64,000 nt of DNA from Phascolomyces articulosus (taxonomy: Eukaryota; Mucoromycota; Mucoromycetes; Mucorales; Lichtheimiaceae): NCBI GenBank assembly GCA_025677815.1, contig JAIXMP010000030.1, positions 1 to 64,000 on the forward strand, given 5' to 3'. The translations under genes and the position numbers were made by a program. The notes beneath the pieces are model-generated. The model was not told where the DNA came from. It was given only the letters and a program-made list of their open reading frames with translations, and did not search any database. Within the stretch, counting starts at the first letter, position 1, and each line of letters opens with the position of its first letter. Positions 1-64,000 of this stretch are shown piece after piece.

Positions 1-935
1 GGACAAAAAGGTCCTAATCTTTCTGTACAAGCCAAAAACGTGATTACATGTGGTGGTTTTTATTCGGATCGATTAGCAAAAATTACTGGTGGAAATTCAA
101 AAGAACACCGTATCGTTACCTTCCGTGGAACTTATTACCAATTAAAACCTGAATATCGAACTGTTGTCTCACGTAATATTTACCCTGTACCTAGCGGAGG
201 AGGCATTCCTGTTGGTGTACACTTTACCCCTACTGTAGGTTTTATTATTGAGGGAACAAACTGAAAAAACAAGAGGATGAAAATAATAATGTCATTTGGG
301 GGGTGTATATTTATAGGTGGATGTCAGAAGAGGTCACCAAATGATTGTTGGACCGGGAGCATGGTAATCAACATAAGCTTCTATTTTTAATTGAAAAAAA
401 AAACTGACGGATTTTCTTTTTTAGTATCACATTTTCAAGAGAAGGTTACAAATTCTTTGACTTTAAACTTCGAGATGTTCTTGACTTTGCCACCAATAAA
501 CCATTCTGGGAATTCGTCTTCCAAAACTTTTCACTATCTCTTGGTGAACTCTATCGAGATATTAGTAAACGTGCCTTCTTAAAAAGTGGTCAAAGATATA
601 TTCCAGGTCTTAAAGGTGACATGGTGGAACCTAGTTTTACCGGTGTCATGTCACAAGTGTTTGAGGTAAGAATAGGTCGTGTTTCGATTTTTGATGCAAG
701 ATGATCCATGGTAATAAATTAAACAATCTGCTCAACTATTTTTATTTATTTATTTATTTATTTATAGCCTGGAGGTGGAGCAGCAGGTGATTATATCCTT
801 GAACGCAAATGTTTGAATGGACTTGCGCTCAACCTTAGAAATGCACCCACACCTGCAGCTACTGGCTCTTTAGCTATTGCTGAATTGTTAGTCGACGCAG
901 CAGCAGATGATTTTAATTGGGAAAATAAAGTATAG
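1..935 (+). CDS. L2HGDH: L-2-hydroxyglutarate dehydrogenase, C-terminal part (5' end outside window)
   Basis: This is an FAD-dependent mitochondrial enzyme that oxidises L-2-hydroxyglutarate to 2-oxoglutarate (metabolite repair). Four exons are visible: 1-234, 317-363, 425-665 and 768-935, all joined in frame by GT-AG introns of about 60-100 bp. The family-typical stretches FRGTYYQLKPEY and YPVPSGGGIPVGVHFTPT are followed, after splicing, by RRGHQMIVGPGA, REGYKFFDFKLRDVLDF and the C-terminal FAD-contacting segment PGGGAAGDYILERK, then NAPTPAATGSLAIAE. The stop is TAG at 933-935. The N-terminal Rossmann GxGxxG motif lies upstream of the window. The gene converges on the APSES gene, with only 26 bp between the two stop codons. 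Identification rests on recognised family motifs and is confident; mitochondrial location is inferred from the family. Confidence 0.9.
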
Positions 936-961
936 AAAATAATAATAAATATATAATTTTT

Positions 962-3236
962 TTATGATCCTTTATTATTTACATTATCTTGTTCCTGTTG
1001 TGACAAGCGTTCCATAAATTGAATAACTTGAGGTAAATCCAAATCCGGTGGATTACTTTCTACTGATGCTAACAAAGGTTCTAATAAACCGTCTATTTCA
1101 TCAATGGTCATATTACAACAGGCTGCAATTAATCGTTTACATTGCATTTCTTTTTCTGATGAACGTCGTTTCAATTGTTCAATTTGTGCATTTAATTCAT
1201 GTTGTATTCGAGCATGTGCTTCCACTTGTACTTGTAATAATTGCACACGTTCCTCTAACCATCGTTCATGTTTTTTTGCCAGATCATTCTCGTCTTCATT
1301 TTTCTCTTTTTCATGATGATATGCTGTTGTTACTGATGGTTGTTGCTCTATCCGTTGCCGTTTAGGATTGACATTATTGTTATTCGAATCACGGGTATTT
1401 TCCAATTTTCGTATAAATTCATTAGATTCAGCTGATTGATATCCATTTTTGATCTGGTGTGTTGATAATTTCTGTCGTGCTTCATTCAATTCAAACATGA
1501 CGGTACGTAGCTGTACTTGCATGCTTTCTAGTCGCTCATCTCTTTCTCGTAATTGTGAATGGTAATCATCATCAATTGCATCCACAATTTTTTGTACAGC
1601 TATTTTTAAATCATTTTTTTCTGTAAATACAATGGATATATGTATAACTATTACAAAAGGTTGTGATGGATGCTATTTGTTTTACATACTAGATACAATC
1701 TCGCGCCCGCGCGTACTTGGTTTATAAGTTTTCTTTACAATATCAGGAGTGGGGGTATCCAATGGCTAAAATAAAATACGTTTTTGTTAAAAAAACAAGA
1801 AATAGTCTTTCCGTCACTCTTTCCTTCCGTTATATAAATGGTTTACATATATCTTTTAAAAAAAAAGTGCACATATTAAAAGATAGATAAATTACCTGTT
1901 TTGATTCGGTTATATTTCGAGTGATTGAACTAAACTCGTTCAACATTGTGACCATACTTTGCAATCCAAGACGCATCGCTATACTTAGACCCGTATCACC
2001 ATTAATGTCTTCAGCATGAATTACTGATTGCAAATGCCGTGTACTTCCAATGGTGCTCAGTATATGCTTCATATAAAACAAAGCTGCATTATGTCGTCCA
2101 TGGATAGCTGCTGTTAATGCTGTATGATGGATAACTGTCCTCCTCCGTCGATCCATAACAGGGATGGATTCTTTGAGATGTTCCAATAATTTAGGAAAAC
2201 ATTGTGTATCAAAGGAATGGGTCAGCATAACACCTCGCATCAAGGCCGTTTCACCAGCATGATTTACTCGACAAACATCCGCACCACGTACAAGTAACAA
2301 TTCTAATGTTTTTATTCGTGCTAAAGAAGCTGCCCAGTGTAATGCCGTATGTCCTTGGTCATCAATCACAAGATTAATATCAATATCTGGTGGCTTTAAC
2401 AATTCTGGTACTTGAGGAGAATCATCGGATGATACGAAAAGTCCCATTAATTGGCTGCGATGTTTTTCTTCATCAATGGCTCTCATCTTTTTTCGTGGTC
2501 CCGCTGTTGCTGTTGCTGCTGCTGCTGTAGTTGATGTTGAGGTTATGGATCGTTCATCGATGGATCGTCGACGACTATTATTATTATAATTATTAGGTGA
2601 AGGATGATGATTAGAATGATGCTGATGTTGATTATTGTAATTATATGGACGAGGGGAAGATGCAGCTATAGAAGAGCCCATAGGTGATGGTGCAGTGATG
2701 ACGCTACTTAAAGGGGATGGTGGAGGAGATGATGTATGTTGTGGATCATAATGCGCAAGTGCTTCTTCTTTTGTTGGTACTCGACTATGATCATTATCAT
2801 ATTTTGATAAATCTAATTCAAATAAAGGTCGTGCTACTTCAAATACTCCATATTTTTCTGCCAATGATTTGCCTATTTCCATGGGTATCCTAAATATTCA
2901 ATCCCATTAGTACTTTTGTTTTATAAAATTATTATAGTGAACAGGAACGAAGCTTTTTTTATTTTTTTTTAAAAAATAGCCCTTATATATTTTTTACCAA
3001 GTGCCTTGAAATTTGCCATAACCACCTTGTATTTTTTCATGAACTCCTGGCAAGATTTCTCGTTCAACAATACGTGTTCGTTTTCCTTTGTCATAACCAG
3101 CCACTTTAAGAATCTGTGTCGAGTTCATATAAGAGTCTTTTCGTCTTCGCATAAGCGGCATCCCTCGTATTAACATTTCATACACTGCAATGCCAGAATA
3201 CATTGCTCTATATACTTCAGTCGTATAATCTTGCAT
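962..3236 (-). CDS. MBP1: MBF-type APSES transcription factor (Mbp1/Res-like)
   Basis: This is a predicted DNA-binding subunit of the MBF/SBF cell-cycle complex controlling G1/S genes. Exons on the minus strand are 3236-2998, 2889-1896, 1765-1690 and 1620-962; together they give about 655 aa in one frame. Residues ~8-95 form the APSES/KilA-N domain, with VYEMLIRGMPLMRRRKDSY, NSTQILKVAGYDKGKRTRI and GGYGKFQGTW running across intron 1 into IPMEIGKSLAEKYG. A low-complexity Ser/Pro/His/Asn linker follows. Ankyrin repeats come next (GHTALHWAASLARIKTLELLL, GETALMRG), and the C-terminal ~200 aa are a predicted coiled coil. This domain order is diagnostic of Mbp1/Swi4/Res proteins. Intron 3 must use the GTATGT donor at 1689 rather than the GT at 1685 to avoid a stop. 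The start ATG at 3236 sits right before the domain, so a further upstream exon is possible. Confidence 0.9.
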
Positions 3237-3718
3237 TGGATATATTTGGAATAGGATTAAATAATATAATAAAATGACTAAAAGAAATTAAATGATTATA
3301 ATGAAAGAAAAAGTAATAGGGTAGTTAAAAAAAATTAAGGAGCAGTAGGAATGGTGTGGTTGTATTAAGTAACGCGTTCGGACATGAAAAATTACAAAGT
3401 TTCAAAGAAACGCGTTTCTTCGCGCATTCTTCTTCCGCTTATAGATGTTTTACTACCTTCACCATTATTATAATATGTTCGCTCGATCTTACGATCATAA
3501 AGGAACCTTTTGGTGGCTGGTGGTTTATTTTATATGCTTGTTTATAATTAGAATTTATTCAGATTTCCAGATTTTATCACGATTTATTATTATAAATAAG
3601 TTCTTAAAACGCAAATCATATTGGATTTTCTTCATATGTAACCTTCTTGCTGACATAAGCTTCATTTTTTTATATTCTTTCTCACACACACACACATAAC
3701 TCCATTCATAGCAACAGT

Positions 3719-6291
3719 ATGTCATGGATTTCGACACTATGGCATTTATATTTAAAGACGATGGCAATACAATATTATGCCAGCGTTACTCTTCAAAATG
3801 ACAATGTCGACATGACGATGATTCATACACCTTTAGAACATAACAATAATAACATGATCACTCTTACAAGTAAACGTAATCCTAATTTATCCATTCGTTA
3901 TACTCAACCTGAATTATGTGACCCAAATGTGATTCAGGTATATTACATATGAAACATTCATATACACTGATATATACGAGAGAAAGTTAAAATGGTGGGT
4001 GTGGCCCATATGGAACAAGTTATAACCAAGTAGTATTTTAATAAATAGTACTCGGGATACTTTGATATTCAAAAAGAAGACGTTCATTATTTCTTTTGGT
4101 TTTTTGAGAGCAAGGCTGAAAATGCACCTTTAACATGTAAATACAACAATAACAAACAATCGATTCTATCATCGCTATTATTTTTTTTAATTATTAATTA
4201 ATAACAAATGCAAATATTCTATTTGTTTAAATAAGTATGGCTCAATGGGGGTCCTGGTTGTTCAAGTATGGGGTACGTGATCATTTCATGTATACATATA
4301 TGTATGCTTAAAAAAAAGGATCAGATATATAGTCCAGTTATTTATCCTTTTAATTATTAAATAATAGTGGATTGTTTACAGGTCCAGGACCTTGTAAAGT
4401 GACCGATAATGGAATTGATATAAAAGCTGTTTATAATCCTTACAGCTGGCATCGATATTCTAATATTTTATTTTTGGATCAGGTTCGTTTTTATCCATAC
4501 TTTGGCATGCAGTTGCATCGATAATATAAAATAATTCCCATATACTCAGTTAAAAGATGATATGTAGCCTGCTGGTACAGGTTTTTCTTATGGTACAGGA
4601 ACGATCAATAGAACTGAAGATGGGGCAACTTATGTGTATGAATCGCTACAACTCTTTTTTGAAATTTTTCCACAATATATAAAACTTCCATTTCATATGT
4701 TTGGCGAATCTTATGCAGGTCGCTATGTTTCAGAATATGCTCGTTACATTCTAGAGAAAAACAGCATGATAAAAAATAATAATGAATCATCATCAGCATC
4801 AATTGCTGTTGAACAAATTATTTTGCTTGAATCTGTTGCTTTTGGTAACCCTCATATAGATCCATTTTATCACTAGTAAGTGTATATCATGTGAATGTTC
4901 ATTGTATTTTGAAGAAATATAGAGGTGTAGTATATATATATATATATATTAATGATATGTTAACACCTATTCAATTCTTTTTAGTCAATCGAGCCCTCAA
5001 ATGGCCTGTAATTCTACAAGTACATATATACATTTCTGTATTTTTCTTGATATATATTTATTTATTATTGAAAAAACCCCATTAATATAATATACTAATG
5101 ATGTGGCATATATGAATCTTACTAGATCCTTTTACTGCTCCACCCGAAACCTGTAAACGAATGTCCGAAATCTTTGAAGAAGAGTGTGCACCTTTATGTA
5201 AGTTACTTATAATTACTCTTTTATCACATATAATATATACTTTATTTACAATTCATAGAAGATTATGATCGATCTATTTTATTGATGAACATTTACATGT
5301 TGTGATATATTTATTAGTAAAACAATGCTCTGCTACAAATTCTGTTGAAGATTGTCATAAGGCTCGTAATATATGTGTACAAATCGAAAGATTATTTGAT
5401 GCTACTGGGCAAAGTTCAACGGATGTTCGTATACCTTCTGTTCAAGATACTCCCCCTCAAACATACGCACGATTTTTAAATTTACCTTCAACGCGCAAAC
5501 ATATTGGTGCTAATGCTTTATATACAGAGTGTAAAGCATCAGTTAGAGTAAGTTGATATTTTAATGACTTTATGTAAATAATTATATATATATATATATT
5601 GCTTATATTATTCATTAACATATGCCTTATATATATATCACATATATAGATTCCTTTCTTAGAGACGGGTGACAAGTAAGAGAAAAACATTTATAAGCAT
5701 TACACTGATAATTCCACACAGCTCTTTATTTTTATCAAAATTTGTATTTAATCACTCCCGATAAAATTATCTTTTTAGTGCTCGTAAAACAAGTCCATCA
5801 ATCACGTTTCTTCTAAATCAAGGAATTCGAGTTCTCGTATTTGTTGGTGATGTTGATTATCTTTGTAATTGGGTAAAGTGAAAAAGTATAATATAAATAT
5901 ATATTGTATTGAAAAAAAATCTAATGATCATGGTGATAAATAAATTGATGATGAATACGTAGTACGGTAATAATGCTCTATTTAATGCACTTCCTTGGTA
6001 CCATGCTGATCATTACCGTGCTCAATCATTGAAGCCTTGGATGTTGAATAGCCGTGAAGTAGGACAAATAAAATCTTGGGGTCCTTTGACATTTATTCGA
6101 GTGTATCAAGCAGGACATGATGTAAGGAAAAATATAAATGGTATTGTATATTATAAAAAAAAAGTACCGAAATAATAACCTACTTTTTAAATGGTTGTTT
6201 TTAGGTTCCATATTATCAGCCACTCCCATCTTTGGCTATGTTTCAAGCATGGATAAAGAATATCACCCTTAATCCACTCCAAAGCATGTAG
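3719..6291 (+). CDS. Serine carboxypeptidase, peptidase family S10
   Basis: This enzyme would remove C-terminal residues from peptides in the vacuole or secretory pathway. Twelve exons (3719-3937, 4049-4136, 4236-4272, 4368-4482, 4568-4875, 4985-5019, 5126-5197, 5318-5547, 5650-5675, 5779-5872, 5963-6121, 6205-6291) join in frame to about 489 aa. The S10 signatures are all present: WLNGGPGCSSM for the oxyanion hole, GESYAG with nucleophile Ser at about residue 201, GDVDYLCNW with the catalytic Asp at about 403, and YQAGHDVP with His at about 460. The first exon, starting at ATG 3719, gives only a weak hydrophobic N-terminus, so a signal-peptide exon may lie upstream and the start is uncertain. 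Two exons are very short (37 and 26 nt). It looks intact and catalytically competent. Confidence 0.88.
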
Positions 6292-6855
6292 TGGACCATC
6301 AAAATAGTACGTAACAGTGTTGTAATAAATATATATAAAAACACGTCTCCTGTTAAAAACAATTTAAGGAGGCCACCAACAACTCAAAATTCCCCATGAT
6401 CAATAATTCATAATTGTTTCTAATTCACGTACGCGTTGGGAATGGGGGTAAAAAAGGAGTATCCAGAATCATGTTATACATAAGGTTTATTTTTTAAAAA
6501 AAGATATTATATATGTATACTGTTTGATCGATTGCTACATACTCGTATGAGTTCATACTAGTACAAACGAGACCAAAAAAAATAGCTAACAATACCTTGT
6601 TTATATGGTAATTGCATATGTTAACAACGAAGTGTTACTCCTTCTTCTTGTTGTACATAGATTTCCTATAATGGATACAAAAAAATACAAAAACGCATGA
6701 TTAAGGGATGCTTGAGAGTCTGATTTTTTTTCCCATTGACAGTTATTAGCCAATAAAAAAAAAGTACTTTTTACCATAAAAAATGATATATAAATATAAA
6801 TGCATGTATAATTTGCAAAAAATAAATAACTACAATTATTACTAGTAAATGCACC
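6292..6855. other. Intergenic, carboxypeptidase to methyltransferase
   Basis: This AT-rich spacer holds the 3' end of the carboxypeptidase transcript and the promoter of the next gene. No coding frame with family resemblance was seen. Confidence 0.5.
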
Positions 6856-8184
6856 ATGGAAGCAACTACAACAAGCCAACCAAAAACCATTAGCCCTCCT
6901 ATCTCTCCTACGTTCCGTATAAGTGGTGGTCGGCGTTTTTCAAATGATACCAGTGTTGCATATATTTTACCTAGTGATCAGGATGAAGTAAAAAGACTAA
7001 AACTCAACCATGATCTTTGGAAGTAAGTCATAATATTGTTTTCCAAATTTGATAGATGATGAACTAATGGGTTAATTAATTATATTATATATAGAGAATT
7101 GATGAATGGGTAATTATATATGAAGCTATATTGATTAAACCCTTGCCTCTATTTATCTCTTGTGGACGAGGAAGGCATGCGTTCGACAAACACACATAAA
7201 TATAAACTTATGTATTTTTTTTTCGCTGAATTAGATTATTCAAGTCAGATATGCATGAACAATTAACAAAAGGCATCCGTGTTTTAGATGTCGGTTGTGG
7301 ACCAGGATGGTGGACACTGGTAATAAACATATTCGCACAAGTGACATCATTTATTCTAAAATGTCCTTTTTTTATATAGGATATGGCAGCTTTATATCCA
7401 AATTCACAATTTATTGGTATTGATATGGCTGATGTCTTTGTTGCCCAAGATTTGCCTTCCAATGTTACCTTTGAACAAATGAACGCTGGAACTGGTCTTG
7501 AATTTGATGATGCTTCGTTTGATTTTGTATTCCAACGATTTTTAGTCATGGGACTATCGGTCGAACAATACAGTTCCTCTGTCACAGAAATGAAACGTAT
7601 ATTAAAACCAGGAGGTGCTATTGAAATCTTGGAATTAATTAATGACTATTCAAATGCCAGTCCTGCCTTTGCTCGTATTGGATCTTGGAGTAAGTTTTGT
7701 TATCAGAAACGAGAGAAAAATGTGCAAATCATTCTTCCTAGTTCTTCATATACTCATTATTTATATTATTTATAGTTCATCAAGCAATGAGTGCTCGTGG
7801 ACTTGATTCATTTATTGCAGATAAAGTATCTTCGGTTTTGGAAACAGCAGGATTTAAGAATATCACAGATGTCAACTATGATGTACCCATTGGTATGTGT
7901 ATAATTTCTTTTAGCTGTCTCTGCGTGGAAAAGGAATATTGTGGTACGATGGTATCATGATAAACTGATTATGACCACAATTTGTTATAGGACCATGGGG
8001 AGATGAATCAGGTGAAATGTTTCTTTCTATTCAAAAATTAGCATTACCAGCTGTTAAAGTAATGGTTACAGAATTAACAGATACTACCGTTGAAGAATAT
8101 GATAAAACTGAGGAACAAGCCTATAAAGAAGCACTTTCACATCAAGTTTCCACTCGGTTTAGACTTATCTATGCAACTAAATAA
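6856..8184 (+). CDS. Class I SAM-dependent methyltransferase
   Basis: This is a predicted cytosolic methyltransferase whose substrate cannot be told from the sequence. Five exons (6856-7022, 7235-7319, 7380-7689, 7776-7892, 7991-8184) give about 290 aa in one frame. SAM-binding motif I is GIRVLDVGCGPGWWTL, split from the following DMAALYPNSQFIGIDMAD (acidic loop of the second strand) by an intron. Motif-II-like FDFVFQRFLVMG and LKPGGAIEILE complete a Rossmann-fold methyltransferase of the fungal UMTA/LaeA-like broad type. The N-terminal 50 residues are Ser/Thr/Pro-rich. The start is the first ATG of a frame open into exon 1. AATAAA lies at about 8236 downstream. It appears intact. Confidence 0.85.
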
Positions 8185-8453
8185 GTTTCGGCAATCATAA
8201 TTATTTCCTATTAGTTTATAATATTATTATCATTTGAATAAAATTTGTTGAAAGTTATAAATCTTGCTTGTTATTTGAATCTGTTCCTGACATGAGATTC
8301 TTTTGTCGGGTTATAATAATTGCCTGTCTGGTCTCCTAGGTTTCCAAATCGGGAAGGCAAAAGAATTTTTGACTCACGATTTCTCAGTTTTGTTGTATTT
8401 GTCGAAATAGAGACTTTTGATCTTTAATATTTTTTCATACAATTTATTAATTC

Positions 8454-10096
8454 ATGGCTGATTCAACTAATGGAGAATCGGGTATTATTGCCCAATATCA
8501 GACATTTTTACAGGATCCTGTAAGATATATTTCAAAGCAAAAAGACGGTTATCTCAATAAAAAAGTATAGAATCTCAATATTAGTTGATGCGTCCTTTAT
8601 ATTTTTATATAGGAAATATCAACTCCTGTTGCCATTTTCAAAGCTTTGACTGAATTCGTACGCGATAATGCAGGTATAATTCAATTCTTTTTTTTTATAA
8701 CAACAACATATATCTTGCAAAAGCATGGGGGGAAAGAAGACGAATTGTTTATTCATAACGTGTCAATGGAAACTATACAATATAGCACCTACAATGTCAG
8801 AATTCATGGAAACGTTGGAAGGAGCTGCACAATCGATTCGAGACGATTCTCAAAAAACACGACGTACAGCACAAGGTCAACATAAAGCAACTATCGCAAC
8901 ACTAGCTGGTGTAGATCTATTTATGCGGTTTGTTACAAGAAATGCGCATGATTTTTCAGTATGTTTTTTTTTATCCACCATCCCCATTTATCAAAAACAG
9001 ATTTAAAAAATAGATATGTGACGTTGATACATTTACATGGATGGAAAGAAAACGGTTTGATTAAACAAAGGATGATTAAAATATATAGCTTTCAGCCAAG
9101 AGTTTTGAAGATTTCAAGGATCATCTTTTGTCACGTGCTGCATTGATCTTGGAGAAGGCATTCACAGCACGAATCAAGACAGCAGAAATTGGTGCCGAGT
9201 TTGTTCAAGACAATTCAGTTATTTTAGTACACGCGTATTCTCGTGTAGTCATGAGTGTTTTATATCATGCTGCCAATGTGCAAAATAAACGATTTAAGGT
9301 ATACGTGACAGAAGGTCGACCTAATAGTGAAGGGTAAGTGTTTTTTTTTTTTTGGAAAATATGAACACTTGGAAGATTTTTTTTGAAAAGTAAGGATAGA
9401 AGAAATCCTTGCAGATTTTTTTTAGAGAAAGCTAATGAATTGTCAAAAAAAAGTCTGAATGCTGTCAAAGCTCTGCGGGAAGCAGGTATTCCTTGTCGAG
9501 CAATTCTTGATTCGGCTGTTGGATATATTGTAGATAAAGTGGATATGGTTTTCGTTGGTGCTGAAGGTGTAGTAGAAAATGGCGGTGTCATTAATCAGGT
9601 ATATTTGAATATTTATACAAAAAGCTGGGATGATACAGATGAAATAAAGAATTCTTATCCATTAATGATATTTATTCCCTTAATGTCTTTATAGATTGGA
9701 ACATATCAAATTGCACTTGTTGCCAATTCACTTGGAAAGCCCGTCTATGCAGTAGCAGAAAGGTAAATAATGAGGGGAGATGTACTTGGTTTTATCATAA
9801 AATGAAATGCATAGGTCTAATAAACGTGAAAATTGCTACTTTTGTAATTTAGTTATAAATTTGTCCGTGTATATCCTCTCAATCAATATGATTTACCTGC
9901 TGCAACACCAGAAATTGTAAGCTTTACTTCACGGCGGAAGTCATTCAGTAGTAACGGAGAATCCGAAACATCTTTGGAAGCTACCAATCCATCTGTAGAT
10001 TATACACCTCCACAATATGTCACTTTATTATTGACGGATTTAGGTGTACTAACCCCTAGTGGTGTTAGTGATGAACTTATTAAGTTGTACTTGTAA
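8454..10096 (+). CDS. GCN3: Translation initiation factor eIF2B subunit alpha
   Basis: This is the regulatory subunit of the eIF2B guanine-nucleotide exchange complex; it senses phosphorylated eIF2 in the general amino-acid control response. Seven exons (8454-8519, 8613-8673, 8786-8958, 9101-9333, 9415-9598, 9695-9762, 9853-10096) join to about 342 aa, a little longer than the ~305 aa usual for the family. Diagnostic stretches are STPVAIFKALTEFVRDNA, ILVHAYSRVVMSVLYHAA, VYVTEGRPNSEG, AILDSAVGYIVDKVDMVFVG, AEGVVENGGVINQIGTYQ and AESYKFVRVYPLNQYDLP. The extra length is partly a Ser-rich insert near residue 295 (SFTSRRKSFSSNGE). Exon 4 uses an AAG acceptor at 9100. The fold is that of the eIF2B alpha/beta/delta superfamily, and the sequence clearly matches alpha. 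Confidence 0.92.
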
Positions 10097-11639
10097 AAAA
10101 AAAACGAAAAGGAAACTCTATTATTTTCATCATCACCAATTCAACTGTTCATACTGTTAATAAAATTTTCTAAAAAAAATCAATGCATGTATAAGTAAAA
10201 TATATGAACGTATCCATGTAATCATAGTATAATCTGGCTTAAATGGACAAAAGGAATATGTTGAAGCTTAATACTTATTTTGGTAGTATTTGAATGAAGT
10301 TAGTCACTTTAGTAACATTTTATTTATGCAACTTATTGTTTTTCAAATGGCAAGCGCTCGGTCGATAAGTCTTAGATATACTCTTTGGTTTGGCCATAAT
10401 GAGCTTTCAGGTTGGAGTTAGAACACTTCTATATGTACGGTATGATAATTAACATATTGAAAGGTATAGATCAAGATGAATCTGACATAAACATATCCTA
10501 CTTTGTTAAATCATGCTCTCAAGGTATGATTTGCATCCTGCATATACAAAGTCGATTTTAAGTAGTAGGCAGCTGCAAATGAGATTATATATTTTAAGAT
10601 CAAATATCTTTTCTTGGTATGTTTTACTGATTGGTGTTGTTAAAATGACAATCATATCAAGAGTAAAAAATGAGATAACCTTAGAGAAATATGGGCGTAC
10701 CAAGAAATATCTCTTAAATAGATATATCAGGTACCACGCCACTATTCATGAGAGAGACACCAGATCAATTTTATAATGAGATGCAGTTTTAGAAAGCGAT
10801 CACTGATGTTCTGACAGTTAAATGAGGAGAGTAGATGCGACGGAGTAGCTGAAATACTAAAAGAAATCTATTCGAAGAGCATCAACAGCGGAAAAAGATA
10901 ATTTGTTTGTTTATGCGTTTGATAATCCAAAAAATAGCGTATCGACTAACTGTTACAATTTGAAAATTTAATGTAAAAGTAGTACATTTAAATAATATTT
11001 GACATATTATCAACAAACAAAAAATATTAATAACCAATGTAAAGAAACTGTATGAGCGGTGGTGGGTTTACATGAAAAAAAAAAAGCTAAAGGTAGCAGG
11101 TGACCTGAGGTGACACTAGTTTAACTAAAGAGTGAGTTGTTTTGAGAATGCCATAATAAAATATTCTTATCTTCCCACCAACTGCAGCATATCGACAACT
11201 TTAAAGCAGACATGTTTTGAATTCTATTAATCAATATTATCAATTTGATAAAAAAAAACCGCAAAATAGACACTATTAACACTTTGTATGAGCCACATCG
11301 GTTTCAAAATATACTAAAATTGAGAGATTTATCAGCAATTAGTGTTTGCTTAATGATAAAGCGCGCCTTGGTGGTGCAAAGAAAAAAAAAATTTTATCCC
11401 GCAAAGCGAGAAGATCTTCCCGTGTAAATGCTGAAGACGAAAATGCACGAAAAATTTTTCATTGGACGATGAACAGAAGACCGGTCACGGGCTTAAACCC
11501 CGATTGAAAGTATAAAAGGAGGTGCGATCCACTCCTCTGCTAAGAGGGGGGGGCTTACAAGCCCCCTTTCCCAAAACACACCTTTTTTATTTTTTATATC
11601 CAAATAAAAACCTCTTTTTTTTATTATTATACATACACT
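10097..11639. other. Long intergenic region upstream of IMP dehydrogenase
   Basis: About 1.5 kb has no convincing gene. The left part holds the GCN3 3' end (AATAAA near 10160). Several 60-90-codon frames at 10,500-10,780 overlap on both strands and lack family resemblance. The right 150 bp carry promoter-like signals described separately. Confidence 0.5.
11461..11639 (+). promoter_or_regulatory. TATA-type core promoter and leader of IMP dehydrogenase
   Basis: ATTGG (a reverse CCAAT box) lies at about 11461 and TATAAAAGG at 11511-11519, roughly 120 bp upstream of the ATG. A pyrimidine-rich leader (CCTCTTTTTT) follows just before the start codon. This spacing fits a strong RNA polymerase II promoter; the transcription start itself is inferred. 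Confidence 0.6.
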
Positions 11640-13495
11640 ATGTCTCATCAAATTCTTGATCCTGCTCAAGCTGCTGCTGAATTGACCAAATATACTAGTC
11701 GTGATGGTCTTTCTGTTGAACAACTTCTTGATGCTCAATTGAGTGGTGGTTTGACTTATAATGACTTTTTGATTCTTCCTGGTTTTATTGATTTCCCTGC
11801 TCATATTGCTTCTTTGGAATCCAAGATTACCAAGAATATCACTCTTCGTACTCCTTTGATGTCTTCTCCTATGGATACTGTCACTGAGACTGATATGGCT
11901 ATCTCTATGGCTGTAAGTTTTTGTTACTTTTGGACTAATGTTATTGTGAAATGGGACCGTGTGAAAAAAAATTTGTTCTATTTTGAAACTTATGTTTTTA
12001 TGTAAATATTTGTATGTTATAGTTGCTTGGTGGTATTGGTATTATTCATCACAACTGCTCTGCCGAAGAACAAGCTGATATGGTTCGCAAGGTCAAGAAG
12101 TTTGAAAATGGTTTCATTTTGGATCCTGTTGTCTTGTCGCCTAACCATACTGTTGCCGATGTCAAAGCCATTAAGGAAAAATCTGGTTTCTGCGGTATTC
12201 CCATTACAGGTATAGTCTGCTTTTTTTTCTTATCTTTTTTTTTTTTGTTGGTCCGCCCATGGCACTTTTATTTAATACTTTTGGGTCTGTTCTTTTGGGT
12301 GTCCGTGCTCTTTTGTCTCTCTCCGCATTTCAATGTGTGAAACACTAACTCAAAAATTATTAAATTTTTAATAACAGAAACTGGTGAATTGAATGCCAAA
12401 TTGGTTGGTATGGTTACCGCCCGTGATATCCAATTCCATAATGATGAAACTTCTCTTCTTCAGGATATCATGACCAAGGATCTTGTTACTGCTGAAAAGG
12501 GCGTTACTCTTCAACAAGCCAACGAAATTTTAAAGACTTCCAAGAAGGGTAAGTTACCTATTGTGGATGAACAATTCCGTTTAGTTTCTCTTTTGGCTCG
12601 TTCCGATTTGCTCAAGAATCAAGAATACCCCCTTGCTTCCAAGGCTCCTGATTCCAAGCAATTGTTGTGTGGTGCTGCCATTGGTACCCGTCCTGATGAT
12701 AAGGAACGTTTGGCTCTTTTGGTTGAAGCTGGTTTGGATGTGGTTGTTTTGGATTCTTCCCAAGGTAACTCTGTCTTCCAAATTGAAATGATTCAATGGG
12801 TCAAAAAAACTTTCCCCAAGTTGGATGTTATTGCTGGTAACGTTGTTACTCGTGAACAAGCTGCCAACTTGATTGCTGCTGGTGCTGATGGTTTGCGTAT
12901 TGGTATGGGTTCTGGTTCCATTTGTATTACCCAAGAAGTCATGGCTTGTGGTCGTCCTCAAGCTACTGCCGTTCACCGTGTTTCCGAATTTGCTCGCAAG
13001 TTTGGTGTTCCCACTATTGCTGATGGTGGTATTGGTAACGTTGGTCATATCGTCAAAGCTCTTGCCTTGGGTGCTTCTGCTGTAATGATGGGTGGTATGC
13101 TTGCTGGTACCACTGAATCCCCTGGTGAATACTTTTATCATGAAGGTCAACGGTTGAAGCGTTACCGTGGTATGGGTTCCATTGATGCCATGAGCAACAA
13201 GTCTGGTAAAGATGGTAATGCTGCTACTAAGCGTTATTTCTCTGAAGGTGATACCGTCAAAGTCGCTCAAGGTGTTGTTGGTAATGTCATTGATAAGGGT
13301 TCCGTTCGCAAGTTCGTTCCTTATTTGATTACTGGCTTGCAACACTCTCTTCAAGATATTGGTTGCCGTAGTGTATCTGAATTCAAGGATGCTGTTTATT
13401 CTGGTGTTGTTCGTTTTGAAAAGCGTACTGCCTCTGCTCAATTGGAAGGTGGTGTCCATGGTTTGCACAGTTATGAAAAGAAACTCTTCCAGTAA
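11640..13495 (+). CDS. IMD: Inosine-5'-monophosphate dehydrogenase
   Basis: This is the rate-limiting enzyme of guanine nucleotide synthesis (IMP + NAD+ to XMP + NADH). Three exons (11640-11912, 12023-12209, 12378-13495) give 525 aa, the normal eukaryotic length. The N-terminus has [18 protein letters not shown] and [17 protein letters not shown] pair spans about residues 115-235 ([39 protein letters not shown]). The catalytic loop is [13 protein letters not shown], with the thioimidate Cys at about residue 336, followed by GRPQATAV. The flap has [13 protein letters not shown] and the product-site region VPYLITG. Codon use is strongly biased to a few codons (GGT, GCT, TTG), unlike its neighbours, suggesting high expression. 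All catalytic elements are present. Confidence 0.97.
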
Positions 13496-14066
13496 AAAAA
13501 AAGCCAACACAAAATCTATACTTTCATTAACCCTATAACATTTTACACACCATTCAATCATATAACATATACATCATTATTATTACGCATTCTTCGACTT
13601 GATATGAAATGTACATAACAAATTCTTCACAAAAAAAAGCATTCTTTATTTCATATTTTTTACAATCACCTCTTTATACACATACACTTCATACTTGTTC
13701 TTTTCTCTTTTTTTTTTACTTTATTCACATAAAGTAAGAAGCATTCATTTTACCGAATAAACGAAAAAATGTATTATTGATTATAAATATTATATAAGTT
13801 GATGTCCATAATGGTAAAGTGGTGCAATGGAAAACGAATGTAAGAAAAGGGGTATTTGAGTTAAGCAGCATTTTCATGGGCTAGACAAAAAGCAACAGCT
13901 GTTTTACGTCAAAATGCATTTGGGACAACATTATATACAACTAGCGTAAAATGTGAGATGTCAAAAAAAATTCTACCAACCTGTCCAATCCACAGCCACC
14001 AGCCAATTGGCACAGCCTAACTTGATCAATTACGTCAAAATAGAAAGTTGCATTAGTACGTACATT
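13496..14066. other. Intergenic, 3' of IMP dehydrogenase
   Basis: Contains the presumed 3' UTR of the IMP dehydrogenase gene and T-rich tracts; no gene seen. Confidence 0.5.
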
Positions 14067-15585
14067 TTAGGCCAGCTGTTTGAGTACGATAACGTTACAG
14101 GCGCCCTCTTGCTTCCAGTCGTTTCTGCATAAATCCCACTGCTCCCCGTCTAAACAAATAGTTGCGAGTGGATCGATTTTGCTGCCATAGGTATTAACCT
14201 CGATAGATGTATTAAGATCACCAGAAAGAGCCTGCAAGATGATCACAGAGTCCTTGGTCGTTTGTGCAACACAAACATAATCTCTTTTAGATTATATGTC
14301 AGAGTCAGTCTCGTACAGTCTTATTCATCTCAAAAATCGTACAAAAAATGATGCAGCATTACTTGGTATTGATATCCGTTTGATTGTCCCAACTGTCTTC
14401 AAGCAACAAATACGATGCAGCTGTTCCATGTAAACGATCTTATAATGTTTTGCTTTTCTTCGCCATTTGTTGAACGAAGCATTTTTCGTCGGCGACTATA
14501 AAATTTCCCTTTGTCTATAAAAAAAGTTTGTATAAGAGTTTGAAAGCGATCTAAACCCAAATAAACACAAGAACAGCAAGTATATTAGGTTTCTTACATA
14601 ATTGACGAACGACTTTATGAGTTTGCCCGCGTCGTCCAATTTCTCTTGCCCACAATCTTCGCTTTCGTCCTCTTCGTCACTATTTTCTTCTCGGCTAGAA
14701 GAGCTAAGAGAACGTCGCACTCGTTGTTCGGTCTGCTCGGTAGACTTCGAAAGTGCCTTCAATCGTTGTATCCGGCACGCTTGTAGAGTCGTCCTCTGCA
14801 TGGTAGCATGGAAATGAGGGTAAGGGAAAAAGAAAGTGAGTACCCTGAATTGTAAAGTAGCAGACATGCTGCTAAATAAATGTGTAGCATAATCTTCAGT
14901 TTACCAATTGCTGTAATAATTAATTGGAACATAGGATGATTAGGATCATTGTTAAATATAGTTCGTCGCATATTGATAATATCCTTCGGGTCAACAATGT
15001 TATTCTTATTAGCAAGGAATGTCATAATGGAGCTGTTTGATGCATGACTTTTAAACTTTAATCATGTTGATAACAAGTGCTTCATCATCAACGTCGAGGC
15101 GGCGTAACGTCGGACAGACGATGGCTCTTGAGCTAATTCATGGTTATGCTCACCATTGTAAAAAGAAACAACACGCCATTGTTGACTATACTTATTCAAT
15201 GGTCTAAGTGTCATACGGAACAGACATCCAAAACATTGAGAATAACTTCTACGTTGTTTGTTATTTTGGTGTCCAACGTAAAATCAATTATTTCACCATT
15301 ATCATTAGCTACAAACAATTTTGGTGTATCATTGCTTTGGTTGTCATCATGAACGTTGCTGTTGGCTGGTTGACCATAGTGCTTACAAGCAATAATCATC
15401 TTTCTTTTATCGCCCTTTTTTCCACGCAAAACATTGCTATTAAAAGAGTACAACGCGATTCCATTCTTTTCACCCCATGCAAAACATGCTTTTCTGGCAG
15501 CATTGTGATCATCCCAAGATTGTTGAAATTCATCCGGGATTGATGACATTGAAGTGGAATCAGACATTGTTATCACTAATGACAT
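14067..15585 (-). pseudogene. Broken FAR1/WRKY-GCM1-type zinc-finger protein gene
   Basis: The N-terminal frame (15585-15211) contains ARKACFAWGEKNGIALYSF and KMIIACKHYG. After a frame change near 15,230 comes FRMTLRPLNKYSQQWRVV and then FYNGEHNHELA, giving the FAR1 arrangement of Cys residues followed by W-x-V and His-x-His. The frame continues with VRR, a TGA nonsense codon near 15,048, and SSIMTFLANKNN plus DPKDIINMRRTIF, as in Mutator/FAR1-derived proteins of Mucorales. An acidic Ser-rich linker (14,800-14,600) follows. The last open part (~14,510-14,067) is interrupted by one in-frame TAA near 14,440 and ends with LATICLDGEQWDLCRNDWK. I see no DDE transposase core. The gene has at least one frameshift and two nonsense codons and looks like a decaying copy. 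The FAR1 assignment is motif-based; the C-terminal part is not recognised. Confidence 0.6.
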
Positions 15586-16760
15586 TGTAAAAAGGTGCTT
15601 TCAAGTATTAGTAAGAAAAGACTAATTTTTAAATAGATATTCATTTTTCCGTTTCCTTTATGTTACTGTTTCTATAATACACAGTCATTATTTTTATTAT
15701 TTTATATATATTTCTTTATATCATAAACTTGAATGCAACTATTATGATTAAATATCAAATATGACATTATTATTATCATTCATTTGGAAAAATTGGGATA
15801 ATTGCTATATTATTTGAGTTGTATAATATGAGTTTATCTAACAAAGAAATAAAAGCACCATGGCAAAGTAAGCTAGTAAGCCGCCATGTCTTAATGTAGG
15901 AGGTGCCACGATAATATTATCCTCACGCCATGTTGAAAAAGCAAACCGTCATCTTATAGTTCGTAATGCGCCATATTAATACTGCAGCGGCTTACATACC
16001 AAAAATTTTGCGCTCAATAGCTATAAACCCATCCCTCCATAACTGAACATCGTTTCCTTTCATAGTTGAATATTTTTCCTTTCATAACTAAACATCCTCT
16101 CCTTTCATAACTGAAATTCTCTGCTTTTATAACTAAAATTCTATCTTTAATACTGAAAAATATTTTTTTTATTGCCAGTTACAAAATCAAAATACAGTAA
16201 GAATTGAAGTTTCATTAGTCGACAAATTTTTACGAGAATGCGCTTATCATCTTCTTCTATTCAGCTGCCATCATTATCAATGACCTTTTTATTATTTTTT
16301 GTATGAGGCCTTTGTCTCTCCTTCTTCATTCGTTCCCTATTTGAATAATATTACATAGTAATATATAGATATTCCTCTTGAACTTTCCTATTTGTTAATA
16401 CCAATAGATATCTGCTTTTTTTTCTCAACCGAATTTTAAAGGAGGTGGAAAAATAACAAAGCGTTTTCTTCAATCACGATCCATCTTTCTCCTGAAATTT
16501 TGGGGCAAGAATTTGACTATCCACCAGTTTTTTTAACTTAAAGTTCTCGTTGGCGTTTTATATAATTGTTAAAAATTTATAGTTACACATATGGATTCGA
16601 TGACTGATTTGTTCTCTAAAAAACGACGATCAGAGGACTCTTTTAATAAAAGAATAAAAGTAAAAAACTTCTTAACAGATTTCTTTCTTCGTTGAGGCGA
16701 ACTCTTTCTTTTTATCAATATTTATTGTTTAATATATAGTAATTTTTACGTACAAAAACG
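15586..16760. other. Intergenic, FAR1 relic to lipase
   Basis: AT-rich DNA with the minisatellite at 16,030-16,150 and the lipase promoter. No coding region supported. Confidence 0.5.
16030..16150. repeat. Degenerate ~24-bp minisatellite
   Basis: About five imperfect copies of a unit close to CCTTTCATAACTGAA plus a variable T/C-rich tail stand head to tail. Substitutions alternate CTGAA with CTAAA and TTGAA. No coding meaning is apparent. Confidence 0.65.
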
Positions 16761-18404
16761 ATGAATTCTACAATATCCTTTACCATCTTTTTATTATATC
16801 TCTTTTCTCTTTTATCATCAGCTTTACCGTCCGGTACTTACAATAAAGGCGACACCCGTATCGCTACGACTGACGAAATAAAAGAACTTGCGTTTTATAG
16901 CTCTTTATCTGCTGATGTTTATTGTTCCTCGGTAATAAATAACAAGAAATTTGATTGTCCGTATTGTGATAAGGCCAAACATTTGAAAGTAGTAGATGCT
17001 TTTACGACTACTACATATGATACGAATGCTTTGATAGCGAGAGGTGATGCTGAAAAGACTATTTATATTGTTTTCCGAGGTAAACATACATGGCCCGATA
17101 ACACATAATAATAAGCTCTTTCTATTGAAGCACATTCTTAATATATTAACTCGCAACAATTTTATAAAAAAAAAAGGCTCACAATCTGTTCGAAATTGGG
17201 TAGCTGTACGTATATTCCATATTACTCAGAGGACATATATTTATTTGTTACCGCTTAACCATTAAAGTATTATAGTTTGTTATTACATCAGACTGAGACT
17301 AATATATATATTTTATTGGTAGGATTTCACTGCTGTTCCTGTTAATTATCACAATGTTCCACGAGCAAAAGTTCATCTCGGATTTTTACAAAGTTATAGA
17401 GAAGTGGAAAAACAGTTAGTTGCCACTGTTAGTCGTCAACTTCAAGCACATCCAGGTTATACGGTGGCTGTTGATGGGTAAACAAATGAACTCGCTATAT
17501 TCTTATATACTATTGTCTAATGTAACATTTTCTTGATTCTCCATCTGTTATTTACTATTATACTCTATATAGGCACTCTTTAGGTGGTTCAGTTGCTTTA
17601 TTATGTGCTTTGGATTTGTATGAAAAAGGTGTAAAAAATATCAAGCTGTATACTCAAGGTAACGATAAAGTTTTTATTACCTTACTTATTACCCTAATAC
17701 AAAGATATTTTGAAATGATTACTGATTCCATGTTCATGGGAAATCAAATAAAAACAGGTCAGCCACGCGTAGGTAATAAAGCATTCGCTGAATATGTAAC
17801 CAAAACTGGTATTCCTTACAAGCGTGTGGTTCATGAAAATGACCGTAAGTAGATATAGATTTATAAATGCCTTTGATTAAAATTGTTATTACCTATATTA
17901 TTTATAAAATAAATGCTCACAAATTAAATGCATTGATATATTAGCCGTGCCTCATTTTCCTAATAACAATATTGTTTTCGAATTTTATCACGCTGGAGAA
18001 GAATTCTGGGACACTCACAATTTAGTTGGTAAGCAAGATATATTCTCTTTCAATATCTAGTAAAAGCCATTCCTTGTCACATTCTTCTACTCACTATATA
18101 TATAAATGCATTTGCGATTGTGCCTACATTTTATTATATTAGTTGTATGTCCAAATGGCCTTGAATCAAAATACTGTTCATCATCTCTCATCGTTGGCTT
18201 GAATCCTCTGGACCATGTGTTGTGAGTTAATAATCAAAGGAAGTTATGTTATAAAACTTCATGAAAATACTAAGCGACGTTTCATTTTTTCTTGTTGTAT
18301 TGTGTAGTTACTTTGGTATGAGTACTGGGGTGTGCATTGACTCAAAAAAAATCATTGAAGGCCTCCCGTTTTCTTTGGTGCCTACGGTAACAAAGTTCAT
18401 CTAG
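16761..18404 (+). CDS. Secreted triacylglycerol lipase, class 3 (Rhizomucor/Rhizopus type)
   Basis: This is an extracellular lipase hydrolysing triacylglycerols. Eight exons (16761-17079, 17177-17205, 17323-17477, 17573-17658, 17758-17844, 17945-18028, 18143-18221, 18308-18404) join to 311 aa. Residues 1-20 are a clear signal peptide. IYIVFRG forms the oxyanion region, and a 29-nt exon encodes SQSVRNWVA, the position of the lid in Rhizomucor-type lipases. The nucleophile Ser170 lies in GHSLGG. LYTQGQPRVGNKAFAEYV, Asp225 in ENDPVPHFP and His278 in PLDHVFYFG complete the triad. Cys pairs in the C-terminal part (VCPNGLESKYCSS, STGVCI) match the known disulphide region. The stretch before the mature domain is shorter than the ~70-95-residue propeptides known from this family, and a ~20-residue tail follows the usual C-terminal Cys. 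Confidence 0.92.
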
Positions 18405-19191
18405 AATCTACTTATACATAGTAGTACGTATTACTAGAACATTGATTATTCACCAGTTAGCTATTCTCTCCCTTTTCATCTCTTTTCTACAAAAAAAAAG
18501 GTAAATCAATCAACACTACTATACTTGATATTAGAAGCTTTTCGAACAACCTTCAGCAACATATTTATATATACAATCCAAAGAAGTACTGTGTTTAATA
18601 TAATTCTCACTCCTTATATACCTTCAGTTCTCCTCAATGACCAATTTCTTTCTGGTATTTTAAAAAGCCAATAATAATAATAATAATAATACTATAACAT
18701 GATGAATTACCTTGGGCACATTTTTTTACACCTAATTGTTCTCCCCATGAAAATTAATTTCAGAGGATATGTCCCAAGGGTGCGCCCTTGGGGCACATGT
18801 ACATTAAATAGGCATTTGGTGTGAGAATCCGGTTTTTATTTGTTTATATTCCTTATATTTAATTAAAATTATTTTTTTTCGGATGACCCAGTTTATGAAT
18901 GGTCCTTGCTCCACTACTGATAGGTTGGTCTTATGTAAACTAAAGTAACATATATCCCCAGTTTTTGATACGAATAAAAATATATGGTGAGTGAATAAAA
19001 CCAAAAACTTTTATGTATGATGAAACGTTTTTTTTTTCTACCTATTGGCAAATAATAGAGAGAAACTTAATCACCCAGAAAATAAGAAAATTTGTTGGCT
19101 GCTGCTTTAAAATTAAAGTTATGATAATAATGCGCCGCGTCATTTTGCTTGCTCTTACGACCTTTTTTTCTTCCTCTTTGACGTTATTATT
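18405..19191. other. Intergenic, lipase to deubiquitinase
   Basis: Holds TAA/AAT microsatellite runs near 18,670, a strong hairpin at 18,773-18,792 and the promoter of the following gene. No gene seen. Confidence 0.5.
18773..18792. repeat. Perfect 8-bp-arm hairpin
   Basis: CCCAAGGG and CCCTTGGG are separated by the four bases TGCG. A related TTGGGCACAT stretch occurs 60 bp upstream. It is GC-rich in an AT-rich spacer about 370 bp past the lipase stop codon. It could be a 3'-processing or protein-binding element, or a transposon remnant. Confidence 0.6.
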
Positions 19192-22100
19192 ATGCCAGCA
19201 CTTGATGCACCACCCATCTATGAATTACAACAACAACAGCAGCAACAACAAATCAAGCTTCAACAACAAAAAGGACCAGTTGCCTATTCACCAAGTGCAC
19301 TTGTAAACTATATTGCTAATGAAGTACAGATCGATGATCAACAGCGTCCATTATTATCTTCTTGCACTCATTCTTTAGTGACATTCCAGGAGCCACCACC
19401 ACCACTGGCAACTGATGAAAGCACCAACAATGGAAACGACGATGATAATCAAGAGCCAGTGGACGGAAAAGAAAATAAACCACCAACAGCAACGACAGAA
19501 CAACAGCAACAGCAAAGTTCGCGGTTTCTTTGTTTAAACTGTCATGGTGTTGTTACCATTCAATGCAGTACAAACCAAGACGAGTTACGTGATAATTGCT
19601 CAGGTGCTGGTTATCCAACACATCATTTTCATAAAACAAACAATAATAACCATGAATTTGAATGTTGTGGTTGCCAATTGATAATGACTTTCTTTATTCA
19701 ACCAGCACCTCTTCCAGTGACTTTATTACACAGTTTGACTGACGATCGTCCCGTGTTTCGAACAAGTGTAATGGTGGCACGAAACGAACGCTTTCCAACA
19801 GTGATTGATGGATTGGTTGTATTAAAAGCTTATGTAGAAGGTCTTCTCAAGGGAGAGCGTAGGAATATCAATGCCAATAATGCTCATTTTAAGGCACGGT
19901 TAGGATTAGATGAAGCCAGGTAAAAAAAAAGCATCGTTATGTGTTTTATTATTATTATTATTTCTTACTGACACCCACATAAAAAAACTTGATACATTAA
20001 TTTTTCTAATAGTAAATCTATTTTAAACGCTATTGGTTTTACATTTGATGAAGAGACATTTCACTTCATTTCTCCAGCAGAAGGCAGTTCAGTATTAGAT
20101 TATCAACGTCTCCTCTTATGCTATGGACAACTTTTGACCATGTGTTACGAGTTACGCCAAGAAGTCCCAGCAGTTGCTGGAAATAGTCAATTCAATGATG
20201 CCATCAGTTCCGTTTGGCCTGCCCATGTACGCTCGTTATTAGGTGTCAACCACTTTTTGGAACCTGATTACAGTAGCGCTACCAACAATTATTCACCCAA
20301 ACTGATAGCTGCCTATCATATCCTTGGTACCGAACCGGGTGTATCGGATGATCTTGTGATTTGGTTATACCGAAAAACAATTGAAGAACAACCTATATTA
20401 GCTGGTATGGCCATGGATGCCTTGGTAACGCTTGCTGAATCACAAAAAGCCAGTGAAACACTGATGACAGAAGTGGCTATTGAACGAAGTCAAGGAAGGT
20501 TGGGTGATCAAGAAATCATGGATGCTTATACTTATTTTGGTGTCAAAGAAGAGGATGCTGTAGATGATAGTTTATTGGTGGGACTGTATGAGGTGAAAAT
20601 GTCAGATGAACCTAATGATCAAGCGACTCATCGGTTGAAACTGGGGATTATTGCTGAATCAAGAAATAGTAAAACTTTAAATGATATCTTACGTGATCCT
20701 AAAGCAGGTAAAGTAAAAAAAATTGACGAGTGAGAAATATATAAGATAATGGAGATTTAATCATTTTTGTTTTACTTACATAATCAATATAGCAAAGTTG
20801 CCATTAAATGATACGTAAGTGAAGCTATATTAGGTTTTTCTTGATAGAAGAGATAAAAGACAGAGGGAATATCAAGTCACTAATATGAATTATAATATTT
20901 AGGCCAGTTGGATTAAATAATATTGGGAATACCTGTTATTTAAACAGTTTACTTCAGGTAAAAAAAAAGAAACATGTTTTAAAGGACGAAAAGGGAAAGA
21001 GGAATGGAAGGCAATGGAAACAATTTTTAGCATATTTTAATTGACAAGTCACACAAGTATTATTTTACGTTGACATCGTTTCGCAGGACAATCCTTCATA
21101 TAGATGACTATGTGGAAAATGAGGATGAACCAGAATGGACACCTAAAAAGATTGGTGGTATTGAAGTGGATCAAAAAGAAGTGCGTCGAGCAAAAAAATG
21201 TAAGCTTGTGTGAAAAAAAAATACTGTTTTACTGTGATATGATACACTCAAACGTGAATAATATAATTAAATATTGTTTATTTTAATTTATAGTTGTTTT
21301 TCTATTAAAGGACCTGTTTCAGCATCTTGAAAGTGCTTCACAACGTGCAATTTCACCCGAGTATGATCTTGCCTATATGGCACTTTTGAATGGTCGGTCT
21401 TTGGATAGTGATGATGTCAATTCCAAAGGCAACAATGCAGAGGCTTCTTCCTCCTCCTCCAATATACCTCCAAAGCATGAAGAAGCGTCATTGGAACAAA
21501 AAGAAAGAGATCAAGGCACTGTACAAACTGAAGATCAAGATGTAAAAATGACTGATAGGGTGGAAGAAATAGAGCATGTGGTCACAAAATCTGGACAACA
21601 ACAGTCTACCACCACACCAGTAAAAGAAGAAGATACAAAGATGATGGAAGGGGATGAAGAACAAATACCCATGGTCCCAGCAAAAGACAATATCGAAGAG
21701 CAAGGTGAAAAGAAGGTGAAAATGGAAGAAAGCAAGGTAGATCACATATCCACATCATCCACTACTGCTACTGGCACATTGGTACCAACGACAACAGAGA
21801 GTAAAAATGAAGAGAGTGCTCAAGTACCTGATAACGACAATATTAATGAAGCAGTAAAAGTTGATATGAAAGCACTTCCACCACCTCCAGTATCTCCACC
21901 TGAGGTCATTGACGAGCTTCCACCTGCATATGAGGATATCGTTATGGAAGACAAAAAACCAAGCGTTTCAGATGAAAAGAAACCATTACCAGATAAACCA
22001 TTACCAGATATACCTCCTGCTCTCCCACCACGGGATCCACGACCCAGTGCTGCTAACATGATGTTTGGCAAACAACAAGATGTTACAGGTAAAAATAATA

Positions 22101-23535
22101 ATAAAAAAACATTTCATAAAAGCTGGATTCACAAACTACAAAAGAAAAAAAAGACCCTAACAGTTATTAATAAATTTGGTTCTATTAGAATGCATGGGTA
22201 ATGTTATGTATTTGGTTGAAGCAGCAGTCAAACCATTAGAAAAAAAAGAAAATGGTGAACAAATTCGAGATATTGTACGCGATTTATTCTATGGAAAAGC
22301 ACGACAAATCTTGACATATGAAGATACGGAGACTGCTAAACAAGTACGAAAAGTACAAGAGGAAGATTTCAGTCATGTTATTGTGGATGCTGCTGAAGGA
22401 AAAGATTTATATGATGGATTGGATGAATATTTCTTTGCAGATCGAGTAGAAGATTTTCATGCAGGTCGAGGAGCTATGCGTGAAGTGACAGTTAGTTCAT
22501 TTCCTCCTATTTTTCAAATCCAAGTTCAGGTAATATAATATATATATAATGTGTGTGATCCATATAGAGTGTTTTTTTTTTAAAAAAACAGTGTAAACTA
22601 AAAAGAATATCATAAAATAATATAGCGTGTTCAATTTGATCGAACGACAGTCAACGTCTATAAATCCAATGCTTTTGTACAATTTGAGAAAATGATCTAT
22701 TTGGATCGATACTGTGAAAATAATTTCGAACAGCTTGCCGAGCGTCGTATTCAAGTTTCTTCTTGGCGTAAAGAACTTGAATCCAATCAAGAAGTCATTC
22801 GTAAACTTACAGATACCAAGGTAACAATTGAAAAAATAATATAATAAGATAATTATAAATAATAATAATATGGTTATAAAAAAATAATTAGACATACCCG
22901 GTGCCAGTACCTGACCTTTTGGAAGCTGCAGCTTCCATTTTAGAGGAACAACACGGACAACAAAGTCAAGAGAATATGGATGAAGAAGAAATTATTAAAT
23001 TCAAAGATGCTTTGAATCTTTTACGAGAAAATGAAAAAGAAGCAAGAGAAAAAATTCAATCAAGTCAAGATCATATTCAAGAATTACATCAAAAGATTCG
23101 CAGTCAGTACGATGATATGAAACAAGTTGCTTATCGTTTACATGCTGTCTTTATCCATCAAGGTCAAGCCAATTATGGTCATTATTGGATTTATATCTAT
23201 AATCATCAACAAGAACAATGGTGGAAATATAATGATTCTAGAGTAACCAAGGTATACATTTTTCAATCCTTTTTAGGTTATGGTATACATATAAAGTGTT
23301 GTATGAAAATTAACTATTAAACTATATATACAAAAAAATACAGGTTGAAGAATCCGAGATTTTCCAAAATACAACTGGTTCAACTGCTAATCCTTATTTC
23401 TTAGTGTATATTAAAGATTCACAAGCCAATGAACTTGTACAAATTTCAGAAGAACCTAATAATAAGGAGGAAGCTTCATCTATTAATGAAGAAGAACAAC
23501 AGCAGTCACCGACAGTAGATGAAGAAATGTCATAG
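19192..23535 (+). CDS. Ubiquitin carboxyl-terminal hydrolase (UBP2/USP25-28-like)
   Basis: This is a cysteine protease that removes ubiquitin from proteins. Ten exons (19192-19919, 20013-20707, 20793-20814, 20903-20957, 21058-21199, 21294-22088, 22189-22529, 22626-22820, 22892-23251, 23344-23535) give about 1,174 aa. The N-terminal ~470 residues are poly-Gln followed by a Cys/His-rich region (FLCLNCHGVV, FECCGCQLIM) and the helical UBP2-type region. The Cys box is PVGLNNIGNTCYLNSLLQ (Cys ~493), followed by YYFTLTSFRRTILHIDDY. The His box is GQANYGHYWIYIYN (His ~1088). A Glu/Pro-rich acidic insert (exon 6) splits the catalytic domain. Exon 3 is a 22-nt micro-exon, and exon 5 needs an AAG acceptor at 21057. 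A poly-A-signal-like AATAAA lies near 23,570. Confidence 0.9.
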
Positions 23536-24230
23536 TTATAATTTAGTATATATGTGTTATTTTGTAAATAAAATAAATATCGACTTTATTAACGGGAGAA
23601 AGAACCGAAATGGATAAACCGATCAACTTGCCAAGTGTTGTTGTTGTGGTACCAAATAACAAGCTCCGAGAGAATTTTTAAACTTAAAATCCCCAATTTA
23701 GATTTATGCAGACTGGATGTTGGGGGGAGGCTAACAAATAACCAGACCATAACCTGCCTTACACTAAAGCTGTATGTTTATATAACAAATATATTTGGGA
23801 TGAATACGCACGGCCGATCTTATTTTGGTTTTTTATACCATATAAAAAATTGATGAAGCATTCCAATGATAGGAATCTTTTTGACCTTTTTTTTTTTTTT
23901 TGCCAAGAGAAAAACAGCGGAAGAAGCTGGAGGATAATAGGGTAAAAGGAATTAGTATCACTCTAACGATAGTAATAACTCATTTTTATAGCTGCAGGAA
24001 CAAGTTATTTTATTAGCCGGAATGATTAATAAGTTTAACATCAATTAATAATTGAAACAACAATTAAAACAGGACTATAAAATACAACATCGACGGGACG
24101 CCCTTTGGGTCAGCTGTTTGTTTTTGTTTTTTTGTTTTCTTTCTCACTAACAAGGCGTTTTACACGTTTCTTTTCTTTTTCTCTCTCTTTCTCAAGTACT
24201 CTTTTTTTTTGTTTCCTTTAAGAATAAAAT
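23536..24230. other. Intergenic, deubiquitinase to PX-domain gene
   Basis: Contains the 3' UTR of the deubiquitinase gene. At 24,130-24,225 a long CT-rich tract, typical of a fungal promoter/leader, precedes the next ATG. No gene seen. Confidence 0.5.
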
Positions 24231-26979
24231 ATGGACCTTTCACCTATTCAACTCCATTATTATAAACGCGAACTTATTCGTCTTGAATTACTTCGTGAAC
24301 TGGACCAATTTCGACGAAGTCCCGAAATTACAAACTTGTTATCCGAAAATGTCGATCCTACCAAGGACCCTTATCCATTCCTACGATACATTGCTCAAGA
24401 ATTCATTATCGAGTTTCCATTGTTAAAACGTGGCAACAAGCCTGAATTTTGGGAAAAATGTCAATTATTTTTGGATGAATTTTCCAAAGTCAAGTTGGAT
24501 ACTTATTCACCTCGTCGTACAGGAGCTTCTCAAAGACGCGTTCTCATGTACAAGGCAGAAAAATTATTAACTGTGGCCATGTGTGCTACAGTCAAGACAG
24601 TTCAACAGCAAGAAGAAGAAGAATTATTACGTCAACAACAATCGAGTCTTGTCGAACAAAAAAAGGATAATGTACAAGATCAAGCATTAGCAGAATCTTT
24701 GGACAAGAATATGACCTTGTTGGAAAATGAAGATCATTATTTGGAATGGATGGGATTTAATGGTTTACATATTGATGTGGTCACTGTCCGTGAAATAAGT
24801 GAAAAGCGTCATATTCGTGAAAAGTTACATGCCGAATTTGTGATTGCTACCTCTATCGCAGGAGATGATACCCAATATTATGTTGCTAGACGTCATGGTG
24901 ATTTCCGTACTTTGCAACAAGCATTAAAATCTGAATTTCCATTGGAAGATGTACCTGGTGTTCCTAAAAAAGCCAGTGACCCATCCTTTGAACGTGCTGG
25001 TACAGCTGAAGAAGAAGGTGAAGAACAACAAGAAGAAGGAGCAGTAACAGATGAACAAAAAGAACAAGACGACAAGAGTAAAAAGAAACCAAGTAAATTT
25101 GGTTCTTCCTCAGCTCTTTTGGGTTCCTCTTTATCTCATTTCCGTCGTGGTCGTTCACCTTCCAATCCATCTTCCGGTGGCAGTGATAATAGTACTACAG
25201 GTGGATTATACCGGGAAAAGGATCGATTATTACTCCGATCCTTTTTACATCGAGTTGCCACAGATCCTGTTTTGGCCAAAAGTGATACTTTCCGTCAATT
25301 CTTAACCCGGGATCCCATTACATTGACACCAGAACAAAAGACAGATATGGAAAGACGTCATCAAGTGGATCAAGCGCGTCATGCTGAAGAAATTCGGTTC
25401 AGAGATGAAGTGGACCGAAAAATGACAGAATTGAATGATTTGTTGGATATGCTCAAGAAACAAATATTACAACCTGGTGGTTTAAAGGAAGTGTTTCAAA
25501 TTATCAAGACAACTGATCGTATTGAGGATTTGCCTGAAGCAATGCGTAAAGCATTTGAATGGGGTCGTATCAAGTAAGTATGACTAACAAAGTAATGGGG
25601 AAAGTGTTTACTATTTGTTGTTGTTCCGTGTGTGTGCGTGTATGTTTTTGAGAACAGGGACCAGGAATTGTTTTTGAATACATTGATGCTAAACCACATG
25701 GACAACAACTTATTATAGCTTTGCATTTGTGCTTCATACCCAATTTGTTTCTTCGGATCGATCCGCCGAAAACATTGCCAATCTGAAACGAACCCATATG
25801 TTAATGCCTTATCGAGCCATTGCACAAATCTTGAAACTTTCCAACCCTTTCACCATGGTGAAAGGTGTACTTGACTTGTTCCTTGCCCAACCTTTAGGTC
25901 GACGTAGTTTATTGCAACGTATCATTGTATCTAGCATGCAAGATGGGGATCGTGAAGCTGAGAATGATATAAAAGAATTGGAAGCCAAAATCAATGATCC
26001 TATCCTGATTGGTAAAGTCAAAAATGCCATTAATACATCCATGCCATCTGAAGAACAAACACAACGTGTCTTTAATCGTCGTGCCAATCCAACCGAAGAA
26101 ACATTGGCCATGCTCAGAAATCCAGATATTGAACCTCAATTAACACCCAAACAAATTTTGAATTTACAATCCTCCAAGGATTTGGTCAATCAAGTTCATC
26201 ATTTATGGACTTTGTATGCTCGTCAACGAGAACATAAATTATTGGGTGATTTGATGTTCCAAGGTACCACAGGTGAATTGTTACGAGAAATCTTTGCTAT
26301 GTTTTATAGTCCATTGGCCCAAGTCTATCGTGCTGCGAATATCGGTGATTCGTTACAACATTTATCTGCTTTTATTGATGATTTGGTGAATGTCATTAAT
26401 TCCGTCAATGTATTGGATGCCAAGAATACAGCACAACCTTTTGTTCAATTGGTTCAACGTCATGAACAACAATTTTATACCTTTGTTCATAATGTCCATG
26501 CCAATGATACATCTCATTTGTTTGATGAATTGTTATCCTATGTTGACAACTTATTCAGTCTCATTGCCAATGGATTGAAAGAGCGTGTGGATTTGGATTT
26601 GATTGCTACGGAAGCTCAAGTCACGGAGAAAGCAGTATTACACAAGGATGTGGACGCTATTTGTGAATACCATCGAAAGAGAAAAGAACAACATTTGAAA
26701 CGTACAAGACAAAAATTAATGATGGAAGAAGATGAAGGAGATATGAAGAATGCATTTGACTTTTTACCCAACAGTGCTGAAGTATTGCGTATGATGGACG
26801 ATTTGGCAGAATTGGATCAAGAAGATGAAGAAGAAAATGATCATACGATCACCGGAAGCAGTCAATCATTATTGGATGAACATGAAATGTTAATTGCACC
26901 ACCTGAACTGCAAGCTATTCCCAATGTGGTTCCAGTGTTTGTGCGTCATGTTGCTCAAGTGATGAACAAGAATGTATAA
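24231..26979 (+). CDS. PXB-PX-DUF3818 domain protein (yeast YPR097W/Lec1-like)
   Basis: This is a phosphoinositide-binding peripheral membrane protein; yeast relatives influence lipid and ergosterol handling. Two exons (24231-25573 and 25719-26979) give 867 aa. The N-terminal PX-associated region has LHYYKRELIRLELLRELDQF. The PX domain begins near residue 200 (EFVIATSIAGDDTQYYVARR, HGDFRTLQQALKSEF) and resumes after an acidic and Ser-rich insert with LLLRSFLHRVATDPVLAKS. The large C-terminal DUF3818 part includes LKRTHMLMPYRAIAQILKLS and GVLDLFLAQPLGRRSLLQR. The intron must run 25574-25718: the acceptor at 25718 restores EWGRINFAFVLHTQF, which aligns with the family. It appears intact. Confidence 0.88.
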
Positions 26980-27413
26980 ACAGATATGCCTTTGTTCATA
27001 TGATTTAAATGCAATATTTTTAATAAGTAAAATAATAATAATAACTCTTTTGTAATAATAATAATAATTGTTTTTTATTATTTCAATATTGTCTTTTAAA
27101 CAATAATAACAATATGGCCAAGTTCCAAAAAAGAAAGAATAGAAACAAAAAAAAAATTTGTGGGGGAAAAGTCTACTGCCTTACCGTATATCTTTTTTTT
27201 AAGGATAAATAATACATAACGAGAAAAAAAATGTGAAAAGCTTTTACAAAAAAGAAAAGAAAAAATGAGGAGAAGAGGTATATTGGATATATGAATGAAT
27301 GAATTGGGGAAAAAAAAAGATAGTTTATGCATATAAAGAAAAAAATGAAGGATATATAAAAATGAATACACTATAACAAAAAAAAAAAATAATTGAAAAA
27401 TATAAAAAAAAAA
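26980..27413. other. Intergenic between converging genes
   Basis: AT-rich 3' flanks of the PX-domain gene and of the convergent small gene; ATA/AAT microsatellites; no gene. Confidence 0.5.
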
Positions 27414-27953
27414 TCACTTCTTTCGAGCATATTCAATATGTTTTTGAACAATAGACTCAGCAATCTGTTGAACATTGACATTACGACGTTGAGGTGTTGA
27501 AGAAGGTGTTCTCCAACGAGGAATACCAGGAGCCGATTTGGATCTTCTTCGACGATAAGCTGCTGCCATTACAGCATTACGTTGATTAGGACAATGAGGA
27601 CGCATGGCACTGGTTTTTGACCATTCTTGTTGATAAGCTTCATACATTGATTGATCTAGTTCAATCGCATCTAGTAAAACTTCAAGTGACAAACGTTCTT
27701 GTTTTTGTTTTTCTTGTTCTATTTGTTGACTTGGTAACCGTGTGGGCATGGATGTCGTTCGAATATGATTTTTATTATTATTAGTACCATGATGAAGAGT
27801 GGTTGTAGGTGTTGGTGTGGGTGGAGGTGTTTGGTCTTCAATTGTTTTACAAAATGCATGAAAAGAAGGTAGCACAGGTTGTTGTGGTTGAGGTTCTTGT
27901 TGATTCATCATGATAGAATGATGCTTTGTTTTGTTAAAAGAAGACATCCACAT
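27414..27953 (-). CDS. Small basic protein of unknown function
   Basis: A single-exon frame of 179 aa starts at ATG 27953; in-frame ATGs also lie at 27947 and near 27,911. The N-terminal half is Gln/Pro/Thr-rich and low in complexity (PPPTPTPTTTLHHG). The C-terminal ~90 residues look structured: QERLSLEVLLDAIELDQSMY, EAYQQEWSKTSAMRPHCPNQ, an Arg/Ser-rich AAAYRRRRSKSAPGIPRW, and a helix ending IAESIVQKHIEYARKK. I do not recognise a family. Arg-rich SKSAP and STPQRR segments suggest phosphorylation or nucleic-acid contact, which is inference only. The frame length and non-random composition support a real gene. Confidence 0.55.
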   Translation of the reverse strand: MWMSSFNKTKHHSIMMNQQEPQPQQPVLPSFHAFCKTIEDQTPPPTPTPTTTLHHGTNNNKNHIRTTSMPTRLPSQQIEQEKQKQERLSLEVLLDAIELDQSMYEAYQQEWSKTSAMRPHCPNQRNAVMAAAYRRRRSKSAPGIPRWRTPSSTPQRRNVNVQQIAESIVQKHIEYARKK

Positions 27954-30169
27954 TGTTGTAATTGTTGGATATTTTTTTTGATACGTAATAATAAAATAAC
28001 AGATTTATACTCAAGGTTTTTGAAACACTGACAGAAAGAAGAATGATGATGAAAGTAAAAAAAAAAGTAAAGAAAAAGCAATTTTTTCATCTCACTTTTT
28101 ATGTATTCTTTTTTTTGGGGGTGTTTTTTTTTTACTCCTGAATTCCAATCCCATTTTGATATTGACCAACCTATATTTTATGGGATGTATTATGTATTAT
28201 GTGTATGTGTGTATGGGTTGGTGTATATAAATACACATATTATTATTATGGATGAGATAATAAAAGAGGATTCATCTTTAATGAATAAGAGATGTTGCAC
28301 TGGTTGATGTTGTTATTGTTTTGCATCTTTCCTCCCTTTCTTTTTCTCCCTTCTCTCATCCTAAAGAGAATCTCATCTCATTTATAATTAGAAGAATATG
28401 GATGCCATCAAATAATATATACCGTAATAAGTTGCTATATCCGTCGTTTACTACAGGTTATTTATTACTATTAAAAGATGAAACCTTTCTTTTGGTTATT
28501 TTAAGGATACAAAAAGACCAACCATTCGGAAATGAAGTTTCTTACAGTATTATCTTTTGCCTAATCTGTTGTTACTTTCAATAAAATTTAAAAAGAAACT
28601 TCAACACGCTTTTTAATTTTAATGCTACGAAAAAAATAAAATAACTGTTACGAATTTCATCTTTAAAAAAAGTGGCACGTGCGCGTGGCACACATCGTTC
28701 ATTTTGAGTTTCTCTTTTCTCCTTTTTTTTTCTTATTCTTCGGTCGTTGTTAGTTTTATTAATTGTCGTTGTTGTTGTTGTTGTTGTTGACAATAAGATC
28801 TGACATAATGATGAGAAGAACGTGTCGGGTGATTTATAAATCATGAATTTACTAGTTACTATTAATAACTTATTGTTCTATAGTAAGGTATATATATATA
28901 TACATATATAAAGAATGACGCAGCAGAAGATGAAGAAGAGGTATTTATTATGCAATTATTTATGCATCTCTACTTGGGATCAACTACATACATAATCGTC
29001 AATAATTATTAGTTTATTTATTGATAATAATTATAAAAAAAATCAACATTGATTGATATAAATGCTTAATAAGAGCATAGTTGGTTAGTAGTAAATATTC
29101 ATAAAATAATAATAATTAATAATAATGATAAATAATGAATATTAATAATAATAAATGGGGCAATTCTAACGAAAAAAAATCATTATGCAGTAAAAAAAAA
29201 AAAAAAAAGAAAAAAGAAAACTGGTTGGTACCTGCGCGGCGGATCCACAAGTAATACTCAGACCGATGATTTTTGCCATTGTAGGAGGATGATGATGATG
29301 ACGATGTGTACATATCGACTTTTTTTTTCCGCCCCTTTTTTTTTTCCCTTACTCATCTCAAGGAGGAAGAAGAGTTCAAACAACATTCCAGTGGACTGTT
29401 GTTTTATATGAACGCATCATCGACTATATGCATTCAGACAAAAAACAACTCAGCAAAAAGAAGAAACTTGTTCATCATCAGAATTATCATAATATGGTTA
29501 ATCTTCTCCTTATTTCTCTATCTATTAAATCCATAATTATTATCCATTTCTATACTATTCACGCGTTCTACGTATAGCATAGTCATCTATTATCGTATGA
29601 TATATCATTATATAACTTTACAACTTTGCTTTCTTTATCATTCTCCTTATATTCATTTGATCATCCATAAAAAAAATTGTTTCTATGCCAAAAAAAAAAA
29701 AATTATCCTTTATACTGACTTTTTTTTTGTTTTTTTTTTTTTTGGCTGCAACTCTTAATAAGTATATATAGTCTCCCTGCGTTTTTTTTTGACAAAACGT
29801 ATTAAAAACCCCGCCTTTCTTTTTTTTTTAAGGGATCTTGCATGATCTTTTTGTTTCGTTTTATAATATAATAATAAAAGAGTTCTGTTTGTCACTGTTG
29901 TTATATATTATATAAACACGGGGAAAGGGATCCTAAGGTACCTAATGTAACATATAAGATATATATAAAGACATATATATAAAGACATATTCATCACAAT
30001 TAAATAAATGAAAATGAATTAAATAAATGTTGATATATATATATAGTAAATTTATATAATTTGAAAAAGAAGAAATATGTAATAAATGTAAGGTATTTTG
30101 CATGGTATGATGTGATATGATATGATATGTTTTGTTTTGTTAATATTAAATGTACAATAATTGGGGAAA
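27954..30169. other. Long intergenic region, microsatellite-rich
   Basis: About 2.2 kb has no supported gene. It contains GTT/CAA trinucleotide runs (~28,760-28,790), homopolymer A and T runs, GATGAT runs (~29,290) and AT dinucleotide runs. It probably includes the promoter of the 27,953 gene and the long 3' flank of the GPCR gene. Confidence 0.5.
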
Positions 30170-33100
30170 CTAAAAATTTCTTCGAAATGGGTTATATTGA
30201 TTACTACTATTGTTGTTGATATCATTATTATCATTATTATTACTATTTTCGAATGTTCTTCTTCTCCGTTGTTCAACTTGTTGTCGACCATCGTCAGTTG
30301 TTGTCCAAAATGATAATTGATCAGTAATACTTGTTGTTTCAACGTCTTGTAATAAGTTGTTGTTGCTGTTGTTGTTGTTAGATTTCTTTTTTGAGTTATT
30401 ATTTGTTTTTCCTTCTTCTGTTGGATGATCCATCGGATCCATTGAATGATGATTATTATCAGCAGTAGATGCACCATGATGATCAATAAAGTCATCTTCA
30501 TCATCTTCATCATTGATATCATGATATTCGTCCCTTGTCGATAACATACTTGTCATTGTTGTTGTTGTTGCTGTCACATTACTTTGATGCTGTTGTAGAG
30601 CACCGAAAGGTGCTATTAATTGCTGTTGTTGCTGTTGTCGTTGGGCTATGACGGAGGGTGAAGCATGGGTTGAAGAATTGAAAAATGCTTGTTGACATTG
30701 TTGTAGTTTATTATATATATTGAATCGTTCATACCATAGATCTAAATCTTCATGACGTGCCACTTGTAAAAGTACATCAGAATGTCCTGCACCATGGATC
30801 TTGAGAATATATTCTCCTGAAAACGAGGATAAAATAGATGCTTCCTTGTAATGAAAAACAAGACCTTTATGTGATTTGTCCTAGGATAAAAATAATAAAG
30901 TAAATTACATTTGTTACTTTTTTTTCATCATGCTTCCCTTTTATTTTTTTTATTTTTTTGTCACACTAGCTTTTATACTTACAGAAACAAATGAAAAGTA
31001 ACCAACACGAGGAAATAAAACAATATGTTTCATATCCCATGCACCAAGATGTGGAAAATAACGATAAACAACTTGAACTGGCATTTGACATTCATATGCT
31101 TCAGCATCCATGTGTAAACCATCTCCTGTTGTCAGCTGATGTCGTTGATGCACTCGTTGACGTGATGATGATATAGATGAACGACGTTGTAATCCATTAC
31201 TACTATTATCATTATTATTGCTGTAATGTTGATTGCTTACTCCAAATGGACCTGTCGAACTATTCAACATACGATTGATACTAATAATTTCTCCAGCAGG
31301 TAATGATTGCATATGATTATTATTAGATTGTCTACTACCACTATTACTGTGATTGTAATGATGATTGTTATTTCCCCAACGTAATTGATTCATATTGGAA
31401 AGTCGACCAACTGATTTACGAGCATGTGGATTATCCTTGATATAAATGGTATGAAGTTTAGGGAGATAAAGTACTAAAAGTGAGATTGTACTTCCCCATA
31501 CAATCATAGCAGAGGAAAGGTAATGGCGTGTAAAATAATCGGCTGTTGCTGTGCGAAATACAACAAACCCTATAAATGCTGAAAAAAATATATTACTATA
31601 ATACGATTTTTGAAGAATTTAGTTTGTTGTATATTTGGTATATATATTTGTAGTGTTAGTAATTTTTTTCCTTCTTATTATTTTATGTCATTTTAATATG
31701 TAAGGCAGGGAGGAAAAAATAAACAAAAAAAAAAAAACCTTACTAGATAGCTAAACCAATATACTTGGATTCTCCATATTTTGGTGTGCGTTTAGATACT
31801 GAGCGTGTTCTTATTGCCAAGAGAACGGCAACTGCCAAGAATAAAGCAGCGACCAGAGTAATTAATCCAATAAGTCCATTTTGAGATCCATAGTCACATC
31901 GGGTATAATAAGTGCTTGTTGAAACAGGTACATCAATTGTTCGTATGTTTGGACTTGTCGTTGGTAGCCATATTAATAACGTAATCTTTTATAAAAAAAA
32001 TTGGGTTCATTGAATAAATAGTAATGATAGTACCTTTTTTCTTTTGCTAATACTACGTAAACCATGGGATAATATGGGATTATAAATATAGAAATACACT
32101 TACTACTGGAGCTAATAAACAGCTACAACAAATACGAAGTAGATTTCGGTCGGACATTAATGGACCCGAAATATAAATATTATTATGTACTTGATAGATA
32201 TGGTATAATTTAACACTAAGGCAACTATGATTAAAAAAAAAAAGGAGAAGTTAGAATTACAACGTATGACTATGTGTGTATGTTTTTTTTTCTTCCAAAT
32301 ATATCCTATTTATCTATTTTTATATATCTATAATAATTACCTCAACACTAGCCCAAAACCTAAATGAAATGATATTGGTATAACAAAACAATCCAATCGA
32401 TTACGATCGGCAGAAAAGAAAAATGCAGATATATACAATAAGATAAATCCCGTCAACTCCAAAAAACAAGAGAGTCGTGTAGAAACATTGGTTTGGTGAC
32501 GATGTTTATGAAGTAATACAGAAAGAGCCGAAAAAAGGGCCATAAAGACACCAAAAGAAGCAAACGCAACGATAATAAGTGAGATGGCAGTATGATAACC
32601 TGGATTGATGGATCTTTTTTCAGGCATGCCTGTAGGTGCCATGGTAGATCCATGGTAGTAAATAGGTGGTGAAGTCAAATTTAGTTTTCCAGCAAAAATC
32701 GAACCAATTTGAACATCGTTGCCATATTGTAAATTATAAACACGAAAATTTCTATACAATACATATAACATTAAAAAAAGTTAAAGCATAGAGTGTGAAT
32801 CATCACTCACTCTTATAAATCCCTTTGTTGCTATCTTACCCTGTAGTTCGATCACCATCTTGATTATAAACAATAGGACCGTCTGGTCCTTCCCATCCAG
32901 TATTAAACGCAGTTGGGACGAGAGTATCCCCAAAATTACCCGTTGATAAATTATATAAAACAGAAGTTTGGTTTGGTGCTGAGTTGTTATGAAGTGTTTG
33001 ACTAAACCCTTGAGCCATCGTCATTAAACACGAGTAGGCCATGCTATATAAATTGTAGATACAAATTTTATTAGTACTAGCATCTATCTATGTTTTTTTT

Positions 33101-34868
33101 ATTTATTGAATATAAAAAGATTCAATAAAATATATTACCCAACATGTGAGCCCAATTGAGACGTTCCTCCATAAGGATATCTATATATATATATATATAT
33201 TTTTTAAAAAAAAAGCAATTAAGCATATAAAGAAAAAAAAAATGGATATATAAAAATAATAAAGAGAAAAAAATAATAGATTTGACAAGACTTACAAAGC
33301 AGGATCCAACCGCGACCATTTTTCCAAAAATTGATCATAAGGAGGATAGCCTGATAAATCCATACCTTTTCGAAATGAAAATATACCACCTGAAAAAGCA
33401 TCATCATAAGAGATGGGAGAGGTATCAATGGTTGTCCATGCAAGATAATCCAAAGGTGTTACCCATCCTAGAGAAGAAACTGTTTTATTACTATCCAATG
33501 TTTTTTGGGATACATCTTGTTGTCCCACATGGGTAGCCTCGCTCAATTGTTCTCCTTGACTCCGCCGATATAAAATATCATTAAACCGAGTAATAGCATT
33601 TTGTAAATCTTGCAATGGGCCAGGAATGAGCCATACATGATTTTCATCCATATATCCACGATGAGCAGCTACAGTTAATGCAGTTGTTTGAGCATCCCCC
33701 TGGGCAGCGACAAGAATAATCCGTACACCAGAAGATAAAAACTCATCAATATCTTTGGCCACTTGACTAATAGAGGTAGTATCATCATAAAATGATTGAT
33801 ACGTTTGAATATGAACACCTTGAGTTTTGGCATTCATAATAATATACTGTGATACTATTTATATATATATAATTAAGAATCATCATGGTAGCATAATAAT
33901 TAAAAGAGTTCTTCAATGACGTCCAAAAGTACCATTTATTATGAACTTACACTGTTTTCCAAAATCATCGTCAGAATAAATCATACCAATGACTGGCCAC
34001 CCTCGACTTGTTACAAAAGAAAGTGCAGCATCTGCAGAAAGTTGGGAGGTTTGAGAAGTTCGAAAAAAATGACCATATTGTGATCTATCCGAAAGTGATG
34101 CTATAGATTACAATAGTGTGTTATTATAGTTACATAACAACGTAGTAGTAGTAGTAGTAGTAGTAATGGGATGATCATAAAGGAAACAAGGGGTGTGAGT
34201 ATACAAAACAAGAGGAATACATCTTTTTGTTGTTTGTTTTTAAATATATATACCTGCCACAGCTGTATATGAACATTGTGGAATTTGTAATGTACTTGTA
34301 ATAAGAGCAGATAATGAAGTCCAAGAAGAAGAGATATCACCAATAACACCAATAACACCTTGTTGAACAAGAGAGACAGCAGCCACTACAGCTTCAGTAA
34401 TAGCACCTTGACCTTCTGTTTGTTTTGGAAATGAATCCTTTTCTATCAATGTAATATAGGCCCCAGGAATTATTTCCTGCACATTGATTTCTGCAGCAGC
34501 CATTCGAACAGCTGATGTCCCACTATATTTTTTTTCCTTATTTAGCTTTTTTTTTGATAAACTCACAACCCTTTTTTTTGAGTAACGTATTCTTTTTTTC
34601 TCTTGTTTCCATTGATCCCAATTATTAATTTTTTTTTTTACCTAAGAGTTAATTGTCTTGTATAATTATCATTTTTTTGATGAAAAGGGGCTAAAATACC
34701 AATCTTGAGTTCAACGCGTTGAGGAGGTGGTGATCGTGGTGAAATAAAAGTAGATCCATTATAACGAAAAACACTAAATTCATAACCTGTGACTTCATCA
34801 GTGAAATGAGAAATACTTCCAATGTTATGTATATTTGTGTCTATATCATCAATGGCTTGATGATTCAT
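30170..34868 (-). CDS. Class C (GABA-B/metabotropic-like) G-protein-coupled receptor with PH-like C-terminal domain
   Basis: This is a plasma-membrane receptor with a periplasmic-binding-protein-type ligand domain. Eleven minus-strand exons (34868-34642, 34522-34254, 34100-33951, 33854-33296, 33180-33139, 33043-32840, 32751-32341, 32224-32104, 31985-31744, 31595-30983, 30880-30170) join in frame to about 1,182 aa. The ligand domain shows LKIGILAPF, AVRMAAAEINVQEIIPGAYI, GVIGVIGDISSSWTS and WPVIGMIYSDDDFGKQ. Seven hydrophobic segments follow (from YHTAISLIIVAFASFGVFMA to FIGFVVFRTATAD and LLVLYLPKLHTIYI). The cytoplasmic tail has Asn/His-rich linkers around a PH-like block (VLFPRVGYFSFVSDKSHKGL, EYILKIHGAGHSDVLLQVAR, LDLWYERFN). 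A hydrophobic frame continues upstream of ATG 34868, so a signal-peptide exon is probably missing from this model. Confidence 0.82.
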
Positions 34869-36739
34869 AATTGAATGGAAGAATAAATATAAATAAATGG
34901 GGAAAATTGACAAGATGGTTATTATATTATTATTATTATAAGTAACTAACGTTATATGTAAATAAGAAAAAAAAAGGTAAATAGTAATAGTAGCTTATAG
35001 TGATTGTGGATACCCCTTTTCCTTTTCTTTTTCTTTATACCATTTTATTTATCCATTGAGTATGATATGTAAATGTAGAGATAAAGTGTGATATATTAAC
35101 TCACTAATATAACTTTTACAATTCACTCCTCCTCCTTCCCCCCCTTATTTTTATATATTTTTAGTTATTTGTTCTTGCATCAAAGTGCATATCACAGTAT
35201 CATCAACTTTCTTCAAAAAGTACCGTGTTGTTAAGGGGAAGAAGAGAAGAGAATAAATAAATATATAAATAAAACCATCATCATCGTTATGGCTTAAAAG
35301 AAGATTGAATTGTATATAAAACATTTCATTCCCCAATTAAATAGAATGATAAATCATCGATCAACCAAATATACTCCTTTTACAGCTTTTCTGGCAGCTC
35401 CTGAATAATGGTGCAATTGCGTAATTACTTCTTGCTCAGCAGAATAAAAACACAATAAAAAAAGAGGATTACCTTCTTGATAAATTATTATGGTTAGAAC
35501 TAAACTTTTAAAAAAATGATTACTACTTTATATACTTTTGTTGACTAATAAATCTCGCAAATGATTATCATCCTGTAACTATTATTGATTCATTGTTAGA
35601 AACTTTTTTTTTTTACTACGTAAAATTAAAAGATTGGCGAAAAAAAAAAAAAAAAAACTCGTAGCAAAAAGACTGTAGATCGCTCAATTATATAGGAAAT
35701 GCCCAAACTCTAAGGAATCAGTCCATTACATTAGGATCAGTCATACAATATATAATTCTATAAAAATGAGATATACTAGCTTGGAAAGGATTTTCCTATA
35801 CCAAAAATTTCCAAAAAAAAAGGTGAGTTTTTTTATTATTACATCCCCCTAGTAGATGTAATATTCTTCCAATGGGATTTACAATAGTTTCACATTAACA
35901 TATAAAATAAACTAAAATCTTATAATTAAGAGCAAGGAAGAATTGGTAACTATTATGGTAGGATAAAAAGTGGAGTAGTTCAAATAAATATGCAACAAGT
36001 AGGATGCAGTTATATGCATCAATTAGAGATAAGGGATCAATGTATTATTAATAATAATAGTAAGAGTTATCTTTCACTGACATTGGGTCTACCAACAAAA
36101 AACAAGATTTTACATACGTGCGTATATAATAATCTGTATTCATAATACATATCAAAATTAACATATTTCTTTTCTCTACTAAACACCAAAATACTAAGCC
36201 CATCAGTATTATATACTACAAGTCAAAGCCATCTTTTACTTTTATTACTACACAAAATCATCGTTATCAAAACGAATGGCACCACTTCCTAAATAAGTTC
36301 ACCCTTATTTACAGTCACCCCCGCTGTGTGCAGATTCTACGTTAATGCAACAACGTTTTTTTTGGAATTGTCTCAAAAGCATAAGAAAAACTGTAGTTTG
36401 CAATTACACGTCGTTGATCTCAACGAGTTTAATAAACGGTTACCCACTCTGGTACCATGCTGCGACATGGCATGAGTCTGTTAGGTATATTTATATTATT
36501 TGGGAAGGTGTTGCGTTTTTGGAAATGTGATAATGTGACAAAAATATGAAGGGTGCGGGGTGGGGAAAAGAAAGATTATGATCCTGCTGAGTGAAATTCA
36601 TAACGCGAGAATCTTCATTATTGATTTATGGAGTGTGTAAAAGTACCACACTGTTGTTTATAATAAAAGCACCACTGTTAATCTCCTTTTTGAAGTATGT
36701 TTCATTGGTCTTTTGCTAATAATATATGATGCTCTAAAT
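34869..36739. other. Intergenic region upstream of the GPCR gene
   Basis: Very AT-rich. The first ~100 bp upstream of 34,868 encode a hydrophobic stretch in frame with the GPCR and may be the end of a signal-peptide exon. The rest holds homopolymer runs and no recognisable gene. Confidence 0.45.
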
Positions 36740-37052
36740 ATAATGTTTAAAAGAACAACAAGAAATATATAATAATCACTGCCATTTACTACATGAAGAA
36801 CATTTGGATAGATGCTAGTATATTGATACAATTATTCATAAAGAGTGTGAATTATGGTCCTGAGAATACAATGATAAATAAATGTCTTTCCTTGTTTTTC
36901 TGTTACAATTCTTCTTTGTTAAAACAAATTAATATTTTTAGTATACTATTTGTAAAATCATATATATTCTCTTCACATTGTATTTTTTATTCTAAGCATG
37001 CTTGTATTGTTTTTAAATATGCAATAGTCGTCTATGGGATATATAGATTCTA
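36740..37052. repeat. Flank duplicated beside both LINE copies (copy A)
   Basis: This ~310-bp stretch closely matches 56,762-57,078: shared landmarks include CATTTGGATAGATG, AATTATGGTCCTGAGAAT and TCTAAGCATGCTTG. Both copies lie immediately beyond the 3' (poly-T on this strand) end of a LINE copy, which suggests a segmental duplication. Confidence 0.8.
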
Positions 37053-37068
37053 GGTAATTATGTAGTAA

Positions 37069-38856
37069 TTTTTTTTTTTTTTTGTATGGGAGTTTGGTTG
37101 GAACTCCGTTTTATTAAAAATTACAATAACATGTTCAATGGAAGTGATGTTATTGCTGCTTCAAGTGACAATATTACAAAGAGATAAGAGATATATGACT
37201 AAACTAAAAGTGGGACGGTCTTGTAATGTGATTAATATTTTTTTTTGTATAGTTTATAATTTATAATTTAATATGGCTTGTGATGGCGTTTATTGCTGTT
37301 GTAGCAATTTGTTGAGGGATAAAGTGTTTTTCGTCAAAAACAGTTGCCCAGTGAGCTCGCCAAATATGTAGTAATATATAGGAACATATGCGTAGAAATT
37401 TTCCATTTGGTATTTGATGTTGTACTCTAGCATTTTTGGTTATTGACTGAAGTATCGCGTATAGCGGTGGATGTGTATGGAAGAGGTGGTGCCATGCTAG
37501 GAACCAAACTTGTTTCTTTTCTGGGCACCAGATCAGAAAGTGGTTGAGCGATTCTGTAGGATGTTGGCATATGCGGCAATGTGGAGATGTTACGAATGAT
37601 GGACTGATTCTGTGTAGTAGGTCTCCATAAGGAATTGTTGAATGAAAGATTTGAAATAGAATGTTGCGTGTTGTGTGGTCCATTTTGGTAGACCAAAAGT
37701 TATTCCATATGATGTGATTGAGTTGGGTATTGTTCGTCTGTTGCGTTTGTATGTGGAGGCGATATCTTTTTGGTTTGGGAGATGATAATGCGTTATGCTG
37801 CAGTAGTGTATCAGCGAAAAGTGTATAGTCAACGTTTCCGATTTCTCCACTATGACCCCCACCTGGATGATTTTTCGGGAGCAGGAGTGTGGCGAAGAAA
37901 GGGCGGATAAAGATACGGAATTCCTTTGTGTCTGTGAGAAACCGTTTGAGCAGTGTAGGATGCGGAGGGTGGTCGGAAACTTGTAGTGGACGTAAATGTT
38001 GTAAATTATGATCAAAGGTAAAGAGGTCTTTTACTTGTAGTGTGTGATAACCCGGTCTAGGAGGAGGTCGGTTGTCAGGGTTCACATCAAATATACTAGT
38101 AGCTGGTAGTTGTAGTGACGTAGCAATTGTCATTGGTGGTGCCACAGGATAGGTGATCGATAGCTGGTCCATAGTACGATAGATAATATTAACTGGTGAT
38201 GCTGTTGAAATTGCCTTTTGTTTCGTGCGTTGGGATCCAAAAGTAATAGACGATGATCGGATTTAAATTTACTTATACTAGCCATGTGATGAATCAAAGA
38301 TAATATGTGTTCTGGCAACATATCTAATTCTTCTAGCATAGGAACAATCCATCGTAGCTGAAGTGCATTTTGTTGTGTTATTGAATCTAAAAGACCCACC
38401 CCTCCTTGAGCTCTTGGTAAACACATTTTTTTGTAGGAGACCTTTGGGAACATTCGACTTGACAAGAAATTGGATATTATACTTCGAAGCTTTGAGTGAA
38501 ATTTGTATACTGGAGCACCGTTCACTCATAGGGTATGCCAAAGTTTTGATAAAATCAACACATTAAGGATTGTTTCTCGTCCACGGATAGAGAGACCTCG
38601 GTGTTCGTGCATTTGACAGTGGCGTTTGATGATCTCTAATATGCTTGACATAAATTGGTCCAGTTGTTCAGAGGAAGATGATAAAGGAAACCCAAGATAT
38701 ATCAAGGCATCTATGGAAGTTCTATCATGACATCCGGGAATCCCATGTTCCTGCAGGGCTGAATTCCAATCTGATGATGGTTGACTAGACAAAGAGACAT
38801 TCTGGTTTGGGTCTTGTTGAATTTTGCACTGGAGGCGTTTTGGAACGTTGCTGCCC
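37069..38856 (-). mobile_element. LINE copy 1, 3' fragment (C-terminal ORF2, 3' UTR and poly-A)
   Basis: The minus-strand 3' end is marked by a T-run at about 37,069. The region carries the end of the reverse-transcriptase protein, with an apparently open 303-codon frame at 38172-37261 ending in the zinc-knuckle-like CRICQHPTESLNHFLIWC. It matches LINE copy 2 (57,079-58,850) closely. Frames upstream (38,975-38,130) are broken by frameshifts. The sequence stops matching at about 38,856, where other DNA is inserted. Confidence 0.85.
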
Positions 38857-39085
38857 CAATATTTGGTTGGTGGTAGTTTTGTGGTGAATGAATGTGTGAA
38901 CACTAGATGTGTTGCTTGTAAGATAGATAATAGTTTATAATATGATAATTTAGTGTAAACACCAAAATGTGTCAATCAGCTATATCTAATGATATTGAGT
39001 AACAGGACTTTTACTGAGCAACACAATGTTACGAATAATGTTTGCTTCTTATAATTACAACTCTTATAGTAACTAAGGTTTATAC

Positions 39086-41220
39086 AGCGGACCCCCATTT
39101 TTTGCAGCCCCGTTTTTTGCAGTTTCTCGCTTTTTGCAGCTTTTTTTTTTAAAAAAAATCAGCTTACTACTTAATAAAATTGCAGTTTTCTCACTTTTTG
39201 CATTTTGCAGGCGAAATTTAAGACCCTGCAAAAATCCACTATTAATTATAATGGCTGGAAGATCTGGGATAGCGAGGTTCGAACCAATGATATTTAAAAT
39301 AATATATTTCTATTAAATTTTTTCTCTATACTACTTTAAAAATTGAAGTAATTGTGAAGTGTTGCTTGTTTTGTCTGAGATTTTTGTCTATAAATGTCCC
39401 AGATTCTACGAAGTTCTTTTTTAACTAAAATATTTTCAGGTTCATTTAAGACGCTTATAGCCTTTTCAATAACTCTAACCTTTTCTGGGATGTATATACT
39501 ACAGGTTCAGGTTCATTTTGCAACTGCTGATTGTCATTAGAAGTTTCAGTACTAAATGCATTATTAACTTCTTCATCAAGAACAGCATAAACAATCTCAT
39601 CATCGGAAAGTACTGGGTGAGTAGCTGCAATTTCCTCAGGTGGATCAGCATTAAAGGGGATATTGCTAACACTTCTTTCCCATACATCATAACCAAATGG
39701 TTATTGATTTGACCAAGGGCTTCCTTTTCTGCATTATCTAATCCAATATTCATACTTTCAGCTGCAGGTTCTACAACTTTGTTTTTCTAAAACAATTTGC
39801 AATAGTTGTAGCAGTTACTGACTCCCATGCATCAAAACACCACTTCATTTCAAGCAAAACATCAATTCGAAACACATTCCCATTGTTTGGGGGGGGGAGT
39901 CCTTTTTCTAAACGGCCTTGGATATTCTCATATGCTGCCTCGTATTGTTGATTCTTACATACATCAAATTAATAATACTTACCAGAAATATATAACCCTA
40001 TCTACATACATCTGATATAAAATTACTTACTTATAATGGGTCCTGAAGCTTCTAATAATCCCAGCATCTAATGGTTGCATCATTGATGTAGTATTAGGGG
40101 GGAGGTAAAGCAACTCAATGTTGGTCGGTTCATAGTCACAGTAATATCCAGAAAAATTATCCAACATAAGAAGGATCTTACGTTCCTGGTGTCTCATAGA
40201 ATTATCCAAATTTCTTAGATACTCTTTAAAAATGGAATGTGTCATCTATGCATTGGCATTACCACGATAAAAGGAAACATCAACCATTTTTTTGAGCTCC
40301 TTATTTTGTTTCTAATAAAAATAATAATAATTACCTGATAAGAATATGAGTATAAATTTGATAAGAATAAATATTACCTTATCAAAACTTGCAGGTCTTT
40401 TAGCCTTGCCAATGAACCATGGATGCCATTTATTACTGCCATCAGCATTTACAGTAAACACTACTGTTAATCTGGCCTTAGCTTGCTTGGTTCCTTTGAA
40501 CGGAGCAGAGGAAATTGCTGTCATTGGGGCACTTGCATAAAACAATGCTGTCTCATCCATATTATATATGTCTTGAAGTACATATTGACTTGTCTTTTGT
40601 TGGATCTCAGGTAGCTTAGCCAATGCAAGTTCATAGTTTGCAGAACTACCTTCACCATGTAAGCGCTGCATTTTCAGACCATAACGTTTCTTAAAACAAT
40701 CCTGCCAACCAGGGGAAAAGCATATATCCTCTGTGATATTCAACTTGTTCTTCAAATCGTTGCTGGCTTTTATGATTAAATCCCAGTTAATTAGAGTATA
40801 AGAGTGAAATCTTTGCTCGATCCACATATACAAAGCATATTCAAGTTTCTACAAACATATACAATTTATTTATTTATTATATAAATGTAACCGGAGAGAT
40901 AAATGGGAGCTCAAAAAAAAAATAAAAATAAAAAAAATAAAAAAAAAACATACTAGATATTTTGCACGAGACTTTTTCTTATCATTTATGTCAGTGCCAT
41001 TTTCTTCATCTCTCTTTCTTTGGTTCATCTTTCTGGCAATGGTGGTTTCATTAGGTAGTTTTTGAAGCTTATATTTTGCTTTCATCCACTGGAGTAAATT
41101 ACTATAAGTAATACTACAACCTTGGTTCTTTTGTGTGCATAGATGCTCATATGCTGCATCATACATTTCATCAGTAAGTTTTTGGTATGTAACTGATAAC
41201 AATACTAATGTTTTAAGCAA
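39086..41220 (-). mobile_element. pogo/Tigger-like DNA transposon remnant
   Basis: A TA followed by CAGCGGACCCCCATTTTTTG at 39,086-39,105, then several TTTTTTGCAG subterminal repeats, resembles a pogo-type terminal inverted repeat. The opposite terminus was not found in 41,221-41,961, so one end is lost or diverged. The transposase is described separately. Confidence 0.65.
39499..41166 (-). pseudogene. pogo-like transposase (CENP-B/DDE family), inactivated
   Basis: The N-terminal part has helix-turn-helix-like ITYSNLLQWMKAKYKL. An intron (40953-40849) joins SRAKYL to KLEYALYMWIEQRF, the CENP-B-like DNA-binding region. The catalytic Asp residues are visible as YNMDETALFY, ILLMLDNFSG and MMQPLDAGII. 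Exon 40848-40378 is intact. The next exon starts at 40311, and a TAG at 40248-40246 interrupts NANA-MTHSIFKEYL, where relatives have Trp. Beyond 40,027 the frame is further broken near a C-run at about 39,890-39,898. The single nonsense codon inside an otherwise well-kept core suggests fairly recent death. Confidence 0.8.
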
Positions 41221-41961
41221 GTATCTGTTTATATGTGATTATACAGCTATATTAACGTGGATTCTTTAGGCCACAATAAAATATATGATACGAATAATAT
41301 ATGATATATAATTGAATTATCGTTTGAAGTATAAAAATATATAACAAGTGAAGCTTAGGTTAGCAGTTCTTGTTTTTACAAATGAGTAACTTGCGTAATA
41401 TGTTACTATATGATATAAGCCTTGATATAATGTCTTGAATTCAGTGATGATAATAATCAAAGTCAGGTATGTTACTTCAGATTAGATAATGATAATAGAA
41501 TAAGGATCAGGAATGTTACGTCTGTCCTATATTGGAAATGTTGAGCTTTCTTTAAGCTACAGTAAAATTAAAACAAGCCAGTTCGGTCTTGAGTGAATCA
41601 ATCAATACTCTTAAAATTTATGTATATGATAAAGAGAAGTATAATTGATTGATTTTATTTCAGTTACAAAATAGTGGGGTATTTATATGTTTTCCAATAA
41701 TTAAATATTTCTATCCTAAGTAACAACATGTGAAGATACTGCGGTTGCTACAAGATGCTGTGGTAATAAATGAATATCCAATAATAATATAATGTGTTGA
41801 ATAAGTGATAATTATATTTATAAATATGTTGCTGCGGTTTGTATGTATCTCTTGTTGATTGGAAGATACCAAAAGGTAAGATAATCCGATATTGTCGCAG
41901 TAACAATATTTATATATAGAGTTGTTTCGTAGTAATAATGGTAATAACTGCGGTTCATTCT

Positions 41962-43308
41962 GGTGAGTTACAATGTATTAAGGCGCTGGAAAAGAACCTC
42001 TAAATCGGTTATATCATGAATGAAAACTAGAATATCGTCTGCATATGCCAGTGCTTTAATAGGGAGCGGTGCTGGAATTGTTGGAGGTGCTTGATTATGT
42101 GTTGTAAATGTGTATCCTTGGAAACTGACATCACTTTGAATTGAACGTAGAAATGGTTCAATAGCTAAGTTGAACAAAATCGGAGACAAGGGATCCCCTT
42201 GCCGTAAACCCCTTTGTTGGTGTAGTGTGTTGCTAAGATGGCTATTGATATTGATTCGAATATGTTTGTTGAAAAATAATGTAGTAAATGTGTTGATGAT
42301 GGCTTCAGGAAAACCAAACTTTTTCAAAGTGCTAGTGAGATAGGCGTGGTGTATGCGGTCATACGCTTTTTCCTGATTTAATAAAAGGCCAATGTCCTTG
42401 TTATTGTGTTGTTGAGCGTTTTCCATAATAATACGAGCCATAAGTCCACCAGTAGCAATAAAGCGATTTGGCATAATAAAGCCTGTTTATTGAGGGCTGA
42501 TCAGATCCTGTGCATTTTGGACAATCTGCACATTCAGTAGACGAGTAAAAATTCTGGCATCAGCATTGATTAAGCTGATGGGTCTCCAGTTTCGTAGCTG
42601 AGAAAGGTCCCCTTTTTTTGGAAGCAGTCGAATTACCGTTTCTGTCCATGATGTAGGAAATATACTGCGATTTAGAGCATCATTATATACTTTACATACA
42701 ATATTTTCTGCAGACGGATGTTTGAATACCAAATTCCAAATTCCATATGGTAACTCATCTAGTCCATGGCTGATTCTTTTTGGTGTTCTTGAAGCACATG
42801 TTATCAAGTCGTCCAAAGTAAATTCTTCCATTAAAATTTCTCGATCAATATCATCAAGTTGACATTCTGGTGGTATATGTTGATGGAGTTGTTGAATAGC
42901 ATTATCATCGACTGGTGTAGGAGTATATAGATCCTGGTAGAAAGTAGTTGCAGCCTCTTGTATAGAGGTTATTGTATCGCACAGTTCACCAGGAGTTGAG
43001 GGATTAATTAATGGTGGGATGTTAATTTATGCTTGGTTGCGTACTGCAAGTTTCTTGAGGTAGCCAGCTGAGGTTTCGCCTAGTTCCCTCCAACGTGCAC
43101 CAGCTTTTAGTGCAAGCGTATCGCATGCTTCTTTTTGTGCTATGGATATTTGTTTTACAATGATTGTGAGGGACCACGCTTTAGTTGCTGCGCGCCGCAG
43201 ATGCTTTTTGCCGTAGGAATTTGTTCCGCTAAGATTGTAGTTTGGCCAGATATTGGGTGGTTTTATTAATACGTTCCCGGTTGTATTTTTGCAAGATCTT
43301 TTTAAGTG
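41962..43308 (-). mobile_element. LINE copy 1, middle fragment (reverse transcriptase)
   Basis: Minus-strand frames 42831-42487 and 42474-41968 encode reverse-transcriptase blocks: LLPKKGDLSQLRNWRPISLI, the palm motif LLLNQEKAYDRIHHAYL (here Asn replaces the first Asp of the equivalent LLLDQEKAYDR in copy 2), QQRGLRQGDPLSPILFNLAI and ALAYADDILVF. A stop interrupts the frame at about 42,484. The fragment continues to 43,308, where a 1,020-bp element is inserted. It matches copy 2 at 58,865-60,180. Confidence 0.85.
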
Positions 43309-43576
43309 GAGACTTGTTAAAAGCTGTGAGTTTTCAAAAGCCTTTAGTTACATAATTACCATATGTTAGGTTTCTTACAGAAAGTCCAGAACACCTTCAA
43401 AAAATCGAAGATTTTTCTTGGACACCTTCTTCTACCCCTAGAATACTAGAAATCGGAATAATTTTAGTTTTTGAGATAAAAAATTTAAAGTTATTTATTA
43501 TAAAATTATTTATTTATATATAATATCTTAAATTATGATTGATTTTTATATATCAAAACAAATCTGATTAGTTGCC
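43309..43576. repeat. Left direct terminal repeat
   Basis: 268 bp, closely matching 44064-44328 with a few substitutions and small indels. It contains a 7-bp-arm hairpin (AAAAATC-GAA-GATTTTT, 43400-43416) bracketed by two copies of ACACCTTC (43391-43398 and 43422-43429). Confidence 0.88.
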
Positions 43577-43942
43577 TTCCTGAAATATCTCTTCAATCAT
43601 CTTTTGATACTTATTTTTACTACTATACATAGTCCAATTAACTAAACATCTGACTTCTTCTATAAAAACAAAACCTTTTCTCTTCATCCAACCTAAAAAA
43701 TATTTACTAATAATTTCTTCTTTTTCCTTTTCTGAAACAATTGTTAAGTTAATATGTGGTCTTTTCTTTTCTAATGTTTCATCATAATATGGCCCATCAT
43801 ATAATATATCCCTTATTTTTAACTTCTTTGACCATTTCAATAAATTATTTCTAATATATTCCATATCTTTACCCTTACAATCTTGTTTTTTCTCATCAAT
43901 TGTAAGAACAACAGCATAATATTTTTTTTCTTGTTTTTGCAT
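43568..43942 (-). CDS. 124-aa protein with HUH/rolling-circle-initiator-like motif layout
   Basis: The preferred start is ATG 43942; an upstream ATG at 44014 would add a Lys run encoded by a poly-A tract. The protein alternates strands and helices: strand YYAVVLTID (8-16, motif-I-like), helix MEYIRNNLLKWSKK, strand pair IRDILYDGPY and RPHINLTIV (61-69, motif-II-like H-hydrophobic-N), helix EKEEIISKYFLGWMKRKG, strand FVFIEEV, then a helix with WTMYSSKNKYQKM (motif-III-like Tyr106-x-x-Lys109). This order matches replication-initiator endonucleases of the HUH class. The helicase domain found in virus-type Rep proteins is absent. The match rests on motifs only. The stop codon lies inside the left direct repeat. 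Confidence 0.55.
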   Translation of the reverse strand: MQKQEKKYYAVVLTIDEKKQDCKGKDMEYIRNNLLKWSKKLKIRDILYDGPYYDETLEKKRPHINLTIVSEKEKEEIISKYFLGWMKRKGFVFIEEVRCLVNWTMYSSKNKYQKMIEEIFQEGN

Positions 43943-43998
43943 CTTATTTTTTATAATAAAATAAAATTCAATTTTTTTTTTTTTTTTTTTTAGAAAAC

Positions 43999-44016
43999 AT
44001 GTGAATGTATTCACAT
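43999..44016. repeat. Hairpin with 8-bp arms upstream of the small gene
   Basis: ATGTGAAT and ATTCACAT are separated by GT, just 5' of the A-tract leader of the minus-strand gene. It may be a nicking or regulatory hairpin; function is inferred. Confidence 0.6.
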
Positions 44017-44063
44017 CAGAAACATTGACTTCAAAAAAATTAAAATTTTTCTTGCCTTAGAAG

Positions 44064-44328
44064 GAGACTTGTTAAAAACTGTTAGTTTTCAAAAGTCTTT
44101 AGTTACATAATTACCATTATGTTAGGTTTCTTACAGAAAGTCCAGAACACCTTCAAAAAATCGAAGATTTTTCTTGGACACCTTCTTCTACCCCTAGAAT
44201 ACTAGAAATCGGAATGATTTTTAGTTATCGAGATAAAAAATTTAAAATTAAAAAAAATTATTTATTTATCTATAATATCTTAAAATATGATTGATTTTTA
44301 TATATCAAAACAAATCTGATTAGCTGCC
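44064..44328. repeat. Right direct terminal repeat
   Basis: 265 bp, same sequence and orientation as the left repeat, including the hairpin and the paired ACACCTTC motifs. Confidence 0.88.
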
Positions 44329-44979
44329 AAGTGTGGATTTTAAGTTTTCCCATTGTTGTTGTGGTGTTTGATTAGGATCAATACGCTCGAAGAATTGACT
44401 TAGCTGAGAAGCTAGTTCACTTCGGAAGTCCTTGTAGTCAAGAATTAGTGGGTTTACCTCTCCAATAACCTTTACCCGTTTTCGTTGGCCCCAGGTCGAA
44501 GGTGGTTAATAATAAGGAATGATATGCCCAACTAGTAGTGAGGAAGGAGACCTCTTTGTTTTTAATGCAATTTGTAAACTGGGTTGATGCAAACATATAA
44601 TCAATTGTAGACATTGTGCTAATGCTCCCACGAAAAGTTCGTAAAGTTGTCTTCAGCATGATCTGGGTTGACGTAATTGATGAATTCTTGTGTTAACATA
44701 TGGAACCACTCTGGTGTAGCATTTCTATGGTAGTTTGGTCTTTGGTAGCTGCAGTTGGAATCTCCAGTTATAATTAAACGTTGACGATAAGATTGATTGT
44801 TGTCAAAAATTATCGAATTTTACAGGTTGGAGTAGAAATGTTGATGGTGTTTGGGTGATGTTGCTGGTGCATACAGTGTAAGTAAGAAAAAAGGTTGAAA
44901 GCCATTGCGTGTATGTTCGACTTTGACAAGAATATGTCGGTGGTCGTTATAGATTTTTTTAGTTGTGTAAGATTAATAT
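44329..44979 (-). mobile_element. LINE copy 1, 5' fragment (endonuclease domain), truncated
   Basis: It resumes the LINE exactly after the 1,020-bp element and encodes part of the APE-type endonuclease (STIDYMFASTQFTNCI, LLLTTFDLG) in broken minus-strand frames. The match to copy 2 stops at about 44,979, inside the endonuclease domain, so copy 1 is 5'-truncated. Confidence 0.8.
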
Positions 44980-45800
44980 TTCTATCTATTATATATCCCC
45001 CATCCATTCTTTTTTTTTTACGTGTTCTATCGTTATTATTCTTTTTGTACAGCATCTTCACTCTTCTCCAATTATAAATCCACCTACTATGTCCATATTT
45101 TTTCTTTCAAATTACATAGAAAAATGATTAATTTACAACAGCTCCACTACTACCAAGGCTTCTTATTTTCGTTATATACAAATAGCCACTCTTTCATTTT
45201 ACAAATATAAAATTTTTCTTTTTTCTCATCATTGTTTATTACGTATAATTTTTTTTACGTTATGAAATATGTATCAGCATCATATCGGATGTCATCAAAG
45301 TAAATAAATCATTGTCATCGGTTATGGTAAATGACAGAGAAAAAGAAAAATAGAGAGTAATTACCTGAACCTTCTGAAAATTCACCAGTCCTGTGGAAAA
45401 CATATCGGTTCTATACTAATAATCATGTTGTCTGGTCATTTACGCTCCTTCTTCTTTTTCTTCTTCTTCATCATGGTCCATAAAAAGTTTATCCTCATTT
45501 GAATAGACTGGCCATCATCACCATATCAAACATTTCTAATAATGCATAATTAATCAGAGGCAATGCTCCACCGGGTAAGACGAGTATCTATCTCAAAACC
45601 TAAGCTTATAGATATTTTCTTAAAGAGAAGAAAAACACATACGCTGCATAGTAAGTCTTCATTTATTCTAGACTCTAGAAAATATGAAAACCCCTTTGCA
45701 CTTGTGGAGTAATATGATTTTCTAAATAAAAACGCGCCGATGAACAATGATGTTGCATCATTTACATTTTGACAATAGCGGTTCTACTGCTGGATTGTAA
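44980..45800. other. Intergenic, LINE copy 1 to foldback element
   Basis: T- and C-rich AT-biased DNA. Open frames up to 65 codons show no family resemblance. Confidence 0.5.
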
Positions 45801-47344
45801 TCATCCCAAACTTGCTTTTGCAAGAATATGCACTTCAGAGGATAAAATTTTAAATGTGAACCCCAAAATTTCAATGCAATTTCAATGTGACCCTGACATT
45901 TAAATGCATTTAAATTCGTCACACAGCCTTTAAATGCGTTCAAACGATTTATTTCACCTTTAAATGCATTCAAACGGTTTACTCCACCGTAAAATGCATT
46001 TAACAGTCGTATTACATCTTTACACATATTTACTCGCTATAATAAGTTATTTAATAAACACCTTTGTGCTGGTTTATTCCTCATTAAAATAATAATAAAA
46101 AATGTATTTATTATCATAATATACAAAGTTGATTTCATTCTCTTTTTCTTTCATTTTCTGTTGTGTCTCTAAAGTTTTTTTTTTATCGAAGGTTAATTCT
46201 TATATGCCTTATCAATTTAAGGATAGTAATACTCCAACATATACATATTGTGGAGTTCTGTTTATAAACTTTGATTCAATCATAAATTAATCTGTTACTA
46301 TTAATGAAAAGCATACAGATACTTCACAAGGAAGGTTAGTATACGATAATAATAACAATAGTAGTTGTAACAATTATAGTAATATAAGCTTCTACACATA
46401 AATAATTAGTTCTAATTTTGCTGCCCAAAGATTCAGGATTGATATATATTTAAATAATAAAATGTGTTCAAAAGGAATAAAAAGGTAGGTGGTAAAGTGA
46501 GATAATAATAGAGGTAGATAATAAAAATGATATAACGAAATAGCTTGGAAAATAAGAAAATAAGAGGTTTTCAGGAATAAGAATAAAGTCAGATAATATA
46601 AGATATTGGATTTTTTTTTGTTTGGGAAGATAATTGTTGATTGATAAGTAGAAAGGACAAGTGTGTTATTTCATAGTAGCAAACATTTAGTAAAAAAGGT
46701 AATAAAAAGATAGGGAAAGCAACAGATTTATTCCTTAATATCAGAGTCATCGACTGGCCATTGTTGCATTGTTTTAAAGGTATATGAGGATATTCTTCAT
46801 CTGATTATCTCCCGCTTTCTCTTTTGTTGATAACATCCATATTCAATCAACCTATCCCTTCCTCACTTCAAGACTTTCATCGTATAATTTTTCTCTATAA
46901 AATACATAAAAAAATGTAACATTATAATTTATATTGAACATTAAAATAAAATGATTCTTGAATTGATAAGGCATATAAGAATTAACTTTTGATAAGAAAA
47001 AGAGAATGAAATCAACTTTGTATATTATGATAATAAATACATTTTTTATTATTATTTTAATGAGGAATAAACCAGCACAAAGGTGTTTATTAAATAACTT
47101 ATTATAGCGAGTAAATATGTGTAAAGATGTAATACGACTGTTAAATGCATTTTACGGTGGAGTAAACCGTTTGAATGCATTTAAAGGTGAAATAAATCGT
47201 TTGAACGCATTTAAAGGCTGTGTGACGAATTTAAATGCATTTAAATGTCAGGGTCACATTGAAATTGCATTGAAATTTTGGGGTTCACATTTAAAATTTT
47301 ATCCTCTGAAGTGCATATTCTTGCAAAAGCAAGTTTGGGATGAT
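45801..47344. mobile_element. Foldback element with long near-identical inverted arms
   Basis: The left arm (45801 to about 46,218) and right arm (about 46,953 to 47344) are inverted copies. The outer ~345 bp are identical by eye, including the ends ATCATCCC and GGGATGAT. The inner parts diverge by an insertion of a few tens of bp in the left arm near 46,160. Each arm carries several ~24-30-bp subrepeats around TTTAAATGCATTTAAA. The ~730-bp centre is AT-rich and encodes no recognisable transposase. I found no convincing target duplication. The matching ~75-codon frames in both arms are a by-product of the subrepeats. Confidence 0.8.
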
Positions 47345-48650
47345 GGTCATTTTATAATTAATGACATTATTATATTCTAGAGGAGTAGCACGTGTCACCT
47401 CCCTTTCTACCGGAAAAAGATATTGCAGCAAAGTTAATTTACATAAGAACTATCAGAAAAATAGATTTGTTGTTAGGTAGTAGTAAAACTTACACATTTA
47501 TCTGTTGTCACTCCCCATGGGTGACACATATTCTTTAAGTATAAATGTATTGTTTTTTATTTATATTACGTCATAACACAAAGGTCCCTTTTCATTTTGC
47601 TTCTAATTGCTGAATGTGCATACCCATTGTTTGTATTTAAGTCTAACATAACATAACAAAGATTCTTACAACAAAGGACACATTCTCATATGTGCTCTTT
47701 ATTGAGCTTGTTTCGTTATTAGGTTTAAACAATGGACAGAATTATAATGGACCATTTTCAGTGTTTTGACAAGATTACATTTAAAAAGTATAAAAAGCCT
47801 TGAGTAGAATACCCACTAATAATGATATCATTTGTCTGTTGTTGTATAACTGCTGCAACAAATGCATACTACTTTATTGATCCTTATATTTTCCCCTTAG
47901 TCAAGTTGAAAAAATATATTAATATTCACAGAAGTTTACTGGATGAATTACGATATGAATTCTTAAGAAGTATCAAACCTACAGTGGCTATGGTTTCTTT
48001 TGGGCGGTTTTAGAGTTTGGGCTTAGAATATTATCGTTTTGTGCAATAGTGTATCTGTGTTGCACAAAGACGTGGAGCTAGGCTTTTCCTTTCGTTTATT
48101 CTAACAACCTTTTACGTTTTTATCATATTGCTTCCTAGTCGCTCAGCAGCAGTAAATCAAGTAATCAACGGTATGATTAAAAAAATCATATTATTACAGT
48201 CGATTTGACGAAAAAAAAAAGTAAAGAACAGTAACTACCTTAATCGTCCGCATATAAACAAATATAGCTCAATGTTTATTTATGAGATGGGTTGATGACG
48301 ATCTTTAAAGTTTTGGCTTAGCGACTTGAAATATGTCACACAAGTTTAGTGAGAAAAAAGGTATATTTATAAGCGTTACTTTGTTCTCTTTGGTAAAACA
48401 CAACAGTTTTATTTTTCATTTTCTATTTACCACTTCCATCACTACCATTCATTTGATAGAAAATCCTTAAAAGAGCGCGTATTTACTACCACTAAATCCC
48501 ATCACCACTGCATATTCTCTTGCAATTTTTTCAATAATACCATTCATTTCTTCTTTATCTGTGAGTAAACACCTCTCTTTTCTATTTCTATTATCTTTGA
48601 TTATATTGAAACTAACTTGTCAAACTTATTTATGTATAATCATAGAAACA
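47345..48650. other. Intergenic and leader of the HET-domain gene
   Basis: Includes a 105-bp repeat shared with the window end (47,910-48,015) and two stretches with GTGTCACC or GGGTGACAC near 47,390 and 47,515. Upstream of the HET gene, GTGAGT at 48,561 and CATAG at about 48,645 fit a leader intron that ends 5 bp before the ATG. Confidence 0.5.
47910..48015. repeat. Dispersed repeat, copy A
   Basis: It matches 63,895-64,000 with about 15% differences. Both copies contain TTCACAGAAGTTTACTG and end TTTTGGGCGGTTTTAGAGTTT-like. The second copy runs off the window, so the full repeat is longer. Confidence 0.75.
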
Positions 48651-50333
48651 ATGTATATTACCTACGAGACGGCACAATCTTTTGGGAATGTCGAATATGA
48701 ACTCACCAAACGTGTAAAACCACCCATAACAGTCCCAAATGATTTGCCCAAACCAGATTTTATGCCTACCAAACTTGTTCGTATTTCTGACATGAAAGTA
48801 GTCAATGGATCTCAAGTCAACGAAGGTTACTGCGCATTATCGTATTCATGGAATCAATCTGGTGATATAAAACAAGATGACAATAGAAAATACGTTCGAG
48901 TCGATGATGGCGAACACAAAATTATTTCTTATGACAATATTTTTCCTGATATGATAATTCCTAATTACAAAATGCCTATTGAATATGAATATAAAAGTAT
49001 TGAAACATGGAGTAAAATGTCAAAAATGTATCACGTTTTGAAGATCATTGACAATAAAAATTACCACTTTACAAAAACAACCAAACACGCCAAATTTGAA
49101 CCCGTCATTCAGCAAATATGTCAACAATTCAACATCAAATATATATGGTACGATCAATTATGCATCAATCAAAACAACAAAAAAGAGAAACAACGTGAAA
49201 TACGCAACATGCATCAAATATACGAAAATGCTTATTGCGCCGTTGCCCTTGTACCTGAATACGCTCGTGGTAACTTTTTTAATGTAAACAAACAACAATA
49301 TTTCAAGCGTTTATGGACTTTAGAAGAAGCAATAAAGTCAAAAAGATTATTATTTGTCGGAAGAGATATACATGAATGGGGAGATAGTAAAAACCCTGAA
49401 GTAGGTCATTTAGCAAAATCATCTTCTGAACTAAACGTTTCGCAAATTCTATATCATGCACATCAACGAACAAGCACCAATGATCACGATCGTGTTTTTG
49501 CTCTCATACATCTTTTTCCAGAATTTATCGACAAAATCAAAATCGATTATGATCAACCATTTGAAAACTTGATGATTCAATTTTATGGTCTTTTGGCACA
49601 AAAAGAAATCAGTATTTTGTCTTTTGGAAATTATAAATGGGGTTATAAATCAACAATCAAAAAATACAAATTTTTGCCATCATGGACCGGTGTTAATGGT
49701 AGACACATTACACATGATGTAACGACCTCATTTCAAAAGTACGATATAATTGGAAAAACCATGCGTGTTAAAGCTACTTATGTTACAAACAACCAATCCA
49801 TCGATGACGACAATTTAACTATACGAAAAGAAGATTTACCACCAATTCCTGACGATATCAATGATGGTGATAATGAAGACGATTATTATTTGTGCATACT
49901 TGTTCAACTATCTAAAGAAAAAGAAATGAATAGAGTTTTATTGGATCCTTATGGTCACTATTGGAAATTTGATAGAGAATCATTTTTCGATGATATAAAT
50001 GAAGAACTTCAACAATTGTCACGATTCATGGAGATAAAAAAAGAAAACTTGTGCTGGTGTAACATAGATGACGTAGAAAGTGACGATTATCCAATGGTTG
50101 CAAGTATTGATTTTGATGATTTAACAGACAGTTTGGATGACCCTTCTGCACAATATGTCATCCTTTCTGAAATTTCGTTTGAATGGATTGATTTTTATAA
50201 TTGGTTCTACCCAGTCATAAAAAAAAAGAAAGGTGAAAAATATTATAAAGCTATTGGATGTTGTTGCATACAAAGTAATGAAGATTTTTTCTCTGACTGT
50301 AATTTACCCAAAGAAACATTTTCGATTCAATAA
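48651..50333 (+). CDS. HET (heterokaryon incompatibility) domain protein
   Basis: This is a 560-aa intronless coding region. HET-domain hallmarks are GYCALSYSWNQSG (ALSYSW at residues 62-67), YIWYDQLCINQ (WYDQLCINQ at 166-174), the following helix REIRNMHQIYENAYCAVALV, and RLWTLEEA (220-227). In ascomycetes this domain triggers cell death on non-self recognition; its role in this lineage is unknown. The C-terminal half (ILSFGNYKWGYK, FLPSWTGVNG, DDYYLCILVQLSKE) follows the usual HET-protein arrangement of a Trp-containing 'PSWTG' block. The open frame upstream to 48,561 lacks an ATG and looks like a leader intron. The protein is rich in Asn, Asp and Lys, and the gene sits between transposons. 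Confidence 0.88.
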   Translation: MYITYETAQSFGNVEYELTKRVKPPITVPNDLPKPDFMPTKLVRISDMKVVNGSQVNEGYCALSYSWNQSGDIKQDDNRKYVRVDDGEHKIISYDNIFPDMIIPNYKMPIEYEYKSIETWSKMSKMYHVLKIIDNKNYHFTKTTKHAKFEPVIQQICQQFNIKYIWYDQLCINQNNKKEKQREIRNMHQIYENAYCAVALVPEYARGNFFNVNKQQYFKRLWTLEEAIKSKRLLFVGRDIHEWGDSKNPEVGHLAKSSSELNVSQILYHAHQRTSTNDHDRVFALIHLFPEFIDKIKIDYDQPFENLMIQFYGLLAQKEISILSFGNYKWGYKSTIKKYKFLPSWTGVNGRHITHDVTTSFQKYDIIGKTMRVKATYVTNNQSIDDDNLTIRKEDLPPIPDDINDGDNEDDYYLCILVQLSKEKEMNRVLLDPYGHYWKFDRESFFDDINEELQQLSRFMEIKKENLCWCNIDDVESDDYPMVASIDFDDLTDSLDDPSAQYVILSEISFEWIDFYNWFYPVIKKKKGEKYYKAIGCCCIQSNEDFFSDCNLPKETFSIQ

Positions 50334-51747
50334 ATTTAAACTTATTCATATTTTTAAAATGTCACAATTCAAAAATACAGCAAAATATTAGTCCGCAAAA
50401 TAAATACTTTAATTATTCAATAAACTGATAATGATTTCGATATATTTAATAAATGTTATTGCTCATTAATGACTGGAAGGAGCTCTTGATATACATCTTG
50501 ATAAAGCCAACAACTATACTACGATAGGAATAGACGAGTTTTGAACCAGCGTGTAAATATATGGTATGATTTTTTTCTTTGAATCATAGATGGACTGATT
50601 CAAGCAACGTCAAAGAGTCAATTTTGCAACACATCTAGCTAGCACAATGTGCAGCCAATATGCAGAATTGCCTAAGGCATGTTCATCATTGTCACCATTT
50701 TAGATGTATTATAATAATTAAACAAGGAAGATAATTAAAAATCTAATGGTTACAAATAACATTGAGATGCTTCTCAATCATGTAACCTAAACTATTGTAA
50801 CCCTTAGTTTTAAGATAGGACTTAGGTGGATTACAAGTAATAGGTAGTTTAATATAGTGAGCACCAGTAGTAATTAACGTATACTACAACGATATGTTTA
50901 ATAAAATGGTTTTCAATTATTGTAGAAATTAGAAGATTTGTATGTGAATTAATTGGATCAAGTGGTTAGATAAAATAAGGCTTTTTAATAAGCAATTGGA
51001 TGGATATGAATTGTATCAAGAATATAAAACAAATATGATTATTCAATATTTGAGTGATCGAGGGATAAGAATGTTAATTTATTCTTTTAGTAAAATGCTC
51101 GATAATTATTTATTTCAGTTCAAAATCCTGGCCTTTTATACTTTTTCCAAAGCAGCACAGCAACCGATTAACCTTGGCACTGAGGAACTTGGCAAGAATA
51201 ATCATCCAATCGAAATACAGGTAATTATAATCCTAAAGGTCATTGGTGGGCCAAGTCTCTTGGCTGCATTGCCAAGGTGCTAAGATTCTTGATAAGAGCA
51301 ATATAGAAAGTAGTAGAATGATCTGGTAGGTAAAGTAAACTGTGGAGTAACATCAATTCTTATAATAAGGACCTCAGTATCGCATTCAGTATTGGATTTC
51401 AGACAAGTATTAGGTTACACAATTAGAAGCAGTGCATCATTTGATCGGAACGGTTGCGCTAATGGAATTGGCCTTTGGGTTTTATAATTATATATATATA
51501 TTTATGATTTTTCTACTGCTTATGTTCTAATACAAATGATGATAATAAGGGTATTGATGATAATGATATAATTGATAAATAATAATAACGATGATAATAA
51601 TAGTAATAATAATATATTATAAGGTATAAAGGTATAGAATAAGTAATAATAAATATATATAAAAAGAAAAAGGAGAGTAGTAATCATTGAGGATTACAAT
51701 GATAGGCACAACAAGCACGGAATAAATCTTTTTGGAACCCATTGATA
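50334..51747. other. Intergenic, HET gene to orphan gene
   Basis: No gene supported. Nested inverted repeats lie at 51,171-51,278: ACCTTGGCA/TGCCAAGGT (9 bp) outside and ACTTGGC/GCCAAGT (7 bp) inside. ATAA/GATAATAAT microsatellites lie at 51,530-51,660. Confidence 0.45.
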
Positions 51748-52628
51748 TTAGCGGGAGGTAGGGGGCAAATGAAGTCCATCTCCTTTTTTCTAACGAAAAC
51801 CATATCAAATCACATATATGTTAAAACAATTTGGCTTTAATTGAAAATAGAATCAGGCTGAAATATATTTCCCATACCTTTTTCATCAAGTATTGTTTCA
51901 ATGGTTGCAGCAAACTTGTGTCAAGTGCCACGGTACTGCCACCCTGTTATACATAAAATAAATATAAGCATCATTGAGTAATTACGCAAAAAATATGTTG
52001 CCGTTCAGTTGTGGGCAAACAAATGTTACCTCGTTGATTGTATTACTACTGTTACTAATACTACTATAACATTCGACTTCAAGATTATCATCGTTGTTAT
52101 TATTACTAATCGTTTTATCAGTCTCCGTTTCATTGTTGTTTTTGTTCCGAGTTTGGTGAGCTTGCTATATTATTCGAATAATATTAATTAATAAACGATC
52201 AAAATAAACAATGAATGGAACCTCGAGCAATACCTTATCTTTAGCAAGTTGTGTCCAATCAATATTGTCGACGTCAGCAGCAAAAGAAGTCTATAATGTG
52301 TGAAATATTGTTGGAAATAAGAGCGATTGAAAATTAGAACATAAAAAAGTAAATAAGAGCTTACATTGGGTAACATATTGGCTGCATAAGTATTGAATTC
52401 TTTTTTCAACAAAGATTTGAGCTCGTTTGGATTTATTGTCTCTGACTTATACTGGAGAACAGTATCCTTGTTCGACTTGATAAATTGCGATAGCTTTGCA
52501 AAGCGTATCGATGTTTTGCATCCTTGTAAATAACTCTTCAGTTTGACTATAAACAGTAACAAAAATTATCATTATATGTAAGCCACAGGTTTCAATCTAT
52601 ATAACTTACCCTTGTACTCGTTTGCCAT
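51748..52628 (-). CDS. Six-exon orphan gene, function unknown
   Basis: Six minus-strand exons (52628-52610, 52546-52365, 52290-52234, 52164-52030, 51943-51878, 51789-51748) join without a stop to about 166 aa, all with GT-AG borders. The N-terminal part looks folded and helical (YKVKLKSYLQGCKTSIRFAK, INPNELKSLLKKEFNTYA, DVDNIDWTQLAKDK). Exon 4 is Asn/Thr-rich, and exon 5 ends LLQPLKQYLMKK. In another frame the last exon region reads MDFICPLPPANINGFQKDL and FRACCAYHCNPQ, which looks more protein-like than the in-frame end, so a frameshift or different final splice is possible. No family recognised. Six matching splice pairs in frame argue for a real gene. Confidence 0.55.
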
Positions 52629-53351
52629 GGTGATGTTAAACGATTGGCAGGAGTTAAAGATGTTGGCAAGGCAACAATTCGTTTTTTTTTTTTTTTTTTT
52701 TTTTTTGGATAAAACAGTGTCGGGGTTTACGTTGATTATAGGTAGTGATTTTTTTTGTTGCATAATTAAAACCAACTTTTCATCCAATTTATCTTTTATC
52801 ACATTCTATTATTTTCTTTGACAATACATAGATATTTCTCTCCTCTTATATTCCACGAAAACGTAAGGATTTTAATTAGTTTTATCATACCAATAGTTTT
52901 ATCATGTTTTAACAATTATCAATAAATCAGCCACATTATAGCAGTAAATAATTTTCGTACATCAATAGCAACTGGAAAATCTCCATCACTGAAAATTCAC
53001 ATAAATGACGAAGTTCGGTACAGTCACAATATTTTTCCTAATACAATAACCTCATCCCTCATACAAATGTTTTAATACCTATTATTTATTCAGAGTACTA
53101 ATCCATTATACCCTTCTACATGTTAATACCTAGATTATTGTGGTAGCTTTGTGTTTAATATATACGCAAAATGTACACACAAAATGGAGTCAACTTCAGA
53201 TGTGCATTTTTCTTATTTTCTAGAGACATAAATTATATAAAATTATTGATTCTCTAGTTTCAGTTGGTTAGACTTCCAACATATGGCTATCAAGCATTGA
53301 AATATATATTATATTCATTATTCTTCTCACCTTGTTAATTTGTAAATGTAG
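52629..53351. other. Region left of the tandem array
   Basis: AT-rich, with a T-run at 52,681-52,706. It could hold an upstream exon for the array, but none with a convincing start and signal peptide was found. Confidence 0.4.
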
Positions 53352-55790
53352 ACGTGCGAAAACAATTGTTGCTATGGTTATTATGCTGGTTGCAGCTCTT
53401 GCGACAATCCAGATGAGAATTCTAGTCTGGACCTCGCTTGTGGTTTTAAGAGTGGCAGCTTGGCTATCTGTTGCTTACGCACCGGCATAACAAGGAATAC
53501 TATTTTCATCGATAGGTAGGTCTTTTTTTACACTTTTGGATACATTATATTTCTCTTTTCTCATCTGTGAATATGTAAAATGTAGACGTGCGAAAACAAT
53601 TGTTGCTATGGTTATTATGCTGGTTGCAGCTCTTGCGACAATCCAGATGAGAATTCTAGTCTGGACCTCGCTTGTGGTTTTAAGAGTGACAGCTTGGCTA
53701 TCTGTTGCTTACGCACCGGCATAACAAGGAATACTATTTTCATCAATAGGTAAGTCTTTTTTTAAAAAACTTTTGGATACATTATATTTCTCTTTTCTCA
53801 TCTGTGAATATGTAAAATGTAGACGTGCGAAAACAATTGTTATTATGGTTATTATGCTGGCTGCAGCTCTTGCGACAATCCAGATGAGAATTCTAGTCTG
53901 GACCTCGCTTGTGGTTTTAAGAGTGGCAGCTTGGCTATCTGTTGCTTACGCACCGGCATAACAAGGAATACTATTTTCATCGATAGGTAAGTCTTTTTTT
54001 AAAAAACTTTTGGATACATTATATTTCTCTTTTCTCATCTGTGAATATGTAAATGTAGACGTGCGAAAACAATTGTTATTATGCTGGTTGCAGCTCTTGC
54101 GACAATCCAGATGAGAATTCTAGTCTGGACCTCGCTTGTGGTTTTAAGAGTGACAGCTTGGCTATCTGTTGCTTACGCACCGGCATAACAAGGAGTACTA
54201 TTTTCATCAATAGGTAGGTCTTTTTTTACACTTTTGGATACATTATATTTCTCTTTTCTCATCTGTGAATATGTAAAATGTAGACGTGCGAAAACAATTG
54301 TTGCTATGGTTATTATGCTGGTTGCAGCTCTTGCGACAATCCAGATGAGAATTCTAGTCTGGACCTCGCTTGTGGTTTTAAGAGTGGCAGCTTGGCTATC
54401 TGTTGCTTACGCACCGGCATAACAAGGAATACTATTTTCATCGATAGGTAAGTCTTTTTTTAAAAAACTTTTGGATACATTATATTTCTCTTTTCTCATC
54501 TGTGAATATGTAAATGTAGACGTGCGAAAACAATTGTTATTATGCTGGTTGCAGCTCTTGCGACAATCCAGATGAGAATTCTAGTCTGGACCTCGCTTGT
54601 GGTTTTAAGAGTGACAGCTTGGCTATCTGTTGCTTACGCACCGGCATAACAAGGAATACTATTTTCATCAATAGGTAAGTCTTTTTTTAAAAAACTTTTG
54701 GATACATTATATTTCTCTTTTCTCATCTGTGAATATGTAAAATGTAGACGTGCGAAAACAATTGTTATTATGGTTATTATGCTGGCTGCAGCTCTTGCGA
54801 CAATCCAGATGAGAATTCTAGTCTGGACCTCGCTTGTGGTTTTAAGAGTGGCAGCTTGGCTATCTGTTGCTTACGCACCGGCATAACAAGGAATACTATT
54901 TTCATCGATAGGTAAGTCTTTTTTTAAAAAACTTTTGGATACATTATATTTCTCTTTTCTCATCTGTGAATATGTAAATGTAGACGTGCGAAAACAATTG
55001 TTATTATGCTGGTTGCAGCTCTTGCGACAATCCAGATGAGAATTCTAGTCTGGACCTCGCTTGTGGTTTTAAGAGTGACAGCTTGGCTATCTGTTGCTTA
55101 CGCACCGGCATAACAAGGAGTACTATTTTCATCAATAGGTAAGTCTTTTTTTAAAAAACTTTTGGATACATTATATTTCTCTTTTCTCATCTGTGAATAT
55201 GTAAAATGTAGACGTGCGAAAACAATTGTTATTATGGTTATTATGCTGGCTGCAGCTCTTGCGACAATCCAGATGAGAATTCTAGTCTGGACCTCGCTTG
55301 TGGTTTTAAGAGTGACAGCTTGGCTATCTGTTGCTTACGCACCGGCATAACAAGGAGTACTATTTTCATCAATAGGTAAGTCTTTTTTTAAAAAACTTTT
55401 GGATACATTATATTTCTCTTTTCTCATCTGTGAATATGTAAAATGTAGACGTGCGAAAACAATTGTTATTATGGTTATTATGCTGGCTGCAGCTCTTGCG
55501 ACAATCCAGATGAGAATTCTAGTCTGGACCTCGCTTGTGGTTTTAAGAGTGACAGCTTGGCTATCTGTTGCTTACGCACCGGCATAACAAGGAATACTAT
55601 TTTCATCGATAGGTAAGTCTTTTTTTAAAAAACTTTTGGATACATTATATTTCTCTTTTCTCATCTGTGAATATGTAAATGTAGACGTGCGAAAACAATT
55701 GTTGCTATGGTTATTATGCTGGTTGCAGCTCTTGAGACAATCCAGATGGGAATTAACCAGAAGGAATATTATTTCTACCGACAGGTAAAA
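53352..55790 (+). repeat. Tandem array of eleven ~236-bp exon-plus-intron-like units
   Basis: Units start (ACGTGCG after TGTAG) at 53352, 53586, 53823, 54059, 54284, 54520, 54748, 54984, 55212, 55449 and 55685. Each has a 164-nt block ending ATAG before GTAAGT or GTAGGT, then ~70 bp ending in AG. The block is open in one frame with eight Cys in the pattern C-x3-CC-x6-C-x2-C-x12-C-x9-CC. Units 4, 6 and 8 lack 9 nt in frame; units 3, 7, 9 and 10 change one Cys to Tyr. Long and short units alternate, giving a ~464-bp higher-order period. The last unit is degenerate (in-frame TGA). Because 164 is not a multiple of 3, successive blocks cannot be spliced together in one frame. Confidence 0.85.
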
Positions 55791-55906
55791 CGTTTTCCGT
55801 TTGGGTATATTTTATTCCTCTTGTTTGTTTCTAACGGTATAATTCATTAAGGATGAAGCGATTTGGATAACCCATTGACAACTCAAATAGAGCATTTACT
55901 ACGGAG

Positions 55907-56062
55907 ATGAAAACCTGTCAATGTTACCAAGTGATTTGCGATGGTTCATGTGGATGCAATGGTAGCTTATGTTTTCAAGGGTTGTCTGTTGTATGTAAAA
56001 TAAATCCGAATCATTTTTTAATATGTCTTATATATTTGAATTATATGTTGTATATTGCATGA
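55907..56062 (+). CDS. Short cysteine-rich frame after the array
   Basis: This is a 51-codon frame starting ATG with seven Cys in its first 30 residues, spaced C-x-C-x4-C-x3-C-x-C-x4-C-x7-C (CQCYQVICDGSCGCNGSLC), then a hydrophobic tail. It lies ~115 bp past the last array unit and could be a terminal exon of the same cysteine-rich gene, or a chance frame. No family recognised. Confidence 0.3.
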   Translation: MKTCQCYQVICDGSCGCNGSLCFQGLSVVCKINPNHFLICLIYLNYMLYIA

Positions 56063-56335
56063 TGTTTTAGCTTGATATACGTTTTTGTGTGAAATCTTGA
56101 CAAGCTATTATATTATGCAGTTTCAGGTTTTTTTTTATAATGGCAACGTAAAACTTGAAAACTTGGAAGGCAGTTATTCATATCTAACCTTCAATTTATG
56201 CTAAACTTTGTAATGTTAATATTAACAAAAACAATAATATTACCTTAATATAAGCTTTTAACAACCACTACCATTTAATAAAGCCTGTTCAAGAATAATT
56301 TATTTTTCCAAATTCATTGTCCAAAATCCAACTTG

Positions 56336-56593
56336 ATGAATTCCTGGGAGATTTTGGATATGTTTGATGATTACTTACCAAAAAATTTTCAATATGTAAG
56401 CATTACAGCATTGTTTGATGAATTACGAACGGATGTACTGAACATATATAATGATTCTCTTTACCCAATAATGAAAACGTGTAATGCAGACACAGTAAAA
56501 AAAATAGCAAATTGGTATACAGTAGTCAATATTATTGTATCGATTTATTCCCCTCAATTCAATACATACCATTTTATACATTGCAGCCATTGA
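56336..56593 (+). CDS. Possible small protein, unknown
   Basis: 85 codons from ATG (SWEILDMFDDYLPKNFQYVS, DELRTDVLNIYNDSLYPIMK). The amphipathic, helical composition is more protein-like than surrounding frames, but there is no recognised family, no clear promoter and no conserved partner. Confidence 0.28.
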   Translation: MNSWEILDMFDDYLPKNFQYVSITALFDELRTDVLNIYNDSLYPIMKTCNADTVKKIANWYTVVNIIVSIYSPQFNTYHFIHCSH

Positions 56594-56761
56594 TAGCTTT
56601 TATCACTCTACGTTGTACATAAATAAAAATGAATAGAATATATATCCATCACCAAAGAACGAGCTTTAACAAATGATCAAAAAAATAATTAACTAAATAT
56701 AGTTTTAACTATATTGTGTATAACAACTTGAAACAAATAGCGTTATTACGATAACTACAGT

Positions 56762-57078
56762 TTAATGTTTTAAAAAAAAAAGAAGGACAGCAAGAAATAT
56801 ATAATTAATCACTGTCATTTACTAGAAGAAGAGCATTTGGATAGATGTTAGTGTGTTGATACAATTCATAAAGAGTGTAAATTATGGTCCTGAGAATGCA
56901 ATGATAAATAACTGTCTTTCCTTGTTTTTCTGTTAAACTTCTTCTTTGTTAGAACAATTTAATATTTTTAGTATACTATTTGTAAAATCATATATATTCT
57001 CTTCATGTTGTATTTTTCATTCTAAGCATGCTTGTATTGTTTTTAAACATGCATAGTCTATCGGATATATAGATTCTA
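56762..57078. repeat. Flank duplicated beside both LINE copies (copy B)
   Basis: Matches 36,740-37,052 and ends with the 13-bp sequence that is the left target-site duplication of LINE copy 2. Confidence 0.8.
57066..57078. repeat. Target-site duplication of LINE copy 2, left
   Basis: TATATAGATTCTA, identical to 62585-62597, directly next to the LINE poly-A end (T-run on this strand). Confidence 0.85.
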
Positions 57079-57269
57079 ATTTTTTTTTTTTGTATGGGAG
57101 TTTGGTTGGAACTCCGTTTTATTAAAATTACAATAACATGTTCAATGGAAGTGATGTTATTGCTGCTTCAAGTGACAATATTACAAAGAGATAAGAGATA
57201 TATGACTAAACTAAAAAGGGGGGGGTCTTGTAATGTGATTAGTTTTTTTTTTTTTGTATAGTTTATAAT

Positions 57270-60200
57270 TTATAATTTAATATAGGTTGTGATGGCGTTT
57301 ATTGCTGTTGTAGCAATCTGTTGAGGGATAAAGTGTTTTTCGTCAAAAACAGTTGCCCAGTGAGCTCGCCAAATATGAAGTAATATATAGGAACATATGC
57401 GTAGAAATTTTCCATTTGGTATTTGGTGTTGTACTCTAGCATTTTTGGTTATTGACTGAAGTATCGCGTATAGCGGTGGATGTGTATGGAAGAGGTGGTG
57501 CCAAGCTAGGAACCAAACTTGTTTCTTTTTTGGACACCAGATCAGAAAGTGGTTGAGCGATTCTGTAGGATGTTGGCATATACGGCAGTGTGGAGATGTT
57601 ACAAATGATGTACTGATTCTGTGTAGTAGATTTCCATAAGGAATTGTTGAATGAAAGATTCGGAATAAGATGTTGCGTGTTTTGTGGTCCATTTTGGTAG
57701 ACCAAAAGTTATTCCATCTGATGTGATTGTGTTGGGTATAGTTCGTCTGTTGGGTTCGTATGTGGAGGTGGTATATTTTAGGTTTGGGAGATGATAATGC
57801 GTTATGCTGCAGTAGTATACCAGCGCAAAGTGTATCGTCAACGTTTCCGATTTCTCCACTATGACCCCCACCTGGATGATTTTTCGGGAGCAGGAGTGTG
57901 GCGAAGAAAGGGCGGATAAAGATACAGAATTCCTTTGTGCCTGTGAGAAACCGTTTGAGCAGTGTAGGATGCGGAGGGTGGTCGGAAACTTGTAGTGGAC
58001 GTAAATGTTGTAAATTATGATCAAATGTAAAGAGGTCTTTTACTTGTAGTGTGTGATAACCCGGTCTAGGAGGAGGTCGGTTGTCAGGGTTCACATCAAA
58101 TATACTAGTAGCTGGTAGTTGTAGTGACGTAGCAATTGTCATTGGTGGTGCTACAGGATAGGTGATCGATAGCTGGTCCATAGTACGATAGATAATATTA
58201 ACTGGTGATGCTGTTGAAATTGCCTTTTGTTTTCATGCGTTGGGATCCAAAAGTAATAGACGATGATCAGATATAAATTTACTTGTGCTAGCCATGTGAT
58301 GAATCAAACATAATATGTATTCTGGCAACGTATCTAGTTCTTCTAGCATTGGAACAATCCATCGTAACTGAAGTGCATTTTGTTGTGTTATTGAATCTAA
58401 AAGACCCACCCCTCCTTGAGCTCTTGGTAAACACATTTTTTTGTAGGAGACCTTTGGGAACATTCGACTTGACAAGAAATTGGATATTATACTTCGAAGC
58501 TTTGAGTGAAATTTGTGTACTGGTGCACCGGTCACTCGTAAAATATGCCAAAGTTTTGACAAAATCAGCACATTAAGGATTGTTGCTCGTTCACGAATAG
58601 AGAGACCTCGGTGTTCGTGCATTTGACAGTGGCGTTTGATGTTCTCTAATATGTTTGACATAAATCGGTCCAATTTTCCAGAGGAAGATGACAAAGGAAA
58701 CCCAAGATATATCAAGGCATCGGTGGAAGTTCTATCATGACATCCGGGAAGCCCATGTTCCTGCAGGGCTGAATTCCAATCTGATGATGGTTGACCAGAC
58801 AAAGAGATGGTCTGGGTTTTGGTCTTGTTGAATTTTGCATTGGAGGCATTCTGGTATGTATTTATTAAGATGCTGGAAAAGAACCTCTAAATCTGTTATA
58901 TCATGAATGAAAACTAGAATATCGTCTGCATATGCCAATGTTTTAATAGGCCGTGGTGTTGGAATTGTTGGAGGTGCTTGATTATGTGTTGTAAATGTAT
59001 ATCCTTGGAAACTGACATCATTTTGAATTGAACGGAGAAATGGTTCAATGGCTAAGTTGAACAGAATCGGAGACAAGGGATCCCCTTGCTGTAAACCCCT
59101 TTGTTGGTGTAGTGTGTTGCTAAGATGACCATTGATGTTGATTCGAATATATGTGTTGAAAAATAAAGTAGTAATCGAGTTGATGATGGCTTCAGGAAAA
59201 CCAAACTTTTTCAAAGTGCTAGTGAGATAGGCAGGGTGTATGCGGTCATATGCTTTTTCCTGATCTAATAAAAGGCCAATGTCCTTGTTATTGTGTTGTT
59301 GAGCGTTTTCCATAATAATACGAGCCGTAAGTCCATTAGTAGCAATAAAGCGATTTGGCATAAAGCCTGTTTGCTGAGGGTTGATCAGATCCTGTGTATT
59401 TTGGACAATCTGCGCATTCAGTTGACGAGTAAAAATTTTGGCGTCAACATTGATTAAACTAATGGGTCTCTCCAGTTTCGTAGCTGAGAAAGGTCCCCTT
59501 TTTTTGGAAGCAGTCGAATTACTGTTTCTGTCCATGATGTGGGAAATATACCGCGATTTAGAGCATCATTATATACTTTACATACAATATTTTCTGCAGA
59601 CGGATGTTTGAATACCAACTTCCATATTCCATATGGTAACCCATCTAGTCCAGGGCTGCTTCTTTTTGGTGTTCTTGAAGCACCTGTTATCAAATCGTCC
59701 AAAGTAAATTCCTCCATTAAAATTTCTCGATCAGTATCATTTAGCTGACATTCTGGTGGTATATGTTGATGGAGTTGTTGAATAGCATTATCATCGACTG
59801 GTGTAGGAGTATATAGATCCTGGTAGAAAGTGGTTGCAGCCTCTTACATAGAGGTTATATTATCACAGAGTTCGCCAGTTGAGGGATTAATCAATAGTGG
59901 AATGTTAATTTGTGTTTGGTTATGTACTGCAAGTTTCTTGAGATAGCCGGCTGAGGTTTCACCTAGTTCCCTTCAACGAACACCAGCTTTTAGTGCAAGC
60001 GTATCGCATGCTTCTTTTTGTGCTATGGATATTTGTTTTTCGATGATCGGGAGGAACCACGCTTTAGTTGCTGCAGATGGTTTTTGTCGTAGGAATTTGT
60101 TCCGCTTAGATGGTAGTTTGGCAAGATACTGGGTGGTTTTATTAATACGTTCCCGGCTGTATTTTTGCATAATCTTTTTAAGTGTGGATTTTAATTTTTC

Positions 60201-61058
60201 CCATTGTTGTTGTGGTGTTTGATTAGGGTCAATACGCTCGAAGAATTGACTTAGCTGAGAAGCCAGTTCTCTTCGGAAGTCCTTGTAGTCAAGAATTAGT
60301 GGGTTACCTCTCCAATGGCCTTTACCCGTTTTCGTTAGCCCCAGGTCGAAGGTGGTTAATAATAAGGCATGATCTGTCCAACTAGTAGCGAGGAAGGATA
60401 CCTCTTTGTTTTTAATACAATCTGTAAACTGGGTTGATGCAAACATATAATCAATTGTAGACATTGTGCAATTGCCCCTACGAAAAGTTGGTAAATTGTC
60501 TTCAGCATGATCGGGGTTGATGCAATTGATGAATTCTTGTGTTAACATATTGAACCACTCTGGTGTAGCATTTCTATGGTAGTTTGTTCTTTGGTAGCTG
60601 TAGTTGAAATCTCCAGTTATAATTAAACGTTGACGATAAGGTTGATTGTTGTCGAAAATTATCGAATTGTACAGATTGGAGTAGAAATTTTGATGGTGTT
60701 TGGGTGATGTTGCTGGTGCATACAGTGTAAGTAAGAAAAAAGGTTGAAAGTCATTGCGTGTATGTTCGACTCTGAAAAGGATATGTCGGTGGTCGTTATA
60801 GATTTTTAGTTGTGTAAGATTAATATCAGATGAGAGTGCTACAATTCCACAATGAGCTGTCCAAAAGGATTGTGTTGCACAGAAAGTATTATGTAGTCTT
60901 TGTTCTTTTTCAATGTTGTTGGCATGTGATTCTTGAATGGTGATGATGTGTGCTTGTTGAGTACGGAGGTGTCGAATAAGTTGATTTTTGTTTTGGTGGA
61001 GGAGTCCATTACAATTGATGGACGCGATTGATATTTTATTATTGTTTAATATCATCAT
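57270..61058 (-). pseudogene. LINE copy 2 ORF2 (endonuclease-reverse transcriptase), broken
   Basis: The first 361 codons (61058-59973) are an APE-type endonuclease: ASINCNGLL, IITIQESHAN, LLTLYAPATS, LIITGDFNYS and STIDYMFAS, followed by WTDHALLLTTF. They end at a TGA where copy 1 has TGG (GARWREL). Reverse-transcriptase blocks follow with LLLDQEKAYDR, QGDPLSPILFNLAIEPF and LAYADDILVF. A 2-nt insertion near 59,468, absent from copy 1, shifts the frame within LRNWRPISLI; further shifts lie near 58,800 and 58,235. The final 303-codon frame ends in CRICQHPTESLNHFLIWC. When active it would nick target DNA and copy its RNA at the nick. Confidence 0.88.
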
Positions 61059-61261
61059 TACTAATAGAGATTATAAGTTTATTGTAATCCAGCTGATGTG
61101 CCGAATTCTTGTTCCTTTTGTTGCTGCTCTTTTCGTTAGCTGTTGGATCGTGTGGTGACACCAACATGATTATTTTCTTTCATACTGTATTGGGCTTCAT
61201 ATTCTTGTACAAATTGTGCGAATTTTTGTTGTAAAACGATATACAGAATGGCTTGCCATTC

Positions 61262-62583
61262 TTAGTTAAGATTGGTTTCATGGATTAAACTTTGTCCAAC
61301 ATCAGATATATGCAATTGGTCCATCCAGTCTTGTTCCAGGTTGAGGTTGCTTGCATGCTCCTTGATGTTTTCATTGACTTGTTTGTGATCGGATTCGATA
61401 AAAGACAAAATGGCATCGTCCATTTTTTGTTCGATAAACCCAAGCTTGTGGTACTCCTCACTATTATCCATTTCATCAATGACAATATCGCCAGAGTCAT
61501 TTATGGTAGATTCTGGTTTCTTTGGTTCCAAAATAGGAGAAGATTTTGGTTCGGTTTCTTGATCATGTTCATTTCTCGGTGAAGAGAAGGTGTTTTTATT
61601 TTGAGAGTGTTGCGTTGGTTTACGTCCACCACATGTTTTGTTCCTTTTGAGGAGGAAGAAGATGTGTTATGGTTCCCACCAGTTTTACGACGATTGCGTT
61701 TACCACCTCCCAGTGTCCATTGTTGACTTGCTTTGGTAAAAGGACAGCTGTCTGCAAAGTGTGTTTTATCACCACATTTATAACATCCTTGATTGTTACG
61801 CTGACCTCTAGGGCTAACTTCTCAAGCATGTCCTGCTTCATGGCAATGAGAGCAATACAAAGGCATCTGATCAAAGCTGGCATAGATTAGATCGTCTGGA
61901 TCTCCACGCCAAGGAACATGATGATCCAGTTTTTTATATTTTTTATTTGGACGTTCTTGGATATCAAGGACTGCAAATCCATTTCCCATATAAGCCTTTG
62001 TTTGGGGATCACGGTTAATGCCAACATCCAATGTTTCACCATAGGATCCAAGTGTCTCTCTTAATCCTATTTCTAACTCATCTTGATCGAGAAGAGGAAG
62101 GTTGGAGAGTCGAACCTTTTGAATTTTTGCGTTTTTGTCGAGAGCGATAGCTGCTCTGATGGTAATTGTAGAGGAAAATTGGATGCCTTGCATTAGAGCA
62201 TGCTCTCTTTCTTCCTCTGTTTTTAAATTGACTTCAAGATGAACTCGTTTTCCTTCTCTATGAATGAGGATACCTCAGTTCTTAGGAAATATTTCCATGG
62301 TTTTGGAAACGGCTTCATTAACGAAACTGGGATATGGACTGATATCAAAGATAACACTGCCACTGTTACGTCCTACTCTCCACACGCGCGAGTAGTAAGT
62401 CACTGCCTTTGGTTCTTTTTCATTGTTTTGTCTATGTGCATGTACCAGAGATACACGTTCTGCTTGGACTACTCGAGCCCAAGTAAGAACTGGAGCAGGA
62501 GATACAAAAGTTGTAGATGGTATTTGTATAGCGGTGCCTGTTTCATGCACAGGCGTTTCTAGTTGGTTGTTGGGAAGAGCCAT
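61262..62583 (-). pseudogene. LINE copy 2 ORF1 (gag-like RNA-binding protein), broken
   Basis: It begins ATG at 62583 (MALPNNQLETPVHETGTAIQ). An RRM-like central part follows (VRLSNLPLLDQDELEIGLRE, GNGFAVLDIQ), then Cys/His knuckles LYCSHCHEAGHA and GCYKCGDKTHFADSC, then basic and acidic tails. In-frame TGA codons occur at 62277-62275 and 61824-61822, and a frameshift near 61,530 separates the acidic C-terminus (EPKKPESTINDSGD). Such proteins coat LINE RNA. Confidence 0.82.
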
Positions 62584-62584
62584 G

Positions 62585-62597
62585 TATATAGATTCTA
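62585..62597. repeat. Target-site duplication of LINE copy 2, right
   Basis: TATATAGATTCTA, identical to 57066-57078, abutting the ORF1 start region. Confidence 0.85.
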
Positions 62598-62939
62598 GGT
62601 TGAGGTATTTATTTAATTAATTTTCATAGTTGATATGAAATTATTTTTTTTTAATGTCAAACAAAATGAAAATTTATCAAGTTGAAGAGCGGCCAACAGA
62701 ATTTAGTTTAGTCTTATTTTATATATTATTGCCACTTCCCTTTTTATTACTTTTTCTTTTCTTTTTGATTCTTTATCTGTAAAACAATATTGACCCCTCA
62801 AAGTATGTATATCATGAAATTACCCAAAAATCATATCAAAAGAATGAATATTAATAATGAAATAAATAGCTTGATTGTTCATAGTTTTTATTTTGCTATC
62901 GGACTGCCATATCATAGTGAAGAAAAACCAAACTTTAAC

Positions 62940-63053
62940 TCCGAAAGGCACTAGGAGTGGAGACACCTATCTGACCTTGTGTAACAATAGGACCTCAGGA
63001 CTCTCCCCTCGGGGATCCTCATCCAGCAATTGTTACACAAAGCTACCTTTGGA
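62940..63053. ncRNA. Candidate structured RNA or transposon end with nested stems
   Basis: TTGTGTAACAAT (62977-62988) pairs perfectly over 12 bp with ATTGTTACACAA (63029-63040). Inside it, AGGA...TCCCC and GGGGA...TCCT form a second stem (62997-63019). Outside, TCCGAAAGG (62940-62948) pairs with CCTTTGGA (63046-63053), and a small hairpin (TAG..GTG-GAGA-CAC.CTA) lies at ~62,952-62,970. It is GC-richer than its surroundings. It is not a tRNA, and no known RNA family was recognised. Confidence 0.35.
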
Positions 63054-63894
63054 ATAAAGAAACCCAAATTCCTCTTCTGATTTTTTTGCCCTCCAATCCT
63101 TTTATTTTATGTTTTAATGTACTTCATTTCTTATTTTTTTCTACCTTATTTTTTATTATACTCATTTTGTACTTTTTCTAGTCTCATCTTTTTTTTTTCA
63201 AAATAGCAAAACACTTTTTTACTGGATATATAACTACTACAGACCAGCTACCACAATTTCCATGTCTCCCTTTGGTAAGCAGTATCATAATTGAATATGA
63301 TGTGTTCAACAGGTTCCTGGAAAAAAATTGACCTATTTAAAAGTTTGGTATACCTGCACTTTATCTTTTCCCTTCTCTTTTCCATATATTTATCCAACAA
63401 CAAAACAAGAATGGTATGAGCATGACAACAGCAGTTAATGATAGAATACATCATGCAACTTTAGTACAATAAGCAGTTGGAAACAGAGTTATCCCTATCA
63501 TGTTACTCTCCATTCTTAAGCTCTATTGAATTGTTCTGGTCAAATCTAAAGGCTGGTGTACTGCACGAACTTTTAACATAAGATGATACACTGGCACCAC
63601 GTATTACTGAGCCTAACTTCGAAAAACTGTGAGGGTCGGATATCACGTTCTAAATCTTTTTTTTTCCACGGTGCATTTTAGAGAAGATGTTATAACCTTT
63701 TTTTTTGTCATTATTTATTCTGAATATATAATACTTGTAGAAATTCATAAAAAAAAAATCGAGGATAGTTATAATAAGATAAAACTTATTTAATAGTTGT
63801 AGACGCAAAAATAAAATCATCAAAGCGAAAAGATCAAAATAATATTAAGACGCTAAAATAAAACTAATACAAATACCCAGCACAAGCTGTTATA

Positions 63895-64000
63895 TTTATA
63901 TTAACGTTCACAGAAGTTTACTGCATGAAGTATGGTATGAACTCTTAAGAAGTATAAAATCTAGAGTGGTTATGGTTTCTTTTGGGCGGTTTTAGAGTTT
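63895..64000. repeat. Dispersed repeat, copy B (runs off window)
   Basis: Matches 47,910-48,015 in the same orientation and continues to the last base of the window, so its true end is unknown. Confidence 0.75.

Follow-up and report, generated by a model that had tools for sequence, protein, structure and literature searches.

A 1-kb insertion with long direct terminal repeats and a single candidate HUH-like gene in Phascolomyces articulosus

Introduction

Helitrons carry a helicase and insert between A and T without a target duplication, and Replitrons, which Craig is said to have presented in 2023, reportedly have a single-tyrosine HUH domain and no helicase. Replitrons are described as elements of 900 bp to 4 kb that encode a HUH endonuclease, have no inverted repeats and generate duplications of 2–8 bp; their direct terminal repeats are only 5–11 bp long (PMC10741241). 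CRESS DNA viruses and bacterial pCRESS plasmids such as p4M encode a Rep protein with an HUH or HUQ motif and a fused helicase, and most CRESS genomes carry a nonanucleotide on a stem-loop. The motifs of Rep proteins have been defined as UUTU, HUH and YxxK (PMC6668415), and the core of the Rep nickase comprises strands β1 to β5 and helices α1 and α2 (PMC7826260). In the HUH fold the five strands form an antiparallel sheet, and the catalytic tyrosine is turned towards the histidines. A geminivirus-like transposon of Tuber melanosporum contains a Rep-type gene that is recognisable by sequence, together with transposase ORFs and 37-bp inverted repeats, and is described as having no obvious duplication (PMC3198968). 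TRIMs are short elements with direct repeats, of which the fungal Helenus TRIMs make 5-bp duplications (PMC10886601), and plant retrozymes are 1–1.5 kb long and have target duplications and LTRs (PMC11722881).

Here we describe a 1,020-bp insert in Phascolomyces articulosus, found in a window of 64,000 nucleotides (contig JAIXMP010000030.1, positions 1 to 64,000). With Replitrons it shares the size class, a 5-bp duplication, the lack of inverted repeats and a candidate HUH gene; it differs from them in its terminal repeats of 268 and 265 bp and in that the HUH identity of its protein is no more than plausible. The order and spacing of the protein motifs, the predicted core topology and hairpins in a putative control region are shared with CRESS viruses and pCRESS plasmids. 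The insert differs from these in several respects: its 124-aa ORF lacks a helicase domain, it has neither a capsid ORF nor the nonanucleotide, its second motif reads HIN and not HUH or HUQ, and its unit is only 755 bp long. It resembles TRIMs in being short, with direct repeats and a duplication of 5 bp, but no primer site, no tRNA in the repeat and no TG/CA ends were found, it carries an ORF and it is present as a single copy. Its size, the two direct repeats, the structured repeat and a unit suited to a circle are reminiscent of plant retrozymes; unlike these it has an ORF and lacks a primer site as well as a match to a hammerhead or other ribozyme. The likeness to the Tuber transposon lies in a candidate Rep-type gene in a repeated fungal element, and from Helitrons the insert is set apart by its 5-bp duplication and by having a 124-aa ORF only. 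We do not assign the insert to the Replitrons, CRESS elements, TRIMs, retrozymes or Helitrons, since for each of these classes it lacks a defining feature that was tested. Among the titles and abstract openings listed by literature searches, none described a fungal element of this kind.

Results

The insert (43309–44328) interrupts a copy of a LINE. AAGTG can be read directly on both sides of it and is present once in the empty LINE copy of the same window (60180–60184). A genome search with the two flanks of the insert found three and four other places. The uninterrupted sequence CTTTTTAAGTGTGGATTTT is present in three of the four other LINE copies (C35:60180, C67 and C100); the remaining copy (C82) is more diverged, at 88%, and its alignment, which includes about 40 bases of the left flank, spans the junction, this site being judged from the alignment. 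Because AAGTG flanks the insert on both sides, is single at the empty site of three LINE copies, and the alignment of the fourth runs across the junction, the insertion and its ends are secure. The GC content of the element is 24%, compared with 28–39% in the 2-kb bins of the window. The two LINE copies of the window lie on the minus strand at approximately 41–45 kb and 57–61 kb, and endonuclease and zf-RVT domains were recognised in the second.

Both termini of the insert are formed by direct repeats, termed L and R (Table 1), which differ by 12 substitutions and three indels and enclose an internal region of 487 bp, resulting in a repeat period of 755 bp. Each repeat contains a TATA-like box and AATAAA on the ORF strand; the TATA-like box of repeat R is located at 44302–44304, and AATAAA is found at 43514 and 43499 in repeat L, which also contains the last two codons and the stop codon of the ORF. 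The ends read GAGAC/TGCC (or GGCAG/TCTC) and not TG/CA, and a terminal inverted repeat is absent, with 9 of 20 positions agreeing at the element ends. A preliminary description of this DNA, made from the sequence, had considered the insertion unit certain, with direct repeats of about 265 bp and a unit of about 755 bp, a 5-bp AAGTG duplication, an empty site in the second LINE copy, no LTR-type TG/CA ends and one 124-aa protein. All of this could be reproduced, the coordinates being exact, and two further LINE copies with a letter-identical empty site were added.

Table 1. Coordinates of the features of the insert and its target site.
Feature	Position	Strand	Remarks
Left target duplication AAGTG	43304..43308		direct reading; AAGTG single in empty copies
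Direct repeat L, 268 bp	43309..43576	-	3' repeat in ORF orientation
98-nt block identical in L and R	43362..43459 (R: 44118-44215)		longest unchanged stretch, permutation p 0.0135
124-aa ORF with stop	43568..43942	-	codons 43571-43942, stop 43568-43570 in repeat L
Run of 20 A (ORF strand; T on plus)	43972..43991	-	leader upstream of ORF, inside element
Diverged extra copy of the repeat's CTTCAAAAAATCGAAGATTTTTCTTG core, 22/26	44029..44054		just outside repeat R
Direct repeat R, 265 bp	44064..44328	-	5' repeat in ORF orientation; hairpin-rich
Right target duplication AAGTG	44329..44333		direct reading

In the 98-nt block that is unchanged between the repeats, two copies of ACACCTTC flank a short hairpin, and we propose that this block may be an origin or iteron region. 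When the 121-bp leader was shuffled 5,000 times, the extra copy of the core adjoining repeat R was never equalled. On either strand, the single-stranded DNA of repeat R has a better fold than expected (z -3.4), which 0 and 1 of 200 shuffles matched; repeat L folds less well than R (z -2.2, 5 of 200 shuffles). The strongest hairpin (44064–44099) lies at the 3′ end of repeat R in ORF orientation, and a hairpin of this strength is not unusual, since 21 of 100 shuffles had one. The RNA of repeat R on the ORF strand also folds well (z -3.76, matched by none of 200 shuffles), and the repeat may thus have a role as RNA. The nonanucleotide of CRESS elements (NANTATTAC) was not found, there being no TATTAC in the element; the only ANTATTAC of L001 falls outside it. 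That the insert is an element bearing a known RNA was rejected, as no tRNA is present in 43200–44500 and the window has no Rfam match at gathering score.

A search of the 47.4-Mb, 110-contig assembly, which the preliminary description had suggested for the repeat, revealed neither a second full copy nor a solo repeat nor a larger relative. Neither a DNA search nor a 45-nt core pattern allowing up to 3 mismatches located the repeat elsewhere in the assembly, and the same applied to the 124-aa protein. The search scored only the best candidates and skipped very common words, so the single-copy result is strong but not absolute. A larger gag-pol parent element has no support, as repeat and ORF were found nowhere else in the assembly.

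Over 1,929 aligned positions, 106 substitutions (5.5%) are private to the LINE copy that hosts the insert, whereas the three empty copies have 10, 14 and 21; the host copy is therefore much older or has changed much faster than its sisters. Of 263 aligned positions, 12 differ between the two repeats, which corresponds to 2.3% per repeat. These values are compatible with repeats that would not have differed when the element arrived, and with an insertion more recent than the host LINE copy. Since identity at insertion is expected for an LTR-like and a circle-derived origin alike, the dating does not discriminate between them, and because the drift is so small, little about post-insertion selection can be read from the intact ORF.

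The element has one ORF, on the minus strand, and dinucleotide shuffling of the element produced an ATG-started ORF of this length in only 3 of 3,000 trials. The encoded protein contains VLTI (residues 12–15), HIN (63–65) and YSSK (106–109), in the order that had been noted before. HIN differs from HUH and HUQ in that the second His or Gln is missing, and the three-motif test pattern had to be loosened to accept it. In this loosened form the pattern was present in 82 of 300,000 and 150 of 500,000 shuffles of the protein, and of the 115 different open frames with 100 aa or more in the window and the fetched loci, one contained it, the frame of this ORF. Before the tyrosine the protein has a step, IEEVR, that resembles VEPRK of RepA from plasmid p4M; the comparable stretch of PCV2 reads IEKAK (PMC7826260). 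Motifs and IEEVR-type step together were found in 12 of 500,000 shuffles with a pattern that was picked after the fact.

Sequence searches did not identify a relative of the protein. The protein database yielded nine candidates, none at E ≤ 10, and no match was found to Pfam families (gag included), NCBIfam or PDB sequences, nor among plasmids and phages. IMG/VR gave 38 pattern matches and the GTDB genomes 177 candidates, of which none was confirmed. In PHROGs a single family, of unknown function, was matched (E 0.13), and a p4M-family profile did not match the ORF significantly.

The structure was predicted in two single-sequence AlphaFold runs, one with the full 124 aa and one with residues 5–120, both of moderate confidence (pLDDT 64 and 68). 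The predicted order is β1-α1-β2-β3-α2-β4-β5-α3, and in both models motif I lies on β1, HIN on β3 and Tyr106 at the end of β5. This predicted arrangement of strands and helices agrees with the core of the Rep nickase. The structure matches (Foldseek, VIA and BFVD) are general ferredoxin-like folds, none at E ≤ 0.001. For model 1, no match named Rep or HUH was among the best 50 listed for each of PDB, VIA and BFVD; an uncharacterised protein of a crucivirus-like circular element was third in BFVD with an E of 0.026, below significance. For model 2, no Rep- or HUH-named match was among the VIA matches listed; the best 50 Foldseek matches listed included 2ec2, 2xm3 and 2vic (E 0.058–0.091, none significant), which we take to be HUH transposases. 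The protein had previously been proposed to be an HUH initiator, to be examined by folding and structure search. The motif order and the Rep-like order of strands and helices agree with that proposal, whereas a specific HUH match and a sequence relative were not found, the second His or Gln is missing, and the structure matches were unspecific. The HUH identity is plausible, but no more than that.

Discussion

The insert is a real, sharply bounded insertion with an unusual anatomy that was found once in the assembly. We tentatively favour the explanation that it is a minimal HUH-type rolling-circle element without helicase, which was inserted with terminal redundancy as approximately 1.35 units; this could well be the case. 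The 124-aa protein would be a small single-tyrosine HUH-like nickase with Tyr106 as nucleophile and His63 in the metal site, and it would cut a hairpin-bearing origin inside the repeat. Polymerase and helicase of the host would copy the unit of about 755 nt, and a longer-than-unit product would have been joined once, at a 5-nt staggered break, into the LINE copy. With an origin on either side, the 755-bp unit might in principle be set free again. We favour this explanation because the protein has three Rep-type motifs in order, the second in the form HIN, and a Rep-like predicted topology, and HUH transposases appear in one of the match lists. It is also favoured because repeat R folds well, its core, in which copies of an 8-mer flank a hairpin, is unchanged between the repeats, an extra core copy adjoins the repeat, and because the element is single, has no solo repeats and has repeats that fit identity at insertion. 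In addition, we prefer it because the mechanism makes use of the only gene of the element.

The main rival, unlikely but to be taken seriously, is a miniature non-autonomous LTR retroelement, similar to TRIMs, with non-canonical ends and an orphan or captured ORF, which would have been moved in trans by the reverse transcriptase and integrase of an LTR retrotransposon. The direct repeats are flush with a duplication whose 5 bp fall within the 4–6 bp expected, and duplications of this length are made by the fungal Helenus TRIMs (PMC10886601); the near-equal repeats are compatible with identity at insertion, and the TATA-like box and AATAAA in each repeat and the total of about 1 kb would suit such an element as well. 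Its ends are not TG/CA, which argues against it, although LTR ends of another kind are known in other families (PMC5659011). The priming signals of a retroelement also do not stand out. Compared with 24 distinct tRNAs of the genome (a partial set), the longest complement beside the repeats is 6 nt on one side and below 6 nt on the other, while random places in the window reach 6–10 nt, and a self-priming match never exceeds 6 nt. By eye, there is no clear purine tract but a short run, AGAAG/GAGA or AGGAA/GG. In the assembly there is neither a second copy nor a partner with the same repeats, and the ORF matches no Pfam family, including gag. Should the element be a TRIM after all, its non-canonical ends and its private gene make it an unusual one.

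It seems quite unlikely that some other extrachromosomal element, for instance a small linear or circular plasmid of cytoplasmic or mitochondrial location, was integrated by chance; its gene would not be HUH and the 5-bp duplication would result from the repair of a staggered break. The single copy, the low GC content, the lack of known relatives and the unspecific ferredoxin-like prediction would be in line with this origin, but the motif order and spacing of the protein speak against it, and the repeats ending exactly at both termini would still need explaining. Very improbable is a retrozyme-like origin, in which the structured repeat would be a self-cleaving ribozyme and the unit of about 755 nt would spread as circular RNA. 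The size, target duplications and LTRs of plant retrozymes (PMC11722881) and the RNA fold of repeat R point in this direction; against it stand the ORF, the tRNA primer site that was not found with the 24 tRNAs, and the Rfam matches in the element, since the four obtained up to E 10 are at chance level (best E 0.087) and none is a ribozyme.

If the protein of the favoured rolling-circle element is an HUH nickase, the insert would be a self-initiating eukaryotic rolling-circle element of very small size, a single 1-kb object in which stand-alone Rep enzymes meet both Replitron-like transposons and a terminal redundancy like that of LTRs. We regard it as improbable that the insert represents a new class of eukaryotic rolling-circle elements. 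In that case, a replicon of about 755 bp would consist of hardly more than a repeat with an origin and a gene for a 124-aa HUH nickase that has no helicase and whose metal site is a variant; it would integrate with long terminal redundancy and a 5-bp duplication, and each insertion, having two origins, could release its own circle.

The surroundings of the insert contain several other coding regions. A fragment of a Tc5/CENP-B-like transposase is present at 40312–40833 on the minus strand (HTH_Tnp_Tc5 E 1.7e-6, DDE_1 below the cut-off), and the window also encodes a PXB/PX/DUF3818 protein. About 4 kb from the element, an open frame of 590 aa with a HET (heterokaryon incompatibility) domain is located on the plus strand at 48561–50333 (PF06985, E 4.5e-15).
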